In this document: positions 1-64,000 of the stretch, one piece after another
How the letters are laid out: the number at the start of each line of letters is the position of its first letter
Position numbering within the stretch: position 1 is the first letter of the stretch
NCBI RefSeq assembly: GCF_000328525.1
Contig: NC_019964.1
Location: 1,178,001-1,242,000, forward strand
Reading direction: 5' to 3'
Source: Halovivax ruber XH-70
GTDB lineage: Archaea; Halobacteriota; Halobacteria; Halobacteriales; Natrialbaceae
DNA length: 64,000 nt
Notes under the pieces: generated by a model
What the model was told of the DNA's origin: nothing
The model's database searches: none
Seen by the model: the letters and a program-made list of their open reading frames with translations, nothing else
Program-made: the position numbers and the translations under genes

Positions 1-1489
1 GAACGAGGTCCTCGTCGACGAGGACCTCGTCGAATCCGCCCGCGACCTGGGTGCGGCGGGCCTCGGCGGCGCCTCCAGTGAACTCGTCGCGAAGGGTGGA
101 CTCGGTGCAGCGATCGACCTGGATCGCGTCCACCAGCGCGAACCCAACATGTCGCCGCTCGAGATCCTCCTGGCCGAATCTCAGGAGCGGATGTGCTACG
201 AGGTCCGCCCCGAACACGTCGACCGGGTAGCCGAGGTCGCCGACCGGTTCGATCTGGGCTGTTCGGTCATCGGCGAGGTGACCGAGGGGAACTACGTCTG
301 TACGTACACCGACGACGCAGGCGAGCGAGAGATCGTCGTGGACGTCGACGCGGAGTTCCTGGGCGAGGGCGCCCCGATGAACGATCTCGAGTCGGTCACG
401 CCGGAGACGCCATCCACCACGTTGCCAGATCCAGCTCCGGCCCTCTCCGAGGCGTTCGAGGCCGTCGTCGCGAGCCCCAACACCGCGTCGAAGCGGTGGA
501 TCTATCGCCAGTACGATCACGAAGTCGGCGTTCGAACGAGTCTGGGTCCCGGCGACGACGCGGCGGTCCTCGCGCTCCCCGAGGTCAGCCCGCCCGGGGT
601 GGACGCGGCGGGCGACGTCGCTGACGAGCCGGTGGGCCTCGCCATCTCCGCCGGTGCCGCGCCACACTGGACGGCGTCGGACCCGGTGGCCGGCGCGAAA
701 GCCGTCGCCCTGGAGAACGCGACGAACCTCGCAGCGAAGGGGGCGACCCCGATCGCGGCTGTCGACTGTCTGAACGGTGGAAACCCGGAGAAACCCGACG
801 TCTACGGCGGCTTCTCCGGTATCGTCGACGGGCTGGCCTCGATGTGTGAGACGCTCTCGGTGCCGGTCGTCGGCGGGAACGTCTCCCTCTACAACGATTC
901 GGTGAGTGGTCCGATCCCGCCGACGCCGACGCTCGCGATGATCGGCTCACGCCCGGGCGTCGACGTGCCGACGGCGTCGGTCGACACCGAGGGCGAACTC
1001 CTGTTGATCGATGCGGACGACTCCGGGCCAGCCGAGTCACTCGGCGGCTCCGAATACCTGGCGCAGTTCGGTGGAACGGCTCCCGGCCCGGATCTGCCCA
1101 CGGATCCGAGCGCGCGCCTCGACGCCATTACGGCGGTCGCCCGAGAGCCGACCACGCGTGCCGTTCACGATATCAGTCAGGGTGGCCTGGCGGTGGCGCT
1201 TGCAGAACTGTGTACGCCTCATGTGGGACTGTCAGTCTCGCTGCCGGAGCCAACGACGGACGCGGGTGCCGCCGGCGTCCTGTTCGCCGAGGGGCCGGGT
1301 CGCGTTCTGGTACAGACGACAGATCCGACCGCGGTCCGCAAGATCGTCGGTGACGCCGGACGTGTCCGGTCGCTCGGACACCCGACCGACGACGGGACCC
1401 TCTCGATCACGGTCGACGACACGTCGTTCGAGTACACGATGGCCGAGATTCGGTCGCTACGGTCCACGATTGTCGACGCACTCGAGTAG
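1..1489 (+). CDS. purL: Phosphoribosylformylglycinamidine synthase subunit PurL (3' part)
   Basis: The reading frame is already open at base 2 and ends with TAG at 1487-1489, so the gene is cut by the window edge and about 495 C-terminal residues are visible. PurL is the ATP-dependent synthetase subunit that converts FGAR to FGAM in purine synthesis, using ammonia from PurQ. The visible part has the GGASSELVAKGG and SPLEILLAESQERM segments, KAVALENATNLAAKGA, VVGGNVSLYND and HDISQGGLAVALAE, all typical of PurL ATP-grasp-like (AIRS) domains. An 8-bp stem-loop and a 30-bp tandem repeat follow the stop. Confidence 0.96.
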   Translation, partial: NEVLVDEDLVESARDLGAAGLGGASSELVAKGGLGAAIDLDRVHQREPNMSPLEILLAESQERMCYEVRPEHVDRVAEVADRFDLGCSVIGEVTEGNYVCTYTDDAGEREIVVDVDAEFLGEGAPMNDLESVTPETPSTTLPDPAPALSEAFEAVVASPNTASKRWIYRQYDHEVGVRTSLGPGDDAAVLALPEVSPPGVDAAGDVADEPVGLAISAGAAPHWTASDPVAGAKAVALENATNLAAKGATPIAAVDCLNGGNPEKPDVYGGFSGIVDGLASMCETLSVPVVGGNVSLYNDSVSGPIPPTPTLAMIGSRPGVDVPTASVDTEGELLLIDADDSGPAESLGGSEYLAQFGGTAPGPDLPTDPSARLDAITAVAREPTTRAVHDISQGGLAVALAELCTPHVGLSVSLPEPTTDAGAAGVLFAEGPGRVLVQTTDPTAVRKIVGDAGRVRSLGHPTDDGTLSITVDDTSFEYTMAEIRSLRSTIVDALE

Positions 1490-1502
1490 CACTCGCGCCA
1501 GT

Positions 1503-1563
1503 TCCTCCGGTGGGCCGACAGTCGTCCGGAGGACCTCCAGTGGGCCAACAGTCGTCCGGCGGA
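1503..1563. repeat. 30-bp tandem repeat with inverted repeat after purL
   Basis: Two imperfect 30-bp copies lie head to tail at 1504-1533 and 1534-1563, each containing the core CAGTCGTCCGG. The first copy can fold: TCCTCCGG at 1503-1510 pairs with CCGGAGGA at 1526-1533 across a 15-nt loop. It starts 14 bp after the purL stop, so it may stabilise or end that transcript. No T-run follows it. Confidence 0.6.
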
Positions 1564-1673
1564 CCTCTCGTCTGTTACGGCGTGTCACGATCGAACGCCC
1601 CACAGCCGGCTGTTGCCCGATATCTTCTTGGTGGTTCGACGTGACGTCTCTGCTATCTGTGGGGAACACGGAC

Positions 1674-2249
1674 ATGCCACGTAATCCGCACGTACTGGTC
1701 GTCGAAGACGAGCCGGACCTCGCGGATCTGTACGGCGCCTGGCTCGACGACGACTACTCCGTCGAGACGGTCTACGACGGCGCCGACGGACTCGAGGCGA
1801 TCGACGAATCGGTCGACGTCGTCTTGCTCGACCGACGGATGCCAGGGCTCTCCGGTGATACGGTTCTCGACACGATCAGAGAGCGCTCGCTCGATTGCCG
1901 GGTTGCGATGGTCACCGCCGTCGAACCCGACTTCGACATCATCGAGATGGGGTTCGACGATTACCTCGTCAAACCAGTCTCAAGCGGCGATCTGACGTCG
2001 GTCGTCGACCAACTCCTGCTTCGGTCGACCTACGACGATCAGTTACAGGAGTACTTCTCGCTCGCGGCGAAGAAAGCGTTACTCGACGCTCAGAAGACCG
2101 AGGCCGAACGGTCGGCGAGTCAGGAGTACGACCAGTTGACCGACGAACTCGCAGTCGTTCGGACGAAAGTCGACGATACGATGGAAGCGCTGTTCGATCA
2201 GGACGTCTACCACCGCCTCTGCCAGGATATTTCACGAAACGCGACCTGA
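1674..2249 (+). CDS. HalX-type response regulator
   Basis: This 191-aa two-component receiver has the acidic pocket at E11/D12, the phosphoacceptor D53 (LLDRRMPG), T81 and K100 (YLVKP), all intact. The last ~75 residues (LQEYFSLAAKKALLDAQKT onward) match the HalX domain, a helical output module found mostly in haloarchaea, so its output is probably protein interaction and not a classical DNA-binding domain. The frame is open further upstream, but the receiver fold starts at MPRNPHVLVVEDE, which fixes the ATG at 1674. The neighbouring sensor gene is convergent and encodes a degenerate kinase, so the true partner kinase may lie elsewhere. Confidence 0.93.
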   Translation: MPRNPHVLVVEDEPDLADLYGAWLDDDYSVETVYDGADGLEAIDESVDVVLLDRRMPGLSGDTVLDTIRERSLDCRVAMVTAVEPDFDIIEMGFDDYLVKPVSSGDLTSVVDQLLLRSTYDDQLQEYFSLAAKKALLDAQKTEAERSASQEYDQLTDELAVVRTKVDDTMEALFDQDVYHRLCQDISRNAT

Positions 2250-2391
2250 AGGTCGCCCCTGACCACCGCTGTCGGCTTTCTTCTCACACCCAGTTGCTGG
2301 GGTATCAGTCTGTTCGGGCTCGGCTCCACTCCTCCCGAGGTCCGGCGAACGCTGCGTCGAGAGGTCGGTGTCGGAAGCTCAGTTTACGTGT

Positions 2392-4311
2392 CTAGGCCGG
2401 ATCGAGCGTCGTCACGTCGCGGACCTCGAACCGGGTGCCGCCGTTCTCCCCAACGCCGATCGAGACCGACCAGTCGTGGGCCTCGGCGATGGCCTGTGCG
2501 ACCGCCAGTCCGAGTCCGTCGCTGGTCTCGTCGCCGTCGATCGAGAAGTCCGGGAGTCCGTCGGTGGCCGTCGGTGGGTTCTTCGAGGCGTCGTCGAGAA
2601 TGTAGAATCCGCGGGGCCCGTCGGTTCGCGTCTCGACGCCGACCGTGCCGATCTGTATCGTGACGTCCCCGCTCGACCGGGCGGCGGCGTCGTCGAACAC
2701 CGTTTCTAGCAGGTACCTGAACCGGTCCGGATCCGCACGGAGCGTCGCACCGTCGTCGATGACGATCGCCGCACTCTCGAGTCGTGACTGCTCGACGGCG
2801 TCCTCGATCGCCGATTCCAGGTCGACCGGGGCGCGCCGGCCCACGGACGTCGTGTTTCGGGCGTACTCGCGGATGTCGTCGACGAGGCGCTCGGTCCGAT
2901 CGAGGGTGACGGCGACGTCGTCCTCGGCGAAGGGAAACTCCCAGTCCGACTGGGTGGCCCCGCCCGAGTCCAGTGCGTCGCCTACGGCCGTGAGTTGCTC
3001 CTTCAGGTCCTCCGAGAGCACCGTGGCGACGGCTTCGAGCCGTTCGGACTGTCGCTCGAGGCGCTCGGTTCGGTCGCGGAGCGTCCGTTCGCGATCGGAT
3101 CGGTCGAGGGCCGCGCTCGTGTTCTCGGTGAGCGTCGAGAGCAACTGGAGGTCGGTTTCGTCGAATCGATTCGCTTCGAGCGAGCCCGTCATCAACACGC
3201 CGTGGGTCCCGATCGGTGCGATAATCTCGCTTTCGAGCGGCGTGTCCGGGTTGTAGAGTCCCGATACCTGTTGTAGATCGTCGAAGAGGGCCGGTTCACC
3301 CGATTCGAAGATGTCCCAGACGAGTCCCTCGCCGGGGTAGAACGTCGGCAACCCGCCGAACTGCTCGTGCGCACCAGCCGTGCCCGCGATCGGATCCAGA
3401 TACCCCTGCTCGTCGTCGAGCAACCAGACGCCGCTGATCGGCAAGTCGAGCAGGTCGCTCCCCGCGTGAACGGCGATCGCACAGATCTCTTCCGGATCGG
3501 TCGCCTCTAACAGCCACCGGGTGAGCTCGTGCAGCGAGTGGACGAGTTGTTCGTAGTCGTGCTGATCCGTGACGTCGCGAAAGACGAGCGCGAGGCTCGC
3601 AGCTGCCGTGTCGACGGTCGCGATCCTGACCTCACAGCGGCGATCGAGACCGGCTCCCGATCGATACGGGATCTCGAGCGTTCGCCGGCCGGCAATGCCG
3701 GTCGAAACTTCGTCTATCGCGCGTCCGATGCGGACGACGTGGTCGTCGGGAATCGACGCCAGGTCGGTTAGTCGTTCGAGATGGTTGTCGACGATGACGT
3801 CGGTGTCGACGTCGAGCGTGTTCGTCACCGCGTCGTTGACGGAGACAGCACGGTAGTTCTCGTCGAGCAGGACGACGCCGTCGTCCATCGCCTCGACGGC
3901 GGCGGCCTTCTGGGCGAGCTCGTTCGTTCGACGCTTCCTCGCGGTCACGTCGATCATGTAAACCGAGAGCCCATCCGGCGTGGGGTACGCGCGTGTCTCG
4001 AACCAGACGTCGCTCCCGTCGTGGTACCACTCGGAGACGGCCCGACTCTCCGTCTGTCGGGCTTCGTACAGCGTTTCAGCGACGGACTCGTCGATCGACT
4101 GGGGGAAGACGTCCCAGCACACTCTGCCGACGAGTTCGTCCCGCGATCCCTCGAACAGCCACTCGGTCGATCGGTTGAGATAGGTCAGACACCAGTCGCT
4201 GTCGACGGCGAAGAAGAGGTCCGTTACTCGATCCAGGATCGGGCCGGTTCGGTCACCCACTGTCTGCCCCCTCCGCCCGATTTCGACGCCGGATCGGGCC
4301 CCACGTCCCAC
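2392..4311 (-). CDS. PAS-PAS-GAF histidine-kinase-like sensor with degenerate kinase core
   Basis: This soluble 639-aa sensor has one PAS domain at ~25-125 (DLFFAVDSDWCLTYLNRSTEWLF), a second at ~135-250, a GAF domain at ~265-405 and a C-terminal kinase-like region. There are no membrane segments. The usual HisKA motif SHDLRNPL appears as VLSEDLKEQL, with E434 where the phosphoacceptor His should be. The ATPase N-box reads ETVFDDAAARS without the usual Asn, and the G1 box DDGPGIP has become DDASKNP. Only the G2-like DGLGLAV survives. Autophosphorylation is therefore unlikely, and the protein may bind ligand and signal by contact. It converges with the HalX regulator at 1674-2249. The upstream in-frame start is used; a shorter N-terminus is possible. 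Confidence 0.88.
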   Translation of the reverse strand: MGRGARSGVEIGRRGQTVGDRTGPILDRVTDLFFAVDSDWCLTYLNRSTEWLFEGSRDELVGRVCWDVFPQSIDESVAETLYEARQTESRAVSEWYHDGSDVWFETRAYPTPDGLSVYMIDVTARKRRTNELAQKAAAVEAMDDGVVLLDENYRAVSVNDAVTNTLDVDTDVIVDNHLERLTDLASIPDDHVVRIGRAIDEVSTGIAGRRTLEIPYRSGAGLDRRCEVRIATVDTAAASLALVFRDVTDQHDYEQLVHSLHELTRWLLEATDPEEICAIAVHAGSDLLDLPISGVWLLDDEQGYLDPIAGTAGAHEQFGGLPTFYPGEGLVWDIFESGEPALFDDLQQVSGLYNPDTPLESEIIAPIGTHGVLMTGSLEANRFDETDLQLLSTLTENTSAALDRSDRERTLRDRTERLERQSERLEAVATVLSEDLKEQLTAVGDALDSGGATQSDWEFPFAEDDVAVTLDRTERLVDDIREYARNTTSVGRRAPVDLESAIEDAVEQSRLESAAIVIDDGATLRADPDRFRYLLETVFDDAAARSSGDVTIQIGTVGVETRTDGPRGFYILDDASKNPPTATDGLPDFSIDGDETSDGLGLAVAQAIAEAHDWSVSIGVGENGGTRFEVRDVTTLDPA

Positions 4312-4436
4312 GACGGAAACTCTGGCTCATCGGCTCGGTATCGTGATATTCGCCCGGAGCTATTTGAGTGTCGTGGCCAGTCGATCCGACGCGCGTCGAC
4401 GGGGCAAGTCGTGTCACGCCCGATGGGTTCGCCCGC

Positions 4437-4967
4437 TCACCGATACTGCTTGAAGAGAATCGCCCGGACGTCGTCTTTCGTCTGCGCACTCTTCGTCCCG
4501 CCGTCCGGGAGGTCGACCTGGTATCGGTAATCTCCCGAGGAGGATTCGTCCCACTTGTCGTCGTGGGTATCGAGCAGGTTCATCATCTCGTTTAACATGT
4601 CGTCATCGTCGGCCGCGTCGGTTCCACTGGTGTCGTCCGATTCACTGGAGCTGTTGTCACCCTCGTCGTCGCTGTCGTCGTCTGTTGCAGCGCGGTCCGT
4701 ATCCGCGTCGTCGGATGGCGAATCGGCATCGTCCGTGTCGGCTTCGTCAGCCAGGTCCTCGTCGTAGTGTAGTTCGTCACCGCCGGGGAGTGCGTCGGTG
4801 TCGAACGTATCCGAGAGGTCGAGATCGTCGTCGATGTTGTCGATGAGAAACTGCACTGCATCACAGTCTCGACAGGTCCCGTAGCGCCCGACCACCTGTT
4901 CCTGTAACTCCGACCGGAGTTGCTCGATGTAGGCGTACTGACTGTCCGTCACTTCGATCGTGTGCAT
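4437..4967 (-). CDS. Acidic haloarchaeal protein of unknown function
   Basis: This 176-aa protein has three parts: an N-terminal segment of ~50 residues (MHTIEVTDSQYAYIEQLRSE) with a CRDCD cysteine pair, a low-complexity Asp/Ser/Thr linker at ~65-125, and a C-terminal segment (NLLDTHDDKWDESSSGDYRY) ending in KDDVRAILFKQYR. I recall this architecture as a conserved haloarchaeal family, but I know no function for it. The N-terminus resembles small ribbon-helix-helix or tetramerising segments. There is no signal peptide or membrane segment. It stands alone, divergent from the thioredoxin-like gene. Confidence 0.8.
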   Translation of the reverse strand: MHTIEVTDSQYAYIEQLRSELQEQVVGRYGTCRDCDAVQFLIDNIDDDLDLSDTFDTDALPGGDELHYDEDLADEADTDDADSPSDDADTDRAATDDDSDDEGDNSSSESDDTSGTDAADDDDMLNEMMNLLDTHDDKWDESSSGDYRYQVDLPDGGTKSAQTKDDVRAILFKQYR

Positions 4968-5116
4968 AGCCGACCGAAGACACGGGAGCTACATAATAGT
5001 TCGATTCAGCGATGGCTCGACGCGAGCGATTCGGAGCAGTTTGCGGGCGAACGTCTGTTCGGGGTCGGTGGTTCTCCGACCGTCGGTTCTATAGAACGCG
5101 AGGCGAATGGAGTACC

Positions 5117-5683
5117 ATGGTCGAGATGGAATCGTCGCCCGAACTCGAGGCGGGCGATACGATCCCCTGGTTCGAACTGCCCGGAACGGACGGCGAGACG
5201 TACACGCCGGATTCGTTCGCGGATGCACGAGCGCTCGTCGTCGTCTTCACGTGTAACCACTGCCCGTACGCGAAAGCGAAGTTCGAGCTGTTGAACGAGC
5301 TTTCGGCGGAGTACGACGACGCGGCGATCGTCGGTATCAATCCGAACGACGCGGCTGCCTATCCGGACGACTCTCACGAACGCATGGTCGAACTCGTCGA
5401 GGCGGGAACGATCGACTGGGACGCGTACCTGAGAGACGAGCCCCAGTCGGTGGCCGCGTCGTTCGGTGCGGTCTGTACGCCCGACCCGTTCCTGTTCGCG
5501 CGTCGCGACGACGAGTGGCGGCTAGTGTACCAGGGTCGACTCGACGACGCCCTCGACCCCGACGCGACGCCAGAGCGGTACCACAGTCGCGAGGCGATCG
5601 AAGCGATTCTCGCAGACGACCCGATCGATCTCGAGTGGCGCCCCTCTCGCGGGTGTTCGATAAAGTGGAAAGACGAGGCCTAA
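5117..5683 (+). CDS. Thioredoxin-fold AhpC/TSA-like redox protein
   Basis: The 188-aa protein has a thioredoxin/peroxiredoxin-like fold with the active-site motif CNHCPYAK (C46 and C49), the family-typical GINPND loop, a further Cys at 120 followed by cis-Pro-like TP, and a C-terminal GCSIKWK motif (C180). These are hallmarks of the bacterial and archaeal 'thioredoxin family protein' group of about 185 aa. It probably acts as a cytoplasmic thiol oxidoreductase; the substrate is unknown. The frame is open upstream, but the fold begins at MVEMESSPELEAGD, supporting ATG 5117. It converges on the membrane protein gene with an 11-bp gap. Confidence 0.88.
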   Translation: MVEMESSPELEAGDTIPWFELPGTDGETYTPDSFADARALVVVFTCNHCPYAKAKFELLNELSAEYDDAAIVGINPNDAAAYPDDSHERMVELVEAGTIDWDAYLRDEPQSVAASFGAVCTPDPFLFARRDDEWRLVYQGRLDDALDPDATPERYHSREAIEAILADDPIDLEWRPSRGCSIKWKDEA

Positions 5684-5694
5684 CGCCGGTCAGT

Positions 5695-6111
5695 CTACAG
5701 GTCTCCCTCGACGACAGACTCCGTCCCGAGCGTGTGATGGGCGGCCCCGTACTCCCGGAATCCGAGATACAGCGACGTCACCGCAGCGAGTAGTGAGACC
5801 GTCCACAGAACGGTCCGTTCGCCGCCAACGAATCGAGCCACGTCTGCGCCCGCGGGAACGAATACGAGTCCTGCGACGACGAGGACGAGGCCCCACAGCC
5901 CGAGTCCGGTTCCGGCGTGTGTCCGACGCCCGACGCGCCGTGCCCACAGTCCGGTGAGGCCTCCGCCAAGCACGGCCAGTCCCGTCCCAGCGACGAGGTG
6001 GCCGAGTGACGCTGGGTCGGTCGAGACGAGGCTGCCCGCGTGAAAGCAGATCGCTGCGCCGCCCAGCGCGATCCAGGGCCGCTGCGTCGCGTGTCGCGGA
6101 TCGATTCGCAC
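5695..6111 (-). CDS. Small four-helix membrane protein
   Basis: This 138-aa protein is almost entirely hydrophobic, with about four predicted membrane helices separated by short charged loops (RRVGRRTHAG, GFREYG). No catalytic or binding motif is recognisable, so the function is unknown. The frame extends upstream of 6111, but that part is arginine- and threonine-rich and overlaps a simple repeat. The GTG at 6109-6111 (VRIDPRHATQRPW) just before the first helix is the likely start. It lies downstream of nadK on the same strand. Confidence 0.75.
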   Translation of the reverse strand: MRIDPRHATQRPWIALGGAAICFHAGSLVSTDPASLGHLVAGTGLAVLGGGLTGLWARRVGRRTHAGTGLGLWGLVLVVAGLVFVPAGADVARFVGGERTVLWTVSLLAAVTSLYLGFREYGAAHHTLGTESVVEGDL

Positions 6112-6185
6112 GATTGTGCGGTGAGGGGGTCCGGCCGGTGAAAAACCTGTTGGCTTCTTCGGGTGTGCCTGTTCACCGGACGGGC

Positions 6186-6240
6186 TGTCCGTGTCTGTGT
6201 CTGTATCGGTCTCTGTATGTCTGTCTGTAAGTGTCTGTAT
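6186..6240. repeat. Degenerate TGTCTG simple repeat
   Basis: About 55 bp are built from TGTCTG, TGTCTC and TGTAT units between the nadK stop and the start of the small membrane protein. The tract lies in the only space available for a promoter of 5695-6111. Confidence 0.7.
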
Positions 6241-6286
6241 GCGTACGAGCGTATCCGCGGAGACGGAGTCGGCGCCGTCGGTCGCG

Positions 6287-7117
6287 CTAGCGGAGTGTCT
6301 CCACGGCGTCGGCGAGCGACGTGCGCGTATCGACGAGTTTTGCTGGCTCGCCCGCTCGTTCGAGCGTGACAGTCGTCGGCAGGTCGAGTTCTCGCCGATC
6401 GGTTCCATCCGCGATCACGAGTGCCGTCTCGGGGCCGTCTATGCTGACGGTGATCGTGGCCTCGTCCCTGACGACGATGGCCGGGGTACGGCGTCGGTCG
6501 CTCATCGGCGTGAGGCAGATTGCATCGACGACCGGGTCGACGATCGGCCCGCCGTCGCTCAGGTTGTAGGCGGTCGATCCGGTCGGTGTCGCGACGATGA
6601 CTCCCTCGGCGGTCGTCTCCGTACACGTGGCCCCGTCGACGTCGACGGCCAGTTCGACCCCTCCCGCTGGGCCGCGTCGCGGACCCTGCAGGAGGACCTC
6701 GTTCAGTGCCGGGCCGAGCGCCCAGCCCTCGCCACGCGCGACGAGTCGACTTCGGGTCGTCGGTTCGAGTGTGCCGCGCCGACACTGGCGAACCAGGCGC
6801 TGGATCGTCGATCGCGCGTCGATCGGTTCGACGGCTGCGAGGTGACCGACGGCTCCGAAGTCGACGCCGACGACGGGCGTCGAGCCCACGGCGCCGACGA
6901 CGTGGAGGACCGTGCCGTCACCGCCGAGGCAGACCACGAGGTCGCACTCGTCGAGTTGCTCGATCGGTCGACCCGATCGGTCGATCGCCGCCGCCGTCCG
7001 CTCGTCGAACGAGACGACCGCCTCCCCGTCGATGTCGCTCGCGAGATCGACAGCGAGGGCGTGGGCACGCTCCGAATCTGGTCTGGCGACGATGCCGACG
7101 GCGACCGGCGGTGTCAT
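6287..7117 (-). CDS. nadK: NAD(+)/NADH kinase
   Basis: The 276-aa protein phosphorylates NAD(H) to NADP(H). It has the family signature LGGDGTVLHV, the VVGVDFGAVGHLA loop (LGxNxGxxGFL-like), the LNEVLL segment and the TPTGSTAYNLSDGGPIV motif that forms the NAD and nucleotide pocket. The His in GHLA replaces the usual Phe. ATG 7117 is preferred over the in-frame ATG at 7144 because GGAGAG lies about 9 nt upstream of it. It may be cotranscribed with the downstream membrane protein. It diverges from the KaiC-type gene across 165 bp. Confidence 0.92.
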   Translation of the reverse strand: MTPPVAVGIVARPDSERAHALAVDLASDIDGEAVVSFDERTAAAIDRSGRPIEQLDECDLVVCLGGDGTVLHVVGAVGSTPVVGVDFGAVGHLAAVEPIDARSTIQRLVRQCRRGTLEPTTRSRLVARGEGWALGPALNEVLLQGPRRGPAGGVELAVDVDGATCTETTAEGVIVATPTGSTAYNLSDGGPIVDPVVDAICLTPMSDRRRTPAIVVRDEATITVSIDGPETALVIADGTDRRELDLPTTVTLERAGEPAKLVDTRTSLADAVETLR

Positions 7118-7282
7118 ACCCGTCGACTCTCCCGGAACGGCCAAAAAGCCGGGTGCCTCGAGGCAGCGGCAACAACGTATAACTTCGTCGGCCCCTTCGG
7201 ATGGCGTGAACGACCCCCGATCGCCCCTGGCCTCGATTCGTTCGAGTGCCGGTGACGCACTGCCGATCGCCCTGCTAGCACG

Positions 7283-8356
7283 ATGACCGAGGAGGAACTC
7301 GACGACGACTGGTTCGAACGCGCGCTCGAAGAGCGGGATGCGTCGGCAGCATCGGACGCTGCGGACGCACCGAGTGACGAGTCGGCGGGCACCGACCCGA
7401 CAGTTGACGAGGCGAAAGCGGAGGGCGGTGTCGATGAATCGGCCGACTCCGCGGTCTCCCAGTCCGACTCCGCAGTCTCCCAGCCCGACTCCGCTGGGTC
7501 CTCGTCCGACTCGCTCTTCGATCAGGGGTTCGGAGATGCGCTCGAAGACGTTCCCACTCCCGACGTCGGGGCCGGCGACGGCGGCCCCGCCGGTTTTACG
7601 GACGTCGACTTCGACCTCGGTCCAGAGGAACCGGATTTCGACGAGGAGGTCGACTCGGCGCTCCCACGGCTCGAACTCGGAATCGACGGCCTCGATCGGA
7701 TGATTCAGGGCGGGATTCCCGAGCGGTCGCTGATGGTCGCGATCGGCAGCGCCGGGACGGGGAAAACGACGCTCGGGTTACAGTTCCTGAATCATGGGCT
7801 CGAAAACGGCGAACGTGCCGTCTACATCACGCTCGAAGAGACCCGTGAGCGCGTCATAAACAGCGCGACCGAGAAGGGCTGGCGATTCGACGAGTTCGCC
7901 GATCGCGGCGACCTCGCCGTCGTCGACGTCGATCCGATCGAGATGGCAACCCACCTCGAAGCGATTCAGGACGAACTCCCGTCGCTGATCGAGGACTTTG
8001 GCGCGAGTCGCCTCGTACTCGACTCGGTCTCGTTGCTCGAGATGATGTACGACGAAAAGGCGAAGCGCCGCAACGAAATCTACGAGTTCACCGCCAGCCT
8101 CAAAGACGCAGGCGTGACGGCGTTGCTCACCAGTGAAGCGGCACAGAACACGGCGTACGCCTCCCGACACGGCATCGTCGAGTACCTCACCGACGCGGTC
8201 TTCGTCCTCCAGTACGTCCGCCCGGACGACTTCAGGGAGACGCGGCTGGCCGTCGAAATACAGAAGATTCGTGACGCCAATCACTCACGGGAGAAAAAGC
8301 CCTACGAGATTACGAACGCCGGCATCTCCGTCCACCAGCAGGCGAACCTCTTCTGA
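7283..8356 (+). CDS. Single-domain KaiC/RecA-type ATPase with disordered acidic N-terminus
   Basis: This 357-aa protein has a disordered Asp/Ser/Glu-rich N-terminus of ~125 residues followed by one KaiC-type RecA domain: LELGIDGLDRMIQGGIPERS, Walker A GSAGTGKTT, the YITLEETRERV segment, a Walker B-like strand SRLVLDSVS, and the C-terminal EIQKIRDANHSREKKPYEIT motif. Haloarchaeal KaiC-like (Cir) proteins are linked to light-dark or energy-state regulation, but the role of this one is not known. The N-terminus carries three 21-bp tandem repeats (7445-7507). The ATG at 7283 starts the acidic segment (MTEEELDDDW). Confidence 0.88.
   Translation: MTEEELDDDWFERALEERDASAASDAADAPSDESAGTDPTVDEAKAEGGVDESADSAVSQSDSAVSQPDSAGSSSDSLFDQGFGDALEDVPTPDVGAGDGGPAGFTDVDFDLGPEEPDFDEEVDSALPRLELGIDGLDRMIQGGIPERSLMVAIGSAGTGKTTLGLQFLNHGLENGERAVYITLEETRERVINSATEKGWRFDEFADRGDLAVVDVDPIEMATHLEAIQDELPSLIEDFGASRLVLDSVSLLEMMYDEKAKRRNEIYEFTASLKDAGVTALLTSEAAQNTAYASRHGIVEYLTDAVFVLQYVRPDDFRETRLAVEIQKIRDANHSREKKPYEITNAGISVHQQANLF
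7445..7507 (+). repeat. In-frame 21-bp minisatellite in the KaiC-type gene
   Basis: Three 21-bp units (7445-7465, 7466-7486, 7487-7507) encode DSAVSQS, DSAVSQP and DSAGSSS in the disordered N-terminus. Because the unit is a multiple of three, copy-number change would keep the frame. Confidence 0.75.
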
Positions 8357-8414
8357 GTCCTCGGCCTGCTGCTGACCGATCTGTGAGCGCTGGCGGTGGT
8401 GTGTTCGCCGTCGC

Positions 8415-9197
8415 TCACCGATAGCGCGCAGCGTGTTCCGAACAGAATTGCGTTCCCTGTAGCTGTGCGGTGACGAGTTCCTCGTGTTGGTGGGCGTTGT
8501 AGAGTCGACAGCCATCGTCGTCACAGAACGCCGACCCAGTTTCGAGGTAGTGGAGCGCTTGCAGGACGTACCCTTTGAGAGCGTCCGTCGTCCGCGGGTC
8601 GTTTTCGACCAGAAAGTCACCCTCAACCTGATTCTCGAGGACTTCTCGGGGTGGCGCGTCGCCGGCGAGCATAGCGTGTTTTTGCTTGGCTTTGTAGTAG
8701 GCTTCGGGCTTGGCCGGCGCTTCGTACAGTCCCGGCACCGAAATTAGGGCGGGCTGGCCGAGTACGTTCACGCGTTTGTGCCAGCGACCGTCGTGGCGTC
8801 CCCACGTCCCCAGCGCGCGATCGAGCACGATTACGTGCGCCGTCGAGAGGTCGGTCTCCTCGGTGGGGAGTGCAGCGTTCAGGGCTCGCTGGATCTTCTC
8901 GCCGTCGTAGAGCACGCCGCCTTCGCGTTCGGGTTCCTCGAGTGCCCGCTCCTCGTATCTGACGGTCCCCACCATCGTATTGCCTGTCTCTCTGTCGTAC
9001 GGTGAACGGACGCGAGCAGCGGCGAATCGTTCGGCGAGGGCTGGCGTTCGGTGGGTCTCGAGAAACCGCGTTTCGACGGTGACCTCCGGTGTCCGGTCGT
9101 CGCTCGTGCTGGCGAGTCGTTCTGTGACCCAGTCGGCAATCTCGTCGACGTCGGCGACGGTCGACGGAGCCCGGTAGAGCCGGACGCGTTCGAGCAT
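8415..9197 (-). CDS. Haloarchaeal conserved protein, putative metallopeptidase (DUF6775-like)
   Basis: This 260-aa protein has a characteristic haloarchaeal N-terminus (RLYRAPSTVADVDEIADWV). A central segment (TAHVIVLDRALGTWGRHDGRWHKR) is followed by VLGQPALISVPGLYEAP. The C-terminal Cys/His-rich part, CDDDGCRLYNAHQHEE and FCSEHAARY, looks metal-binding. I associate it with the family named DUF6775 'putative metallopeptidase', but I see no clear HExxH motif, so the enzymatic role is uncertain. There is no signal peptide. It converges with the KaiC-type gene. Confidence 0.75.
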   Translation of the reverse strand: MLERVRLYRAPSTVADVDEIADWVTERLASTSDDRTPEVTVETRFLETHRTPALAERFAAARVRSPYDRETGNTMVGTVRYEERALEEPEREGGVLYDGEKIQRALNAALPTEETDLSTAHVIVLDRALGTWGRHDGRWHKRVNVLGQPALISVPGLYEAPAKPEAYYKAKQKHAMLAGDAPPREVLENQVEGDFLVENDPRTTDALKGYVLQALHYLETGSAFCDDDGCRLYNAHQHEELVTAQLQGTQFCSEHAARYR

Positions 9198-9435
9198 ACC
9201 GACCGTTCGTGAACTGTCATCGAAACCGTTGCGATTTATAGACAGGATATGGTCGGTGCCATCCCGGCGTTGGTGGGTCGTCCACCGTGATCACCGCTGG
9301 TGCCTTCACGAGAGTCTGATTCTCGGCTCGGTCGTTCTGCCCCGTCGAAACCCTTCACGCATTCGAGACCGCAAGACGCAGCCACCGATGTCTCTATTGG
9401 AACTCTCTATTGGTTACTATATTTGTATATTTGTG

Positions 9436-9444
9436 TTTAAAATA
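9436..9444 (+). promoter_or_regulatory. Candidate TATA box of the surface protein gene
   Basis: TTTAAAATA sits in a short AT-rich island (9396-9462), about 40 bp upstream of the chosen ATG at 9479. That fits an archaeal promoter with a short leader. Confidence 0.5.
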
Positions 9445-9478
9445 GATTAATGACTGTCTATGAAATAACGTGGGATGC

Positions 9479-11323
9479 ATGTCTTATGAAGGCTGTTCAC
9501 CGAACAGACGAACCGTGCTACGAACCGCTGGGAGCCTGGCTGGCGCCGGGGTGATCGGATCGACGGGCACACTCGCCGACCGTGGTGGCGCAACTACAAC
9601 CGACGCCGACGCGGCGGCCGACCCGATCGGGTACGTCGACATCCCCGGGACGGTCGCCGAAGGTGTCGTCGGCGATAGCGGTGACGTTGCGTACGTCGCT
9701 ATCGATCAGGGATTCGTCAGCGTGGACATCTCGGATCCACAAAACCCGACAGAGATCGCACGCCGGACAGATACCGGTATGAGCGAAATTCTCGACGTCA
9801 AGGAGGCGGGTGACCGCCTTATCGCCGTCGGGCCTGGCAACGTGGGCAGTCCGAGCGGGATGGGCTACTACGACGTGTCTGACCCCGCGAACCCCGAACT
9901 GATCGAGTGGTACGAGACCAGCTATACGATCCACAACTCCTTCCTGACCGAGGATATCGCGTTCCTCATCAACAACGGAACGGCAGATATCCACCTCATC
10001 GACGTCTCGACGGATAGCCCGTCGGAGATCACCAGCTGGGGAATTCAGGCGTCGATCCTCCACGACATCTGGTATCAGGACGATATCCTCTACATGTCGT
10101 ACTGGGACGACGGGACGGTGATGCTAGACGTCTCGTCTCCCTCGAGCCCGTCGATGATCGGGAAGGTACGTGACGGCAGCTCCCGCTCACCGAACAACGA
10201 CCACTACGTCACGCTCAACGACGACGCGACGATTCTCGCGATCGGTAAAGAACAGTTGAACTACAACCCACTCGGTGTCGAACTCTGGGACGTCTCCGAC
10301 AAGACTGACACGCAGTTCCTGGCGGAGATCGAACCGCCATCGGTCGGAAACGAGCGAACATCGCACAACCTCGACATCCAGAACGGACACATGTACACGT
10401 CGTTCTACGACGCGGGCGTGTACGTCCACGACATCAGCGACCCGTCGTCGCCGGAGGAGGTCTACTCCTGGCGCGGTGACGGTGCTTCCTTCTGGACCGC
10501 GGAAGTCGCCGTTCCCGGCGAGTTCTTCATCGGTACCGACGAGGCTGTCTCGGGCGGGAACGGCCGACTGTACACGTTCCCCGATCCAGCGGACGGCGGT
10601 GGAAACGAATCGCCGAGTGCCGATTTCGACGTCTCACCCTCGGCGCCCGCCGTCGGCGAAACCGTCTCGTTCGACGGGAGCGCGTCGACCGATCCGGACG
10701 GGTCGATCACCGGATACGAGTGGAACCTCGGCGATGGCACGACGATGTCCGGTGAAACTGTCGAACACAGCTACGACACCGCAGGCGAGTATACGGTCGA
10801 ACTCACGGTCACCGACGACAGTGGCAGTTCGGACTCGACGGCTGACACTGTCACCGTCGGCGATGCCGGTGGCGGTGAGTGTGTCGACGCCTCGAACTGG
10901 CCGGCCGGCAGCGGCTACAGTGGCTACGAGTACATCGAGGAAATCGACGTCGACGGTCAGGTCGTCGAATCCTCCGACACCGACGGCTACTACGATTTCA
11001 CCTGTCCGGACGTGGTGACCGTCCAGTCGGGCGGCTCGTTCGAACTCACCCTGGCGTGGAACGACAACGGCTACGACGGCCACTACGCCAACGTCTACGT
11101 CGACTGGGAGCAGAACCAGGACTTCTCGAGTGCCGAGGAGACGGTCATCTTCGAGAACGTCGACGACGACAGTAGCGCCGCGACGGCGACGGTGTCCGTT
11201 CCCGACGATGCACCGACGGGCTCGACGCTCGCTCGGATCCGTTTGAGTTTCAATGGCTTCAACGGACCGACCGCGACCGGCGAGTACGGCGAAGTCAACG
11301 ACGTCACGATCGTCGTCGAGTGA
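9479..11323 (+). CDS. Tat-exported LVIVD-repeat surface protein with PKD and GEVED domains
   Basis: The 614-aa protein starts with a twin-arginine signal (NRRTVLRTAGSLAGAGVIG), so it is exported folded. Residues ~45-370 form LVIVD-type beta-propeller repeats (GFVSVDISDPQNP, YDVSDPANPEL, VYVHDISDPSSPEEVYSW). A PKD domain follows at ~380-465 (PSADFDVSPSAPAVGETVSF, DGSITGYEWNLGDGT), and the C-terminus (~470-614) matches the GEVED domain and ends with GEYGEVNDVTIVVE. No protease or catalytic signature is seen. It is probably an adhesin-like or scaffold protein outside the membrane. ATG 9479 is preferred over the in-frame GTG at 9470. Confidence 0.87.
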   Translation: MSYEGCSPNRRTVLRTAGSLAGAGVIGSTGTLADRGGATTTDADAAADPIGYVDIPGTVAEGVVGDSGDVAYVAIDQGFVSVDISDPQNPTEIARRTDTGMSEILDVKEAGDRLIAVGPGNVGSPSGMGYYDVSDPANPELIEWYETSYTIHNSFLTEDIAFLINNGTADIHLIDVSTDSPSEITSWGIQASILHDIWYQDDILYMSYWDDGTVMLDVSSPSSPSMIGKVRDGSSRSPNNDHYVTLNDDATILAIGKEQLNYNPLGVELWDVSDKTDTQFLAEIEPPSVGNERTSHNLDIQNGHMYTSFYDAGVYVHDISDPSSPEEVYSWRGDGASFWTAEVAVPGEFFIGTDEAVSGGNGRLYTFPDPADGGGNESPSADFDVSPSAPAVGETVSFDGSASTDPDGSITGYEWNLGDGTTMSGETVEHSYDTAGEYTVELTVTDDSGSSDSTADTVTVGDAGGGECVDASNWPAGSGYSGYEYIEEIDVDGQVVESSDTDGYYDFTCPDVVTVQSGGSFELTLAWNDNGYDGHYANVYVDWEQNQDFSSAEETVIFENVDDDSSAATATVSVPDDAPTGSTLARIRLSFNGFNGPTATGEYGEVNDVTIVVE

Positions 11324-11460
11324 TCCCGTCGACGCCGGGGTGAGTACTGACTCGCAGACATCCGTTTTTGGGTCGATTCGGACGTGGGACGACGGCGACC
11401 CTCGTCGGTTCGCTTCGCTTCGATAGCTCTCGAAAAACCAGTCGTTTGCGTCTCGCTCCG

Positions 11461-12390
11461 TCAGTCGTCGGCGGGCGTCGCGCGGCTAGTGATGTCGACG
11501 GGGTCGGCGTCGACGCCGAGTTCGTCGAGGGCTTCCTGGGCGGCGCGTTTGCCGGAGACGAGCATGGCGCCGAACGTCGGCCCCATCCGTGGGAGGCCGT
11601 AGGTCGTCGCGACGGCCATGCCGGTGGCGATCAGGCCGTCGTGGACGAGGCCGGTGTGTTCGACGACGGCGTCCTCGCTCTTGCCGACCCACATCGAGTC
11701 GTGTCCGGGCGAGTCGTGACCGGGGGCACCGTAGGACTCGGAGCCAGTCTGGTCCATGACCTGGCCGCGGTCTCGTGCATCTTGCACGCCAGGGGCGTCG
11801 AGGACACCACGTTCGTCGAGTTTCGTGATGGCCATCGCGTCGTGGCCCGTCGCGTCGATGACCAGATCGGCTTCGACGGCGATTGGGTCGACGCAGGTGA
11901 TCTCGCGCGGGAGTGCGTGGACGGGCGTCCAGTTCATGACGATCCCGCCGACGCGGTGGTCCTCGCGGATGACGATGTCGGTGAACTCCGTCATGTTCTG
12001 CATCTTCGCGCCCGCGTCACAGGCGGCCTTGATGAGGCCGGAACACGCCTCGGGCCCGTTGGCGACGTAGAGGTCCTTGCTGTCCTGGGACTCCTTGTGG
12101 TCGACGTCGAGCTCGGTGAGGATTCGCTGGGCGGGGTCACGAACGGTGACCTTGTTCATGAGGAAGCCGCCGAGCCAGAAGCCACCGCCGAGGTAGTTGT
12201 TCTTCTCGACGACCATCGTCTTCACGCCACGTTCCGACAGCTCCTTCGCGGCCATCAGTCCCGACGGCCCGCCGCCGATGATGATCACGTCCGAGTCCGA
12301 GAAGTCCATGAACTCCTCGGTCCACTCCTGCCCGATTGCGCGTGTTACGTCCGCCTCGCCAACGTCACTGAACTGTTCGAAGTCGCTCAT
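11461..12390 (-). CDS. thi4: Thiamine thiazole synthase Thi4 (Cys-type)
   Basis: The 309-aa protein has an N-terminal FAD/NAD-binding Rossmann motif ([18 protein letters not shown]) and the Thi4 segments [23 protein letters not shown] and [20 protein letters not shown]. It makes the adenylated thiazole moiety of thiamine from NAD and glycine. A Cys at residue 166 (PREITCVDP) lies where yeast Thi4 and Haloferax volcanii Thi4 (Cys165, shown to be essential) carry the active-site Cys; methanogen enzymes have His there and use free sulfide. So this copy probably belongs to the Cys-dependent type. The ThiR regulator gene lies in the same window at 24420-25328. Confidence 0.95.
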
Positions 12391-12532
12391 ACAACTCGGT
12401 GTTATTCGTTGGTGGTGAAAAAGGTGTCGTGACGACGATTCCTCGCTTTCCGGGACCGATCGGCCAATACAGGGCCTCTACGTGGAATCGACCCACCATC
12501 GTCTCGGCCAGTCAAACCGGCCTCTGCCGCAG

Positions 12533-13954
12533 TCACTCCTCCGCGGTGGCAGCGATCGCCTCGGCGCGAGCGAGCGCTTTCGCGATCACCGATGGTCGCC
12601 CGTCGACCGTTATCACGACCGTCTTGCCCGTGTACTCGACGGAGTCGACTGTCACGTGGTCGTACAGCCACGACAGCAGGCTCATCGCTTCGTCCCCGTT
12701 CGGCAGGGTGATCGTCTCGCGACGGGACGGGAGCCGGGCAGCAATCGCGTCCACCAGTCGATCGAAATTCGTCCCCTCGCTGGCGCTCATCGTGACGACG
12801 GAATCGGCGCGTTCGGCGGCGATCCGGCGACGGCGCTCCACGTCGGCCGACGATTGGCAGTCGATCTTGTTCACGGTCACCACGACGTCGTCACGGGCCA
12901 CGTCCTGTTCGTCGAGGACCGACAGCGAGACGTCGAGTTTCGCTTCGAACTCCCCGACTGGATCGGCCCCATCTGCGACGAGCACGACGACGTCGGCGCT
13001 CGCCGCCTCGGAGAGCGTCTCACTGAACGACTGGACGAGCCAGTGTGGCAGGTCCTGGACGAACCCGACCGTATCGGTGACCAGCGTCGGTCTCTCGTCG
13101 AGCGTCGCGCGGCGAGTCGTCGTTTCGAGGGTCTTGAACAGCCGATCCTCGATCTCGGCGACGCCCGTCTCGTCAGGGTGCGCCGGCGATGCGTCCGTCA
13201 CCGACAGGTCGTCAGCCAGTCGGTGCAGCAGCGTCGATTTCCCCGCGTTCGTATAGCCTGCGAGCGTCACGAGGTCGAATCCCTCCTGCCGTCGACGCTC
13301 GCGAAACTGTTCGGCCGGGGTGGGCAACTCCTCGAGTTTCCGTTCGAGCCGATCGATGCGGTCTCGAACGTCGTAGTACGGCGTTCCCCGCTCGGTTCGG
13401 CGATTCAGGAGTCCCTCGTCGGCCGCCTCCTTGATCCGCGGCAGGTCGTAGCGCAGCCGAGCGAGTTCGACCTGCAGTTGAGCTCGCCGGTGTCGTGCCT
13501 GTTCGGCGAAGATGGCGAGGATCAATCGGTATCGGTCGAACACGCGGGTTTCGTCCGGCATGCGTGCTGCCAGTGTCGTCGTCTGTGTGGGCGTCAACTC
13601 GCCGTCGACGACGAGGGCCATGGCCTCAGTCACCTCCGCGCGACGAGCGATCTCGGCTACCTTCCCGTCGCCGAGGTTCGTCCCGGGATCGCGCGGCCGG
13701 ACCTGCGTGAATTCGTCGACGACCCTGTATCCGGCTGCCTCGGTCAACTGGCGGATTTCCGTCGTCTCGACGGGCGCCTGGTTGCCCCTGGCGGCCACGA
13801 TCGCCGTCCCCTTCTTGGCGATTGAGCCAGAGTCGTCCCTGTTCGTCGTCTCTTCTCCCGTGGCGCTGCCCGAGGTGGCCGCTTCGTCCGTCTGGCTCCC
13901 CGTCGTGGGTTCTTCACTCGTCGATGCCGTCTGCCGATCTGCGTTCCGTTGCAT
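12533..13954 (-). CDS. hflX: Ribosome-associated GTPase HflX
   Basis: HflX binds the large ribosomal subunit and helps split stalled ribosomes. The N-terminal HflX domain includes VRPRDPGTNLGDGKVAEIA and DRYRLILAIFAEQAR with a coiled coil after it. The G domain has G1 GYTNAGKSTL, G3 DTVGFVQDLP and G4 NKID. A basic/acidic low-complexity extension of ~55 residues precedes the conserved fold. ATG 13954 gives 473 aa; an in-frame GTG at 14047 would add 31 residues that look non-conserved. It lies 142 bp upstream of thi4 on the same strand. Confidence 0.94.
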   Translation of the reverse strand: MQRNADRQTASTSEEPTTGSQTDEAATSGSATGEETTNRDDSGSIAKKGTAIVAARGNQAPVETTEIRQLTEAAGYRVVDEFTQVRPRDPGTNLGDGKVAEIARRAEVTEAMALVVDGELTPTQTTTLAARMPDETRVFDRYRLILAIFAEQARHRRAQLQVELARLRYDLPRIKEAADEGLLNRRTERGTPYYDVRDRIDRLERKLEELPTPAEQFRERRRQEGFDLVTLAGYTNAGKSTLLHRLADDLSVTDASPAHPDETGVAEIEDRLFKTLETTTRRATLDERPTLVTDTVGFVQDLPHWLVQSFSETLSEAASADVVVLVADGADPVGEFEAKLDVSLSVLDEQDVARDDVVVTVNKIDCQSSADVERRRRIAAERADSVVTMSASEGTNFDRLVDAIAARLPSRRETITLPNGDEAMSLLSWLYDHVTVDSVEYTGKTVVITVDGRPSVIAKALARAEAIAATAEE

Positions 13955-14271
13955 GTGTCTGTCGGAGTCTCGTCGTTCGTCGTCCGGTACGGGCCGCGAG
14001 CGAGTGCTGCGGCTCGGGGGTTCGGTGAGAGAATCGAGCCTCCTCACCCGTCGGCGTTGGTGTCGAGTACCGGTCTCGCTGCGTGGACTATCGGCTAGCT
14101 GACGCGAGCGTCACGATATCGACTCCTAGGCCGACCGGAGGCGTCGATTCCGACTCAGGGAAGAAGTGAGGTCTCCATCGTCCTCTCTCGAAACTGTCGA
14201 GTACCAGTGATAAAAGGGTTCGGGTGAGGGGTGTAGGTATCGGCCGATTCTGGCCGGCTTACGTGATCAGT
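13955..14271. other. Gene-free interval between hflX and PPS
   Basis: I see no convincing coding sequence in this 317 bp. It should hold the hflX promoter; 14048-14215 is mixed sequence and ATAAAAGGG occurs at about 14211. No strong hairpin or repeat stands out. Confidence 0.5.
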
Positions 14272-15060
14272 TCACTCGCCGGCGAGGTCGCCAGAGCGAA
14301 TCCGATCTTCCGCCGCTGCCAGCGCCTCCGCTCGATCGAACGAGTCGACGATCTCGCGCAGCGTCGCGTCGTCCGCATCGGCGAGCGCCCGGGCGTGCTC
14401 GGTCGTGTTCGGAAATGCTCGAATGATGTTGTCCACGATCGGGATCGCCGCGACCTGTGGGGAGCGAGACAGCGGGTTGAGGTCGACGACGATTTCCGTT
14501 TTCCCCATCTCCGAGAGCGCTTCTGCGCGATCGCCGTCCTCTAGTGGGACGACGACGACGTCTGCCTCGTAGATTCCCTCGGCGTCGACCTTGCTCCGTT
14601 CGTGGTCGAGCTCCGGAATGCGCGCGTCGGCGTCGAGACCCAGGACGTCCTCGGCACCGTGGTCGCGGAGGTGATCGGCGATGCGCTCCATTCGTTCGGG
14701 TGTCCGATTGAACAGGTTGATCTCGATCGCCGCGTTCACGGTCGACGCCAGGTCGACGACCTCGCCAGGGACGAGCGCGGCGACGTTGCCGTTGACGGAG
14801 ATGACGGGGTGGTCGGCCAGCAGTAACTGCGCCGCCGCGGCTCGTTCGGCGTCGTCGGCACTCGGAATCGTCTCCTCGCCGAGGAGGTAATCGAACGCGC
14901 TGCCACGACCCTCGGCGTGCATTCCCTGCAGGTGTGTGATACCCTTCTCGACGCCCGCTTCGATCCGATGGCGGGTGAGCAGGTCCTGATACCGGGGGTG
15001 GTCCGTCGGTATTTCGGTCTCGTCGTCGACGGCCGACGGGACGCTCTCGTACTCGGTCAC
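14272..15060 (-). CDS. 4-phosphopantoate--beta-alanine ligase (phosphopantothenate synthetase)
   Basis: The 262-aa protein is the archaeal phosphopantothenate synthetase (PPS). It joins 4-phosphopantoate and beta-alanine using ATP in the archaeal route to CoA. Family motifs include HPRYQDLLTRHRIEAGVEKG, GRGSAFDYLLGEET, SVNGNVAALVPGE, INLFNRTPERM and VDLNPLSRSPQVA, with DNIIRAFPN near the end. The start codon is GTG (15058-15060). Pantoate kinase, which makes its substrate, is encoded on the same strand at 18232-19059, with the DUF1508-repeat gene between them. Confidence 0.95.
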   Translation of the reverse strand: MTEYESVPSAVDDETEIPTDHPRYQDLLTRHRIEAGVEKGITHLQGMHAEGRGSAFDYLLGEETIPSADDAERAAAAQLLLADHPVISVNGNVAALVPGEVVDLASTVNAAIEINLFNRTPERMERIADHLRDHGAEDVLGLDADARIPELDHERSKVDAEGIYEADVVVVPLEDGDRAEALSEMGKTEIVVDLNPLSRSPQVAAIPIVDNIIRAFPNTTEHARALADADDATLREIVDSFDRAEALAAAEDRIRSGDLAGE

Positions 15061-15151
15061 GGCTACACTGAGCGACCGGACAGCAAAAAATACCCCGTTT
15101 GTTAGTTGGCGGTTCTCGTCGCGCTGCTGGGTCGAGCGGTGCGGTGTGACC

Positions 15152-17950
15152 CTACTCGGTGAACTCGATCCAGCCGTCCGGGGCGTGGACCTTGACGTTG
15201 GTCATCGCATCTCGGGCTTCGGTCCGGCTCTCGTAGGTCTTCGTGCTCTCGGACATCGGTTCGCCGTGCTCGTCGACCAGTTGCCAGATCCAGCCGTCGT
15301 CGTCGTAGTGCAACTCGAACGAGACGCCGTCGATCTCCAGGATACTCGCCTTGGGGATCACGTCCCGGATCTGTTCCACCGACGTCTCGGCCCCGTCCAT
15401 CGTCTCGAAGGACTCGATGCACTTCGCGACGACCTGGCCGTCTTCGTCGATGAGTCGCCAGCTCCAGCCCTCCTCGTCGGAGATGAATTCGTAGGAGGCG
15501 ACGTCGAAGTCGACCTGGCCTGCGGCCGGTGCGAGCCGACGGATCTCGTCGACCACGTCCCTCGCGTCCGACTCGTCGTCGACCGTCGTTCCGGAAGTCG
15601 CGAGCACGTCTCGATCCTGGTCGACGAGGTCCCACGTCCAGCCGTCGCCGTTGGTGAGCCTGATGAGGGCGGTTTCGACGTGGAAGATCGGCGCGTCGGG
15701 GGCCTTCGAAACCAGTTCGTGGATCGCCGTCTCGACTGCCTGGCGCGAATCGTAGGTGACCTGGGAGGACGCGATGAGCTCTCGATCCCGGTCGAGGAGA
15801 CGCCAGTGCCAGGAGCCAGACCCGGCGAGCTGGACGAACAGTTCACCGATTCGGGAGCGGTCGGCGTTCGAGGCGACGTCGCGAATCCGGTCGATCCCTT
15901 CGACGATCTCGTCCTGTGTCGGGGCCGACTCTTCGCTCTCGGCCACCACGGTTCCGTCCGGCATGACGAAGCGCCAGAACCACTCGTCCTCGTCGACGTA
16001 GGTCTGGAACGCGGCGTGTTCCATCGTCTGGCTCGCCGTGTCGATGTTCTCGACGAGCTGATCCATCGCCTGCTTCGCTGCCTGCCGGTTGGGGTGGGAG
16101 TTCGGATCCTCGGCGATGAGTTTCCCACCGTCGTCGATGAGCCGCCAGCCCCACTCGCCGTCGTCGACGAACAGCTCGAACGCTGCCCTCTCGATCTCGA
16201 GCAGTTCCGCGTCGGGGGCCTGCTCTTTGAGCGTCATCATCGCTTCTGCGGCCTCGCCCTTCGAGCCGTGCTCGGCGCCGCTGTCGGCGAGGACGTTGCC
16301 GTCCTCGTCGATGAGTCGCCAGCGCCACTCCCCCGTGTCGGCTTCGTAGACCTGGAACGCGGAGTTCTCGAACTCGATGAGCTCCGCTTCGCTCGCCTGA
16401 TTCTGCATCCGCTCGATGGCGTCGGCGGCGTCCTCCGCGCTGTCGTGAGGCTCGGTGCTCGCGGCGACGATGTTTCGGTCCTCGTCGACCAGCCGCCAGC
16501 GCCAGTGCCCGTCGGTCTTGTAGCGTTCGTAGAGCGCGCCGTCGATCTCGAAGACGTCCGCATCTTCGACGTTGTTCGCGAACAGGTCGGTCGTGCGCGC
16601 CATCTCGTCGTAGCCTGGCGCACTGTTCGGGTTCCGGGCGACGATCTGTTCGTCGTACCCGACCAGCCGCCAGCGCCACTCCTCACCGGAGCTGTAGAGT
16701 TCGTAGGTCGGCTCGCCGGAGACCGTGACGGCCATCTCGCCAAACGATTCGAGGAGGGCCTCGACGGCTTCCTCGGCGTCGCGTCGCGTCTCGTAGGCGC
16801 GCTCCGACCGGCCGATCTCTTCGTCGTCGGTACCGACGAAGCGCCAGTACCAGCCACCGTCCTCGTCGATGAGTTCGATGGCGACGTGCTCCATCGCGAG
16901 CAGGCGCGCGTTCTCGAAGTGGTCGACGAACGCAGACGATCCGGCCTTCGCGTCGGCCTTGCTCGTGTAACCCGTCGGGGAGACGGCCAGCGGTTCACGG
17001 TTCCCGTCGAGCAGTTGCCAGTGCCACCGATCGCGACTCTCGTAGTAGTTGAACGCGGCGTCGTCGATCTCGATGACGCCGGCGACCGGGCCGCGGTCCT
17101 TGAGGAAGCTGACCGATTCCTCGGCCCCGTCGCGCGTCTCGAACTGATCGCCACACCGGGCGACGACGCTGCCGTCGTCGCGCACGAGTGTCCACTCCCA
17201 CTGCCCATCACGTGTTTCGTAGAGCCTGAACGCGGATGTCGTCAGTTCCATCAGGCCCGCGGAGCCGATCTGGGACTTGACCTCCTCGATGTCCGCTTGC
17301 GCATCAGGTCGTGTCAGTGCACTCTCCTGACTCGCGGCGAGTGCCTCCAGGTGGAGGACGTGCCAGGACCAGTCGTCGTTCTCGTCACGGAAGACGGCGA
17401 ACTGCGCACCCTCCATCGCATCGCCCGTCAGTACCGGTGGGTCTTCCGTGGCACCCTCCTCAGAGACGTATTTCCCCTTTCGGCCAGTGATGACGGGGAC
17501 GAGTGCGGTCACACCGGCGATGATTCCAAGCCCGACGGCGTACAGCCCGAGTACCTGCAGCGTGTAGTCGGGTCCGTCGCCGAGTCCACGCCAGTGGTCG
17601 GGATAGGCGATGCCGAACGTCGCGGTCCCGACGAGCGCGATGACGAGTCCAACGGCGCTCGCCTGGATCGCCCGCTTTCGGACCGGCAGCATGAGTACGA
17701 GTCCGAACAGGCCCAGAATGGCCCCGAACGAACCGACGATTCCGACGACCCTGTTGACCAGGAACTCCGCGTCCGAGCGCGGTTCGGTCGCGCCGAAGTT
17801 CACGATGTAGAGGACAACGGCGATGCCACCCAGAATGAAGCCTGCAACGAATAGCCAGTAGCCGTACGCGTCTTTTACTGATTCCGGTTCCCCCACGTAA
17901 TGTTCGTACAATCGAAGTAATTTATCGCTGAAATTCCGTATCGAAGACAT
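15152..17950 (-). CDS. Membrane protein with 13 tandem DUF1508 (HVO_2922-type) repeats
   Basis: This 932-aa protein begins with ~160 residues holding about four membrane helices (YGYWLFVAGFILGGIAVVLY, VVGIVGSFGAILGLFGLVLM, SAVGLVIALVGTATF, VLGLYAVGLGIIAGVTALVP). After it come 13 head-to-tail units of 57-60 residues. Each has a W-x-W core (WRWRLVDEDRNIVA, WRWRLIDEDGNVLA, WGWRLIDDGGKLIA), a Y/F-x-S/T-x-x-x-A helix start and a hydrophobic end strand. The pattern matches the DUF1508/YegP/HVO_2922 family, which normally occurs as one or two units. The function is unknown; a large soluble array on a membrane anchor suggests a scaffold or binding surface. It lies between the two CoA pathway genes, with no shared function apparent. 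Confidence 0.87.
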   Translation of the reverse strand: MSSIRNFSDKLLRLYEHYVGEPESVKDAYGYWLFVAGFILGGIAVVLYIVNFGATEPRSDAEFLVNRVVGIVGSFGAILGLFGLVLMLPVRKRAIQASAVGLVIALVGTATFGIAYPDHWRGLGDGPDYTLQVLGLYAVGLGIIAGVTALVPVITGRKGKYVSEEGATEDPPVLTGDAMEGAQFAVFRDENDDWSWHVLHLEALAASQESALTRPDAQADIEEVKSQIGSAGLMELTTSAFRLYETRDGQWEWTLVRDDGSVVARCGDQFETRDGAEESVSFLKDRGPVAGVIEIDDAAFNYYESRDRWHWQLLDGNREPLAVSPTGYTSKADAKAGSSAFVDHFENARLLAMEHVAIELIDEDGGWYWRFVGTDDEEIGRSERAYETRRDAEEAVEALLESFGEMAVTVSGEPTYELYSSGEEWRWRLVGYDEQIVARNPNSAPGYDEMARTTDLFANNVEDADVFEIDGALYERYKTDGHWRWRLVDEDRNIVAASTEPHDSAEDAADAIERMQNQASEAELIEFENSAFQVYEADTGEWRWRLIDEDGNVLADSGAEHGSKGEAAEAMMTLKEQAPDAELLEIERAAFELFVDDGEWGWRLIDDGGKLIAEDPNSHPNRQAAKQAMDQLVENIDTASQTMEHAAFQTYVDEDEWFWRFVMPDGTVVAESEESAPTQDEIVEGIDRIRDVASNADRSRIGELFVQLAGSGSWHWRLLDRDRELIASSQVTYDSRQAVETAIHELVSKAPDAPIFHVETALIRLTNGDGWTWDLVDQDRDVLATSGTTVDDESDARDVVDEIRRLAPAAGQVDFDVASYEFISDEEGWSWRLIDEDGQVVAKCIESFETMDGAETSVEQIRDVIPKASILEIDGVSFELHYDDDGWIWQLVDEHGEPMSESTKTYESRTEARDAMTNVKVHAPDGWIEFTE

Positions 17951-18231
17951 GGGATTCGAACGGATAACTCAAACGGAGCATAATAAAGCATCGGCTAGGT
18001 GTAGAATGGTGGACAGAATGTCCCGGTGGGTGACACCCGTTCAAGCAAAGCTATCCGTGTTGTTCGGCCCGGTCCGCGCAATGATCTGAAGATATCCGAC
18101 GAATTGATCTACTTCGCTAAATCATCTCTCGCTGATCCGACACCAGCTGGGTGCTGCCCTGGTCGGCGGCGGTCCCACAATTCGTGATCGATCTGTCGGC
18201 CTTGTGGGTATTCTCGGTTAGCGTGGGCCGA

Positions 18232-19059
18232 TCACTCGAGCGTCGCGCCGGCTGGGTGGGTGACGCACCACTCCGGATCGTATCCCGCGTCGCTGAGTCC
18301 AGTACCGAGTGCGAAGACCGTCTCGCCGAGCATCGCCATCGACGCCTGCCCACCCGCTTCGCTGACTGCCCTGATCGCTTCGGTTACCGTCGGCGTCAAC
18401 AGGTCGGTCTCCCGGGCGAACTCCCGGGAGGCGTAGATGAAGGATCCGAGTGTCGGTTCCGAGACGACGCGTGACAGGGCGGTCTGGCCGGCCTGCGTGA
18501 TGTGATCTGTCTCTCCGGTGAGCACGTCCGCCGTCGACAGTTCGCCGAACGAGACGTATTCGACTCGGGCGCGATCGGGAATCCCATCGAGGGTGCCGTG
18601 TGGGGGGCTGCCAGGTTCGAGGCGGATCGGGATCCCCCCGCGGGCCTGTGCGACGACGTCCCCGAGGCCGGTTCCAGACTGCACTTCGGCCCCGTGTGCG
18701 ATCGTCACGAGTTCGTTCGTCGAGAGGCCGCGCTCGAAGACTCGGTTCGCAGCGAGCGCTGCACCGAGTGAAAGCCCGCCGGACACCCCGAACCCTGCTC
18801 CGAGTGGGACTGCCGCGGTCGCTTCGACTGTGGCGGTGACCTCGAGTGCATCGAGCACTCGCTCGACGGGTGCCATTTCGACCGCCTCATCGTTCAGTAC
18901 GATCGAGGTCGCATCGTCCGGCCGGACGGTTACCGAAACGCCGTCCGACAGTGTGAGTCCGGCGCCGCGAGACCCGGCTTTGGTCGGGTCGGGATCCGGC
19001 TGTGTCGTGAAAAATCCCGTAATGTGTCCCGGAACGAATGCGGATACCGCTTCACCCAT
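18232..19059 (-). CDS. Pantoate kinase (GHMP family)
   Basis: The 275-aa protein phosphorylates pantoate in the archaeal CoA pathway and feeds PPS (14272-15060). It has the pantoate kinase N-terminus EAVSAFVPGHITGFF, the GHMP ATP-binding loop TAAVPLGAGFGVSGGLSLGA and the later GTGLGDVVAQARGGIPIR glycine-rich motif. The frame is open 213 nt upstream of the chosen start, but that part is poor in family-like sequence, and ATG 19059 (MGEAVSAF) begins the conserved fold. It ends 281 bp before the DUF1508-repeat gene. Confidence 0.94.
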   Translation of the reverse strand: MGEAVSAFVPGHITGFFTTQPDPDPTKAGSRGAGLTLSDGVSVTVRPDDATSIVLNDEAVEMAPVERVLDALEVTATVEATAAVPLGAGFGVSGGLSLGAALAANRVFERGLSTNELVTIAHGAEVQSGTGLGDVVAQARGGIPIRLEPGSPPHGTLDGIPDRARVEYVSFGELSTADVLTGETDHITQAGQTALSRVVSEPTLGSFIYASREFARETDLLTPTVTEAIRAVSEAGGQASMAMLGETVFALGTGLSDAGYDPEWCVTHPAGATLE

Positions 19060-19375
19060 TGGCGAACCCTTCGCGTGAACGGGGATAAGGGTGAAGATTC
19101 TCATTTTGAACCCGGTCTGGCTAGTCGACCACTCGCTGCGTCGGCACGTTGGGTGCGCTTCGGCCACTCTTGCGCCCCATCCCTCCGTGTCCGTCGTCTC
19201 GTCGTGCGGAATCTGGTCGGCCCGACTGTCCGCGATCGGTATTGGGGCTGCTCGATGCCTTATCTCTCGCAATTCTGAGGGTTCTAACCGGGGCGGAAAT
19301 CACCGCTTGTCAGCGTGGTGGCTGTTATTTCGATTACTATATCTGTGATGCGATGAATAACAGGATAGCATAGGT
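19060..19375. other. Divergent promoter region of pantoate kinase and a transducer
   Basis: This 316-bp interval has no convincing gene. Its right end (19325-19375) is AT-rich with TTACTATATC about 40 bp before the transducer ATG, a plausible TATA region. The left part overlaps the open but non-conserved extension of the pantoate kinase frame. Confidence 0.5.
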
Positions 19376-21664
19376 ATGGCGGGATTCAATCCGATAACAG
19401 GGGTACGTCGACGATACGCGGTGAAGCTGGTGCTGTTACTGCTGGCGGTGGCAGTCCTCGTGGGTGGATTTGGGGGATTGATTTACGCACAGACGGGCGC
19501 GACGCTACAGGACGACACCGAGGCAGATCTGGAACACGTCACCGAACTACAGGCGTCGTCGATCGAAGAGCGTCTCGCGGCGAACCAGCGCCAGACGGTG
19601 ATGCTATCCCAGACCTCGGTCCTGCAGAGCGGTGAGCAGGCCCAGATCCAGCAGTTCATCGACGGCCAGGTCCGCACGATGGATGAGGCCGTTCTGGGAA
19701 TCCACTACGTCGATGCGAGTGCTGGAACCATCGAAGCCAGCACGATCGATGGAGCGACCGGCTCGGCCGGGGACGTGTCGTGGATCACGGACGGCTACGG
19801 CGACGGCGAACCCGTGCTGGCAGGGCCGTACGAGGACCCGGACACGAACACCCACACCGGCGTCATCGTGATGGACGTCGACGAATCGCATCGGGTCGCC
19901 GTTCTCTTCGACATGGCGGCGATCTCGGCGGATATCTCGACCGGCAGCGATGTCGGTGCCTCCACGCTCGTCATCACCGAAAGCGAGAACAAGGTCGTCA
20001 TTAGCGATACCGAGGACTCCCTCGGCAAGATCGATCCCCGATTCGAAGAGGTCTCGTTCGACGACGGCTCCGGGTACGCGGAACTCGACCTGAACGATGC
20101 CGACTCGACGGATGCGGCCGGCCAGGAGACCGTCGAATTCGATCAGACGGAGGGGACCATGGCGATCGGCTACTCGGTCATTCCGGGCACGGACTGGGTC
20201 GTCATGACGCACGAACCCAAATCACAGGCATTCGCACTCCGGTCTGATATCACGCAGTCGCTCGCAGGCCTCGTCGCGGTCGCCGTCCTCGGACTCGGGC
20301 TGATCGGCCTCGTCGTCGGCCGCAACACCAGCGGATCGCTTCGGACGCTCGCCTCGAAAGCCCGGGAGCTCGAATCGGGCAATCTGGAGACGGAACTCGA
20401 GTCCGATCGGATCGACGAGATCGGTCAGCTCTACGACGCGTTCGACAGCATGCGCCACTCGCTCGTCGACTCGATCGAACAGGCCGAGTCGGCACGCGAG
20501 CGAGCCGAGAATCGCGGTGAGGAACTCGCAGAACTGGCGACACACCTCCAGACGAAGGCCGAGTCGTTCCACGACGTCATGGAAGACGCGGCCGACGGCG
20601 ACATGACGGCGCGGATGGACACGGCGAGCCAGCACGAAGCGATGGAGGCCATCGCCAGCGAGTACAACCAGATGATGGACGAGATCGCCGCGACGACGGA
20701 CGAACTCAAACACTTCGCCGAGGAGGTGGCCGCCCACAGCCAGCAGGTCACGGCGAGTGCTCAGGAGGTCCAGACGGCCAGCAGCAAGGTGACTGACTCC
20801 GTCCAGGAGATCTCGACCAGCACGGACGAGCAGTACGAGACGTTCCAGACCGTCGCCACCGAGATGGACGACCTCGCGGCGACGACCGAGGAGATCGCGT
20901 CTCTCTCCGACGACGTGAGTCGGATCGCCGAGCAGACGGCCGAGGCCGGCGACCACGGTCAGTCCGCAGCCGAGTCGGCGATCGAGGCGATCGACGACAT
21001 CGACGACGACGCGGCGAACGCGGTCGCGGAGATCGAACACCTCCAGGACCAGATCGACGAGATCGAGGAGATCACGGAGTTCATCCAGGAAGTGGCCAAG
21101 CAGACCAACATGCTGGCGCTGAACGCGAACATCGAGGCCTCGCGGAGCGGAGACGAGACCGACGAAGGGTTCTCCGCAGTCGCCGAGGAGGTCAAGGATC
21201 TGGCGCTCGACGTGCAGGACTCCGCCGAGGAGATCGACAGCCTCGTCCAGAAGATCCAGACGCAGGGATCGCGAACCGCATCGGAGGTCCGAGAGACGCG
21301 GGACGCGGTCGCTCGCAATGCCGATGCGGTCTCCGAGGCCGTGGAGGCGCTGGACGACATCGCCGAGTACGCGGCGGAGACCCACGACGGGACCGAGGAG
21401 ATCAGCGCTGCCAGCCAGCAACAGGCCAGCTCGATCCAGGACGTCGTCTCACTGGTGGCCGAAGCCGAGGCGGAGAGCGAACGGGTCAGTGCCGAGGCGA
21501 GTACGGCCGCCGCGGCTGCGGAGGAACAGACGACGGCCCTCTCCGAAGTGACCGAGAGCGCGTCCGACCTCGCACAGCGCTCCGGCACGCTCCAGGAGCG
21601 TCTCGACGAGTTCGACACGCCAGGGGACACTGCCACCCCGCAGCAGGTCGACGCCGACGACTGA
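19376..21664 (+). CDS. Methyl-accepting chemotaxis transducer (cache-type)
   Basis: This 762-aa receptor has a first membrane helix at ~17-39, an extracellular cache-like sensor at ~40-290, a second helix at ~296-316, a HAMP domain (RTLASKARELESGNLETE) and a long coiled-coil signalling domain. The tip that contacts CheA/CheW is [19 protein letters not shown] followed by GFSAVAEEVKDLA. The sensor end (GYSVIPGTDWVVMTHEPKSQAFAL) resembles that of the second transducer at 54089-56485, so the two are paralogues. The ligand is unknown. The C-terminus lacks a CheR-binding pentapeptide like that of E. coli Tar. It is a single gene, not near che genes here. Confidence 0.93.
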   Translation: MAGFNPITGVRRRYAVKLVLLLLAVAVLVGGFGGLIYAQTGATLQDDTEADLEHVTELQASSIEERLAANQRQTVMLSQTSVLQSGEQAQIQQFIDGQVRTMDEAVLGIHYVDASAGTIEASTIDGATGSAGDVSWITDGYGDGEPVLAGPYEDPDTNTHTGVIVMDVDESHRVAVLFDMAAISADISTGSDVGASTLVITESENKVVISDTEDSLGKIDPRFEEVSFDDGSGYAELDLNDADSTDAAGQETVEFDQTEGTMAIGYSVIPGTDWVVMTHEPKSQAFALRSDITQSLAGLVAVAVLGLGLIGLVVGRNTSGSLRTLASKARELESGNLETELESDRIDEIGQLYDAFDSMRHSLVDSIEQAESARERAENRGEELAELATHLQTKAESFHDVMEDAADGDMTARMDTASQHEAMEAIASEYNQMMDEIAATTDELKHFAEEVAAHSQQVTASAQEVQTASSKVTDSVQEISTSTDEQYETFQTVATEMDDLAATTEEIASLSDDVSRIAEQTAEAGDHGQSAAESAIEAIDDIDDDAANAVAEIEHLQDQIDEIEEITEFIQEVAKQTNMLALNANIEASRSGDETDEGFSAVAEEVKDLALDVQDSAEEIDSLVQKIQTQGSRTASEVRETRDAVARNADAVSEAVEALDDIAEYAAETHDGTEEISAASQQQASSIQDVVSLVAEAEAESERVSAEASTAAAAAEEQTTALSEVTESASDLAQRSGTLQERLDEFDTPGDTATPQQVDADD

Positions 21665-22047
21665 TCCCCGCAACTGCTGATCCCGCCTATTTTCGCGGCC
21701 GTCTCGACACGTAGAGTGACTATCGAACCCGCACTCTCCCAAACGACGCTGATCGTATCTCGACCGCGCTGCTCGTTGTGACGTGGATTGAACAGATTGT
21801 CGGGCGACGGGACACGGAGGCCAACTGCCAGACGCGTTCGACTCTCCCCCTCGTGGCGATGGCCCATCCCTCTACTCGACGTACGTTTGGGATCGAACGT
21901 CCCGCCGGACTGGACACTGACCCTGCTGGCCAAGAAAACGCGGGTCGACGACGGGCGGGCGTTCACCGCCTGCTCGCTCACTAATTGCTGACCGCACGGT
22001 TCGCATATCGAGGTCGCCTAGCGAACTCGCACCTTACGGACTCAGCC

Positions 22048-22067
22048 GTTGACGATCTCGCGGGAAC
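22048..22067 (+). repeat. Direct repeat of the aspS 3' end
   Basis: These 20 bases match 22207-22226, inside the last codons of aspS, at 18 of 20 positions in the same orientation. The copies are 159 bp apart and bracket the hairpin-rich segment. Confidence 0.6.
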
Positions 22068-22069
22068 AA

Positions 22070-22090
22070 CGCGGGATCAAAGATCCCGCG
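22070..22090. repeat. Perfect 9-bp stem hairpin
   Basis: CGCGGGATC, a three-base AAA loop and GATCCCGCG form a perfect inverted repeat. It lies ~100 bp beyond the aspS stop and is flanked by the direct repeat at 22048-22067. Confidence 0.7.
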
Positions 22091-22185
22091 AGCTCCCCCT
22101 CGACGGGCCGCGACCAGTCCTACGGACTGAGTCGCTGCCGGTCCTGCAAGTCCCTCACTTCGTTCGCGCCTTGCCGGCTCCCAGG

Positions 22186-22206
22186 TTTGTCGCCTAGGGC
22201 GACAAA
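22186..22206 (-). terminator. Hairpin across the aspS stop codon
   Basis: TTTGTCGCC, a TAG loop and GGCGACAAA form a perfect 9-bp stem. The aspS stop codon (22194-22196) lies at the stem-loop boundary. On the aspS transcript this could act in 3' end formation or mRNA stability. There is no clear T-run, so the terminator role is inferred. Confidence 0.5.
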
Positions 22207-23498
22207 CGCTGGCGATCTCGCGGGAAGAGAACAGCTTCGCGAATGTTATCGAGGCCGAGCAGCGTCATGATGAGGCGCTCACCGCCGAGGCCGAAGCCGG
22301 CGTGGGGTGGCATGCCGTACTTGAACATCTTGGTGTAGTACTCGAACTGGTCGGGGTCGAGTCCCTGCTGTTCGAAGCCGGCGACGAGTTCGTCGTGGCG
22401 GTGTTCGCGCTGGCCACCGGAGACGAGTTCCATGCGCGGGTGCATGAGGTCGAAGCCGGTCGAGAGCTGTTCGTCCTCGTCGTGGTCCATGATGTAGAAC
22501 GGCTTGATCTCGCTTGGCCAGTCGGTGATGAAGTAGTGGCCGCCGACGTCGTCGCCGAGGGCCTTCTCGCCCTCGGTGGGGAGGTCGTCGCCCCAGACGA
22601 GTTGCTCGTCGAGTTCGCCCGTCGCGTTGATGCGCTCGATGGCTTCTTCGTAGGACAGTCGCGGGAAGCCCTCGTCGGGTGCCTCGAACTCCTCGGCGAG
22701 GCCGAGCGTCTCGAGTTCGTCGGCGCAGTTTTCGGCGACGGCTTCGTAGGCGGCGACGACGACCTCTTCGGCGACGTCCATCGCGTCGGACTGGTCGCAG
22801 AAGGCGCCCTCGAAGTCGATCGAGGTCGCCTCGTTAAGATGCCGCGGCGTGTTGTGCTCTTCCGCGCGGAAGATCGGCCCAATCTCGAAGACGCGCTCGA
22901 CGTTCGAGCCTGCGATCAGCTGCTTGAACAGCTGGGGCGACTGGTTCATGAACGCCTCCTCGCCGAAGTAGGTGATCGGGAACAGCTCCGTGCCACCCTC
23001 GGTGCCGGTGGCGACGATCTTCGGCGTCGTGATCTCCGTAGCGCGCAGGTCGCGGAAGCGCTCACGGACGGCCCGGAGAATCTCCGCGCGGATGGTGAAG
23101 ACCGCCTGTACCTCGGGTTTCCGGAGATCGAGCGTCCGGTTGTCGAGTCGTGTCGAAAGCTCGGCGTCGACCTTTCCGGACGGATCGAGCGGGAGCTCCG
23201 GATCGGCGTCGGAGATGATCTCGACCGATTCGGGTGTCACTTCGACGCCCGTGGGAGCGCGTGGCTCCTCTTCGACGTCGCCGGTGACCGAGATGACGCT
23301 CTCGCGAGACACGCCGAGACCGGTCTCGACGAGGTCGTCGTCCATCTCGTCCTTCTCGAACTTGATCTGAATCTTCCCCGAGACGTCTCGGAGGATGATG
23401 AAGGCGATACCGCCGAGGTCACGAATCTCGTGCACCCAGCCGGCGACGGTCGCCGACTCGCCGGGCTCGGCGTCTGCCGTGTACGTTCGGTCCTGCAT
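22194..23498 (-). CDS. aspS: Aspartyl-tRNA(Asp/Asn) synthetase
   Basis: The 434-aa class II synthetase charges tRNA with aspartate. An N-terminal OB-fold binds the anticodon ([21 protein letters not shown]). The catalytic domain has motif 1 and [13 protein letters not shown], motif 2 [20 protein letters not shown] and motif 3 [22 protein letters not shown]. The length is that of archaeal-type AspRS. Many archaeal enzymes of this type are nondiscriminating and also charge tRNA-Asn; this cannot be settled from sequence reading alone. The stop codon lies in a hairpin (22186-22206). Confidence 0.97.
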
Positions 23499-23590
23499 AC
23501 CAGCCGATTACCCAAGCGGCGACTTAAACGCCGTTATTTGCACCGGCCACCGCTCCCGCAGTGACACTGTTCGCACGCATTCGAGGCGTT

Positions 23591-24364
23591 TCACCCGTCC
23601 GGCTCGCCGACGATCCCGCCCGTCAGGCGGACGAGCCCCATCGCGTGTCGCGAATCGACCGTGGCCCGCGATTCGTCGTGAAGCCGTTCGTGTGCGGCCG
23701 CGACGCGCGTTTCGAGCTGGGCGACGAGATCCACGTCGTACCTGAGCTGCGTCGTCGGTGGCGTGGAGCCGACGACGAACCCTCGAAAAGCGCGGTTGAG
23801 AACAGGACCGCTCCAGTGATCGGTCGTCGTCGCGTTTGCCAGCACGACGCGTCCGCCCGGCCCGACGAGGTCACACCACGTCGAGACGGCAGCGGCGGGG
23901 TCCGGAAGCATGCCGACGAGAAACGTCGCGACCACTGCGTCGATGTCTGGCCCCGCCGCATCGAGGGGCGGCTGGGCCGCATCCCCGTGTACGACGGAGA
24001 CGTTTTCCAGATCCCTCGTTCGGTCCGCAGCCAGCGCGAGCACCTCGGGCGTGATGTCCACCCCGATCACTCTGCCCTCGTCGCCGACGCGTTCGCTGAG
24101 GTAGTCGAGGTTCGACCCGGTTCCACAGCCGAGTTCCACGACGGTATCGCCTGCCGAGAGGCCGCAGGCTGCGGCGACGGAACGCCGGACGTCTCGAACG
24201 CCGGGCAGCCAGGTCGCGAGCAGGTCGTACAGCCGTGCCCACCGACCGTAAAATTTCGTCGTGGCGTGTGATCCTGTGGTGGTCGGTCGGCTTCGCGCGG
24301 ATGGATCTACCGCTGGAACACGCTCGGTCTGCCTATCGTGACCCTCGGAACCGGACCGGACCAT
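23591..24364 (-). CDS. Class I SAM-dependent methyltransferase
   Basis: This 257-aa protein has a typical Rossmann methyltransferase fold: motif I VVELGCGTGSNLDYL, the acidic loop GRVIGVDITPEVLALAADR, and motif IV region DIDAVVATFLVGMLPDP. The FYGRWARLYDLLATWLPG start resembles UbiE/COQ5-like enzymes. The substrate cannot be read from the sequence. The first ~35 residues are low complexity, so the true start may be downstream of ATG 24364. It follows thiR on the same strand at 55 bp. Confidence 0.85.
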   Translation of the reverse strand: MVRSGSEGHDRQTERVPAVDPSARSRPTTTGSHATTKFYGRWARLYDLLATWLPGVRDVRRSVAAACGLSAGDTVVELGCGTGSNLDYLSERVGDEGRVIGVDITPEVLALAADRTRDLENVSVVHGDAAQPPLDAAGPDIDAVVATFLVGMLPDPAAAVSTWCDLVGPGGRVVLANATTTDHWSGPVLNRAFRGFVVGSTPPTTQLRYDVDLVAQLETRVAAAHERLHDESRATVDSRHAMGLVRLTGGIVGEPDG

Positions 24365-24419
24365 CGACTCCCTCTACACTGGCTGGCTCCTTGAAATGCC
24401 CAGTCCGAACCGACTCGAG

Positions 24420-25328
24420 TTAGAGTCCGGTCGAGACGACCTGCCGGACGTCGTCCGCGACCGTCTCGGCGTCTGGACCGAGGACGTACGTGATTGGCTC
24501 GATCCCGTCACCGCCGGTCTGGTAGAGGACGGTCGCCTCCGGCGCACTCGCGATGGCAGCACCGACGCTCGATTGCAGTTCCTCGGTTTCGTCGAATTCG
24601 ACGGCCGTGTGGCCGTCGGCCGTCAACGCGTCCAGAATGTCGGGGTCGTATCTGACGTTCAGGGCTGCGCTGGCGTCGCTTCCACGCTCCCTGGCGGCGA
24701 GCAGGATCGACGCGACGTGTTCGGAGACGCCGAACGCCGGATCGGCAGGTATCGTCGCTTGTCCTTTCACGTCGACGATTCGACCGGGAACGCCCGCGAC
24801 GTCGTCGATCGTGCTCGCGTCCGGAGTACAGGCGACGAGGTTCGTACCGACCGCGGGGATGAGCGAGGCGAATCCGCTCGTGTTCTCGATGATGCGCAGC
24901 CCACGCCTGAGCGAGGACCGGACTCGTTCGGCGGTCCGCAGTTCGCTCGTCGGATCGTGGACGCGGAACGACGGGTGATCGGCGAGTTCGGGTTCCTCGT
25001 ACTCGTGGAGCCGTGCGAGGACGTCGCCGCCGGCTTCGAGTTCACGGATGAGTACTTCGAGATCCACCAGCGCCTGGACGGACGTCACGGACCCGTCGGC
25101 GAGCCCGGTCGCGAGGTCGTCGACGTGCTCGCGGACGCGCTCGTCGTCGGCGATCTCGTCGTTGATCGTCACCTCGCCGTGGGCGTACTTCGAGACCGCG
25201 CTCTGACTGATGCCGAGGACCGACGCGACCTCGCGCTGGGTGAACCCCCGCTCGCGCAACTCGGCGGCGAGCATCGACCTGACGGTCGGCAGAAACTCTT
25301 CGACGACGAGTTCCTCGACGAATTTCAT
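24420..25328 (-). CDS. thiR: Thiamine regulator ThiR (HTH-ThiN)
   Basis: The 302-aa protein joins an N-terminal helix-turn-helix (ELRERGFTQREVASVLGISQ, then SAVSKYAHGE) to a C-terminal ThiN-type domain (RSSLRRGLRIIENTSGFASL, IPAVGTNLVACTPDA, VPGRIVDVKGQ). This architecture is known for archaeal ThiR, which senses thiamine phosphate through the ThiN domain and represses thiamine genes. Thi4 at 11461-12390 is an obvious possible target. The ThiN domain by itself is a thiamine-phosphate synthase in other archaea, so residual enzymatic activity is conceivable. It starts at ATG 25328, 48 bp from dcd. Confidence 0.92.
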   Translation of the reverse strand: MKFVEELVVEEFLPTVRSMLAAELRERGFTQREVASVLGISQSAVSKYAHGEVTINDEIADDERVREHVDDLATGLADGSVTSVQALVDLEVLIRELEAGGDVLARLHEYEEPELADHPSFRVHDPTSELRTAERVRSSLRRGLRIIENTSGFASLIPAVGTNLVACTPDASTIDDVAGVPGRIVDVKGQATIPADPAFGVSEHVASILLAARERGSDASAALNVRYDPDILDALTADGHTAVEFDETEELQSSVGAAIASAPEATVLYQTGGDGIEPITYVLGPDAETVADDVRQVVSTGL

Positions 25329-25376
25329 CCCGTGTCAGTAGACGGCCCCGGGAAATAACTCTGGGGTTTACGCCGT

Positions 25377-25976
25377 TCAGTTCTCGGACCGCTGGTCGCC
25401 ACCGAATTCGTGGTCGCCGCCGATCTTCGAGGCCTGCGGACCGGACTGATCCTGATACTTCGAACCACGGTCTGCGCCGTACGGCCGGTCGGCGGGCGAG
25501 GATAGTTCGGTGAATGTCAGCTGTGAGACGCGCATCCCCGGCGTCAGCGAGACGGGGGCGCTCCCGAGGTTCGAGAGTTCGAGGGTGATCTGACCACGAT
25601 AGCCCGGATCGCATAGGCCTGCCGTGGCGTGGACGACGACGGCGAGCCGACCGAGCGAGGACCGGCCCTCGACGTGAGCGATCAGGTCCGCGGGGATCTC
25701 GACGCGCTCGTGAGTCGTCCCGAGGACGAAGTCGCCAGGATGGAGGATGAAATCGTCGCCTTCGTCGACGACCGTCTCGGTCACGTACTCGCCGACTTCC
25801 TGCTCGGAGTTGGGGTGGATGCAGGGGATGTTCGTCCGGCGAAACTCGAGGAACTCGTTGCCGAGCCGGAGATCGACGCTGGCCGGCTGAATTTGCAACT
25901 CGAGGTCGTCGAGCGGCTCGATAACGAGGTCGCCAGCTTCGAGCCGGTCGAGGATGTCCGTATCCGAGAGGATCAT
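25377..25976 (-). CDS. dcd: dCTP deaminase
   Basis: The 199-aa enzyme deaminates dCTP to dUTP as a source of dTMP precursors. Family motifs are [14 protein letters not shown], the active-site [17 protein letters not shown] and [14 protein letters not shown]. The haloarchaeal-type C-terminal tail is [20 protein letters not shown]. The length is normal. It precedes thiR and the methyltransferase on the same strand, and the three may be one transcript. Confidence 0.96.
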
Positions 25977-26118
25977 GCTCGGAGACTGGCGCGGTCGCTG
26001 TTAAATGGTGCGGATCGACGTGACCGTGGGAGCCAAACTGGCGTGGCCGGCAGGGGCGGTCGCGTTGCTCCCGTCGACGGATCGTGGCGCCTATACTGGC
26101 GGGCAGCGAGACTGAGCT

Positions 26119-26457
26119 ATGAAGCAGGCGATCGTCGCTCGGACGGACATCGGAATGGGGACCGGAAAGCTGGCTGCACAGGTGGCGCACGCCTCGCTCT
26201 CGGCCTACGAGAAGGCCGGCTCGAGCCGGCGCCGGGAGTGGAAGTCGGGCGGCCAGAAGAAGGTCGTTCTGAAGGCCGCGAGCGAACGCGAACTCCACGA
26301 ACTGTCCGAGATCGCCGATCGCGAGGGACTCCCCAACGCCATCGTCCGCGACGCCGGCCACACGCAACTGGAGCCCGGCACCGTCACGACGCTGGCCGTC
26401 GGCCCCGCGGCGGACGATGCGGTCGATCGGGTGACGGGAGAGCTGTCGCTCTTTTGA
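26119..26457 (+). CDS. pth2: Peptidyl-tRNA hydrolase, Pth2 type
   Basis: The 112-aa archaeal/eukaryotic-type enzyme releases peptides from prematurely dropped peptidyl-tRNAs. It has the conserved start [20 protein letters not shown], then [18 protein letters not shown], the [19 protein letters not shown] segment and the usual short length. ATG 26119 is the first start of the conserved fold. The esterase gene follows after 114 bp. Confidence 0.96.
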
Positions 26458-26571
26458 GTCGATCTGTCCGTCTCGCCGGGGTTGACAGCCTGGAACGTTC
26501 CGCCCGCTGGCATCGATCTACGGGATCGCCGCCACGCGAAGGGATTTGAGGCCAGCACTCGTTTGACGCCT

Positions 26572-27222
26572 ATGACCGAGGATCCGCACGCAGAGACGGC
26601 CGTCGAGCGACGAGGGCCACCACTTTCGGATGCGGCGGCGGCAGTCCTGCTCGTCCACGGGCGGGGAGCGCGCGCCCGTGGAATGCTCGACTTCGCGTCC
26701 GAGATCGACCAGGAGGGCGTGGCGTACCTGGCGCCGCAGGCGGCACGTGGCACCTGGTATCCCCAGTCGTTCATGGCGCCGATCGACGCGAACGAACCGC
26801 ACCTGACCTCGGCGCTCGACAAGCTCGACACCGTTCGATCGACCATCGAAGACGCCGGAATCGACGCCGAACGGACGATTCTGCTCGGGTTCTCCCAGGG
26901 TGCCTGTCTGGCGACGGAGTTCGGCGCGCGGACCGCCCGGTCCTACGGCGGCGTCGTGGCACTGAGCGGCGGGCTGATCGGCCCGGAGGGAACCACGTTC
27001 GAGTACGACGGCGACCTGTCCAGCACGCGAGCGTTCTTCGGCTGCGGCGATCAGGACCCACACATCCCCGTCGAACGGGTTCACGACACCACCGCTGCGT
27101 ACGAGGACCTCGGTGCGACCGTGGACGAACGAATCTACGAGGGGATGGGCCACGGCGTCATCGAAGACGAGATGGACGCAGTCCGTGACCTCGTCGATGA
27201 GGTCGTCTCCCCCCGCTCGTGA
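26572..27222 (+). CDS. Alpha/beta hydrolase (phospholipase/carboxylesterase family)
   Basis: The 216-aa protein has an alpha/beta hydrolase fold of the small esterase group: LLVHGRGARARGM (oxyanion region), nucleophile elbow LGFSQGACLA, CGDQDPHIPVERV (acid region) and GMGHGVIEDE with the catalytic His. The substrate is unknown. The frame is open upstream, but ATG 26572 (MTEDPHAETA) is the best start. It lies between pth2 and truD on the same strand. Confidence 0.88.
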   Translation: MTEDPHAETAVERRGPPLSDAAAAVLLVHGRGARARGMLDFASEIDQEGVAYLAPQAARGTWYPQSFMAPIDANEPHLTSALDKLDTVRSTIEDAGIDAERTILLGFSQGACLATEFGARTARSYGGVVALSGGLIGPEGTTFEYDGDLSSTRAFFGCGDQDPHIPVERVHDTTAAYEDLGATVDERIYEGMGHGVIEDEMDAVRDLVDEVVSPRS

Positions 27223-27321
27223 CTGACAGATCTGCCTTCGGGAACAGACGGCCTGCTTGGGACTGACCATCGGCCCGAGTCGAACGGGTTTAGCACCTCC
27301 ACAGCGAACCGGAAGTCGTCA

Positions 27322-28692
27322 ATGCGTCCCGCCCACCCGACCGAACGATCCGTCGGCATCGAGTACTACGTGAGCGACGGCGACGGCACCGGCGGTCGGC
27401 TCCGCGCACAGGACGACCACTTCCGCGTGCGTGAGCGCGAACAGTTCGCGACGGAACCGGTCGATGCCTCGCCGGACGCGTACCCGGAACTCGTCGTTCG
27501 GGTGACGCTCACCGGCTGGGACACGAACGACTTCGCCGCCGCCCTCTCGGATTCCGTGGGAATCAGCCGGGAGCGGGTCTCGTGGGCCGGGACGAAGGAC
27601 AAACGGGCCGTCACAACGCAACTGTTCTCGATCCGTGACGTCGAGCCGGCCGACCTCCCGACCCTCTCGAACGCCGACATCGAGGTCGTCGGGCGGGCTG
27701 GCCGGTCGCTGACGTTCGGCGATCTCGCGGGAAACGAGTTCGAGATTGTCGTCTCCGATCCGGACGATCCCACCGCGGCGAACTCCGTTCGAGACGCGCT
27801 CGTCGACTTCGGAGGCGCCCAGTCGACGCCGGCTGACGCCGACTCCGTGCCGTCCGACTCGACGACCGTCGGCGTTCCGAACTTCTTCGGCCAGCAGCGA
27901 TTCGGGAGTTATCGCCCGATAACGCACGAAGTCGGGCTCGCGATCCTCCGTGGCGACTGGGAGGGCGCCGTGATGGCCTATCTCGGCAATCCCCACGAGG
28001 CGGAACCGGCGTCGACGCGCGAGGCGCGGGAGTTCTTGCTCGAGACGCGCGACTGGGACGAAGCGCTCGATCGGTACCCTGGCCACCTTCGATACGAACG
28101 CTCGCTGCTGCACGTCCTCACCGAGTCCGACGGTGACCCGGACGAGACGACGTTCCGTGAGGCACTCGGTCGATTCCCGTCGAACCTCCAGCGACTGTTT
28201 GTCCACGCGGCCCAGTCCTACGCATTCAACCTGATGCTCAGCGAACGGCTGGATCGAGGACTGCCGTTCGACCGACCCGTGGCGGGCGACGTCGTCTGTT
28301 TCACCGATACCGACGCACCGGATGGACTCGTCGTCCCGGATCCCGATCGCACGCAGCGCGTCACCGATCGCCGGGTCGATTCGGTGACCAGACACTGCGA
28401 CCGCGGCCGCGCGTTCGTCACGGCCCCACTCGTCGGGACCGACACCGACTTGGCCGACGGGGAACAGGGCGAGATCGAACGCGCCGTCCTCCAGGAATTA
28501 TCCCTGGAACCCGACGATTTCGACCTGCCCGATCCGTACCGGTCGTCGGGGACGCGTCGTGCGATCCTCGTCCGGACCGACCTCTCGATTCGATCGGAGC
28601 CGCTCACGCTCTCCTTTGCTCTCCCCAGCGGGGCGTACGCCACCGTCGTGCTTCGGGAATTCCTGAAGACCGACCCGGTCTCGCTCGGCTGA
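27322..28692 (+). CDS. truD: tRNA pseudouridine(13) synthase TruD
   Basis: The 456-aa enzyme makes pseudouridine 13 in tRNA. The catalytic motif is [14 protein letters not shown] with D93 as the nucleophile, and the [19 protein letters not shown] segment is typical of TruD. The usual insertion domain lies between the catalytic halves, and the protein ends with the family-like [15 protein letters not shown]. The start is ATG 27322. Archaeal length is normal. Confidence 0.96.
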
Positions 28693-28812
28693 GGGAGCGA
28701 TCGAGCGGCGATGGTGACTCGACCAGGCGTGATGACTGAGCTGCGGTGATGGGTCCTCACCTCCCGCGACCGGAAGCGCGGGCGTTTTGGGCGCCGAGTT
28801 GGTAGCCGAGGT

Positions 28813-29535
28813 ATGCAGTGCCGTCAGTGTGGCTCGGCGCTCGAGAAACCGGGCGACTACTGTCTGGTCTGTCGCGAGGAGAACACCGACGCGGTGGTCC
28901 TCGAGTGCGACCGCGACCGGGCGACGCTGACGCTTCTCCGTGGGGAGACCGTCCTCGGCGAGACGACCGTCACCACGACACCCGAGGACGGCGAGCACGA
29001 GCGCGCCGAACTGCGAAACTACGCCGGCCGCCTGGCGGACGAGATCCGGCGCAAACGCCCGGAAGCCGTCTACGCGACGGGTGATCGAACCGTGATTCGG
29101 TCGGTCCGGAGTCACCTCCACCACGACTTCTATCGGATCGACGATCCGGATCCAGTCGAGTACGTCAGAACCCACCGCGGCGAGCAGACGCTCGCGGTCG
29201 TCGAGACGCCGCCGTCCGAGAAACTCGGCGGCAGTCACTCGACGCTCATCGGTGGACGAACGGGACGGGCGGTGATCCAGACCGTCGCCCGCCATCCACA
29301 CGTCAAGAAACTCATTCCGGGACCGATCGACGCCGGCGGGACAGGGTCCCGATCGGGACTCCGAGCGAAGGTCACCCGCGCCGGCGACGACGGCAACGTC
29401 CGCCTGCTCCTGCGCGATGGATCGAGCGTCCAGGAAAACCGGGTGGTGACGACCGCCTGGAATCGCGAGACGGGCGAACGCGTCCGTGACGATCTGAACG
29501 ACGTGCTGGTCGAAGAGGGATACGACGACGGCTGA
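28813..29535 (+). CDS. DUF2103 predicted metal-binding protein
   Basis: The 240-aa protein starts with a zinc ribbon-like four-Cys unit ([18 protein letters not shown]) and contains the DUF2103 core: [37 protein letters not shown] and [18 protein letters not shown]. The family is conserved in archaea as a predicted metal- or nucleic-acid-binding protein of unknown role. A (GT)16 tract follows 15 bp after the stop. Confidence 0.87.
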
Positions 29536-29549
29536 GGTCGTCTTTCGTC

Positions 29550-29583
<34 letters not shown>

Positions 29584-29711
29584 GCTACCGGCTCCGTTTG
29601 GTGGGTGGGTGCACCGATACGGTGCTAACCGAGTGGACGACTGTGAGGCGGAGCGGGGGACGGGTCGGACTCAACAGGTTTATTGCTGGGCTAGGGCTAG
29701 AGTCGGGCACT

Positions 29712-29990
29712 ATGGCCGAGAACACCAAAGGGACTGTCGGCAGTGCTGGCCGCTTCGGCGCTCGATACGGCCGCGTCGCCCGCCGACGCATCGCAGACAT
29801 CGAGTCGGACATGGAGCACGCGACGGTCGACGGCGACGACGTCAAGCGCGTCGGGACCGGCATCTGGAAGAACGAAGAGACCGGCGAGACGTTCACCGGC
29901 GGTGCCTACCGCCCGGAGACGCCGGCCGGCAAGACCGTCACCCGATCGATCCGCGCGGCACTCGCAACCGACGGCGACGACGAGGAGTAA
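29712..29990 (+). CDS. rpl37ae: 50S ribosomal protein L37Ae without zinc-finger cysteines
   Basis: The 92-aa protein has the L37Ae signature [22 protein letters not shown] and the C-terminal GTGIW plus [16 protein letters not shown] segment. In most homologues, including that of Haloarcula marismortui, two CxxC pairs flank these motifs. Here they are replaced by ATVDGDD and NEETG, and the protein has no Cys at all. It is the first gene of a tight run with rpoP, pcc1, pfdB and DUF3194. The ATG at 29712 precedes the conserved fold directly. Confidence 0.94.
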
Positions 29991-29994
29991 CACG

Positions 29995-30129
29995 ATGGCG
30001 TACAAGTGCTCTCGTTGCAAGCGCGACGTCACGCTCGACGAGTACGGCGGCGTCCGCTGTCCGTACTGCGGCCACCGCGTGCTGCTGAAAGAGCGCAGCC
30101 GCGACGTCAAAGAAGTCTCCGTCGAGTGA
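29995..30129 (+). CDS. rpoP: DNA-directed RNA polymerase subunit P (Rpo12)
   Basis: The 44-aa protein [19 protein letters not shown]... carries four Cys (C5, C8, C22, C25) that form a zinc ribbon, followed by a basic tail. It is the archaeal homologue of the eukaryotic RPB12 subunit. It begins 4 bp after L37Ae, and its TGA stop overlaps the GTG start of pcc1. Confidence 0.95.
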
Positions 30130-30386
30130 CCGAGCGCGTTCACGAGACGACGCTCTCGTTTTCCTATTCGTCGGCGAGTCGCGCTCGACTCGTCGCCCGG
30201 AGTGTCGAGCAGGAAGTCGGTGCAATCGACGACGAGCGTTCAGCAACGCGGCTCACCAGGGACGGACCTACGGTCGAACTCACGATCGATGCCGCGGATC
30301 TCACGGCCCTGCGTGCGGCCGCGAACACCTGGCTCACGCTCGTCGACGTCGCCGAACAGACCCAGTCGATCGCAGCGGCCGACTGA
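30126..30386 (+). CDS. pcc1: KEOPS complex subunit Pcc1
   Basis: This 86-aa protein starts with GTG overlapping the rpoP stop (GTGA at 30126-30129). The [20 protein letters not shown] stretch, the [20 protein letters not shown] helix and the end [13 protein letters not shown] are Pcc1 features. Pcc1 is the dimerising platform of KEOPS, which makes t6A in tRNA. The overlap with rpoP indicates translational coupling. Confidence 0.9.
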
Positions 30387-30490
30387 TGGGCCGCTCAGCG
30401 TTTTGCTTTCGTATTGCTCGCCGCTCCACTCGCCAGTTCTGATCGGCGGCAAAGCTTGGGTTTATCAGTCCGGGTGGCGTCACGGCGAGT

Positions 30491-30883
30491 ATGCAGGGTA
30501 ACTTGCCGCCGGAAGCACAGGAGAAAATCGAAGAGCTGCAGGGCCTGCAGGAGACGGCCCAGACCGTCGCCGTCCAGAAGCAGGAAGCCGAGTCGGGTCT
30601 GCAGGAGGCCGAGACTGCCCTCGACGAACTCGACGAGATCGACGAGGACACGACGATGTACCGCCAGATCGGTGACCTCTTCGTCGAGACCGAGTTCGAC
30701 GAGGCCGAATCCGAGCTCGAAGAGAAGGTTTCCAACCTCGAGATTCGACTGGAGACACTCGAGAAACAGGAAGACCGCGTCCAGCAGCAGTTCGAGAGCC
30801 TGCAGGAGGAACTCGAAGGACTGCTCGGCGGCGGCATGGGCGGCCCGGCCGGTCCGGGCGGCCCGGGCGCTGGCGGCGCGTAA
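30491..30883 (+). CDS. pfdB: Prefoldin subunit beta
   Basis: The 130-aa protein forms two long helices joined by a short beta-hairpin region ([14 protein letters not shown]), as prefoldin beta does. It starts [20 protein letters not shown] and ends with a flexible glycine-rich tail ([17 protein letters not shown]). Prefoldin holds unfolded proteins and passes them to the thermosome. Its stop (30881-30883) abuts the DUF3194 start with no gap. Confidence 0.96.
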
Positions 30884-31156
30884 ATGCCCACCGCAGATCC
30901 GGACGCGGCCGGCGAACCGACCGACGAAACCGTCGTCGAGACAGCAGCCGACGCCGCAGAGGGGATCATCTTCGACCGGTACAAGCAGTCTTCGGTCAGT
31001 GATATGGACGTGACGGTCACCTTCGAGGAGGGCGTCCTCGAGGTTGACGTCTATCTGAATGCACCCGACGACGAAGCCGATCCGGACGTCGTCGCCGACG
31101 AGGCGGCGCGCACGGCGCAGTCGGCCGTCGACGATCTGTTCGCGGACGCGTCGTAG
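30884..31156 (+). CDS. DUF3194 protein
   Basis: The 90-aa acidic protein matches the archaeal DUF3194 family, often found directly after prefoldin beta (EGIIFDRYKQSSVSDMDVTV and LEVDVYLNAPD are recognisable). The function is unknown. Its start abuts the prefoldin stop at 30883, so the two are surely cotranscribed. Confidence 0.9.
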   Translation: MPTADPDAAGEPTDETVVETAADAAEGIIFDRYKQSSVSDMDVTVTFEEGVLEVDVYLNAPDDEADPDVVADEAARTAQSAVDDLFADAS

Positions 31157-31209
31157 GCAGTCCGACTGCCCTCCGGTACGTTTATCTGGCAGTCGACGAA
31201 CGCACAGGT

Positions 31210-31347
31210 ATGACCGACGCGCTTCAGCAGTTCGACCATCCTGCCTGGCTGACCGGCCTCGGAACCGTCGTCGGCTATGGCATCATCCTCGCGCTCATGA
31301 CCATCGTCATGTTCGGCCTGCCGTACCTCGTCTTTCTGGCAGTGTGA
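31210..31347 (+). CDS. 45-aa single-helix membrane protein
   Basis: The short frame encodes a charged start (MTDALQQFDHPAWLTGLG) followed by one membrane helix (YGIILALMTIVMFGLPYLVF) and stops at TGA 31345-31347. The clean soluble-to-helix layout, its position 53 bp after DUF3194 and the haloarchaeal codon use support a real gene. I recall similar tiny conserved haloarchaeal proteins, but no function. Confidence 0.7.
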   Translation: MTDALQQFDHPAWLTGLGTVVGYGIILALMTIVMFGLPYLVFLAV

Positions 31348-31489
31348 TCGATCGGACAGTGACGGTCGGTCCTCTGGATTCGCTACCGATCCGACGACTG
31401 GCCACCTCGAATCGCGCCTTCTACCGACCTCCTGTCGAACCGAGTACTCCCGTTAGAACTGTGTTTGTACTGTCTCGAAGCGAGTCCCG

Positions 31490-32044
31490 TTACTGCGATT
31501 CGCAGACGTCGACGAAGTTCTCGAAGACGACGTCTCCCGCTTCGGTGTGAGCGACTTCGGGGTGCCACTGGACGCCGAAGAGTTCTCGATCGGGATCGCT
31601 CATCGCCTCGATGGCGCATACGTCGCTGGTCGCCGTTCGGACGAAGCCGTCCGGGAGGCCCGTCACCTCGTCGGCGTGGCTCGCCCAGACGCGGGTTTCC
31701 GGGGCGAGCGAGCCGACGAGCGGATCCTCGTCGTCGACGATGTCGACCGTGACGTCGGCGTAGCCGCCGTACTCGCCGCTGCCGACGGTACCGCCGAGCT
31801 CGGTGGCCATGAGCTGCATGCCGAGGCAGATACCGAGGACCGGAACGTCGCCGTCGAGATAGGCCGGACTCTGTCCGATGCGGTCCATGTCGGGGCCGCC
31901 GGAGAGGACGACGCCGTCGGCGTCGATCTCGCCCGGTGGGGTGTCGTTGTCGATCAACTCGGATTCGACGCCGAGATCTCGTAGTGCGCGTTGCTCGAGA
32001 TGTGTGAACTGGCCGTGGTTGTCGACGACCACGATCTTCGTCAT
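31490..32044 (-). CDS. guaAA: GMP synthase glutaminase subunit A
   Basis: The 184-aa class I glutamine amidotransferase subunit supplies ammonia to the separate synthetase subunit B for GMP formation. The triad is visible: Cys73 in GICLGMQLMA, and His161 with Glu163 in QWHPEVAHTE. The start MTKIVVVDNHGQFTHLEQRA is typical. The ATP-pyrophosphatase subunit is not in this window. It is read toward the DUF3194 run and lies 101 bp downstream of pan. Confidence 0.95.
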   Translation of the reverse strand: MTKIVVVDNHGQFTHLEQRALRDLGVESELIDNDTPPGEIDADGVVLSGGPDMDRIGQSPAYLDGDVPVLGICLGMQLMATELGGTVGSGEYGGYADVTVDIVDDEDPLVGSLAPETRVWASHADEVTGLPDGFVRTATSDVCAIEAMSDPDRELFGVQWHPEVAHTEAGDVVFENFVDVCESQ

Positions 32045-32145
32045 TGGAGTCCGGTAGCGACGCAGGAGGTAAAAACGGTCCGAAACGGCGGTCGAATAGG
32101 AAATGACGTCGGTGGACGGGCCCCCAGGTGCGTTGACCCGATTCC

Positions 32146-33360
32146 TCAGGCGAAGGTCTTCGAGACGTCGGCCACGCCGTCGGATTCTGCGTTGACCTTC
32201 TCCCAGGCGCTGCGGAAGTCTTCCATCCGAATCTCGGTGCGGTCGTCCCGGATGGCGAACATCCCGGCCTCGGTACAGATGGCCTTGACGTCGGCCCCGG
32301 AGGCTTCCTCGGCGAGTGTGGCCAGCTCCGCGAAGTCGACGTCGTCGGCGACGTTCATGTCGCGCGTGTGGATCTCGAAGATCAGTTCGCGTCCCTCGGC
32401 GTCGGGCTTTGGCACCTCGATGAGACGATCGAAGCGCCCGGGGCGCAGGATCGCGCGATCGAGCATGTCGAAGCGATTCGTCGCGGCGATGATGCGGATG
32501 TCGCCACGATCTTCGAAGCCGTCCATCTCCGAGAGCAGTTGCATCATCGTCCGCTGGACCTCGGCGTCGCCCGAGGTCTTCGACTCCGTTCGTTTGGCGG
32601 CGATGGCGTCGATCTCGTCGATGAAGAGGACGGCGGGTTCGTGTTCGCGGGCCACTTCGAAGAGGTCGCGGACGAGTTTGGCTCCTTCGCCGATGAACTT
32701 GTGGACGAGTTCGGAGCCGGCCATCTTGATGAACGTCGCGTCGGTCTTGTTCGCGACGGCTTTGGCGAGCATCGTCTTGCCGGTACCCGGCGGGCCGTAC
32801 AGCAGTACGCCTGACGGTGGCTGGATGCCGACGTCGTCGAACATCTCTGGTCGGTCGAGGGGCATCTCGACCGTCTCGCGGACCTCCTGGAGCTGGTCTT
32901 CGAGGCCGCCGATATCCTCGTAGCCGACCTCCGGACTCTCGGTCACTTCCATCACGCGGGCGCGGACGTCGGTCTCGCTCGAGAGCGATTTGACGATCGA
33001 GAGCGAGTTGTTGACCGCGACCCGGTCGTCCGGCGTGAGTTCCTCACGCATCTCTTCCGTGACTTCTGTGAGCGCCTCTTGATTGTTGCCGTGCTGTTTG
33101 ATGACGACGCCTTCGTCGGTGATCTCCTGGACGGTCGCGACGAACAGCGGCGACTGTTTGAGCTTCTTGTTCTCGTGGCTGAGTCGCTCCAGTTTCTGCT
33201 GGTACTTGTTGTTCTCTGCGTTCGCGTCGAGGAGTTTGTCCCGCATCTCCTCGTTCTGGGATTCGAGAATCTCCAGGCGTTCCTCGAGTGTTTGTATCTT
33301 CTCTTGTTTGGACGTCTCGTCTTCGTATGGAAGATCGACGTCGTCCACCGTGTCGGTCAT
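32146..33360 (-). CDS. pan: Proteasome-activating nucleotidase (PAN)
   Basis: This 404-aa AAA ATPase unfolds substrates for the 20S proteasome. Residues ~15-70 are a coiled coil (KQEKIQTLEERLEILESQNE), followed by an OB-type domain and an AAA domain with Walker A GPPGTGKT at 189-196, Walker B VLFIDEID and the arginine-finger region RPGRFDR. The C-terminus ends SKTFA and not a canonical hydrophobic-Tyr-X. An in-frame GTG lies one codon before ATG 33360. It resembles Haloferax volcanii PanA. Confidence 0.95.
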   Translation of the reverse strand: MTDTVDDVDLPYEDETSKQEKIQTLEERLEILESQNEEMRDKLLDANAENNKYQQKLERLSHENKKLKQSPLFVATVQEITDEGVVIKQHGNNQEALTEVTEEMREELTPDDRVAVNNSLSIVKSLSSETDVRARVMEVTESPEVGYEDIGGLEDQLQEVRETVEMPLDRPEMFDDVGIQPPSGVLLYGPPGTGKTMLAKAVANKTDATFIKMAGSELVHKFIGEGAKLVRDLFEVAREHEPAVLFIDEIDAIAAKRTESKTSGDAEVQRTMMQLLSEMDGFEDRGDIRIIAATNRFDMLDRAILRPGRFDRLIEVPKPDAEGRELIFEIHTRDMNVADDVDFAELATLAEEASGADVKAICTEAGMFAIRDDRTEIRMEDFRSAWEKVNAESDGVADVSKTFA

Positions 33361-33604
33361 CACACCTGCGTAGGGTATTCCTTCTTAAGAGGTTTCGGGT
33401 GGGTGCTACCGAAGTCGTGATCTCTCTCAGTTCCTCTCTCCTGCGGAATCGGTGGTCCGCTCTCGTGTTCTTCGTTGTCTGTCTCGACGCGCTCAGCACC
33501 GATGCGAACCGGTATGCATTCCTCAATTCACTCTCAATTGGATTACTATGGTGCATATATTGAAACAGGAAATATTATTACGCAGAATCCCCAAGCGGTA
33601 GCTG

Positions 33605-33874
33605 ATGAGTGCATCAGAGGCTGTCCAGGCCGACACTGACCCGCATGGAAGCTGGGACGACGTCCGAGAGTTACCACCGAGCGCGAAGCTCGTCGCGAAG
33701 GTGCTCGAGTACAACGACACGATGTCCCAGCAGCAACTCGCTGAGGAAACCCTCCTGCCCGCACGGACCGTTCGATACGCGATCAGCCGACTCGAAGAGG
33801 CGAACGTGGTCGACTCGCGGTTCTCGTTCACTGACGCCCGAAAACGTCTCTACACGCTGGCTATCGACGCCTGA
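33605..33874 (+). CDS. Small winged-helix transcriptional regulator
   Basis: The 89-aa protein is little more than a winged helix-turn-helix (LPPSAKLVAKVLEYND, MSQQQLAEETLLPARTVRYA, ISRLEEANVVDSRFSFTDAR) of the MarR/TrmB-like class. No ligand-binding domain is present. Its upstream sequence (33535-33600) is unusually AT-rich, consistent with a strong promoter. It lies between pan and mre11. Confidence 0.85.
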   Translation: MSASEAVQADTDPHGSWDDVRELPPSAKLVAKVLEYNDTMSQQQLAEETLLPARTVRYAISRLEEANVVDSRFSFTDARKRLYTLAIDA

Positions 33875-33963
33875 GTGCGGACTGTTCGCAGTTCGACGCC
33901 ACGGCGAGTCACTTTCACCCCGGTCGCGCAACGTCTTTAGGGCCACTTCCCGAAGCCCCGGCA

Positions 33964-35520
33964 ATGACACGGGTGATTCACACGGGCGACACCCACATCG
34001 GGTATCAACAGTACAATTCGCCCGAGCGCCGGACGGACTTTCTCTCCGCGTTCAGGGCCGTCACCGAGGATGCGAGCGACGACGATGTCGACGCCGTGAT
34101 TCACGCCGGGGACCTCTTTCACGACCGCCGTCCCGGCCTCGTCGATCTGCAGGGAACCATCGATGTGCTCAGGTCACTCGACCAGTCGGGGATTCCATTT
34201 CTCGCTATCGTCGGCAACCACGAGACCAAGCGTGACGCCCAGTGGCTCGACCTCTTCGCCGATCTCGGCCTGGCGACGCGCCTCGGACGGGACCCGGTCG
34301 TCGTCGACGACGTCGCGTTCTACGGACTCGATTACGTCCCGGAATCCCGCCGAGACGCCCTCACGTACGATTTTGCTCCCGTTCCGGACGAGGCGTCTTC
34401 GACCGCCCTCGTCGCACACGGCCTCTTCGAACCGTTCGCGCACGCGACGTGGGACACCGAAGCCGTCCTCGACGAATCGTCCGTCGACTTCGATGCGGTT
34501 TTGCTCGGCGACAATCACGCCCCCGGAACCGAGACGGTCACGGACACCTGGGTGACCTACTGTGGCTCGACCGAACGGGCGAGCGCCGCCGAGCGAGACG
34601 CCCGTGGCTACAACCTCGTCTCGTTCGAGGACGACGTCTCAATCCGTCGACGAGCGATCTCCGGCACCCGTGAGTTCGTCTTCGTCGACGTCGAACTGGC
34701 CGCCGACGAGGGGGCCGACCGCGTCCGCGAACGCCTCTCCCAGCACGACGTCGACGGCGCCGTCGTCATCGTGACGATCGAGGGCGACGGCGAACCGATC
34801 TCGCCGGCACCGATCGAGGAGTACGCCCTGGACCGGGGCGCGCTCGTGGCCAGGGCGAACGATCGTCGTGATTTGCCGGACGAGGCGGACGAACTCCAGG
34901 TGTCGTTCGCCGACCCGGACGCCGCCGTCACGGACCGCCTCCGCGACCTCGACCTCTCCCCGGGCGCACTCACGATCGATGCGACCGTCCGCGACGACAC
35001 CGTCGCCGACTCCACCGTTCGGGAGACCGTCGAACGACGCGTTCGGGACGCCCTGCACGCAGATGGCCTCGACTTCACCGAGCACCCGTCGATCGGTGGC
35101 GCCGACGTCGAAGACAGTTCCTCCCCGACGGAGGGCGACGACACCGAAGGCGATTCACCGCAAGAACCGACGCCAGCTGCGACGTCTGAGCACGCTGACT
35201 CACCGAACGAGCGTGACCACGACGGAGATAACCCGTCGACGTCGGCCGAGACACCAGCGGCTGCCGAGAGCGATGATGGGGTGGAAACTGCAGATGATTC
35301 CGTTGATGGCGAGAGGGCTGACGAGACTGCTGTGAGCAGCGACATCGAACCTGCCGGTGGCATCTCCGAGGATCGTGACGCCGCTCCCGAGAGGGAGCCG
35401 GATAGCGACGTCGATACCGACGGGGAACCGGATCGCGTGGCCGCTGCCGAGGAAGAGGTGGATAGCGACGACGGTGGCTCCGGAGACGACAGCCAGGTCT
35501 CGATCGGTGATTTCGCATGA
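33964..35520 (+). CDS. mre11: DNA double-strand break repair nuclease Mre11
   Basis: The 518-aa nuclease processes broken DNA ends with Rad50. The metallophosphatase motifs are GDTHIG, GDLFHDRR, GNHE, VAHGLF and LLGDNHAPG. The last replaces the usual GHxH and, as I recall, reads the same in other haloarchaea. The final ~135 residues are an acidic Ser/Thr/Asp/Glu tail without defined fold. The stop overlaps the rad50 start (ATGA, 35517-35520), so the two are translationally coupled. Confidence 0.96.
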   Translation: MTRVIHTGDTHIGYQQYNSPERRTDFLSAFRAVTEDASDDDVDAVIHAGDLFHDRRPGLVDLQGTIDVLRSLDQSGIPFLAIVGNHETKRDAQWLDLFADLGLATRLGRDPVVVDDVAFYGLDYVPESRRDALTYDFAPVPDEASSTALVAHGLFEPFAHATWDTEAVLDESSVDFDAVLLGDNHAPGTETVTDTWVTYCGSTERASAAERDARGYNLVSFEDDVSIRRRAISGTREFVFVDVELAADEGADRVRERLSQHDVDGAVVIVTIEGDGEPISPAPIEEYALDRGALVARANDRRDLPDEADELQVSFADPDAAVTDRLRDLDLSPGALTIDATVRDDTVADSTVRETVERRVRDALHADGLDFTEHPSIGGADVEDSSSPTEGDDTEGDSPQEPTPAATSEHADSPNERDHDGDNPSTSAETPAAAESDDGVETADDSVDGERADETAVSSDIEPAGGISEDRDAAPEREPDSDVDTDGEPDRVAAAEEEVDSDDGGSGDDSQVSIGDFA

Positions 35521-38189
35521 GGGTGACCGACGTTCGGCTCGAGAACTTCAAGTGTTACGAGGAGGCCGATCTGGACCTCTCGTCCGGCATCACCGTCGTC
35601 CACGGTGTCAACGGCAGCGGCAAGTCGACGTTGCTGGAGGCCATCTTCTTCGCCCTCTACGGGTCGAAGGCCCTCGACGACCGGACGCTGGACGACGTGG
35701 TGACGACCGGTGCCGAGACGACTGCGGTCGAACTCGGATTCACACACGAAGGGGAGGCGTATCGAATCGAACGCCGGCTCAAACGCCGGGACGAACGGAC
35801 GAGCACCACGAAGTGTGTCCTCGACGGGCCCGACGGAACTGTCGACGGTGCTCGTGACGTTCGAGGTTACGTCACGTCGCTCCTCCGGATGGACGCGACG
35901 GCGTTCGTCAACTGCGCGTACGTCCGCCAGGGTGAGGTGAACAAGCTCATCCACGCGTCGCCGGCCGAGCGCCAGGACATGATCGACGACCTCCTCCAGC
36001 TCGGGGCGCTCGAAGCCTATCGCGAACGGGCGAACGAGGCTCGACTCGGTGTCTCGGACGTTCTGGACGAGGTCCGCGGCGAGGCGGCGACGCTCGACGA
36101 GCAGATCGAGGACAAGCGCGATGCGGACCTCCACGACCGCCTCAACGAACTCGAGACGAAGCGAGGCGACGTCGAGGAAGACATCGAGCACTTCGAGGCC
36201 CAGCGCGAGCGCGCCGTCGAGACCAGAGACGACGCACGCGAGGTCCTCGAAACGCACGAAGAACGCCGAGCGGAGATCGAGTCACTCGACGAGGAGATCG
36301 AATCGCTGCAGGCGAAGATCGAGGCGACCGAATCCGACCGGACGGACGCCTCGGAGCGAATCGCCGATCTCGACTCGACTCGATCGGACCTCGAAACGCG
36401 TCGCACATCGATCCTCTCCGACCTGTCGATCGAGGACGTGACGGCGATCGAGGACCGCCTGGACGAACTCGACGAACGGGACGATGACCTCGGCGACGAA
36501 CTGGCGGACGTTCGCGTCTCCATCTCCGAGACGAGTGGCGCGGTCGACCAGCACGAGGAGAAAGCGGAGGCACTCGCGGACGACGCGACCGAGGCTCGCG
36601 AGCAGGCCGCTGAACTGGAGGCGGACATCGAGGCGGCACGGGAGACGATCGAGGAACGTGAGTCGGCACTTGCGGATCTGGACGACGAGATCGAGGACGA
36701 ACGGGCCGCGTTCGAGGACGTCCCGATCGAGTTCGGCGACGCGGCGACGCACCGTGATGAGCTTCGAGAGTGTGCGGACGAACTCGCCGCGGAGATCGCG
36801 GACCTCGTCGCCGAGCGAACGGCTCTCGAAAGCGCAATCGAGGATGCCGAGGCGCTCCTCGAAGCGTGCAAGTGTCCCGAGTGTGGCCAGCCCGTGGAGG
36901 GCGCGCCACACGTCTCAGATCTCTCGGATCGACGGGCGAAATTGGAGTCACTGGAGTCGGAACTCGCCGAGTTGCGCGAGGAACAGTCCGATCTCGAGGA
37001 ACGGATCGAGCGTGCGGAATCGTTACGCGAGTCGGAGCAGGCGGTCGAACGCCTTCGGGACAACCGCGAGACGACCGAACAGCTGCTGTCCGAGAAACGC
37101 GAGTCGGTCGCGGAGAAAGTTGATCAGTGTGAGCAACTTCGGGCGGACGCCGAGGAGGCCGAACGCGAGGCCGAACGCCATCGTGAGCAGGCGACCGAAC
37201 GAGCGGCCGACGTCGAGGAACACCGGAGTCGACTCGGCGAGATCAATGCGAAGCGAGCCGACCTCCGCTCCGAGCGCGAGTCGCTCGAGACGGCACAGGA
37301 ACTATCGGCGCAGATCGAGGACTGCGAGGAGACGATCGAGCGACTTCGGGAACGGCGCGCCGACTGGGAGACGATGAACGACGAGCGTCGCGAGCAGCTG
37401 TCGACCGCACGCGATCGTCGCGCGGAACTCGAGGCCGCCCTCGACGAGGAGCGACTGGAGACGGCGACCGAGGACCTAGAACGGGCCGAGGAGTACATCG
37501 AGCAGGTCGACGAGAAACTCGAGACGCTACGCGAGCGCCGCTCCGAGCTGCAGAGTGCGATCGGGGCGGTCGAGAACGAACTCGAGGAACTCGAATCACT
37601 CGTCGATCGCCGGGAAGCGGTCGAGCAGCGGCTCGAATCGCTGGCGGAAGTGTACGACGAGGCCGAAACCCTCCAGGAGACCTACGCGACGCTGCGGAGC
37701 GAGCTGCGCCAGCGCAACGTCGAGACGCTCGACCGGCTCCTGAACGAGACGTTCGATCTCGTCTACCAGAACGATACGTACGCGGGAATCGATCTCGACG
37801 GCTCCTACCAGTTGACCGTCTACCAGAAAGACGGCGCTGCGCTCGATCCCGAGCAACTCTCCGGTGGCGAACGAGCCCTCTTCAACCTCAGTCTGCGATG
37901 TGCGATCTACCGGCTCCTCGCGGAAGGTGTCGAGGGAGCTGGCCCGTTGCCGCCACTCATCCTCGACGAACCGACCGTCTTCCTGGACGCCGGGCACGTC
38001 GGCCAACTCATCACGCTCGTCGAGACGATGCGCGATCTCGGTGTCGAACAGATTCTCCTCGTCAGCCACGACGAAGAACTCGTCGGCGCGGCCGACGAAC
38101 TCGTCCACGTGGAGACGGACCCGACGACGAACCGGTCGTCACTGTCGAAGCGCGCTCACCTCGATCAACTACCGATGGGCGCAGATTGA
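35517..38189 (+). CDS. rad50: DNA double-strand break repair ATPase Rad50
   Basis: The 890-aa SMC-like ATPase pairs with Mre11. The N-terminal Walker A is VNGSGKSTLL, the Q-loop follows, and two long coiled-coil arms surround a zinc hook CKCPECGQPVEGAP. The C-terminal half has the signature LSGGERALFNLSLR and Walker B LILDEPTVFLD. The length is normal. It overlaps mre11 by 4 bp. A short fragment resembling the neighbouring winged-helix gene follows its stop (38201-38223). Confidence 0.97.
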   Translation: MRVTDVRLENFKCYEEADLDLSSGITVVHGVNGSGKSTLLEAIFFALYGSKALDDRTLDDVVTTGAETTAVELGFTHEGEAYRIERRLKRRDERTSTTKCVLDGPDGTVDGARDVRGYVTSLLRMDATAFVNCAYVRQGEVNKLIHASPAERQDMIDDLLQLGALEAYRERANEARLGVSDVLDEVRGEAATLDEQIEDKRDADLHDRLNELETKRGDVEEDIEHFEAQRERAVETRDDAREVLETHEERRAEIESLDEEIESLQAKIEATESDRTDASERIADLDSTRSDLETRRTSILSDLSIEDVTAIEDRLDELDERDDDLGDELADVRVSISETSGAVDQHEEKAEALADDATEAREQAAELEADIEAARETIEERESALADLDDEIEDERAAFEDVPIEFGDAATHRDELRECADELAAEIADLVAERTALESAIEDAEALLEACKCPECGQPVEGAPHVSDLSDRRAKLESLESELAELREEQSDLEERIERAESLRESEQAVERLRDNRETTEQLLSEKRESVAEKVDQCEQLRADAEEAEREAERHREQATERAADVEEHRSRLGEINAKRADLRSERESLETAQELSAQIEDCEETIERLRERRADWETMNDERREQLSTARDRRAELEAALDEERLETATEDLERAEEYIEQVDEKLETLRERRSELQSAIGAVENELEELESLVDRREAVEQRLESLAEVYDEAETLQETYATLRSELRQRNVETLDRLLNETFDLVYQNDTYAGIDLDGSYQLTVYQKDGAALDPEQLSGGERALFNLSLRCAIYRLLAEGVEGAGPLPPLILDEPTVFLDAGHVGQLITLVETMRDLGVEQILLVSHDEELVGAADELVHVETDPTTNRSSLSKRAHLDQLPMGAD

Positions 38190-38308
38190 CCCTCGACGGT
38201 GAGTGGGTCGCGATCGGCGAGGGCGAGCGTACTGTTAGGGTAATTTCGTTCAGGTCGTGGAGGAAGCCGTCTGGGACTCACTTCCCGACGGCCGTCAGTA
38301 ATCGGTGT

Positions 38309-38371
38309 CTGGACTATCGACCCTCGCTCTTAGAGTATTGGCCGTCGGACCTGGACTATCGGCCGTCGGTA
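38309..38371. repeat. Three imperfect 21-bp tandem units
   Basis: Units at 38309-38329, 38330-38350 and 38351-38371 share the pattern CTGGACTATCG-GCCGTCGG. The last overlaps the stop codon of the gene at 38356-38805. Confidence 0.55.
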
Positions 38372-38805
38372 TCGGGATCGACTGCCGTTCGAAGCGTCGA
38401 GAGGGCGTCCGCCGTTTCGGTTGGGACGTCGTAGGCAGGTTCGCCAGCGACGTCGGTGTCGGTGATGACGTCGGCTGCCGTGAGCGACGCCAGCACGCCG
38501 GCGAGGTCGCTCTCGCAGTACGTCGTCTCGTCGACGAGGGTCCGGACGGAGAGTGGGCCGCGATCGGCGAGGGTGACGACCAGTCCGAGGGACCGATCGT
38601 CGTGCACTGCCCGGACGAGTCGCCGGAGTGGCGCTGGAACTGCGCGGGCGGCCGTCTCGAGCGCACTCGTCTCGTCGGCTGCCTCCAGCCGATCGTTTCT
38701 GACGTAACACTCGTTGCCAGTGACGGGATCACGAACGAGACTCGCCTCGTCGGAGCGTTTTACGAGGAGATAGTGGGTGCCGTCGTCGGATCGAACGGGT
38801 TTCAT
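38356..38805 (-). CDS. Haloarchaeal winged-helix-like protein (unknown function)
   Basis: The 149-aa protein opens with a domain around MKPVRSDDGTHYLLVKRSDE and ECYVRNDRL, then continues as a winged-helix-like domain (VVTLADRGPLSVRTLVDETT, then DLAGVLASLTAADVITD). It is the first small protein between rad50 and polB, a position I recall as conserved in Haloferax. Its start overlaps the stop of the next gene upstream by 4 bp (38802-38805), so they are coupled. The function is unknown; a regulatory or DNA-binding role is a guess. Confidence 0.75.
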   Translation of the reverse strand: MKPVRSDDGTHYLLVKRSDEASLVRDPVTGNECYVRNDRLEAADETSALETAARAVPAPLRRLVRAVHDDRSLGLVVTLADRGPLSVRTLVDETTYCESDLAGVLASLTAADVITDTDVAGEPAYDVPTETADALSTLRTAVDPDTDGR

Positions 38806-39302
38806 GGTCGTTCTGTGTCCGTGGTCGTCGGTGTCTCGTCGTCTGCCCGTTCGTCGGCCGGTCCGTCACCGCTTGCCGATGTCCTGTCAGGGTCAACTGC
38901 TCCCGACTCGTCGCTTGCCCGTGTTTCGGACGAATGCTGTTTTACTGTATTGTCTCCGTCTGTGTCATCGTTCTGGTCCGGTGCGTTCGCCATGAACCGA
39001 CGGTAGCGATAGTAGGCGAGTCCGAAGAGCGCTACCCCGCCGACGACGAGTGTGATACCCTCCTGTACCCAGCCCAGGAAGAACCACAGCATCGGGCCGA
39101 GCGAGACGAACAGGAGCGCGGCGTTGACGACGAGGACGATGGTCCAGAACGCCCGAGAGATTTCGGGATCGACTTCGGAGGGGTCGGTCGAAACCTGTGG
39201 GATGGTGATCCCGTCGGCGTCTGGGTCGTAGAGGTCCGCCTCCGGGTCCCACTCCTCGGGTTCGGCCGAACTCGGCTCGAAGTTGAAGTCGTCCAGACCC
39301 AC
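38802..39302 (-). CDS. Haloarchaeal membrane protein with acidic termini
   Basis: This 166-aa protein has an acidic N-terminus (GLDDFNFEPSSAEPEEWDPE), two membrane helices (FWTIVLVVNAALLFVSLG and GITLVVGGVALFGLAYY) and a long acidic, disordered C-terminus. The GTG at 39302 is taken as the start because the conserved acidic motif begins there; the frame is open 60 nt upstream. Its stop overlaps the start of the winged-helix-like gene. No function is known. Confidence 0.75.
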   Translation of the reverse strand: MGLDDFNFEPSSAEPEEWDPEADLYDPDADGITIPQVSTDPSEVDPEISRAFWTIVLVVNAALLFVSLGPMLWFFLGWVQEGITLVVGGVALFGLAYYRYRRFMANAPDQNDDTDGDNTVKQHSSETRASDESGAVDPDRTSASGDGPADERADDETPTTTDTERP

Positions 39303-39402
39303 GGGTGTTAGTCGACGCGACGCGCGAAAAAGGGTATCGGTGCGGTGCCCGACCCACCGCACAATCTGGTGGCCAAGTGACCGAAGACGGACGCAGGTTT
39401 TC

Positions 39403-39579
39403 CTAGACGAGCTCGTCGAGGTACAGTGTCCGGTCCGTCTCTACCCAGGCGAGAGGATTCTCCGCGTCGTAGAAGACGATCCCGTCTTCGGTCTCGTAGG
39501 ACTCGATGCTGGGCGCGGTCGATCGCAGTTCGAGCGACGTCTCGTCGTCCGTCGTGTCGTCGTTCGCACGGGTGGACAC
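39403..39579 (-). CDS. 58-aa haloarchaeal protein (DUF7331-like)
   Basis: The short frame starts with GTG at 39577-39579, behind a GAGGAA Shine-Dalgarno-like run. It encodes an acidic lead (STRANDDTTDDETS) and a conserved-looking core (IESYETEDGIVFYDAENPLA, ending TLYLDELV). I associate the core with haloarchaeal family DUF7331. The function is unknown. It lies divergent from polB, 126 bp away. Confidence 0.75.
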   Translation of the reverse strand: MSTRANDDTTDDETSLELRSTAPSIESYETEDGIVFYDAENPLAWVETDRTLYLDELV

Positions 39580-39705
39580 AGTTGATTCCTCGTTCTATGC
39601 TATGTGTTATCACGTTAAAGCTCTTGTTGCCGGTCACTGTGCGTGTCGACGGGGCACGTTCTTCGAGTAACTGGGTTTATACCGCAGGCACGCAAAGCGC
39701 CGGCA

Positions 39706-42426
39706 ATGAGTGACGAGGCCCAGCAGGTCCTCGGTGCGTTCTCCGAGACCGAGGAGACGCGGCCGGATGCGGAAGCAGCTCACGTCGCTGGCACGAGCGG
39801 ATCGGGCGAGACGACGATCGTCGATCCCCGGCGGGAGACGCTTCCAGAACCGCAGGGCGAACTCGACATCGCCGTCATGCAGGTCGATTACACGATCGTC
39901 GGCGCCGGTGACGACGAACAGCCGATCGTTCACGTGTTCGGCCGGACCGCCGAATCGACGCTCGAACACGTTCAGATCGTCGGCTTCCGGCCGTACTTCT
40001 ACGCACCGGTCGACAGCGTCGACGAGGAACGCCTCGCCAGCTACGGCCGTCTCACCGGCTGGGAAGAATTCGACGAGGACGGCGACCCTTACGAGAGTAT
40101 CCGCGGCGAACGACTGGTGAAGATCTTCGGTCAGACGCCACGGGACGTCGGGCAGATTCGTGACGAGTTCGACCACTACGAGGCCGACATTCTCTTCCCG
40201 AATCGGTTCCTGATCGACAAGGACGTTCGCAGCGGCATTCGCGTCCCCGAACGGCGAACCGACGACGGGACCCTCGTCGTGCCCCACGACGAGGTCGAAC
40301 CGGTCGACGCCGATGCGACCCCCCGCGTTCAGACGTTCGACATCGAGGTCGACGACAGGTCTGGCTTCCCGGAGGACGGCGAAGAGCCGATCATCTGTCT
40401 GGCGAGCCACGACTCCTACCGCGACGAGTACGTCCTCTGGATCTGGGAGGCCGACGAGGGCGATGGCACCCCGCCGTCGACCCTGGCGGAGTACGACCCC
40501 ATCGAGGGTGAGATCGACCACGACGTCCGCTCGTTCGACTCCGAGGAGGCGATGCTCGAGGCGTTCCTCGCGTACATCGACGAGACCGACCCCGACGTCC
40601 TGACGGGCTGGAACTTCGACGACTTCGACGCACCGTACCTCCTGGATCGCCTCGAAGATCGAAACGGCCCACAGCACGACTTTGACCTCGATCCCGATCG
40701 GCTCTCCCGACTGGGTGAGGTCTGGCGGAGTAACTGGGGTGGTCCAGACGTCAAGGGCCGCGTCGTCTTCGACCTGCTCTATGGCTACCAGCGCCGCATC
40801 TTCACGGAACTCGACTCCTACCGACTGGACGCCGTCGGTGAGAGCGAACTCGGCGTCGGGAAGGAGCGATATCCGGGGAAGATCGGCGACCTCTGGGAGG
40901 ACGATCCGACGCGGCTGCTCGAGTACAACCTCCGCGACGTGGAGATCTGTGTCGAACTGGATCGCCAGCAGGAACTCATCGCGTTCTGGCGCGAGATGGC
41001 CACGTTCGTCGGGTGTAAACTCGAAGACGCGCCGACGCCCGGCGACGCCGTCGACATGTACGTCCTGCACAAGGCCAACGACCGCTGGGCCCTGCCGTCG
41101 AAGGGCCAGCAGGAAGCGGGCGACGAGTACGAGGGTGGCGCCGTCTTCGACCCCATCACGGGCGTGCGCGAGAACGTGACGGTCCTCGACCTGAAGAGCC
41201 TGTACCCGATGTGCATGGTGACGATCAACGCCTCCCCCGAGACGCGGGTCGATCCCGACGAGTACGACGGGGACACGTACGTCGCCCCCTCGGGCACACA
41301 CTTCAGAACCGAGCCGGACGGCGTCATGCGCGAGATGATCACCGAACTGCTCGCCGAGCGTGAGGAGAAGAAATCGCTGCGGAACGATCACGACCCCGGG
41401 ACGCGGGCGTACGAACAGTACGACCGCCAACAGGGGGCGGTGAAGGTCATCATGAACTCGCTGTACGGCGTCTCCGGGTGGGAACAGTTCCGCCTCTACG
41501 ACAAGGACGCCGCCTCGGCGATCACGGCGACCGGCCGGGAGGTCATCGAGTTCACCGAGACGGCCGCGACCGAACTCGACTACACCGTCGCCTACGGGGA
41601 TACGGACTCGGTCATGCTGGAACTGGGTCCCGACGTTGGCGACGAGGAGGCGCTCGAACAGTCCTTCGAGATCGAGGAGTACATCAACGGTCGCTACGAC
41701 GATTTCGCCGCCGAGGAACTGAACGCCGACGAGCACCGCTTCCAGATCGAGTTCGAGAAACTCTACCGCCGCTTCTTCCAGGCGGGCAAGAAGAAGCGCT
41801 ACGCGGGTCACATCGTCTGGAAGGAGGGGAAGGACGTCGACAACATCGACATCACCGGTTTCGAGTACCAGCGCTCGGACATCGCCCCGATCACCAAGGA
41901 GGTCCAGCACCAGGTCATCGAGATGATCGTCCGTGACGGTGATGTCGAGGCGGTCAAGACCTACGTCAACGAGATCATCGAGAACTTCCTCGCCGGCGAC
42001 GTCTCGCTCGACGACATCTCGATCCCCGGCGGGATCGGAAAGCGCCTCACCGAGTACGAGACCGACACCGCCCACGTCCGCGGCGCCAAGTACGCGAATC
42101 TCCTGCTCGGGACCAACTTCCAGCGCGGAAGCAAGCCCAAACGCGTCTATCTGGATCGCGTCCACGACGATTTCTTCCAGCGGATCGAATCCGAGAACGG
42201 TCTCGACCCGGCCGAAGACGCCGTCTACGAGGAGTTCAAGCGCAACCAGGACGTCATCTGCTTCGAGTACGACGACCAGATTCCGGCGGAGTTCGAGGTC
42301 GACTACGAGAAGATGCTCGACAAGACGCTCAAGGGGCCGATCGAACGCATTCTGGAAGCGCTGGATATTTCTTGGGAGGAGGTCAAGGCCGGCCAGGAAC
42401 AGACGGGGCTCGATAGCTTCGTGTGA
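39706..42426 (+). CDS. polB: Family B DNA polymerase PolB1 (no intein)
   Basis: This 906-aa replicative polymerase has the 3'-5' exonuclease motifs FDIEV (ExoI), NFDDFDAPYL (ExoII) and YNLRDVEI (ExoIII). The polymerase motifs are DLKSLYPMCM (A), KVIMNSLYGVSG (B) and YGDTDSV (C). Inteins often sit at motifs A and C in haloarchaeal PolB, but here both are uninterrupted. The start is ATG 39706 (MSDEAQQVLGAF). It lies just before sufC, the same order as in Haloferax volcanii as I recall it. Confidence 0.97.
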   Translation: MSDEAQQVLGAFSETEETRPDAEAAHVAGTSGSGETTIVDPRRETLPEPQGELDIAVMQVDYTIVGAGDDEQPIVHVFGRTAESTLEHVQIVGFRPYFYAPVDSVDEERLASYGRLTGWEEFDEDGDPYESIRGERLVKIFGQTPRDVGQIRDEFDHYEADILFPNRFLIDKDVRSGIRVPERRTDDGTLVVPHDEVEPVDADATPRVQTFDIEVDDRSGFPEDGEEPIICLASHDSYRDEYVLWIWEADEGDGTPPSTLAEYDPIEGEIDHDVRSFDSEEAMLEAFLAYIDETDPDVLTGWNFDDFDAPYLLDRLEDRNGPQHDFDLDPDRLSRLGEVWRSNWGGPDVKGRVVFDLLYGYQRRIFTELDSYRLDAVGESELGVGKERYPGKIGDLWEDDPTRLLEYNLRDVEICVELDRQQELIAFWREMATFVGCKLEDAPTPGDAVDMYVLHKANDRWALPSKGQQEAGDEYEGGAVFDPITGVRENVTVLDLKSLYPMCMVTINASPETRVDPDEYDGDTYVAPSGTHFRTEPDGVMREMITELLAEREEKKSLRNDHDPGTRAYEQYDRQQGAVKVIMNSLYGVSGWEQFRLYDKDAASAITATGREVIEFTETAATELDYTVAYGDTDSVMLELGPDVGDEEALEQSFEIEEYINGRYDDFAAEELNADEHRFQIEFEKLYRRFFQAGKKKRYAGHIVWKEGKDVDNIDITGFEYQRSDIAPITKEVQHQVIEMIVRDGDVEAVKTYVNEIIENFLAGDVSLDDISIPGGIGKRLTEYETDTAHVRGAKYANLLLGTNFQRGSKPKRVYLDRVHDDFFQRIESENGLDPAEDAVYEEFKRNQDVICFEYDDQIPAEFEVDYEKMLDKTLKGPIERILEALDISWEEVKAGQEQTGLDSFV

Positions 42427-42629
42427 AGTGAGCGCCTGTTCCGATTGTCAAGGCCAGGCGCTTGATTGTGGTATCTGCGACTTCGAATTTGGTTGGTCTG
42501 GAAATCTTTCTCGGAAACGAAGTTCCTCTTTTGGTTCTCTGAAAAAGATCTCCTTTCTCCGGGTGTGCAACCACCCAAAGACGAAACCGTTATGGGTGCG
42601 TCGACCCTTCGATTAGCCGACAGAGTCCT

Positions 42630-43541
42630 ATGGCACGTCTCGAACTACGTAACTTGCACGCAGAGGTAGCAGAGGGCGGTGAGACAATCCTCGAGGGTGT
42701 CGATCTCGAGGTCGAGTCGGGCGAGATCCACGCCCTGATGGGTCCGAACGGCAGTGGGAAATCGACGACGGCGAAGGTCATCGCCGGCCACCCCGCCTAC
42801 GAGGTCACCGACGGTGAGGTGCTGATCCACCTCTCCGAAGACGAGTTCGGTGACGCGATCGACATCGACGAGGACCAGCGGACCTGGAACCTTCTCGAGC
42901 TCGAACCCAACGAGCGCGCCGCGCTCGGCATTTTCCTCGGCTTCCAGTACCCCGCCGAGATCGAGGGCGTGACGATGACGAACTTCCTCCGGACCGCGCT
43001 CAATGCGAAAATCGAGGAACGCGAGGAACTCTTCGCGGACGAGGACGATGCCGACGCTGACGAAGATGACGACGCCGGCTTCGAGACCTCGCCGATGGAG
43101 GGGCCTGCAGACGAGGGCGATATCGGCGTCGCCGAGTTCCAGGAGATCCTCTCGGCAAAGATGGACGAGTTGGACATGGACGAGACGTTCGCCCACCGCT
43201 ACCTCAACGCCGGCTTCTCCGGCGGTGAGAAGAAGCAGAACGAAGTCCTGCAGGCCGCGATCCTCGAGCCGTCGGTCGCCGTCCTCGACGAGATCGACTC
43301 CGGACTCGACATCGATCGCCTCCAGGATGTCGCCAACGGGATCAACGCACTTCGGGACGAGCAGGGAACAGGCATCCTCCAGATCACCCACTACCAGCGC
43401 ATCCTCGACTACGTCGAACCCGACCACGTCCACGTGATGCTCGACGGCCAGATCGCAAAGAGTGGCGGCCCGGAACTCGCCGAGAAACTCGAAGACGAGG
43501 GCTACGACTGGGTCCGCGAGGACGTCTACGAGACGGCATAA
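42630..43541 (+). CDS. sufC: Fe-S assembly ATPase SufC
   Basis: The 303-aa ABC ATPase of the Suf system drives SufB-SufD in Fe-S cluster formation. It has Walker [11 protein letters not shown], signature [13 protein letters not shown] and Walker [17 protein letters not shown]. An acidic insertion of ~40 residues ([11 protein letters not shown] and after) lies between Q-loop and signature; I recall such insertions in other haloarchaea. It begins a three-gene operon with sufB and sufD. Confidence 0.96.
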
Positions 43542-43598
43542 TCGATCTCGACTAGACGAAGGGTCTTACCGCTACAGACACAATCACTACCCAACAAC

Positions 43599-45029
43599 AT
43601 GAGTTCAGATCAAGACCACCTACAGACGACGAACACCGAGGATCGCTTCGCGTTCAAGAACGAACACGAGGCGGCCCTCGTCTCCGAACAGGGCCTGAAC
43701 GAAGAGACGATCAGGCTCATGTCGGAAGACAAGGACGAACCGGAGTGGATGCTCGAGCGCCGCCTGCGCGCGCTCAAGCTGTTTCAGGAGATGCCGATGC
43801 CGACCGATTGGCCCGGGCAGCCGGACCTCTCGGAGGTCGACATCGACAAGATCGTGCCGTACATTCGACCGGACGTCGAGATCCGTGAGGGGACCGACGA
43901 CTGGGAGAACCTCCCGGACGAGATCAAGGATACCTTCGACCAGCTCGGGATTCCCGACGCCGAACGCGAGTCGCTCTCGGGCGTCGGCGCCCAGTACGAG
44001 TCGGAGGTCGTCTACCAGAACATGCGCGACCAGTGGGAGGACAAGGGTGTCATCTTCATGAATATGGACCGCGCGGTCCAGGAACACCCCGAGATCGTCA
44101 AGGAGCACTTCATGACCTCCTGCGTGCCGCCGAGCGACAACAAGTTCGCCGCGTTGCACGGTGCGGTCTGGTCTGGCGGCTCGTTCGTCTACGTTCCGGA
44201 GGGTGTCGAGGTCGAGATGCCGGTACAGGCGTACTTCCGCATGAACACCGAAGGCATGGGCCAGTTCGAGCACACGCTCATCGTCGCCGAGGAGGGCGCC
44301 GAAGTTCACTACATCGAGGGCTGTTCCGCCCCGAAGTACTCCGCGTTCAACCTGCACTCCGGCGGCGTCGAGGTCTTCGTCGGCGAGGACGCTCACGTGC
44401 AGTACTCCACGGTGCAGAACTGGTCGCGTAACACCTACAACCTGAACACCAAGCGCGCCATCGTCGAGGAAAACGGCACGATGGAGTGGGTCTCGGGCTC
44501 GATGGGTTCGAAGGCCACGATGCTCTACCCGTGTACGATCCTCAAGGGTCGCGGCGCGACGGACACACACATCACGATCGCGTTCGCTGGCGAGGGTCAG
44601 GACATCGACACCGGCGCGAAGGTCTACCACAACGCACCGGACACGAAGTCGACGATCGAGTCGAAGTCGATCTCGAAGGACGGCGGCCGCACCAACTACC
44701 GTGGCCTCGTCCACATCGCCGACGGCGCCGAGAACTCGAGCACCGCGGTCGAGTGTGACGCACTGATGTTCGACAACGAGTCCACCTCGGACACCATGCC
44801 GTACATGGAGATCGAGGAGTCGAAGGTCGACGTCGCTCACGAGGCGACCGTCGGCAAGATCGGCGACGAGGACATCTTCTACCTCCAGTCGCGCGGACTG
44901 GACGACGACGACGCCAAGAAGATGATCGTCGCCGGCTTCATCGAGCCGATCACGGAGGAACTGCCGATCGAGTACGCCGTCGAGCTCAACCGACTCATCG
45001 AGCTCGAGATGGAGGGGAGCCTCGGGTAA
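43599..45029 (+). CDS. sufB: Fe-S assembly scaffold SufB
   Basis: The 476-aa scaffold protein has the SufB beta-helix core (LHGAVWSGGSFVYVPEGVEV, HYIEGCSAPKYS, VQNWSRNTYNLNTKRA) and the late GIPxxxA-like replacement YLQSRGLDDDDAKKMI. The conserved Cys in EGCSAP is present. It starts 57 bp after sufC and ends 2 bp before sufD. Confidence 0.97.
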   Translation: MSSDQDHLQTTNTEDRFAFKNEHEAALVSEQGLNEETIRLMSEDKDEPEWMLERRLRALKLFQEMPMPTDWPGQPDLSEVDIDKIVPYIRPDVEIREGTDDWENLPDEIKDTFDQLGIPDAERESLSGVGAQYESEVVYQNMRDQWEDKGVIFMNMDRAVQEHPEIVKEHFMTSCVPPSDNKFAALHGAVWSGGSFVYVPEGVEVEMPVQAYFRMNTEGMGQFEHTLIVAEEGAEVHYIEGCSAPKYSAFNLHSGGVEVFVGEDAHVQYSTVQNWSRNTYNLNTKRAIVEENGTMEWVSGSMGSKATMLYPCTILKGRGATDTHITIAFAGEGQDIDTGAKVYHNAPDTKSTIESKSISKDGGRTNYRGLVHIADGAENSSTAVECDALMFDNESTSDTMPYMEIEESKVDVAHEATVGKIGDEDIFYLQSRGLDDDDAKKMIVAGFIEPITEELPIEYAVELNRLIELEMEGSLG

Positions 45030-45031
45030 TC

Positions 45032-46255
45032 ATGAGCACGCAGGTACACGCAACGATCTCGGAGGAGACGGTTCGGGAGATCAGCGACGCAAACGACGAG
45101 CCCGAGTGGCTCACGGAGACGCGTCTCGACGCGCTCACGAGCCTCTCGGAACTCGACATGCCGCCGGTCATCCGCACGCCCGGCCGCGACTGGACGAACC
45201 TCGACGCGCTCGACTTCGACTCCCTCGTCGACCCGCTGAACGCCGCCGAGGAGAAAGACCTCGTCGGGGAGGGTGACGTCGTCGTGACGACACTCGCCGA
45301 AGCCGCTGGTAACGACGAGTACGCGGACGTCGTCCGCGAGCACTTCGGGAGCGTCATCGACCCGCAGGAGAACTACCTCACTGCGCTCTCGACCGCGCTG
45401 TTCACGTCGGGCACGTTCGTCTACGTCCCCGAGGGCGTCGACGCCGAGGACGTCACGATCCGGACCGAGATGAACTCCCGGTCGCTGTTCAATTACACGC
45501 TCGTCGTCGCCGAGGATTCCTCGTCGGCGACGATTCTGGAGCGACAGTTTACCGGTGAGGACGCCGCTGCGAGCGAGGACCGCTACTACAGCGCCGTCGT
45601 CGAGGTCGTCGCCAACGAGAACAGTCACGTTCAGTACGGCTGGCTGCAGAATCTCGACGAGGACACGTACAACTACTCGCTCAAACGCGGCTCGGCCGAC
45701 ACGTACGCCACGATCAACTGGATCGAGGGCAACCTCGGCTCGCGCCTGACGAAGTCCGCCGTCGAGACGACTCTCGACGGCAGCGGCGCCGAGAGCCAGA
45801 TCGTCGGCGCGTTCTTCGGTCACGAGGAACAGCACTTCGACGTCAACGCCCGCGTCTGGCACAAGAACGAGCACACGACGGCCGACCTCGTCACGCGCGG
45901 TGTCCTCGACGACGAGGCCCGCTCGGTCTACGAGGGTGTCCAGGACGTCGGCACCGAGGCCTGGGACACGAGTTCCTACCAGCGCGAAAACACGCTGATG
46001 CTCTCGGACGACTCCGAGGCCGACGCGAGCCCGAAGCTGATCATCAACAACCACGACACCGAGGCCAGCCACTCCGCGACCGTCGGCCAGGTCGACGCCG
46101 AGGAGCTGCTGTACATGACCTCGCGTGGCATCCCGGAGGACGAGGCCACCGACATGCTCGTCGAGGGCTTCTTCGTCCCGGTCTTCGAGGAGATCGAGAT
46201 CGACGAGTTCCGTGACGACCTCGAAGCGCTCGTCCAAGCACGACTCGACGAGTAA
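45032..46255 (+). CDS. sufD: Fe-S assembly protein SufD
   Basis: The 407-aa SufB paralogue completes the SufBC2D complex. It has the beta-helix region (TSGTFVYVPEGVDAEDVTIR), VQYGWLQNLDEDTYNYSLKR and the C-terminal YMTSRGIPEDEATDMLVEGF motif. It begins 2 bp after sufB, indicating coupled translation. No SufS or SufU gene is nearby. Confidence 0.97.
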   Translation: MSTQVHATISEETVREISDANDEPEWLTETRLDALTSLSELDMPPVIRTPGRDWTNLDALDFDSLVDPLNAAEEKDLVGEGDVVVTTLAEAAGNDEYADVVREHFGSVIDPQENYLTALSTALFTSGTFVYVPEGVDAEDVTIRTEMNSRSLFNYTLVVAEDSSSATILERQFTGEDAAASEDRYYSAVVEVVANENSHVQYGWLQNLDEDTYNYSLKRGSADTYATINWIEGNLGSRLTKSAVETTLDGSGAESQIVGAFFGHEEQHFDVNARVWHKNEHTTADLVTRGVLDDEARSVYEGVQDVGTEAWDTSSYQRENTLMLSDDSEADASPKLIINNHDTEASHSATVGQVDAEELLYMTSRGIPEDEATDMLVEGFFVPVFEEIEIDEFRDDLEALVQARLDE

Positions 46256-46407
46256 CGTTCGATCCGATCGCCGGACGGCTTTCCGTTGGCTCGCTCGTTT
46301 TTCCGAATCCATCGTCGAACAGGTCACCGAACTGGACTACACAGATCGCATATCGTTACGACCCGTCTGACGGGTATTTTAATAGGGACCGGACCAAGTG
46401 GCGAACG

Positions 46408-47415
46408 ATGCAGACACTCTCGGTCGAACTCGACGAGGAGACCCTCCAGGCGCTCGAAGTGGAGCGCTCACTCATCGGCTTCGAGAGTCGCGACGCGTAC
46501 GTTCGCTGGATCATCGCCCACCGCGCGGCGATCGAACACGAGACCGAGATGGGAGATGTCCTGGACGCCTACAGCGACCGGATCGCGAACCTGGAGTCAC
46601 GGCTCGAATCGATCGAGTCGGGGACGTCGAGTTCCGAGGGGGCGGCGACCGCCGAGTCGGGATCGGCTGGATCCCCCGAGACGACCCAACGCCGGCCAGC
46701 GTCGTCCGACGGTGGGTGGACCGAGACAGCAACCGATGACACGACCGCGACGGTCAGCCCCGACGAACCGGAGACGGGAGACACCGCAACGGAAACGGCG
46801 GGAGCCGAACCGGGGACGCAGGCCACCGTCTCCCGTCCCGACGAATCAGGCCAGATCGATTCTGGCAATCGGTCTGACGAGTCGGAATCGAGTGGCACGA
46901 CGACCTCGTCCGACGCGGCTATCGATTCGATGAACCTCCGGCCGGAACGGGTCGAGCGTATTCGGGACGACGAACTCTCGGACGACGCGGGCGTACTCGG
47001 ATCGGTCGAGGTCGACCGCCTCGACGAACTCTCTCGACGGGCGGTCGCGAAGACCCGAAAGCAACTGGATCGTGACGTCGAAACCGGACTGGAGTACGAT
47101 TCTGCGACTTCGCTCGCGGAGACGAGCGACGACGTGCGACCCGGCGAGGACATCACTGGCCTGACGTCGATCGACGTTCCCGGTCGATCGCACGACCTCG
47201 TCGAGCAACGCCAGGAGTTGATCGGTGTCGCCCTCGCCCACCTGCGTGACGCCGGTGCGGCGAAGAAGGGTGACTTCGTCGATTCGTTGTACGACGAGTA
47301 CCCCGCGGGCTACGGCTCCCCGGGTGGCTGGTGGCGATGTCTCAAGAAGGGGCTCAAGCAGGTCGAGTGCGTGTCGGGCGGTGACGGCAGTCGTATCTGG
47401 CGGCTCGACGATTGA
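46408..47415 (+). CDS. RHH-like/acidic haloarchaeal protein after suf
   Basis: This 335-aa protein begins with a ribbon-helix-helix-like segment (MQTLSVELDEETLQALEVER, then GFESRDAYVRWIIAHR) and a short coiled coil. A long Ser/Thr/Glu-rich disordered linker (~70-170) follows. The C-terminal globular domain ends QLIGVALAHLRD-like, then DFVDSLYDEYPAGYGSP, GGWWRCLKKGLKQVE and RIWRLDD, which looks like a winged helix. Its role is unknown; both ends suggest DNA binding. It follows sufD by 152 bp. Confidence 0.8.
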   Translation: MQTLSVELDEETLQALEVERSLIGFESRDAYVRWIIAHRAAIEHETEMGDVLDAYSDRIANLESRLESIESGTSSSEGAATAESGSAGSPETTQRRPASSDGGWTETATDDTTATVSPDEPETGDTATETAGAEPGTQATVSRPDESGQIDSGNRSDESESSGTTTSSDAAIDSMNLRPERVERIRDDELSDDAGVLGSVEVDRLDELSRRAVAKTRKQLDRDVETGLEYDSATSLAETSDDVRPGEDITGLTSIDVPGRSHDLVEQRQELIGVALAHLRDAGAAKKGDFVDSLYDEYPAGYGSPGGWWRCLKKGLKQVECVSGGDGSRIWRLDD

Positions 47416-47445
47416 ACTCGTCGAGTCGGTCGGTCCCCGTTCGAC

Positions 47446-48192
47446 TTACTCGATGGCGTCGTGTGACCGCTGGACGACCAGGACCGGCCCCAGAAAGCGT
47501 TCGGCCACCTGTTTCGACGGCATGCCGAAGACGAACGTCACGACCGACGGGTCACTCTCCCCCATCACGACGGCGTCGTACTCCTCTGCGACCGTCGCGA
47601 TTCGGTCGACGCCGCCGTCCGCCTCGTCGACCAACTGTTCGATCGAGTCCAGCGCGACGCCACGGTCGACCAGCCGATCGGCGATGCCGTCGAGGAACGT
47701 TTCGGCGTCCTCGATCGTCTCGGTCGATTCAAGTCCGTGATAGAGTGTCACCGTGACGCCGGTACCGGCGAAGAGGCCGGCGACCAGTCTCCCGATACGA
47801 TCCACGCCGACGGTTCCGCGAACGGCGACGAGAACGTCCTCGGGCGGTTCGCACGCGTTCGGCACCAGGACGGCGTGACAATCGTGTTCGGCGAGGATTC
47901 GATTCAGGGTCTGCTGTTCCGAGTGGGTGAACACGAGTCGTCGTTCGACGGTTGCGCCGACATCCGTGAGCGTTTTCTCGAACTCCCGGAGCTTTCGCTG
48001 GGCGCGATCTTCGAACTGCAGTCGGGCCTGCTCCGGCGGCGTCTGGTCGGGGAGCACGTGATATCCCAGCAGGATCACGTGGGCGTTCTCGAGCAGTTCT
48101 CCCACGCCGTCGGGCAGGGTCTCTCCTTCGAGTACCTCGAGCGGGACGAGGACGGACGGTCTGTCGTCGGTTACATTCGGTGTGTCGGTCAT
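47446..48192 (-). CDS. Universal stress protein-family protein
   Basis: The 248-aa protein has two Usp-like halves: VLVPLEVLEGETLPDG near the start and a C-terminal half with DAVVMGESDPSV, FGMPSKQVAERFLGPVLVVQ. It lies 35 bp downstream of the APC permease on the same strand. Haloarchaeal cationic amino acid transporters often carry Usp domains at their C-terminus; here the two are separate genes, so it probably regulates that transporter. Confidence 0.88.
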   Translation of the reverse strand: MTDTPNVTDDRPSVLVPLEVLEGETLPDGVGELLENAHVILLGYHVLPDQTPPEQARLQFEDRAQRKLREFEKTLTDVGATVERRLVFTHSEQQTLNRILAEHDCHAVLVPNACEPPEDVLVAVRGTVGVDRIGRLVAGLFAGTGVTVTLYHGLESTETIEDAETFLDGIADRLVDRGVALDSIEQLVDEADGGVDRIATVAEEYDAVVMGESDPSVVTFVFGMPSKQVAERFLGPVLVVQRSHDAIE

Positions 48193-48227
48193 CGGTCGTC
48201 AGTGGCTCCTTCGGTGGTGTTTCACGG

Positions 48228-49652
48228 TCAAAACGCCCCTCGCAGGTCGATGTCCGCGGCGTAGTATCGGTACCAGCTGTAGGCGACGATCATGATCGCG
48301 GTTCCGACCGCGATCGATTCCGGTTGCATGAATCCGATCAGTACGAAGCTCGCGACCGCCCCAGCGATGGGGACCACCGGATACCCCGGTGTGACGAACG
48401 AGGGATCGTACCACGCCGGTGATCGTCGGCGCAGCGCGACCAGCGCGACGCACATCAGCCCGTACATGACGAGGTGGAGAAACGAGGCGACCTCGGCGAG
48501 CAGTCTGACCTGCCCGGTCGCCGTGAGCACGAGGATCGGCCCGCCGGCCAGTGCCAGCGCGACGTGGGGCGTTCCGTACTTCAAGTTGATGGTGCCAGCC
48601 CGTCGGGGGAGCAACGCGTCGCGGCTCAGCGCGAAGACGGTGCGTGAGGAACTAAGAATCGACGCGTTCGCGCTCGAAAACGTCGCCAGCAACCCGCCGA
48701 CGAGGATCAGGACCGCACCCGGCAGCCCGGCGAGTTCCCGTGCGACCTCGACGACGGCTGTTTCACCCGCTGCCTCGAGTGTCTCGGTGGTGACGACGCT
48801 GGTCGCGACGAATATCGTCAGGACGTAGAAGAGCCCGACCAGGAGCACCGAGCCGACCATCGCTCGCGACAGGTTTCGACTCGGTTCTTTGATCTCGCCG
48901 GCGACGGTCGCGACCTGGGCGAATCCGAGGTACGACGTAAAGACCAGCGCGGCCGTGCTCAGCACCGGAGCGTATCCCCGGGCGAAGAACGTCTCCGGTG
49001 GGCTTTGCTGGCCGACGACACCGACCGCGTCGAGCGAACCCAGGGTCAGAAACCCCGTCAGGATCACCAGTAGGACGATCACGACTGCGTTCTGGATCTT
49101 GGCCGTGTTTTCCGTGCCGGTAACACTGATCGCCGTCAGCCCGATGCCGAACAGCAATCCAATCACGCCGGGGTCGACGCCCAGCCCGAGCCCGAGCTCC
49201 GCCAGCACGGCCGCGACGTACTCGCCCAATCCGACGAGGTAGAACGCGGAGGCGAAGACGAGCCCGAGCCAGAGTCCGAGGCCGACGATAGCCCCAAACC
49301 CCGTATCCAGACATCGGGAGATGAAGAAGTACCCGCCGCCGGATCGGGGCATCGCCGTCGCCAGTTCCGACGTCGGGAGCGCGACGAGCATGGCGATGGC
49401 GGCGCCGATCCCGAACGACAGCGCCGCAGCGGGCCCGGCTTCCGCCACGGCGAGCCCCGGAAAGACGAAGATCCCGGCGCCGATCATGGTGCCGATACCG
49501 ATCGCCAGGCCGCCGGTCAGGCCGATCGTCCGCTCTAATTGCGTCCCCTCGTCGTGGACGGTGACCTCTGCCTTGGTATCAGCGTCCTCTCGGACCGGTT
49601 GCTCGCCGGCGACGTTCGTCGACGGGGCCGAGTCGTCTGGGCCATCCGCCAT
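48228..49652 (-). CDS. APC-family amino acid permease
   Basis: The 474-aa transporter has the APC N-terminal motif [20 protein letters not shown] and roughly 12 membrane helices, with an acidic cytoplasmic N-terminus. It is closest in pattern to haloarchaeal cationic/neutral amino acid transporters; the substrate is not readable. The downstream Usp gene (47446-48192) probably shares its transcript. A (GT)12 tract lies 42 bp upstream of the start. Confidence 0.92.
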
Positions 49653-49693
49653 ACGGGTCCCATTGATAGACAGGGTGAAATGTGTACCGCCGC

Positions 49694-49717
49694 CGGTGTG
49701 TGTGTGTGTGTGTGTGT
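49694..49717. repeat. (GT)12 dinucleotide repeat
   Basis: Twelve uninterrupted GT units lie between the divergent APC permease and ferritin-like genes, 42 bp from the permease start and 94 bp from the ferritin-like ATG. Confidence 0.95.
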
Positions 49718-49810
49718 GTTGGTTACGGTTACCCTCGTCCAGCTGTCGATCGAGCCCTGCGGAAGCCGTGGACGGGGGAAGTTAAGTAGACCGCACACTG
49801 AGCCACGTGC

Positions 49811-50305
49811 ATGAGTCTGGGACAGCGCGTCGCGACCGATCACCAGCTCGCCCGGCTCCTTCAGATCGGGGTCGTGCTGGAGGAGGTCGTCGAGTCGCGC
49901 GCCGCCCACCACCTGGAGAGTCTCCCGGAGGCAGAACGGGAGGCGATCGACCCCGACGTCGAGGCGCTGCTCGACGAGGCCGCCGACGAATCCGCCGAGC
50001 ACCGCGATCGGCTGGCGGCGCTGGTCGACGAACTCGAGGCCGAGACGGTTCCCTACGAGGAGATCAACGCGCTCGTCGACGCGCGCTACGGCCCGCCTGA
50101 GGGGACCGACGGCGTGCTCTACGACCAGTTGTGTAACGAGGAGACGGCATACAAGTTCTACGACGATCTCATCGGTGCCATCGAATCTTCCGACGCCGAG
50201 TACGCGATCGACCGCGAGGAGGTTCTCGAAACCTTACGCGCCATTCGTGAGGAAGAACGCGAGGGGGTCGAAGACGTGACCGAGATCATGGAGCGACGAG
50301 CATGA
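49811..50305 (+). CDS. Ferritin-like helical protein
   Basis: The 164-aa protein is all-helical with Glu- and His-rich helices (VVLEEVVESRAAHHLESLPE; DESAEHRDRLAALVDELEAE; LCNEETAYKFYDDLIGAIES), consistent with a four-helix ferritin/rubrerythrin-like bundle, though no strict diiron motif set can be confirmed by eye. It is coupled, via a 17-codon bridging frame, to the DtxR-family regulator, so a role in metal storage or redox is likely. Confidence 0.75.
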   Translation: MSLGQRVATDHQLARLLQIGVVLEEVVESRAAHHLESLPEAEREAIDPDVEALLDEAADESAEHRDRLAALVDELEAETVPYEEINALVDARYGPPEGTDGVLYDQLCNEETAYKFYDDLIGAIESSDAEYAIDREEVLETLRAIREEEREGVEDVTEIMERRA

Positions 50306-50355
50306 CAGGACCGACACCACGTTCGCAGACGGCACGGACGGAGGGGAAGCGATGA
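50302..50355 (+). CDS. 17-aa bridging mini-frame
   Basis: An ATG at 50302 overlaps the ferritin-like stop (ATGA), and the TGA at 50353-50355 overlaps the start of the DtxR-family gene (ATGA). The peptide is MTGPTPRSQTARTEGKR. Either a tiny coupled peptide or chance; a GAGGGGAAG run ahead of ATG 50352 is the likely regulator ribosome site. Confidence 0.35.
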   Translation: MTGPTPRSQTARTEGKR

Positions 50356-50774
50356 ACACGGCCGACCAGTATCTGAAGGCGGTCTACCTCGCCCAGCGGA
50401 TGGAAGACGGGCCCGCCGCGACGGGGACGCTCGCGGATATGCTGGACGTCAGCCCCGCCAGCGTCAACGAGATGGTCGGCAAACTGGAGGAGCGCGGCCT
50501 GCTCGAACACGAGAAGTACAAGGGTGCGACGCTGACCGACGAGGGGATCGAGCGCGCCCACGACGCACTGACGACCTACTGCATCATCGAGCGCTTCCTC
50601 ACGAACGTCCTCGAAGTCGAGGAGTTCCGCGACGAGGCCCGCGCCCTGGAGGCCGTCATCGACGATACGGTCGCCGAGCGCCTGGACACCATCATCGATC
50701 GCCCGGCGGAGTGCCCGGAGTGTTTCGACCCCGAAGCCGACTGCTGTTCCTATCTCGAACCGAGTCTGGACTAA
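50352..50774 (+). CDS. sirR: DtxR/MntR-family metal-dependent regulator (SirR/Idr-like)
   Basis: The 140-aa protein has the DtxR-type winged helix (MNTADQYLKAVYLAQRMEDG; TLADMLDVSPASVNEMVGKL; EERGLLEHEKYKGATLTDEG) and a metal-binding/dimerisation domain (CIIERFLTNVLEVEEF). The C-terminus has CPECFDPEADCC, a Cys-rich end typical of haloarchaeal Idr/SirR proteins. It represses metal uptake and storage genes when iron or manganese is plentiful in related species. Candidate target here: the ZIP transporter at 56793-57707. Confidence 0.92.
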   Translation: MNTADQYLKAVYLAQRMEDGPAATGTLADMLDVSPASVNEMVGKLEERGLLEHEKYKGATLTDEGIERAHDALTTYCIIERFLTNVLEVEEFRDEARALEAVIDDTVAERLDTIIDRPAECPECFDPEADCCSYLEPSLD

Positions 50775-51088
50775 GGCGGTTAGTCGCACGGACGGTCCGG
50801 TTGCAGTGTACCCTTTTATCGGAACTTCCCGGGTCACGGAAACCGATCGCGGGTCGCTCCCGCGGTCGGCGGCCGACACGGCTGGAAGTGTTCGCACACG
50901 AGATCCGGTCTGGCCGTGCCATGCCACCCCGATCGGCATCGCGTCGCGCTCCGGCTGGCCGCCCTCGACGGTCGACACCCAGCGGTGACGGATTCCCCAA
51001 TCCAACGGTCGACGGTGATTGCCCCGCCGAGAACGGCGTCGAAACGCGAGGCTACCGAGAGCGAGCGCGTGAGGGCTCGTGCGAGAGG

Positions 51089-51095
51089 TTTATAT
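51089..51095 (+). promoter_or_regulatory. TATA box TTTATAT
   Basis: TTTATAT is centred 24 bp before the ATG at 51116, the spacing expected for a leaderless haloarchaeal transcript. It could also drive a structured non-coding RNA. Confidence 0.5.
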
Positions 51096-51115
51096 CTCGC
51101 GGGGGATATCGAATC

Positions 51116-51181
51116 ATGGCTTCGGCCTTCGCGGGTTGGAAGCCACCGTCTCGGGTGTTATGGCACCTGGGACATTTTTAA
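51116..51181 (+). CDS. Possible 21-aa leaderless microprotein
   Basis: ATG 51116 lies 24 bp after a TATA box centre. The peptide is MASAFAGWKPPSRVLWHLGH followed by F and TAA. Two hairpins follow at once. No homologue is known to me, so it may be a peptide, part of a small RNA, or a gene remnant. Confidence 0.3.
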   Translation: MASAFAGWKPPSRVLWHLGHF

Positions 51182-51200
51182 GCGGGAACGAAGTTCCCGC
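51182..51200. repeat. 7-bp stem hairpin
   Basis: GCGGGAA and TTCCCGC pair around a CGAAG loop. It begins immediately after the TAA of the 21-codon frame. Confidence 0.65.
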
Positions 51201-51206
51201 GATGCT

Positions 51207-51229
51207 CGAAAGAGTCTGAGACTCTTTCG
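51207..51229. repeat. 10-bp stem hairpin
   Basis: CGAAAGAGTC and GACTCTTTCG pair perfectly around a TGA loop. Together with 51182-51200 it makes a double-hairpin 3' structure. Confidence 0.7.
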
Positions 51230-51529
51230 TTGTCGCGCACGTCCCCCAGCGGCAATCGATGGAGACGACAGTTTCCGGATTGGGATACGCCGGATAGTGA
51301 CTCATATCCAACTGTAGTGGGGCGGATTTTGCATGGTTGGGTGTGTTAGCGCTACCTTCTAGGATAGAAGCGAGAGGACGGGATATGAATCGGATTTTCG
51401 ATCGTGATCTGCCTTCATCGTAGATGATCGCTTCGGTGGCTGAAGACGATCGTTGCTGCAGGCCGAAAATTCCCGGCCGAAAAGTAACACTATTAGTCCG
51501 TCGGAGGATATCCAAGTGATGCGTACGGA

Positions 51530-51602
51530 GTCCCGTGGTGTAGTGGCCAATCATAGCGGCCTTTGGAGCCGCTGACGGCGGTTCGAATCCGCCCGGGACT
51601 AC
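51530..51602 (+). tRNA. tRNA-Gln (anticodon TTG)
   Basis: The acceptor stem is AGTCCCG / CGGGACT, the anticodon stem GCGGC / GCCGC with loop CTTTGGA (TTG), and the T arm GGCGG-TTCGAAT-CCGCC. The discriminator base is A (51602). CCA is not encoded. Confidence 0.96.
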
Positions 51603-52008
51603 TAAAAATTATTACATATCTCTGACGGGCGAGCGAGTGGGTTCTATCGCCCGTTTATATATCCTTCACAACGGCTTCGTGAACTGCGGGTCCGTCGAAC
51701 GAGATTCGGTTGGTTCTAGTGCCTGTTCGATACGAGTTCGGAGGAAGCGACGCCATCATTGTACAGCGACATATCAAGGTATATTTTCTAACATATGACC
51801 GCTGACGACAGTCAAATTATCGAGAATATCTGCTCTATCGCCTCGGAGACGCCTTTCGGGAGATGATTAGTTCAACCCTGACCTATCCAGAAGACTTAAT
51901 TATAATTATTACCGAATTGACTGTGATGCTGTCACACAGCGGTCGCTCGATGATGAGTACAGGAGGAATACCAGGTGCACATCGGTCCGAACTGGGAGGG
52001 GGGCGGTG
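51603..52008. other. AT-rich interval between tRNA-Gln and the multicopper oxidase
   Basis: No gene is seen in 406 bp. The stretch is AT-rich compared with the window (notably 51770-51920), and TTTATATAT is present at about 51653. A GGGAGGGGGG run ends just before the oxidase start and may serve as its ribosome site. Confidence 0.55.
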
Positions 52009-53859
52009 ATGTTGGACCTTTCGAGACGCCGATTGCTGAAGGCCGGTGCCGCACTCGGATTGGTCGGGTCAGTTCCCGCTAGTTCGACTGCGATGGAAGG
52101 GGACGACGAGGGGCCGTCGTACTTCACCTCGCCCGACGTCGTTCACGAGAACAAGTACGTCCAGCCGCTTCCGATTCCGGACGAGCGCGAGCCCGACGGG
52201 ACCCGCAAGGGCAAGGAGTATCACGAACTCGAGATGCTGGAGGCCGAACATAGCTTCCACCCTGACCTCCCTGACACGACGATCTGGGGCTTCGACGGGC
52301 AGTTCCCCGGCCCCATCATCGCTGGACGGCGCAACGACAAACTCGCGATCGACTTCGACAACAGCAACCTGCCTGACGAGCACCTGTTCACGGTCGACGA
52401 GAACGTGGAGGGAACGACCACGGAGAACTACCACGGCTACGACGGCTCCGTCCCCGAGGTGCGCAATTCGACGCACGTCCACGGGCTCAACATCGATCCG
52501 GAAAACGACGGACAGGCCGATATGTGGAAATCGCCGGGCGGTGTGACGGGCCCGCGATTCTCGAACGACGTCCAGCAGCTTCCGAACCGCCAGCCTCGGC
52601 TCACGTCCATGTACCACGACCACACCCGGGGGCTCACGCGGCTCAACAACTACGCCGGACTGGTCGGTCCGTACTACATCCGGAGCAACAAGGAGGACAA
52701 ACTCGACCTCCCCGAGGGCGACTACGACATCCCGCTGGTTCTGGCGGACCGCTCGTTCACCGAAGACGGCGAGCTCCACTACCCGAAGATGTTCATGGCG
52801 AACGTCGCCGGCGACGTCGCGACGGTCAACGGTGCCGCGTTCCCGTCCCTCGAAGTCGAGCCGCGCCGGTACCGGTTCCGCCTCGTCAACGTCTCGAACG
52901 GTCGGACCTACGATCTCGGGCTGGACAACGACGATCCACACGGCCACGGCGCGCCGGCGCTCCACCAGATCTCGTCCGGCCACGGCTTCTTAGAGGAGGT
53001 CGTCGAGATCGGCCACCACGGCGACATGGACTCGCTGGTCGTGGCGCCGTTCGAGCGCGCCGAGATCATCGTGGACTTCTCCGAGTACGCCGGCGAGACG
53101 TTCACCGTGACCAACGACGCCACGTTCCCCTACGAGGGACCGATGGACCACGGCGGTGGCGGTCACGATGACGGTGGTCACGGCGGCATGAGCAGCATGG
53201 ACATGGACGATGGCATGGACCACGGTGGCGATCAGCCGCCGCTTCCGGAGATCATGCAGATCCAGGTGGCCGACGAGGTGACGGAGACCGATACGAGCAC
53301 ACCACCGACCCAACTCGACCTTCCGAGCCCGAAACGGGTGAACCCGAACGCAGCGAAGAAGACGCGGCAGGTAACCATGCAGATGGGGATGGACGACGAG
53401 GGCCTGATGATCCACACGCTCAACAACAAGCGGTGGAGCGACCCGATCGAGTTCACGCCCCAGCTCGGGTCGACGGAGATCTGGGAGCTGAAGAACGACG
53501 ACGACCACACGCACCCGATCCACCTACACCTCGTCGCGTTCGACGTCATCGAACGCGAATGGCACAACACCGACGAGGGACCGCGCCCGCCGCTGCCAAA
53601 CGAACGCGGCGGCAAGGACGTCGTCAAGGTAAACCCCGGCGAGACCGTCCGCATCGCCGTCGAGTTCAAGAACTTCGCCGGCAAGTACCCGTTCCACTGT
53701 CACATCTTAGAACACGAGGAACACGACATGATGCGGATGTTCGAGGTCGTCAAGGGAAATAGCGGCGATAACGGCCACGGTTCCGGTTCCGACGGAGAAG
53801 GGAAGCAGGGCCGAGGTCACGGTCGTGGTAATGGACGAGGTCACGGCCGACTCCGGTAA
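52009..53859 (+). CDS. Tat-exported multicopper oxidase
   Basis: The 616-aa protein begins with a twin-arginine signal (LSRRRLLKAGAALGLVGSVP). All four copper motifs are intact: HVHG (H156/H158), YHDHT (H203/H205), HPIHLHL (from H502) and HCHILEHEEHDMM, with T1 ligands C564, H569 and M574. It oxidises organic substrates or Cu(I) with reduction of O2 outside the cell. The pattern is closest to CotA/bilirubin oxidase-like enzymes. A His/Met/Asp-rich insertion at ~375-410 (MDHGGGGHDDGGHGGMSSMD) resembles the Met-rich copper-binding region of CueO. The C-terminus is glycine/arginine-rich. ATG 52009 is chosen over the in-frame GTG at 52006 because of the purine-rich run just upstream. Confidence 0.94.
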   Translation: MLDLSRRRLLKAGAALGLVGSVPASSTAMEGDDEGPSYFTSPDVVHENKYVQPLPIPDEREPDGTRKGKEYHELEMLEAEHSFHPDLPDTTIWGFDGQFPGPIIAGRRNDKLAIDFDNSNLPDEHLFTVDENVEGTTTENYHGYDGSVPEVRNSTHVHGLNIDPENDGQADMWKSPGGVTGPRFSNDVQQLPNRQPRLTSMYHDHTRGLTRLNNYAGLVGPYYIRSNKEDKLDLPEGDYDIPLVLADRSFTEDGELHYPKMFMANVAGDVATVNGAAFPSLEVEPRRYRFRLVNVSNGRTYDLGLDNDDPHGHGAPALHQISSGHGFLEEVVEIGHHGDMDSLVVAPFERAEIIVDFSEYAGETFTVTNDATFPYEGPMDHGGGGHDDGGHGGMSSMDMDDGMDHGGDQPPLPEIMQIQVADEVTETDTSTPPTQLDLPSPKRVNPNAAKKTRQVTMQMGMDDEGLMIHTLNNKRWSDPIEFTPQLGSTEIWELKNDDDHTHPIHLHLVAFDVIEREWHNTDEGPRPPLPNERGGKDVVKVNPGETVRIAVEFKNFAGKYPFHCHILEHEEHDMMRMFEVVKGNSGDNGHGSGSDGEGKQGRGHGRGNGRGHGRLR

Positions 53860-53991
53860 CTTCGTACGTCGCTTCGTCACCGGTTCGACCGTCTAGACGA
53901 AACCTCGTCTGACTATCGATCACGTCAGCTCGATCGAAAAACCGTCTGTATCGGGAAATTCGATCTGTAATCAGCTGTGCCGACGTATCGT

Positions 53992-54006
53992 TCTCTCTCT
54001 CTCTCT
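53992..54006. repeat. Short (TC) tract
   Basis: About seven TC units lie between the convergent oxidase and transducer genes. Confidence 0.8.
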
Positions 54007-54088
54007 GCGCTCGATCCGATTCAACCTCAGAATCGACCGGTTTGAACGTACTGAAAAGGATGCGAACCGATCGCCGTCGGTCGATGAG

Positions 54089-56485
54089 TTACCGTTCCCG
54101 GTCGTTCACGTCGGCGGTCCGCGGTTCTTCATCTTCGTCGTCAGACTCGGACGACGTCTCGCCGTGTTCGGCGAACGAAAATTCGTCCGCATCGTCCGAT
54201 TTCGATCCCTGGTCGGCATGGTGTCCGGTCTCGAATTCGTCGAGCTTCGACGAGAGTTCGGCGGCCTGTTGTGAGAGGTCGCTCGCGGAACGGGAGACCT
54301 CCGTGATCGCCGTCGTCTGTTCTTCGGCTGCCGCAGCGACGGTTTCGGCCTCCGTCGTCGTCTCTTCGGAGATCGTCGCTGCCTGATCGACCATGGAGAC
54401 GACTTCCTGTGTCGTCGCTGCTTGCTGTTCGGTAGCCGCGGAAATCTCCTGGATTCCATCGCTCGTTTCACTCGCGTACTCGGCGATTTCTTCCAGCGCA
54501 TCGACAGTATCCTCGACCGCCTGGCGGTGACGGGCAATTCGCTCACTGGTCTGCCTGACCTCCCCTGCCGCGTAATTGGTTTCCTCTTCGATCTCCTCGA
54601 TTCGTTCCTCGATGTCTCTGGCCGCTTTTTGCGTGTCCTCTGAGAGTTCCTTGACCTGATCGGCGACCGCCGAGAATCCATCGTTGGATTGCGTCGCTCG
54701 ACTGGCCTCGATGTTGGCGTTCAGGGCCAACATGTTCGTCTGTTCGGCGACTTCGGTGATGAATTCGACCAGTTCGTCGATCTGGGCGACCTCCTCCTCG
54801 AGGGATTCGATCGCGTCGACGGCCCCTTCAGATTCGGTCTCGATCTCGTTCATTCCGTCGATAGCGCTGCGTGCGACGTCACGACCCTCGTTGCCGGTTT
54901 TTGCGGTCCGCTCGGCGAGATCGGCGACGGTGTGGGACGACGAAGCGATCTCTTCGGTCGTCGTCGAGAGCTCGTTCATCTCTCCGTTGACGGCCTGCAG
55001 ACTCTCGTTCTGGCGTTCCGCGCCGTCGGAGATCTCCTGGACCGACTCCGTGACCTGGGTGCTCGCCGTGTGAACTTCCTCCGTGCTCGCGGTCACTTCC
55101 TCACTCGCCGCCGCGACCTCGTCAGCGAACTGGGAGACCCGTTCGACGGTCTCTTCGAGGTTAGAGAGCATCTGATTGAACTCGAGTGCGATTTCTGTCA
55201 TCGCATCGTTCTGGCTCTCGGGATCCATTCGCCGACTGAGATCGCCCTCTCCACACGCTCGCATCACACTCGAATACTCGTCGGCTTTCGCCTCGAGATG
55301 GGTGTTGATGCGATCGGTTCGGCTGCGTTCTTCCTCTGCTTCCTGGCGTGCCTCCTCCGCTTCCTGGATTTGACCGCGTAGCGAGGCGCGCATACTGTCG
55401 AACGCGTTGTACAGTTGACCGATCTCGTCGGGCCGGTTCGACGATAGTTCCGCTTCGAGGTTTCCAGCTTCGAGTTCCGATGCCCGATCGGCCAGCCGCG
55501 TGATCGGACGGGACGTGTTTCGCACGATTACGACTCCGACAGCACCGAGACTGAGCATCGAGAGTACTACAAGCGCCAGCACGGATCGGGTGATGTCGTC
55601 TTGCAGTGCGAACGCCGTGTCGACCGGCGTGTGAGTCATGATAACCCAGTCGGTCCCGGGAATCGGCGCGTAGCCCATTGCCATCTCGGCGTGGTCTCCG
55701 TGCGCCATCTCCATTTCGGTGTATCCCGATTTGCCGTCGATTCCGCGTTTGACGGCCTCCGATTCGGCTACATACTCGTTTTCGGGCCCCATGTTCTGCG
55801 TGTTGATGTCCATCGCGTGGTGACTCATCACGACCGTCCCGCGGGAATCGACGATGTGCGTGAAGGACTCGTCGGTGGCGGTCGGTCGTTCGAGCTGTTG
55901 AACCTGCGATTCGAGATCGACGATCACGACGATCGCCCGATCGGGATTTTCCGGGACCTGACTGACGAAGGCGACCGCGTTTGTCTCCGTCGTCGGATCG
56001 AGATACGGATGTGTTACCCGTGTCTGATCTGGGGTTTCGAGGGCGAGTCCCTCGAGTGCCCATTCGATGTCGGCGTCTCGGTAATTCACGCCGTCCGCGC
56101 TCGCTTCCGTACTGGTAAGGACCTCTTGTTCGCCCGTATCGTAGTAGTGAATACCCGCGATGGATGCGGAGCTATCTTGTTGTTCGCTTCTCAGATAGTC
56201 AGCTATCTCTGCGCTATCGCCGCCAGCGACTTGACCTGATGCCGAGAGATATTGCGTTTTTTCTCGCGTACGGTCTACCCATTCACTGATGGTATTCGCC
56301 TGCAGCGTCGTCGATTGCGTCATCTCCTGCTCGGTACTGTCCTGGAGTGAAGATTCCGTCTGGAGGTAGATGGCTCCCCCGACCGCTGCAACGAGCAGCA
56401 GGACGAGCAAAAACAGCAACGAAAGTTTTCGCAAAAAGCTACTCCGGAGTGCTCTGATCGGTGATGCTGAAAGGCGCTTACTCAT
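54089..56485 (-). CDS. Methyl-accepting chemotaxis transducer (cache-type, second)
   Basis: The 798-aa receptor has a first helix at ~20-41 ([20 protein letters not shown]), an extracellular cache-type sensor at ~45-295, a second helix at ~299-319, HAMP ([18 protein letters not shown]) and a signalling coiled coil with tip [19 protein letters not shown]. Its sensor shares [20 protein letters not shown] with the transducer at 19376-21664, so they are paralogues. The ligand is unknown. It converges with the multicopper oxidase. Confidence 0.93.
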
Positions 56486-56792
56486 GTTTAGTAGGCAGAA
56501 ACGTTAGTGGGTCAAATAATTACTGCTTTGATGACAACTCATCGTGATCTGTAGGCGCGACCCCCGACGCAGAGGGTATTTTATCCATCTTCTATATGAC
56601 TAGATTGTTACTATTACGGTCGGTTCCGACCGATCCAATACGGGATCGTCGAGGTCCATTCGGCGTCGTTAAGAGATGTGTTCGAGTTCCGCTGTGGATC
56701 GGTTAGCCGCTTCTTCCGGTACTCCCCAGTCATCGACGATCGCTCGAGCAGCATTTCGAAGTCCTGGCGATCGACGCAAATAGACTGATCGA
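56486..56792. other. Interval between the transducer and ZIP genes
   Basis: I see no gene in these 307 bp. CGGTCGG and CCGACCG (56617-56632) form a 7-bp inverted repeat with a 2-base loop. The right part, before the ZIP stop, is GC-richer and featureless. The transducer promoter must lie in 56486-56600, which is AT-rich. Confidence 0.55.
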
Positions 56793-57707
56793 TCAGATCA
56801 CCATCAGCGGCAACATCGCGAGCGTGCCAATCCCGAACCCGGCGGCGAGTTCCTTGTATCCGTTGCCCGGCAGCTCCTCACCGGTTTCGAGCGCTTCGGG
56901 GATGAACTCTGTCGCGACGAGGTAGACCATCGCGCCGGCGGCGAAGCCGAAGCCGAAGGGGAGGAAGTCCCGAGCCCAGGAGACGAACCCGTAGGCGATG
57001 ACCGCGCCGATGGGTTGGGGGAGGCTGGAAAAGACTGCGGCGCCGACCATCCGCCACTTCGAGAGGCCCATCGCGCGCATCGGGATCGCGATGGCGGTTC
57101 CCTCCGGGATGTTGTGGATCGAGATCGCGACGGTCATGAAGACGGCGAGTAGGGGAATCGAGAAGCCGAGGACGGAGAGCCCGCCGTCGAACCCGAGTTC
57201 GGCGAACGAGACCCCGACGGCGACACCCTCGGGGAAGCTGTGGATCGTGAGAATGCCGAGGATGAGCAAGAGCGTCTTGGGGTTGCCCTCGGCGATGGCC
57301 TTCGCTTCGACGGCGTGGTCGTCGTGGCCGTGGCCAGCACCGTCGGTCTGGATGTCTTCCGTCTCCGGAACGTCGGCGTCGTGCTCGTGATCGTGTGAGC
57401 TCCCGGTGCCGTCGTCGATGTCGACCCAGTTGAGTACCAGATCACCGATTTCGACGAGGGCGACGCCGGCCAGCAGCCCGAGGATGAGCATCGTCGGGAT
57501 GCCACTCGAGGCGTAGGCGAGCCCCTCGTCCGCGAGCCCGAAGACGGAGACCGTGACCATGATCCCCGACGCGGTTCCCCACAGGCCGACGTTCCATCGA
57601 TCGCTGAAATCCTCGACGAAGAAGAACGGAATCGCACCGAGCCCTGTCGCGAGCGCGGTGATGAGGCCGGCGACGAAGACGAGGACGAGGTTCTCGATCG
57701 CTACCAT
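56793..57707 (-). CDS. ZIP-family metal transporter
   Basis: The 304-aa transporter has eight predicted membrane helices and the ZIP metal-site motifs HSFPEGVAVGVSFAE (helix IV) and ISIHNIPEGTAIAIP (helix V). A His/Asp-rich loop (SHDHEHDADVPETEDIQTDG, then HGHDDHAVEAK) links helices III and IV and probably binds metal. It imports Zn, Fe or Mn. ATG 57707 (MVAIENLVLVFV) is preferred; an ATG at 57746 would add 13 residues. Two dyads lie directly upstream (57740-57776). Confidence 0.93.
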   Translation of the reverse strand: MVAIENLVLVFVAGLITALATGLGAIPFFFVEDFSDRWNVGLWGTASGIMVTVSVFGLADEGLAYASSGIPTMLILGLLAGVALVEIGDLVLNWVDIDDGTGSSHDHEHDADVPETEDIQTDGAGHGHDDHAVEAKAIAEGNPKTLLLILGILTIHSFPEGVAVGVSFAELGFDGGLSVLGFSIPLLAVFMTVAISIHNIPEGTAIAIPMRAMGLSKWRMVGAAVFSSLPQPIGAVIAYGFVSWARDFLPFGFGFAAGAMVYLVATEFIPEALETGEELPGNGYKELAAGFGIGTLAMLPLMVI

Positions 57708-57739
57708 GCCCGTCTCTATGGACAGCTGTGCAAAAACAC

Positions 57740-57776
57740 TTTCCAATTCGGAAACCAGATTTTGGCAATCCTAAAA
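57740..57776. promoter_or_regulatory. Paired dyads upstream of the ZIP gene
   Basis: TTTCCAATTCGGAAA (57740-57754) has two perfect 5-bp arms. A second, imperfect dyad TTTTGGCAATCCTAAAA (57760-57776) resembles DtxR-type boxes (TTAGGnnnnCCTAA). Their centres are 21 bp apart, two helical turns, and 40-61 bp ahead of ATG 57707. They are plausible metal-regulator operators. Confidence 0.45.
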
Positions 57777-57945
57777 CGTAGTCGGGGGTTTGGCGGTAGC
57801 GTGTCCACTGGTGGGAAGGAACGAGGAGGGTATCTACCCGTGCGCGAGTCCCACGTGCGTTCTGTGGCCGACCCGAGTCTATCGAGGTGCGTTCCGACCG
57901 GCACGGTGAGCAAACGCCTTGAAGGCCCCGTTCGAAGCGTGACCA

Positions 57946-59112
57946 ATGACCGCGTCCCAGCCGACGTTCGACTACGAAGCACGAACGCGAGCGTGCCAGG
58001 AGGCGCTCGCAGACCGCGCCATCGAGTGTGTCGTCCTCTCTCCGGGGCCGAACATGACCTATCTCTCCGGGTTCGTCGACGAACCGATGGAACGCCATCT
58101 CCTACTGTTCGTCCCGCAGTCCGGCGAGCCGATCTTCCTCGCACCGACGATGTACGACGAACAGCTTCAGGCGGACTCGTGGGTTTCACGGCGTCGGCTC
58201 TGGGACGACGGTGACGATCCGACGGACGCGCTGGCCGAGATCGTCGCCGACCTCGATCTCGCTGGCGGGCGTGTCCTCGTCGACGATCGAATGTGGGCGC
58301 TCTTCACGCAGGACCTCCGCGACGCCATGCCTGACGCCACGTTCGGCCTCGCGAGCGAGGTTCTGACCGAGCTCCGTCTGACCAAGAGCGAGGCGGAACT
58401 CGAAGTGATGGCACGAGCGGCCACTGTCGCGGACGACGTGAGCGTCGAAATTCGCGAACTCGGCTCGTCGGCGGTGGGGATGACCGAGGCCGAACTGGCT
58501 CGGGAGATCGAGACGCGACTCGCCGATCACGGTGGCGACGGTCCCTCGTTCGAGACCATCGTCGGTGCCGGGCCGAACGGAGCGAAGCCCCACCACCGGC
58601 ATGGCGATCGAGCGATCCGAGCCGGCGACCCGGTCGTCCTCGATTTCGGAACGCGCGTCGACGGCTATCCGAGCGACCAGACGCGAACGGTCGTCTTCGG
58701 TGAGGACGATTCGACGGCAACGGGGGACAGCACTGGGCCGGAGACGGTCCCCGACGAATTCAGCCGAGTCTTCGAGACCGTCCGCGAGGCCCAGGAAACG
58801 GCTGTCGCCGCTGTCGAACCCGGGATCCCAGCGGAAGCCGTCGACCGGGCCGCCAGAGACGTCATCGAGGCGGCCGGCTACGGCGAGCAGTTCGTCCACC
58901 GAACGGGTCACGGCGTCGGCCTCGAAGTTCACGAACCACCGTACATCGTCGCCGGGAACGAGCGCACGCTCGAACCGGGCATGGTCTTCAGCATCGAGCC
59001 GGGTATTTACGTACAGGATTCGTTCGGCGTTCGGATCGAGGATCTCGTCGTGGTCACCGAGGACGGCTGCCGGCGTCTGAACGACTCGCCGCACGGATAC
59101 ACGGTGCGCTAA
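57946..59112 (+). CDS. M24-family metallopeptidase (Xaa-Pro dipeptidase/aminopeptidase-like)
   Basis: The 388-aa protein has the creatinase-like N-terminal domain and a C-terminal pita-bread domain with all metal ligands visible: D in [10 protein letters not shown] in [11 protein letters not shown] in [14 protein letters not shown] in FSIEPGIY and E in RIEDLVV. It hydrolyses Xaa-Pro peptide bonds by analogy with the family. The start is ATG 57946; it diverges from the ZIP gene across 238 bp. Confidence 0.93.
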
Positions 59113-59219
59113 CTCACCCGCCTGTCATCGGCTCTGTTCGTCGCTGGACAGCGTTCGTTCCGCGTTCGACGTTGCTCGTTCCGAAAGGCCTAATCGCGCA
59201 TCGTCCCTGGGTACACCTA

Positions 59220-60152
59220 ATGAGCCAGCAACTGCCGGACGTCCAGGCGAGTGCTCCCGACGTGACTGTCGGCTTGAGTCAGGTGGGCGTCACCGGCGTG
59301 GAGAAACTCGTCAAGATCGCACGACCCGGCAAGCGACCGATCGTGTTGATGGCCGAATTCGAAGTCTTCGTCGACCTACCGTCCTGGCGAAAGGGCGCCG
59401 ACATGAGCCGGAACATGGAGGTCGTCGACGAAATTTTAGAGGAGGCGACCCGCGAGGAGGCCTACCGCGCAGAAGAGGTCTGTGGGGACGCTGCCGAACG
59501 GCTCCTCGAGAAACACGACTACACCTCGCGCGCCGAGGTTTCCATGGAAGCTGCGTTCATGAAACGCGAGCAAACCCCCGAGAGCGACCGTGAAACCCAA
59601 CACACGGTCGATATCATTGCCGCCGCCACGGCGACGGACGAGGGGACCCGCGAGGAGATCGGCGCTCGCGTCGACGGCATGACCGTCTGTCCGTGTTCGC
59701 AGGGCATGTCCGAGGCCCGCGCGCGAACTGCCATGGAGGACCTCGGTGTCGACGACGAGACGATCGACGCGTTCCTCGAGGAGGTCCCACAGCCGGGTCA
59801 CTCACAGCGCGGGCACGCGACGCTCACGGTGGAAGCAGACGGCGATCCGCAGGTCGATCTCGACGACGTCATCGACATCGCTCGCGACGCCATGAGTGCG
59901 CGTATCTACAATCTGGCGAAACGCCCGGACGAAGACCACATGACCTACGAGTCCCACGCCGACGCCAAGTTCGTCGAGGACTGCGTCCGCTCGATGGCCG
60001 AGGGCGTCGTCGACGAGTTCCACCACCTTCCGGACGACGCCGTCGTCACGATGAAACAGTCGAACGACGAGTCGATTCACCAGCACAACGCTCACGCCGA
60101 ACGCGTCGTCGACGTCGGCACGCTTCGCTCCGAGGTTCGGACTGACCAGTAA
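59220..60152 (+). CDS. mptA: GTP cyclohydrolase MptA
   Basis: The 310-aa enzyme opens GTP to 7,8-dihydroneopterin 2',3'-cyclic phosphate, the first step of archaeal pterin/folate synthesis. It matches the FolE2/MptA family: [37 protein letters not shown] and [20 protein letters not shown]. The CPCSQ Cys pair and the His residues are metal ligands in this family. ATG 59220 begins the conserved sequence. Confidence 0.95.
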
Positions 60153-60176
60153 TCGTTACGATCGGTTTTGGGTCCT

Positions 60177-60215
<39 letters not shown>

Positions 60216-60217
60216 GC

Positions 60218-61021
60218 TCACAGTTCGAGCGGCGTCGCCTGTCGCCACTGCGGGAGGAACTCGTCGTACACTTCGGAGACGAAGTCCGGGTCCTTCAGGT
60301 CGATCATGCCGAAGATTTCGCCCGTCGAGAGCGGGTTCGGGACCTGAATACACACCTCTGTCCCGTCGATGACGTTGAACGAACCGGTCACCAGCTCCGA
60401 GGTTCTGACGTCGAACGCATCTCGATTCTGGAGCGTTCGCCGATACCGCTTCCCGACGTTGGGTGAGAGTTCGTCGACGAGCGTTCGACTCATGAGGACG
60501 TCGACGGAGACATCGCGGTCGAGTGCCGCCTCGAGTTCGTCGAGGACCGACTCGCCCACCGTCCGGATGTCGATCTGTGGTGACGGATCGGCTGCGACCA
60601 TGACGATCGTGTCGTCCGCGGCGGTCAACCGTTCGAGCAGGAGGTCGAAGGTGTCTGACGGCCCGATCGCGGCCGTCCAGAACTGCTCCTCGACGGGTTC
60701 GCTCGCCACGAGTTCGTTCGAGAGCTCGTCGACGATCGACTGGTACTGGTCGGCCTTCTCTGCCAGTTCTCGTTTCTTGTCCTCCAGCAATCGATCGAGG
60801 GCTGTCGATGGCTCGACAGCGACGTACTTCTTCGGTCGACTCGCCGTCTGCGTTCTGACCAGATTGTACTGTTCGATCGAGTTGAGAACGTCGTAGATGC
60901 GGCCCATCGGGACGTCGCTCGCCCGTGACAACTCTTTTGCCGTTGTTGGCCCGGTCTTGAGCAGAGACCTGTATGCGCGTGCCTCGTACTCTGACAGCCC
61001 GAGGTCCCTGAGGTTCGCCAT
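60218..61021 (-). CDS. TrmB-family transcriptional regulator
   Basis: The 267-aa protein has an N-terminal winged helix (NLRDLGLSEYEARAYRSLLK; TGPTTAKELSRASDVPMGRI), a coiled-coil linker (RLLEDKKRELAEKADQYQSI) and a C-terminal regulatory domain (AAIGPSDTFDLLLERLTAAD onward). TrmB-type regulators control sugar or energy metabolism genes in archaea; the effector of this one is unknown. The frame is open far upstream, but ATG 61021 (MANLRDLGLSE) is the conserved start. It converges with mptA. Confidence 0.92.
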   Translation of the reverse strand: MANLRDLGLSEYEARAYRSLLKTGPTTAKELSRASDVPMGRIYDVLNSIEQYNLVRTQTASRPKKYVAVEPSTALDRLLEDKKRELAEKADQYQSIVDELSNELVASEPVEEQFWTAAIGPSDTFDLLLERLTAADDTIVMVAADPSPQIDIRTVGESVLDELEAALDRDVSVDVLMSRTLVDELSPNVGKRYRRTLQNRDAFDVRTSELVTGSFNVIDGTEVCIQVPNPLSTGEIFGMIDLKDPDFVSEVYDEFLPQWRQATPLEL

Positions 61022-61202
61022 ACCGCTGTCAACCCGCCCGCCCGACTTAAACAATTCGGTAGTTTGATGGCGTTTCGAGTTGTTCGTCTCAGTGATCGGT
61101 TCTACAGCCGCCACCCGGTTCGAGAGCCTCGATTCGACGATTCGATTTCGTTGTCCGTCGGCATACGCAAGAAGCAGTATCGAACCGTCTCGGATCGTCA
61201 GC

Positions 61203-62897
61203 TCAGTCGCTCCCGTCCCCTTCCAGCACCGCTGTGACACGAGTCCCGAGCGATTCGGGATCGGTGGCCGGCTCCGCCGTGGTGGTCCCTCTGCTGACGA
61301 CGGCTGTGCCGGGTTCGGCGTCGGTCGCGTTCGGGACGACGAGTTTTTCGTGATCGGCGATTCGCATCGCCGCCCGGTGCAGATCCGAACCTGGATCGGT
61401 CCCGACACGGATGGCGAGGGGTCCATCGAGATATCTCGCGACGGCGGTCCCGTACGCTGCAGCACCGACGCCGAGGCGATCGCTTGCCCCGGCGAAGGCT
61501 TCGAGCGCTGATCGGCCAATCGTTCGATAGCGATCCTCCCCGGTGAGGATAGCGAGGTCGAGCAGTGCGTCGGCGAACTCCGCCGTCACGGAGAGCGGCC
61601 GGAGCGGCCGCGAGAGCAAGCCGGGTCCCTCCGTCGGTCCATCGACGAACGAGTCGCCGTCTCGCAAGCGGGCGATCGTTTCGTCGGCGACAGCCTGTGC
61701 GTCGGCGACTGTGTCGGTGCCGACGACGCTGCGAGCAGTCACGAGCGCCCGGAGCACGCGCGTCTGATCGACGAGCGTGCACGTCGGGCCGGTGCCAGCC
61801 GTGTCGTCGATGACGTGGTCGACGACACCGTCGGTAATCCCCCTGGATCGGATCGTTTGCAGGGCCCGATCGGCGTATCGCGTGGCTCGCTCGTCGTCCG
61901 TGTAGGCCGCGTACGTGAGCAGGGCGTCGATTGCGAGGGCGTTCTTTCCGGTGTAGATGGTCGGGTCGACCGGCGGATCGTCGGCCCGTTCGCGACCGGT
62001 GGCGTCCTGCACGTACTGTGCCGGATCGCCAGGTGCTTGACTTCCGGCGAACGCGCCGGCCGCGTCGCTCGTCCCGTCGGCTGGGGCGGCGCTCGTATCG
62101 GCTTGTGGCCGCCACAGGGTCGTCGTCAGATACTCGATGCCTCGCTCGGCGATCGTTCGATAGGAGTCTTCGCCCGTGTGGAGGTAGGCGTTGGCGAACG
62201 CCCGGACGAGCGCGGCGTTTTCGTCGAGCAGTTTCTCGTGCTGGAGCCCGGACCAGTCGCGTTCGGTCGCGAAACGGTAGAAGCCACCGTCGTAGTCGTC
62301 GAGGAGGTTCGTTCCGACGGCGTCGAAGGCTCGTCGTGCCTGGTCGATGTCGCGTTTGAGCGCGAACTCGAGCGCGGCCGGGTAGGGAAACTTCGGCGCG
62401 TCACCCCAGCCGCCCGCCCGATCGTCGGCCGCAGTCTGGAGGGCACCCGTCATTTGCGAGACGATCGTCGAATCGAGCGCTCCCGCCGGTGTGTCGGTCG
62501 TTTCGAGCGCTCGGGGGATCCGGCCGGCGTCGCGTCCGTCCGCGTCCCACCGCTCGCGGACCCGTGTCAGGACCTGGCGCATTCCGTCCGAATCGAGGTA
62601 CCCAGCGCCGGCGATCACCTCCCCGTCGGGCGTGAGGACGACCGTCGATGGGAACCCACCGGAGTTGTATCGGTCGCGCACGCGTGGGTGGCGGTCGGCG
62701 TCGACCCGGATCGGGACGAAGTCGTCACGGATCGCGGCGGCGATCCGGGGATCGGCGTAGGTCTCCGAGTCCATCTCGTCGCACGGACGACACCAGCTGG
62801 CGGTGATCGAGAGCAAGATCGGTGCGTCGTTCGCTCGTGCAGTGGTGAAGGCGTCGGCCCCCCAGTCGTTCCACTCGACGAGCATCTCGTCGGCCAT
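61203..62897 (-). CDS. DUF255 thioredoxin-domain protein (YyaL/SPATA20-like)
   Basis: The 564-aa protein has an N-terminal thioredoxin-like domain (LVEWNDWGADAFTTARAND, WCRPCDEMDSETYADP) and a C-terminal alpha/alpha toroid region of glycoside-hydrolase-like repeats (DGGFYRFATERDWSGLQHEK, YTGKNALAIDALLTYA). In relatives the N-terminal motif is often WCHWCHVM; here it is the more thioredoxin-like WCRPC. The function is unknown in archaea. ATG 62897 is preferred; an ATG at 63017 would add 40 residues and leave almost no promoter space for the divergent fxsA-type gene. Confidence 0.88.
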   Translation of the reverse strand: MADEMLVEWNDWGADAFTTARANDAPILLSITASWCRPCDEMDSETYADPRIAAAIRDDFVPIRVDADRHPRVRDRYNSGGFPSTVVLTPDGEVIAGAGYLDSDGMRQVLTRVRERWDADGRDAGRIPRALETTDTPAGALDSTIVSQMTGALQTAADDRAGGWGDAPKFPYPAALEFALKRDIDQARRAFDAVGTNLLDDYDGGFYRFATERDWSGLQHEKLLDENAALVRAFANAYLHTGEDSYRTIAERGIEYLTTTLWRPQADTSAAPADGTSDAAGAFAGSQAPGDPAQYVQDATGRERADDPPVDPTIYTGKNALAIDALLTYAAYTDDERATRYADRALQTIRSRGITDGVVDHVIDDTAGTGPTCTLVDQTRVLRALVTARSVVGTDTVADAQAVADETIARLRDGDSFVDGPTEGPGLLSRPLRPLSVTAEFADALLDLAILTGEDRYRTIGRSALEAFAGASDRLGVGAAAYGTAVARYLDGPLAIRVGTDPGSDLHRAAMRIADHEKLVVPNATDAEPGTAVVSRGTTTAEPATDPESLGTRVTAVLEGDGSD

Positions 62898-63026
62898 GTC
62901 GGTTTCGAGGCCGGTGAGGCGGGTAAGTCCATCGTTCGCCAGCAGTGCGGCTCCCTGTTCGTCCGCCGTCGACGTCGGAACCCGGTGAAACAAAGGGTTT
63001 TGAGCGTGCAGGTTCAAGTACGCCCA

Positions 63027-63635
63027 ATGCTTCGGTGGATACTCGCGTTGCTCTCGATTCCGTTTCTCGACGCCATCCTGCTCGGTGCGGTCGTCGTCTA
63101 CGTCGACGCCATCGGCTTTCTCGAGATGGTGGCGCTCGTCGTTCTCACGGGCTTCGTGGGGCTCTTGCTCGTCCGCGCGGAGGGCAGGCGGACCCTGCGA
63201 AAGATGCAGCGGCGACTCGCCGCTGGTGAACCCCCGACCGACGAACTGCTGGACGGCGGGCTCCTTATCGCCGCAGGGGCGTTCTTGCTTACGCCCGGGC
63301 TCGTGACCGACGCCATCGGCTTCCTGATCGCCATTCCGGTCACTCGGATTCCCATTCGGCTGTTCGTCAAGCGAGTGGTCGTCACGCCCTACCTCGATCG
63401 GAAGACGGGCGGCTTCGCCACTGGCCAGGTCTGGACGGCCGGCTTCCCCGACGGATCGACCCGGCAGGACGCCAGCTCTTCCGATTCGGGCACCGTCAAT
63501 CTGGGCGCGGATTCGTACCGGATCGACCCCGACGACGTGACCCAGAACGAGGACGGCTCCTACACGATCGACGAGTCGGGTGACACGGATTCGCGCCCCG
63601 ATGACGGCGATGACCGCGACGCCGTAGGGCGATGA
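63027..63635 (+). CDS. fxsA: FxsA-family membrane protein
   Basis: The 202-aa protein has a first helix pair (ALLSIPFLDAILLGAVVVYV and MVALVVLTGFVGLLLV), a second pair (LLIAAGAFLLTPGLVTDAIG FLIAIP) and an acidic C-terminal tail of ~80 residues. The helices match the FxsA family, named for suppression of F-plasmid phage exclusion in E. coli. Its physiological role is unclear. The start is ATG 63027, with a 129-bp divergent region to the DUF255 gene. Confidence 0.9.
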   Translation: MLRWILALLSIPFLDAILLGAVVVYVDAIGFLEMVALVVLTGFVGLLLVRAEGRRTLRKMQRRLAAGEPPTDELLDGGLLIAAGAFLLTPGLVTDAIGFLIAIPVTRIPIRLFVKRVVVTPYLDRKTGGFATGQVWTAGFPDGSTRQDASSSDSGTVNLGADSYRIDPDDVTQNEDGSYTIDESGDTDSRPDDGDDRDAVGR

Positions 63636-63656
63636 TCGCTCGGACAGAAAGAAACG

Positions 63657-63662
63657 TTTAAA
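63657..63662 (+). promoter_or_regulatory. TATA box TTTAAA of tRNA-Ile
   Basis: TTTAAA is centred about 34 bp before the tRNA 5' end, which predicts a short 5' leader, as is usual for archaeal tRNA genes. Confidence 0.6.
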
Positions 63663-63693
63663 GGTCCCTCCCCGCTACCATGGAATGCGGAGC

Positions 63694-63767
63694 GGGCCAA
63701 TAGCTCAATTAGGTTGAGCGCCACTCTGATAAGGTGGAGGCTCTCGGTTCAAATCCGAGTTGGCCCA
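63694..63767 (+). tRNA. tRNA-Ile (anticodon GAT)
   Basis: The acceptor stem is GGGCCAA / TTGGCCC, the anticodon stem CCACT / GGTGG (with loop CTGATAA, anticodon GAT) and the T arm CTCGG-TTCAAAT-CCGAG. The discriminator is A (63767). CCA is not encoded. Its 3' half is repeated at 63873-63897. Confidence 0.96.
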
Positions 63768-64000
63768 TTTCTTGCTGACGAACAATCTCGTGAGTCAGCA
63801 CGACGTGACGGTGATCGGATTTGAGCCCTATCAGTCGCGCACAGCGAACGAAGTGAGCGAGCACGTCTGATTTCGGTTCAAATCCGAGTTGGCCCATCTT
63901 CCTGCGGCGAGCAAAGACGCGAGCGACGGCTTTTCATTCAGGGTTTGTGTGCGTTCCATGGGGACGTAATGGGGGGAATCCGCAATAATTGGAATTCTAG
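63768..64000. other. Segment downstream of tRNA-Ile
   Basis: No gene is seen. It contains the tRNA 3'-end repeat (63873-63897) and, before it, the haloarchaeal string GCGAACGAAGTGAGCGAGCA (63844-63863). Sequence beyond the repeat (63898-64000) becomes AT-richer toward the window edge. Confidence 0.5.
63873..63897 (+). repeat. Second copy of tRNA-Ile 3' end (candidate att site)
   Basis: These 25 bases are identical to 63744-63768, the T arm and acceptor 3' strand of tRNA-Ile plus one base. The offset is 129 bp. Such 3'-end duplications are typical footprints of integrative elements at tRNA genes. No integrase is visible within the window, so an element could lie to the right of 64000. Confidence 0.6.

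Follow-up and report, generated by a model that had tools for sequence, protein, structure and literature searches.

A haloarchaeal protein family with a DUF7139 membrane anchor and an array of 13 DUF1508 units

The product of an ORF on the minus strand of Halovivax ruber DNA (15152-17950; ATG start, 932 aa) combines a four-helix DUF7139 membrane anchor with a tail of 13 DUF1508 units, and belongs to a real, conserved and widespread haloarchaeal protein family in which the number and order of the units are kept. Coordinates refer to the window, i.e. the whole stretch of 64,000 nucleotides that was analysed. No description of this family and no experiment on it was found in the literature searched.

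Architecture of the array protein

The N-terminus of the protein was matched by Pfam to DUF7139 (PF23600; residues 10-158; E 2e-37; 128.5 bits against a cut-off of 30), the remainder to DUF1508 (PF07411; 12 stretches; E 3e-83; 273.8 bits against 22) and, in NCBIfam, to the HVO_2922 family (NF041908; 13 stretches; 289.8 bits against 90). Matches to an IS6 transposase and to a tryptophan-tRNA ligase in the NCBIfam search were rejected, being far under their cut-offs. A profile built from the units placed 13 of them at residues 179-930, with all 13 W-x-W cores present and spaced 57-59 residues; identity of the units to unit 7 is 25-44%. Pfam, NCBIfam, the unit profile and hydropathy thus bear out the earlier note, which had described 13 DUF1508 units of 57-60 residues, placed after four membrane helices, that keep the W-x-W core and diverge elsewhere. 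As to the membrane anchor, the four helices stand; what the note had missed is that the anchor is itself a recognised domain, DUF7139. In the list below, helices were placed by hydropathy and units by the unit profile.

15152-17950 (-): coding sequence, DUF7139 membrane anchor plus 13 DUF1508 units (ORF call, Pfam, NCBIfam, unit profile)
17477-17923 (-): DUF7139 (PF23600), residues 10-158, four membrane helices (Pfam; hydropathy and loop charges)
17795-17869 (-): membrane helix 1, about residues 28-52
17681-17755 (-): membrane helix 2, about residues 66-90
17603-17671 (-): membrane helix 3, about residues 94-116
17486-17563 (-): membrane helix 4, about residues 130-155
17243-17413 (-): DUF1508 unit 1, WSW
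17069-17242 (-): DUF1508 unit 2, WEW
16895-17068 (-): DUF1508 unit 3, WHW
16721-16894 (-): DUF1508 unit 4, WYW
16547-16720 (-): DUF1508 unit 5, WRW
16370-16546 (-): DUF1508 unit 6, WRW
16196-16369 (-): DUF1508 unit 7, WRW; the most conserved and most HVO_2922-like
16025-16195 (-): DUF1508 unit 8, WGW
15854-16024 (-): DUF1508 unit 9, WFW
15683-15853 (-): DUF1508 unit 10, WHW
15509-15682 (-): DUF1508 unit 11, WTW
15335-15508 (-): DUF1508 unit 12, WSW
15155-15334 (-): DUF1508 unit 13, WIW

That a long ORF of this kind merely arose in high-GC DNA has practically no chance of being true. An antisense ORF of 902 aa does overlap the same stretch, but the profile E-values of the array protein are 1e-83 and below, its orthologs are conserved, and dN/dS is 0.07-0.13 against the two nearest relatives (0.074 for the array against Halovivax asiaticus, i.e. 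purifying selection), by which an artefact is already refuted.

Hydropathy reveals the four membrane helices of DUF7139 as four hydrophobic stretches (hydropathy windows starting at residues 28-38, 63-73, 94-99 and 129-139). Three positive charges each are found in the short loop that joins helices 2 and 3 and in the segment following helix 4; the other two loops carry one. As judged from hydropathy and charges, and not by a trained predictor, both ends of DUF7139 are probably cytoplasmic; the positive-inside rule, applied to the loop charges, would likewise put the array tail in the cytoplasm.

DUF1508 is present from Escherichia coli to archaea, and stand-alone single units exist, one of them encoded in the H. 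ruber genome itself. Judging by two Haloferax genomes, a stand-alone protein is the only DUF1508 protein of Haloferax volcanii. The units of the array have the same beta-beta-beta-alpha fold as HVO_2922/UPF0339 (PDB code: 6q2z), YegP (PDB code: 2k8e) and NMB1088 (PDB code: 3bid), members of the same domain family; these are soluble proteins of one or two units, whereas the array protein has 13 and a membrane anchor. A model of units 6-7 shows beta-beta-beta-alpha twice, with low inter-unit confidence, and matches solved UPF0339 proteins (best Foldseek match 6q2z, E 2.4e-4; then 2k49, 2k8e and 3bid). Structure prediction of neighbouring units, which the earlier note had proposed, succeeded for the single units, which fold well in the two- and four-unit models; packing between neighbours is settled by neither (pTM 0.45 and 0.42, respectively).

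Unit 7 stands out by its conservation, with 60.6% mean pairwise identity across distant families (unit 13, 51.0%; the other units, 32-47%). In 18 of the 22 orthologs and 4 of 6 paralogs no other unit is as close to HVO_2922, and unit 7 alone retains most of the canonical HVO_2922 residues.

Conservation of the number and order of the units

A protein search of 234 genomes of the class, in which a match was defined as E 1e-90 or better, found by our count an array protein of this size in 58 of the 234 sampled haloarchaea: 43 of 59 genomes of the window's family, nine in family f3, five in f7 and one in f10. The 43 include at least one genome (G181) whose match is of the paralog type described below and not of the DUF7139 type. 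Since about 27% of the sampled same-family genomes are without the array, the lineage does not depend on it. The rarity that the earlier note had implied fails within the haloarchaea, where arrays are common (the case which that note had itself named as speaking against it): besides the array in 58 of 234 genomes, DUF7139 itself has one to six matches per genome in 234 of the 242 haloarchaeal genomes, and shorter DUF7139-DUF1508 proteins are found in other families.

Exactly 13 units were detected with the unit profile in all 22 full-length orthologs examined, which span four families and identities down to about 34%. Insertions between units occur in relatives, most commonly at the junction of units 5 and 6, and leave the count of 13 unchanged. 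Of the 156 units of twelve proteins, 154 are most similar to the unit with their own number in a protein of another species, and none is closer to another unit of its own protein. Recent slippage is accordingly rejected: the units cluster by position across species. Each unit is vertically descended and the units are positional orthologs. Comparing families f1 and f3 alone, the own number is the best match for 10 of 13 f1 units and for 8 of 13 f3 units; given this weaker position signal, the evidence for unit order is best within the closer groups and among them. The constant count, the positional matches and an array dN/dS of about 0.07 uphold the earlier proposal of an old array under selection.

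A group of paralogs (loci L124-L130) resembles the array protein in its units and differs from it in the anchor: DUF7139 is replaced by another N-terminal membrane anchor, with one or two hydrophobic stretches. Thirteen units were detected in 6 of the 7, and 12 in the remaining one (L126), where the match of unit 1 is probably too weak; in most of them unit 7 is again nearest to HVO_2922. One of these paralogs is encoded on a plasmid of Natrialba magadii. As 6 of 7 paralogs without DUF7139 still show 13 units, the length of the array has been kept while its anchor was exchanged.

Locus and relatives of the anchor

Three features of the locus flank the coding sequence:

17951-17990 (-): predicted promoter, with a TATA-like box TTTATTAT at -37 (17980-17987), a conserved AGTTATCCGTT element and a short leader (upstream comparison of orthologs)
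18232-19272 (-): putative pantoate kinase (PoK) gene, the conserved upstream neighbour (sequence reading; synteny)
14272-15060 (-): putative 4-phosphopantoate-beta-alanine ligase (PPS) gene, the conserved downstream neighbour (sequence reading; synteny)

Of 11 orthologs checked, 9 have a TTTATTAW box ahead of the start, as against 14 occurrences overall in the 560,040 strand-bases of these loci, which makes it very likely that the array gene has its own conserved promoter. The array gene may be co-transcribed with PPS. The names PoK and PPS are those of the families to which we take the neighbour sequences to belong. Where neighbours are visible, the order PoK-array-PPS is found in families f1, f7 and f10 and in some loci of f3; in two loci (L112, L113) only PPS was found beside the array gene, and in three others (L116-L118) the 14-kb stretch around the ortholog gave no match to either enzyme. 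Many array-less genomes have PoK and PPS side by side, and in some only PPS was found. In three array-less loci (L155-L157) the two genes are separated by 530-700 bases, and by eye no array remnant is obvious among the ORFs of these gaps. By its sequence, an ORF at 19376-21664 that diverges from PoK would encode a methyl-accepting signal transducer; it adjoins the locus in the four genomes of the window's genus.

The H. ruber genome encodes two further DUF7139 proteins. One (L071) ends in DUF7140; the gene of the other (L072:1050-3296) lies directly upstream of a gene that we read as archaeal actin of the salactin/volactin type. The DUF7139-actin order recurs in two Haloferax genomes (L144, L146) and in a further member of the window's family (L145, genome G136); genus g40 was assigned to Haloferax on an HVO_2922 identity of up to 98%. 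Haloferax also has a DUF7139 gene, an ORF of 332 codons, between a CetZ gene (about 7 kb and five or six genes away) and ftsZ1 (about 15 kb away). We take CetZ2 to be HVO_0745, in which case five intervening genes give HVO_0739, and HVO_0739 to be CdpA, a protein whose tail is cytoplasmic. Both the position of the 332-aa DUF7139 gene and the transcript size suggest that it is HVO_0739. The membrane protein HVO_0739 has a monocistronic mRNA of 1,052 nt, ftsZ1 being HVO_0717 (PMC8406309), and CdpA is mentioned among division proteins in a review (PMC12186497).

The L071 protein, equated here with HVO_0739/CdpA of Haloferax volcanii, has the four-helix DUF7139 anchor in common with the array protein; unlike the latter, it has a short tail and a cysteine-rich DUF7140 end, and no DUF1508 unit is reported in it. 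The actin-linked protein likewise shares the anchor domain and has a different tail, without DUF1508 units. Like the CdpA type, the array protein carries a DUF7139 anchor (Pfam); DUF7140, the C-terminal domain of the L071 paralog, is not among its Pfam matches, and it is not classed as CdpA. Short proteins of family f4 (L132-L136, L140) combine the same two domains as the array protein, with three to five units (unit profile), 420-648 aa and a coiled-coil-like linker. In a tree of DUF7139 domains, some forks of which have modest support, the anchors of array and short-array proteins group apart from those of the CdpA-type and actin-linked proteins.

Weaker DUF7139 matches were seen in three further families of the phylum (f13, f15, f16), most of those listed in ORFs of about 240-320 aa. 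DUF1508 units also occur in other contexts: a membrane glycosyltransferase (family 2) is fused to four units (L131:2921-5227), and a 209-aa protein has three units and no evident membrane helix in its sequence (L143:5810-6439).

Proposed role

We tentatively favour, at somewhat less than an even chance, a fixed-length scaffold that is tethered to the membrane and lies in the cytoplasm. The four-helix DUF7139 would anchor the protein, and the 13 DUF1508 units, each folded on its own, would form a fixed-length tail in the cytoplasm, serving as scaffold or spacer. In its favour are the constant count and positional descent of the units, an array length kept under an exchanged anchor, the conservation of unit 7, the loop charges, the predicted promoter and the relatives of the anchor. 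Unit 7, which keeps the residues of free-standing HVO_2922, would be where dimerisation or binding of a partner is likeliest, with the remaining units mainly setting length, spacing and position-specific contacts. Since DUF7139 is common to the probable CdpA and to the gene upstream of actin, the likeliest role would be to organise the cell envelope or the membrane on its cytoplasmic side. Against the scaffold, the locus is one of coenzyme-A biosynthesis and not of the cytoskeleton, and about 27% of the sampled same-family genomes have no array; DUF7139 may also be only a generic membrane module. We regard as rather unlikely the stronger proposal of a membrane-tethered ruler of a haloarchaeal envelope or cytoskeletal system, in which the array protein would be a third DUF7139 branch, its 13 units would be set by the geometry spanned and unit 7 would be the joining point.

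A different use of the units, to which we give a similarly low probability, would be a sequestering platform in the stress response, each unit binding the same putative ligand as YegP and HVO_2922 and the 13 copies giving avidity at the membrane. HVO_2922 is induced under perchlorate (PMC12175516), yegP of E. coli is a stress hub gene (PMC9501238), and the W-x-W core is retained in nearly all units. Outside this core, however, divergence follows position, with most HVO_2922 residues kept in unit 7 only, and if the array served avidity alone its number of units should vary, whereas the count is 13 in every ortholog. The same singularity of unit 7 is compatible with a tether for stand-alone HVO_2922, in which unit 7 would pair with the soluble homolog and store it at the membrane. 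The H. ruber genome does encode one such homolog, and the HVO_2922 structure was deposited with two chains, which fits a dimer; a second array molecule could just as well supply the unit 7 with which unit 7 pairs, and we consider the tether less probable than the platform. Least credible of these is a link to coenzyme A, by which the array protein would tether or regulate the flanking PoK and phosphopantothenate synthetase. It draws on the PoK-array-PPS order, kept in four families where neighbours are visible, but PoK and PPS do not need the array, as both stay adjacent in many genomes without it; the predicted promoter of the array gene and the L116-L118 orthologs, with neither gene matched within their 14-kb stretch, also speak against it.

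With 13 units in fixed order, one of them near the free-standing protein, the array is natural material for finding which DUF1508 surfaces matter, and the shared DUF7139 anchor suggests a membrane-protein family around archaeal FtsZ, CetZ and actin genes.

The unit profiles also match, weakly and repeatedly, baseplate proteins of contractile injection systems: 7b5h chain AD (All3315, i.e. Cis12), 9wsz Alg12 and 7aeb Algo12. These matches are of marginal significance (E 8e-4 for one profile and 0.22-0.58 for a second), and one fragment matches DUF1508 alone (E 0.002). The contractile-injection baseplate protein All3315/Cis12 was set aside as a structural precedent, given E 8e-4 or 0.22 depending on the profile and a weak fold match. 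Most of the matched stretches of Cis12 fall in an extension containing an extra domain, which forms a wide connector to the thylakoid membrane (PMC8894136).

Follow-up and report, generated by a model that had tools for sequence, protein, structure and literature searches.

A probable orphan copy of a class-wide haloarchaeal leader RNA, partly worn and read from the minus strand, beside tRNA-Gln in Halovivax ruber

The window studied here is a stretch of 64,000 nucleotides of DNA from Halovivax ruber XH-70, a genome that was searched as one contig of 3,223,876 bases. Our subject is a near-empty interval of 754 bp in this window, running from an open reading frame (ORF) that ends at 50774 to a tRNA-Gln gene at 51529-51602, in which no convincing gene is seen. 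A sequence-only reading of the interval had singled out a TTTATAT box at 51089-51095, an ATG at 51116-51118 of the plus strand that opens a 21-codon frame (MASAFAGWKPPSRVLWHLGHF; stop codon TAA at 51179-51181) and two perfect inverted repeats at 51182-51200 (8-nt arms) and 51207-51229 (11-nt arms), and had proposed that the box drives a small RNA or a microprotein gene, or that the whole is the 5' remnant of a lost gene. We find each of these features in its place, as well as the tRNA neighbor and the empty interval, and the fold of 51115-51236 is stronger than that of shuffled sequences (z -6.0; 0 of 200 shuffles).

The genome-wide search for copies that had been suggested brings the element into focus: the segment from about 51077 to 51178 has ten further matches in the same genome at E 0.01 or better. 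With a 181-base query we once again see ten other places in the genome (E 0.01 or better) besides the element's own palindrome, and many in its relatives. A text pattern applied to 58 loci collects 47 copies with a common anatomy, across which the plus-strand frame varies from 3 to 148 codons and has 21 codons in 4 only, which tells against a microprotein gene. As far as sequence can tell, the minus strand carries, from 51278 to 51115, one of many dispersed copies of a structured RNA, followed by a leader ORF that extends to 51052. The suggestion of a small RNA was thus right in that a structured RNA is present, but it took the wrong strand and assigned the parts wrongly.

Read along the minus strand, the copy is preceded by a weakened TATA element at 51300-51309 (GGATATGAGT, where three corresponding loci of the genus have TAGATATAAGT). 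The core is modeled as a three-way junction which stem P1 closes and in which hairpins P3 and P2 follow each other with zero bases between them. The 5' strand of P1 (S1, GGAAACUGUCGUCUCC) occupies 51261-51276, where a G-to-A change breaks one pair, and the 3' strand (S2, GAGACGGUGGCUUCC) occupies 51138-51152. In P3, GGGACGU at 51239-51245 faces AUGUCCC at 51169-51175; S1 and the first P3 strand are placed with the help of covariation, the second P3 strand by the sequence and a hand-drawn structure. Hairpin P2 (51153-51168) reads AGGUG-CCAUAA-CACCC here and mostly GGGUG-loop-CACCC in other copies. The two inverted repeats do not belong to the conserved core: both sit in a 55-nt insertion in the P3 loop (51179-51233, with edges good to a base or two). 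S2 is common to P1 and to a further hairpin, P4 (GGCUUCCAACCCGCGAAGGCCGAAGCC, 51118-51144), which abuts the leader AUG, and because both use the S2 strand, P1 and P4 are mutually exclusive by folding. The P4 pairing of the window copy is also seen in the fold of the complementary strand. The leader ORF (MIRYPPRDINLSHEPSRARSR, 51052-51117, start codon 51117-51115) has 21 codons after a one-base deletion and contains hairpin P5 (CGAGAUAUAAACCUCUCG, 51082-51099). TTTATAT, which had been taken for a promoter, is the complement of the A-rich loop of this hairpin. P5 is strong in the set from the home family, that of the window (mean z -2.43 over 166 copies; control windows, -0.27), and weak outside it (mean z -0.63, against -0.19 in controls).

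The strand can be told from the alignments themselves, because G-U pairs are valid on one strand only. In the minus-strand reading, G-U cells outnumber A-C cells at paired columns by 46:14, 70:9 and 56:10 in alignments A2, A3 and A4, respectively, and by 42:13 on the unfitted alignment A1 with the hand-drawn minus-strand structure; it is because of this asymmetry that we assign the RNA to the minus strand. The pairs also covary. In A4 (66 sequences) there are two-sided changes in 16 of 20 pairs (75 cells) and the covariation score is 0.235, against 0.120 in shuffles (0 of 500) and at most 0.089 when the partner is slid; the score is 0.275 against 0.127 in shuffles for A5 (38 sequences) and 0.135 against 0.100 for A3 (81 close sequences, with two-sided changes in 4 pairs, no more than in shuffles), all of this in a series (A2-A5) that was fitted to the minus-strand model, so that its covariation leans towards that model. 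RNAalifold on A1, an unfitted MAFFT alignment, gives two-sided changes in 3 of 17 pairs and a covariation term of 0.04; with the hand-drawn structure, 18 of the 43 copies have A-U and another 18 have G-C at one P3 pair. By sequence only, then, we find a conserved structured domain in a predicted mRNA 5' leader.

How do these data bear on the proposal that TTTATAT drives a small RNA or a microprotein gene on the plus strand? The box is well spaced from the plus-strand ATG, its region is conserved among same-family copies, and the RNAalifold consensus energy on the full-length unfitted alignment is slightly better for the plus strand (-21.2) than for the minus strand (-19.1). Set against this are the G-U counts, the erratic frame length among the 47 copies, the distant homologues, in which the complement of the loop is by eye mostly not TATA-like, and the coupled genes and the TATA upstream of P1, which lie on the minus strand. 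We consider a plus-strand gene very improbable.

The promoter of the minus-strand RNA is visible at a fixed distance from the fold. The A+T fraction is 0.96-1.00 at -30 to -26 from P1, with TATAA the commonest bases, in 167 aligned copies (a set that includes twelve loci of other families and omits the window copy, which the model misaligned across the insertion), and 55 other copies have 89-93 percent A+T at -30 to -28. From the TATA position upstream of P1, transcription is expected to start at P1. At its other end the core finishes in AUG in 182 of 187 model matches, and the segment from S2 to this AUG folds on itself: the hairpin starts at the first nucleotide of S2 in 149 of 167 copies of the home set and in 47 of the 51 sites kept from a further 53. 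The last paired base of P4 is directly before the AUG in 145 of the 167 and lies 0-2 nt from it in 151 of the 167 and 47 of the 51; mean z of P4 is -2.58 in the home set and -1.69 in the others. Covariation in P4 columns is weak (the third pair is C-G in 46 sequences and U-A in 5, but C-A in 10, n=66). The modeled folds make an exchange of the S2 strand between P1 and P4 the likely mechanism.

What lies behind the AUG in the home family is a short ORF, and 108 of 158 same-family cores have, -8 to +4 nt from its stop codon, the start of an ORF that passes our zinc rule; in 73 of the 108 the offset is -1, as ATGA or GTGA. The stop of the first ORF therefore overlaps or abuts the start of the second, which is the layout of translational coupling. 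For codons 16-49 of the 50-codon leader ORF that 15 Halovivax copies share, dN/dS is 0.80 (off-frame controls 0.83 and 0.71), so that no purifying selection on the leader peptide is seen past codon 15 in these copies; for the coupled zinc ORF, crude dN/dS is 0.49. Changes in codons 1-15, which overlap P5, fall mostly in third positions (73 percent). The act of translation thus seems more important here than the peptide sequence. A leader-peptide arrest model was considered as well, and is unsupported by the codon analysis past codon 15.

Now we consider the association with zinc-binding proteins. The rule we use is crude, being a count of motifs. It finds a zinc ORF at 115 of 158 distinct same-family cores, seven of these in the leader ORF itself or in a fusion; these cores, which include paralogues and are not independent, so that Fisher values for them are too optimistic, remain after four weak antisense or partial matches and twelve other-family loci are removed, and the window copy is counted as a failure. 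The 43 cores that fail are in part at locus ends and in part clear orphans. Among all 187 matches, which include duplicate records and the four weak antisense or partial matches, 126 have a zinc ORF and 79 the ATGA overlap. The zinc gene is present at 33 of the 47 copies of the text-pattern set and at 22 of 24 copies in this genome, where the window copy and one other (L249) are without it. A further 63 sites, 60 outside the home family and three from it, were taken among the matches listed in genomes already flagged by the model, and 45 of them pass the rule (43 in the first ORF, 2 in a coupled second ORF); restricted to first ORFs of 40-220 aa, 39 of 49 pass. As background, 19 of 252 small acidic ORFs away from leaders (in the loci and the window) pass, a rough comparison in that the leader set, unlike the background, had two ORFs and no composition filter. 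Of the 18 failing sites, L274 and L219, and the second ORFs at L220, L280, L306 and L303, have zinc-like motifs by eye; others, such as L260, L266, L270, L275, L282, L283 and L315, have none by eye.

The proteins themselves are diverse. One (L264) is a SWIM protein, above the Pfam cut-off, and the other coupled proteins are by eye zinc ribbons, a treble-clef-like protein of about 200 aa and CPVEGCD-type fingers. Five zinc-ribbon proteins have no family above cut-off in Pfam or NCBIfam, a zinc-ribbon consensus finds nothing convincing among solved structures, and PHROGs and PADLOC return weak matches only (E 0.05 or worse; 0.02). Small size and C(P)XCG motifs are shared with the zinc finger micro-proteins of Haloferax volcanii (PMC11241148, PMC10716476), where the starts of the abstracts mention no leader RNA. 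Five copies in G199, a genome of another family, each have a Cys-rich ORF of 44-45 codons (L211, L218, L225, L229, L233), and at L211 a second Cys-rich ORF overlaps the end of the first.

Eleven of the 63 sites (L272, L273, L277, L281, L266, L296, L297, L299, L302, L312, L313) have the leader at the head of an operon, with a gene for a RAMP-superfamily-like protein of about 305 aa in second place. The first ORF passes the zinc rule in ten of these operons, L266 being the exception, and by eye the L281 operon has a Lon-like and the L273 operon a PLD-like neighbor. One of the ~305-aa proteins matches Pfam RAMPs at E 0.034, below the cut-off, and has no match in PADLOC. HRAMP loci are haloarchaeal loci derived from Cas5 and Cas7 (PMC8730458), with Cas5- and Cas7-like proteins and nucleases but no array. 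The leader operons resemble them by that second gene and are possibly HRAMP, whereas most copies of the leader have no such operon.

How widespread is the RNA? With covariance model R1 we count 24 sense copies in this genome, 28 in the same-genus genome G003 and 21 in G167, leaving out one weak antisense match each in the first two; G199 has 19 R1 matches with weaker scores. A second model (R2), built from 38 sequences with distant ones included, matches 186 of the 391 genomes of the class and 66 of its 86 genera at E 1e-3, and 18 of 294 genomes in a sample of the phylum at E 1e-4, all in the order of the window. The exact core pattern occurs in at least 120 stretches in named genomes, and at 80 loci among the matches listed. 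The genera of these records are presumably Natrialbaceae, the family being printed for Halopiger, Natrarchaeobaculum and Natribaculum. Sixteen plasmid records carry the pattern, in 27 places. Rfam 15 has no family that matches the RNA in the window, in the interval (at a loose threshold too) or in 10 good members; its matches there are tRNAs and one snoRNA model (E 0.12, far below the gathering score and outside the leader). A guide RNA of the box C/D or H/ACA kind is unsupported, likewise for want of an Rfam match. In the open-licence literature we found no description of this RNA by title or the start of the abstract, and no paper that joins 'zinc riboswitch' and 'archaea'. The folded RNA is apparently undescribed so far.

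A viral source of the leader RNA is unsupported by our searches. The exact home-family pattern has 0 occurrences in viral contigs, and R2 matches none of five halovirus records, nor one IMG/VR contig, all of which carry related zinc proteins. BLAST with leader regions from other families reaches two plasmid records for L267 and four for L272, and no plasmid record for L264; phage records match the ORF behind L220 but not its leader, and the L219 query matches nothing. The second ORF behind L220 resembles a halovirus 'CxxC motif protein' (L257, Serpecor1 52349-58413), and no leader is found in Serpecor1 despite the similar protein.

The many copies per genome, in variable number, and the similar orphan copies within one genome could also be those of a MITE-like mobile repeat whose palindromes serve transposition. 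Such a repeat would not be expected to show the compensatory pair changes, the G-U asymmetry, the fixed TATA position and the coupled ORF; moreover, inspection by eye of six copies from a single genome (G167) shows no target-site duplication, and at the corresponding locus of four genomes the core is better conserved than its flanks. We therefore hold a MITE-like origin of the pattern to be improbable. In G167 the closely similar orphan copies (L059, L215, L222, L226, L230, L234), which have no zinc gene, resemble one another from the promoter onwards to roughly 300 nt beyond P1.

The comparison within the genus shows what has become of the window copy. Three same-genus genomes (G003, G001, G004) retain the RNA in the matching position next to tRNA-Gln, and the gene on the other flank, DtxR-like by eye, is common to the window, G003 and G004. 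At these three loci, identity to the window is 82-93 percent in the core segments and 80-97 percent in the leader segment, against 52-82 percent in the flanks. The zinc gene is absent from all four corresponding copies. Among the four, only the window copy shows the TATA change, the broken P1 pair, the one-base deletion in the leader ORF (69, 60 and 104 codons long in the other three) and the 55-nt insertion, which none of the three corresponding loci has. The P3 loop holds a closely similar two-hairpin insert of about 55 nt, in the same position, at L011, L045 and L046, in two other genomes of the genus, and because L046 combines it with an intact coupled zinc gene, the insert appears to be tolerated. 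Its TATA element is weakened, P1 has lost a pair, the leader ORF is frameshifted and the zinc gene is missing, so that the window copy may no longer be functional. One could instead suppose that the copy, having no zinc gene, is now a stand-alone RNA of about 200-270 nt. The greater likeness of core and leader than of flanks at the three corresponding loci would fit, as would the existence of other orphan subtypes, but the same four derived changes, three of them likely defects, make this rather unlikely. In G001 (L012), the tRNA-Gln gene has extra bases after the anticodon region that the other three lack, by eye perhaps a tRNA intron.

Taken as a whole, the evidence makes it probable that the locus holds an orphan copy, already partly worn, of a class-wide cis-regulatory leader RNA of haloarchaea, read from the minus strand. 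The idea of a 5' remnant of a lost gene fits this copy, since most copies have a coupled zinc-binding ORF that is absent here, although the strand was the other one. In intact copies, a TATA about 28 nt upstream would start the RNA at stem P1, and the RNA would fold into the three-way junction of P1, P3 and P2. The 3' strand of P1 could alternatively pair with the segment just before the AUG to give hairpin P4. Formation of P1, whether driven by a bound ligand or protein or simply the default state, would leave the AUG open; if P4 is formed, initiation would be blocked. In the home family the AUG would open the short leader ORF, whose stop overlaps or lies near the start of a small zinc-binding protein, and this protein would be made through translational coupling; in distant families the AUG often appears to open the zinc-binding protein itself.

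What signal might set such a switch? From the genes behind the leader, zinc status or the zinc protein is the most likely candidate. Zinc-binding modules often bind RNA. The zinc-binding protein might therefore bind its own leader and stabilize P1 or P4, in keeping with this general habit of such modules and with the frequent pairing of leader and zinc protein. Two observations sit poorly with autoregulation: the same RNA precedes proteins that look unrelated (SWIM, zinc ribbon, treble-clef-like, with SWIM alone above the cut-off), and orphan copies retain the RNA without the protein. We see it as a real possibility, though not one we would expect to hold. A more speculative extension, which we judge unlikely, is a class-wide family of haloarchaeal riboswitches responding to zinc (or to a signal that depends on zinc), which would act through strand exchange at the start codon, often by way of a coupled leader ORF, and would control a regulon of at most two dozen small zinc-binding proteins per genome together with the first genes of the HRAMP-like operons.

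Two kinds of known system resemble the cis-regulatory leader proposed here. In translational riboswitches, too, a junction-shaped domain precedes a strand with two alternative partners, the domain itself and the segment before the start codon; the leader RNA differs in having no Rfam match and, in the home family, in passing its output through a coupled leader ORF. ATGA-coupled leader ORFs likewise are short ORFs whose stop overlaps the next start, whereas here the peptide is unconserved past codon 15 and a structured RNA lies upstream of the short ORF. Haloarchaeal messages are mostly leaderless or have short leaders, and to our knowledge few natural structured leader RNAs are known in archaea. 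An RNA whose fold is found in 186 of 391 genomes, with 19 to 28 copies in the four genomes counted, makes two questions testable together: by what means structured 5' leaders govern translation in haloarchaea, and what the role of their many tiny zinc proteins is. If zinc is the signal, it would be a ligand class not known so far for an RNA switch.

The surroundings of single copies hold two smaller observations. At L012, L044, L046, L052, L054 and L214 the leader lies beside genes that by eye are toxin-antitoxin-like (PIN, VapB-like, RelE-like, DUF433/DUF5615-like and MazE/MazF-like). At L052, two near-alike leader copies (L052:1452-1553 and L052:2595-2696) stand 1.1 kb apart with a RelE-like ORF between them, and their similarity suggests a recent duplication.
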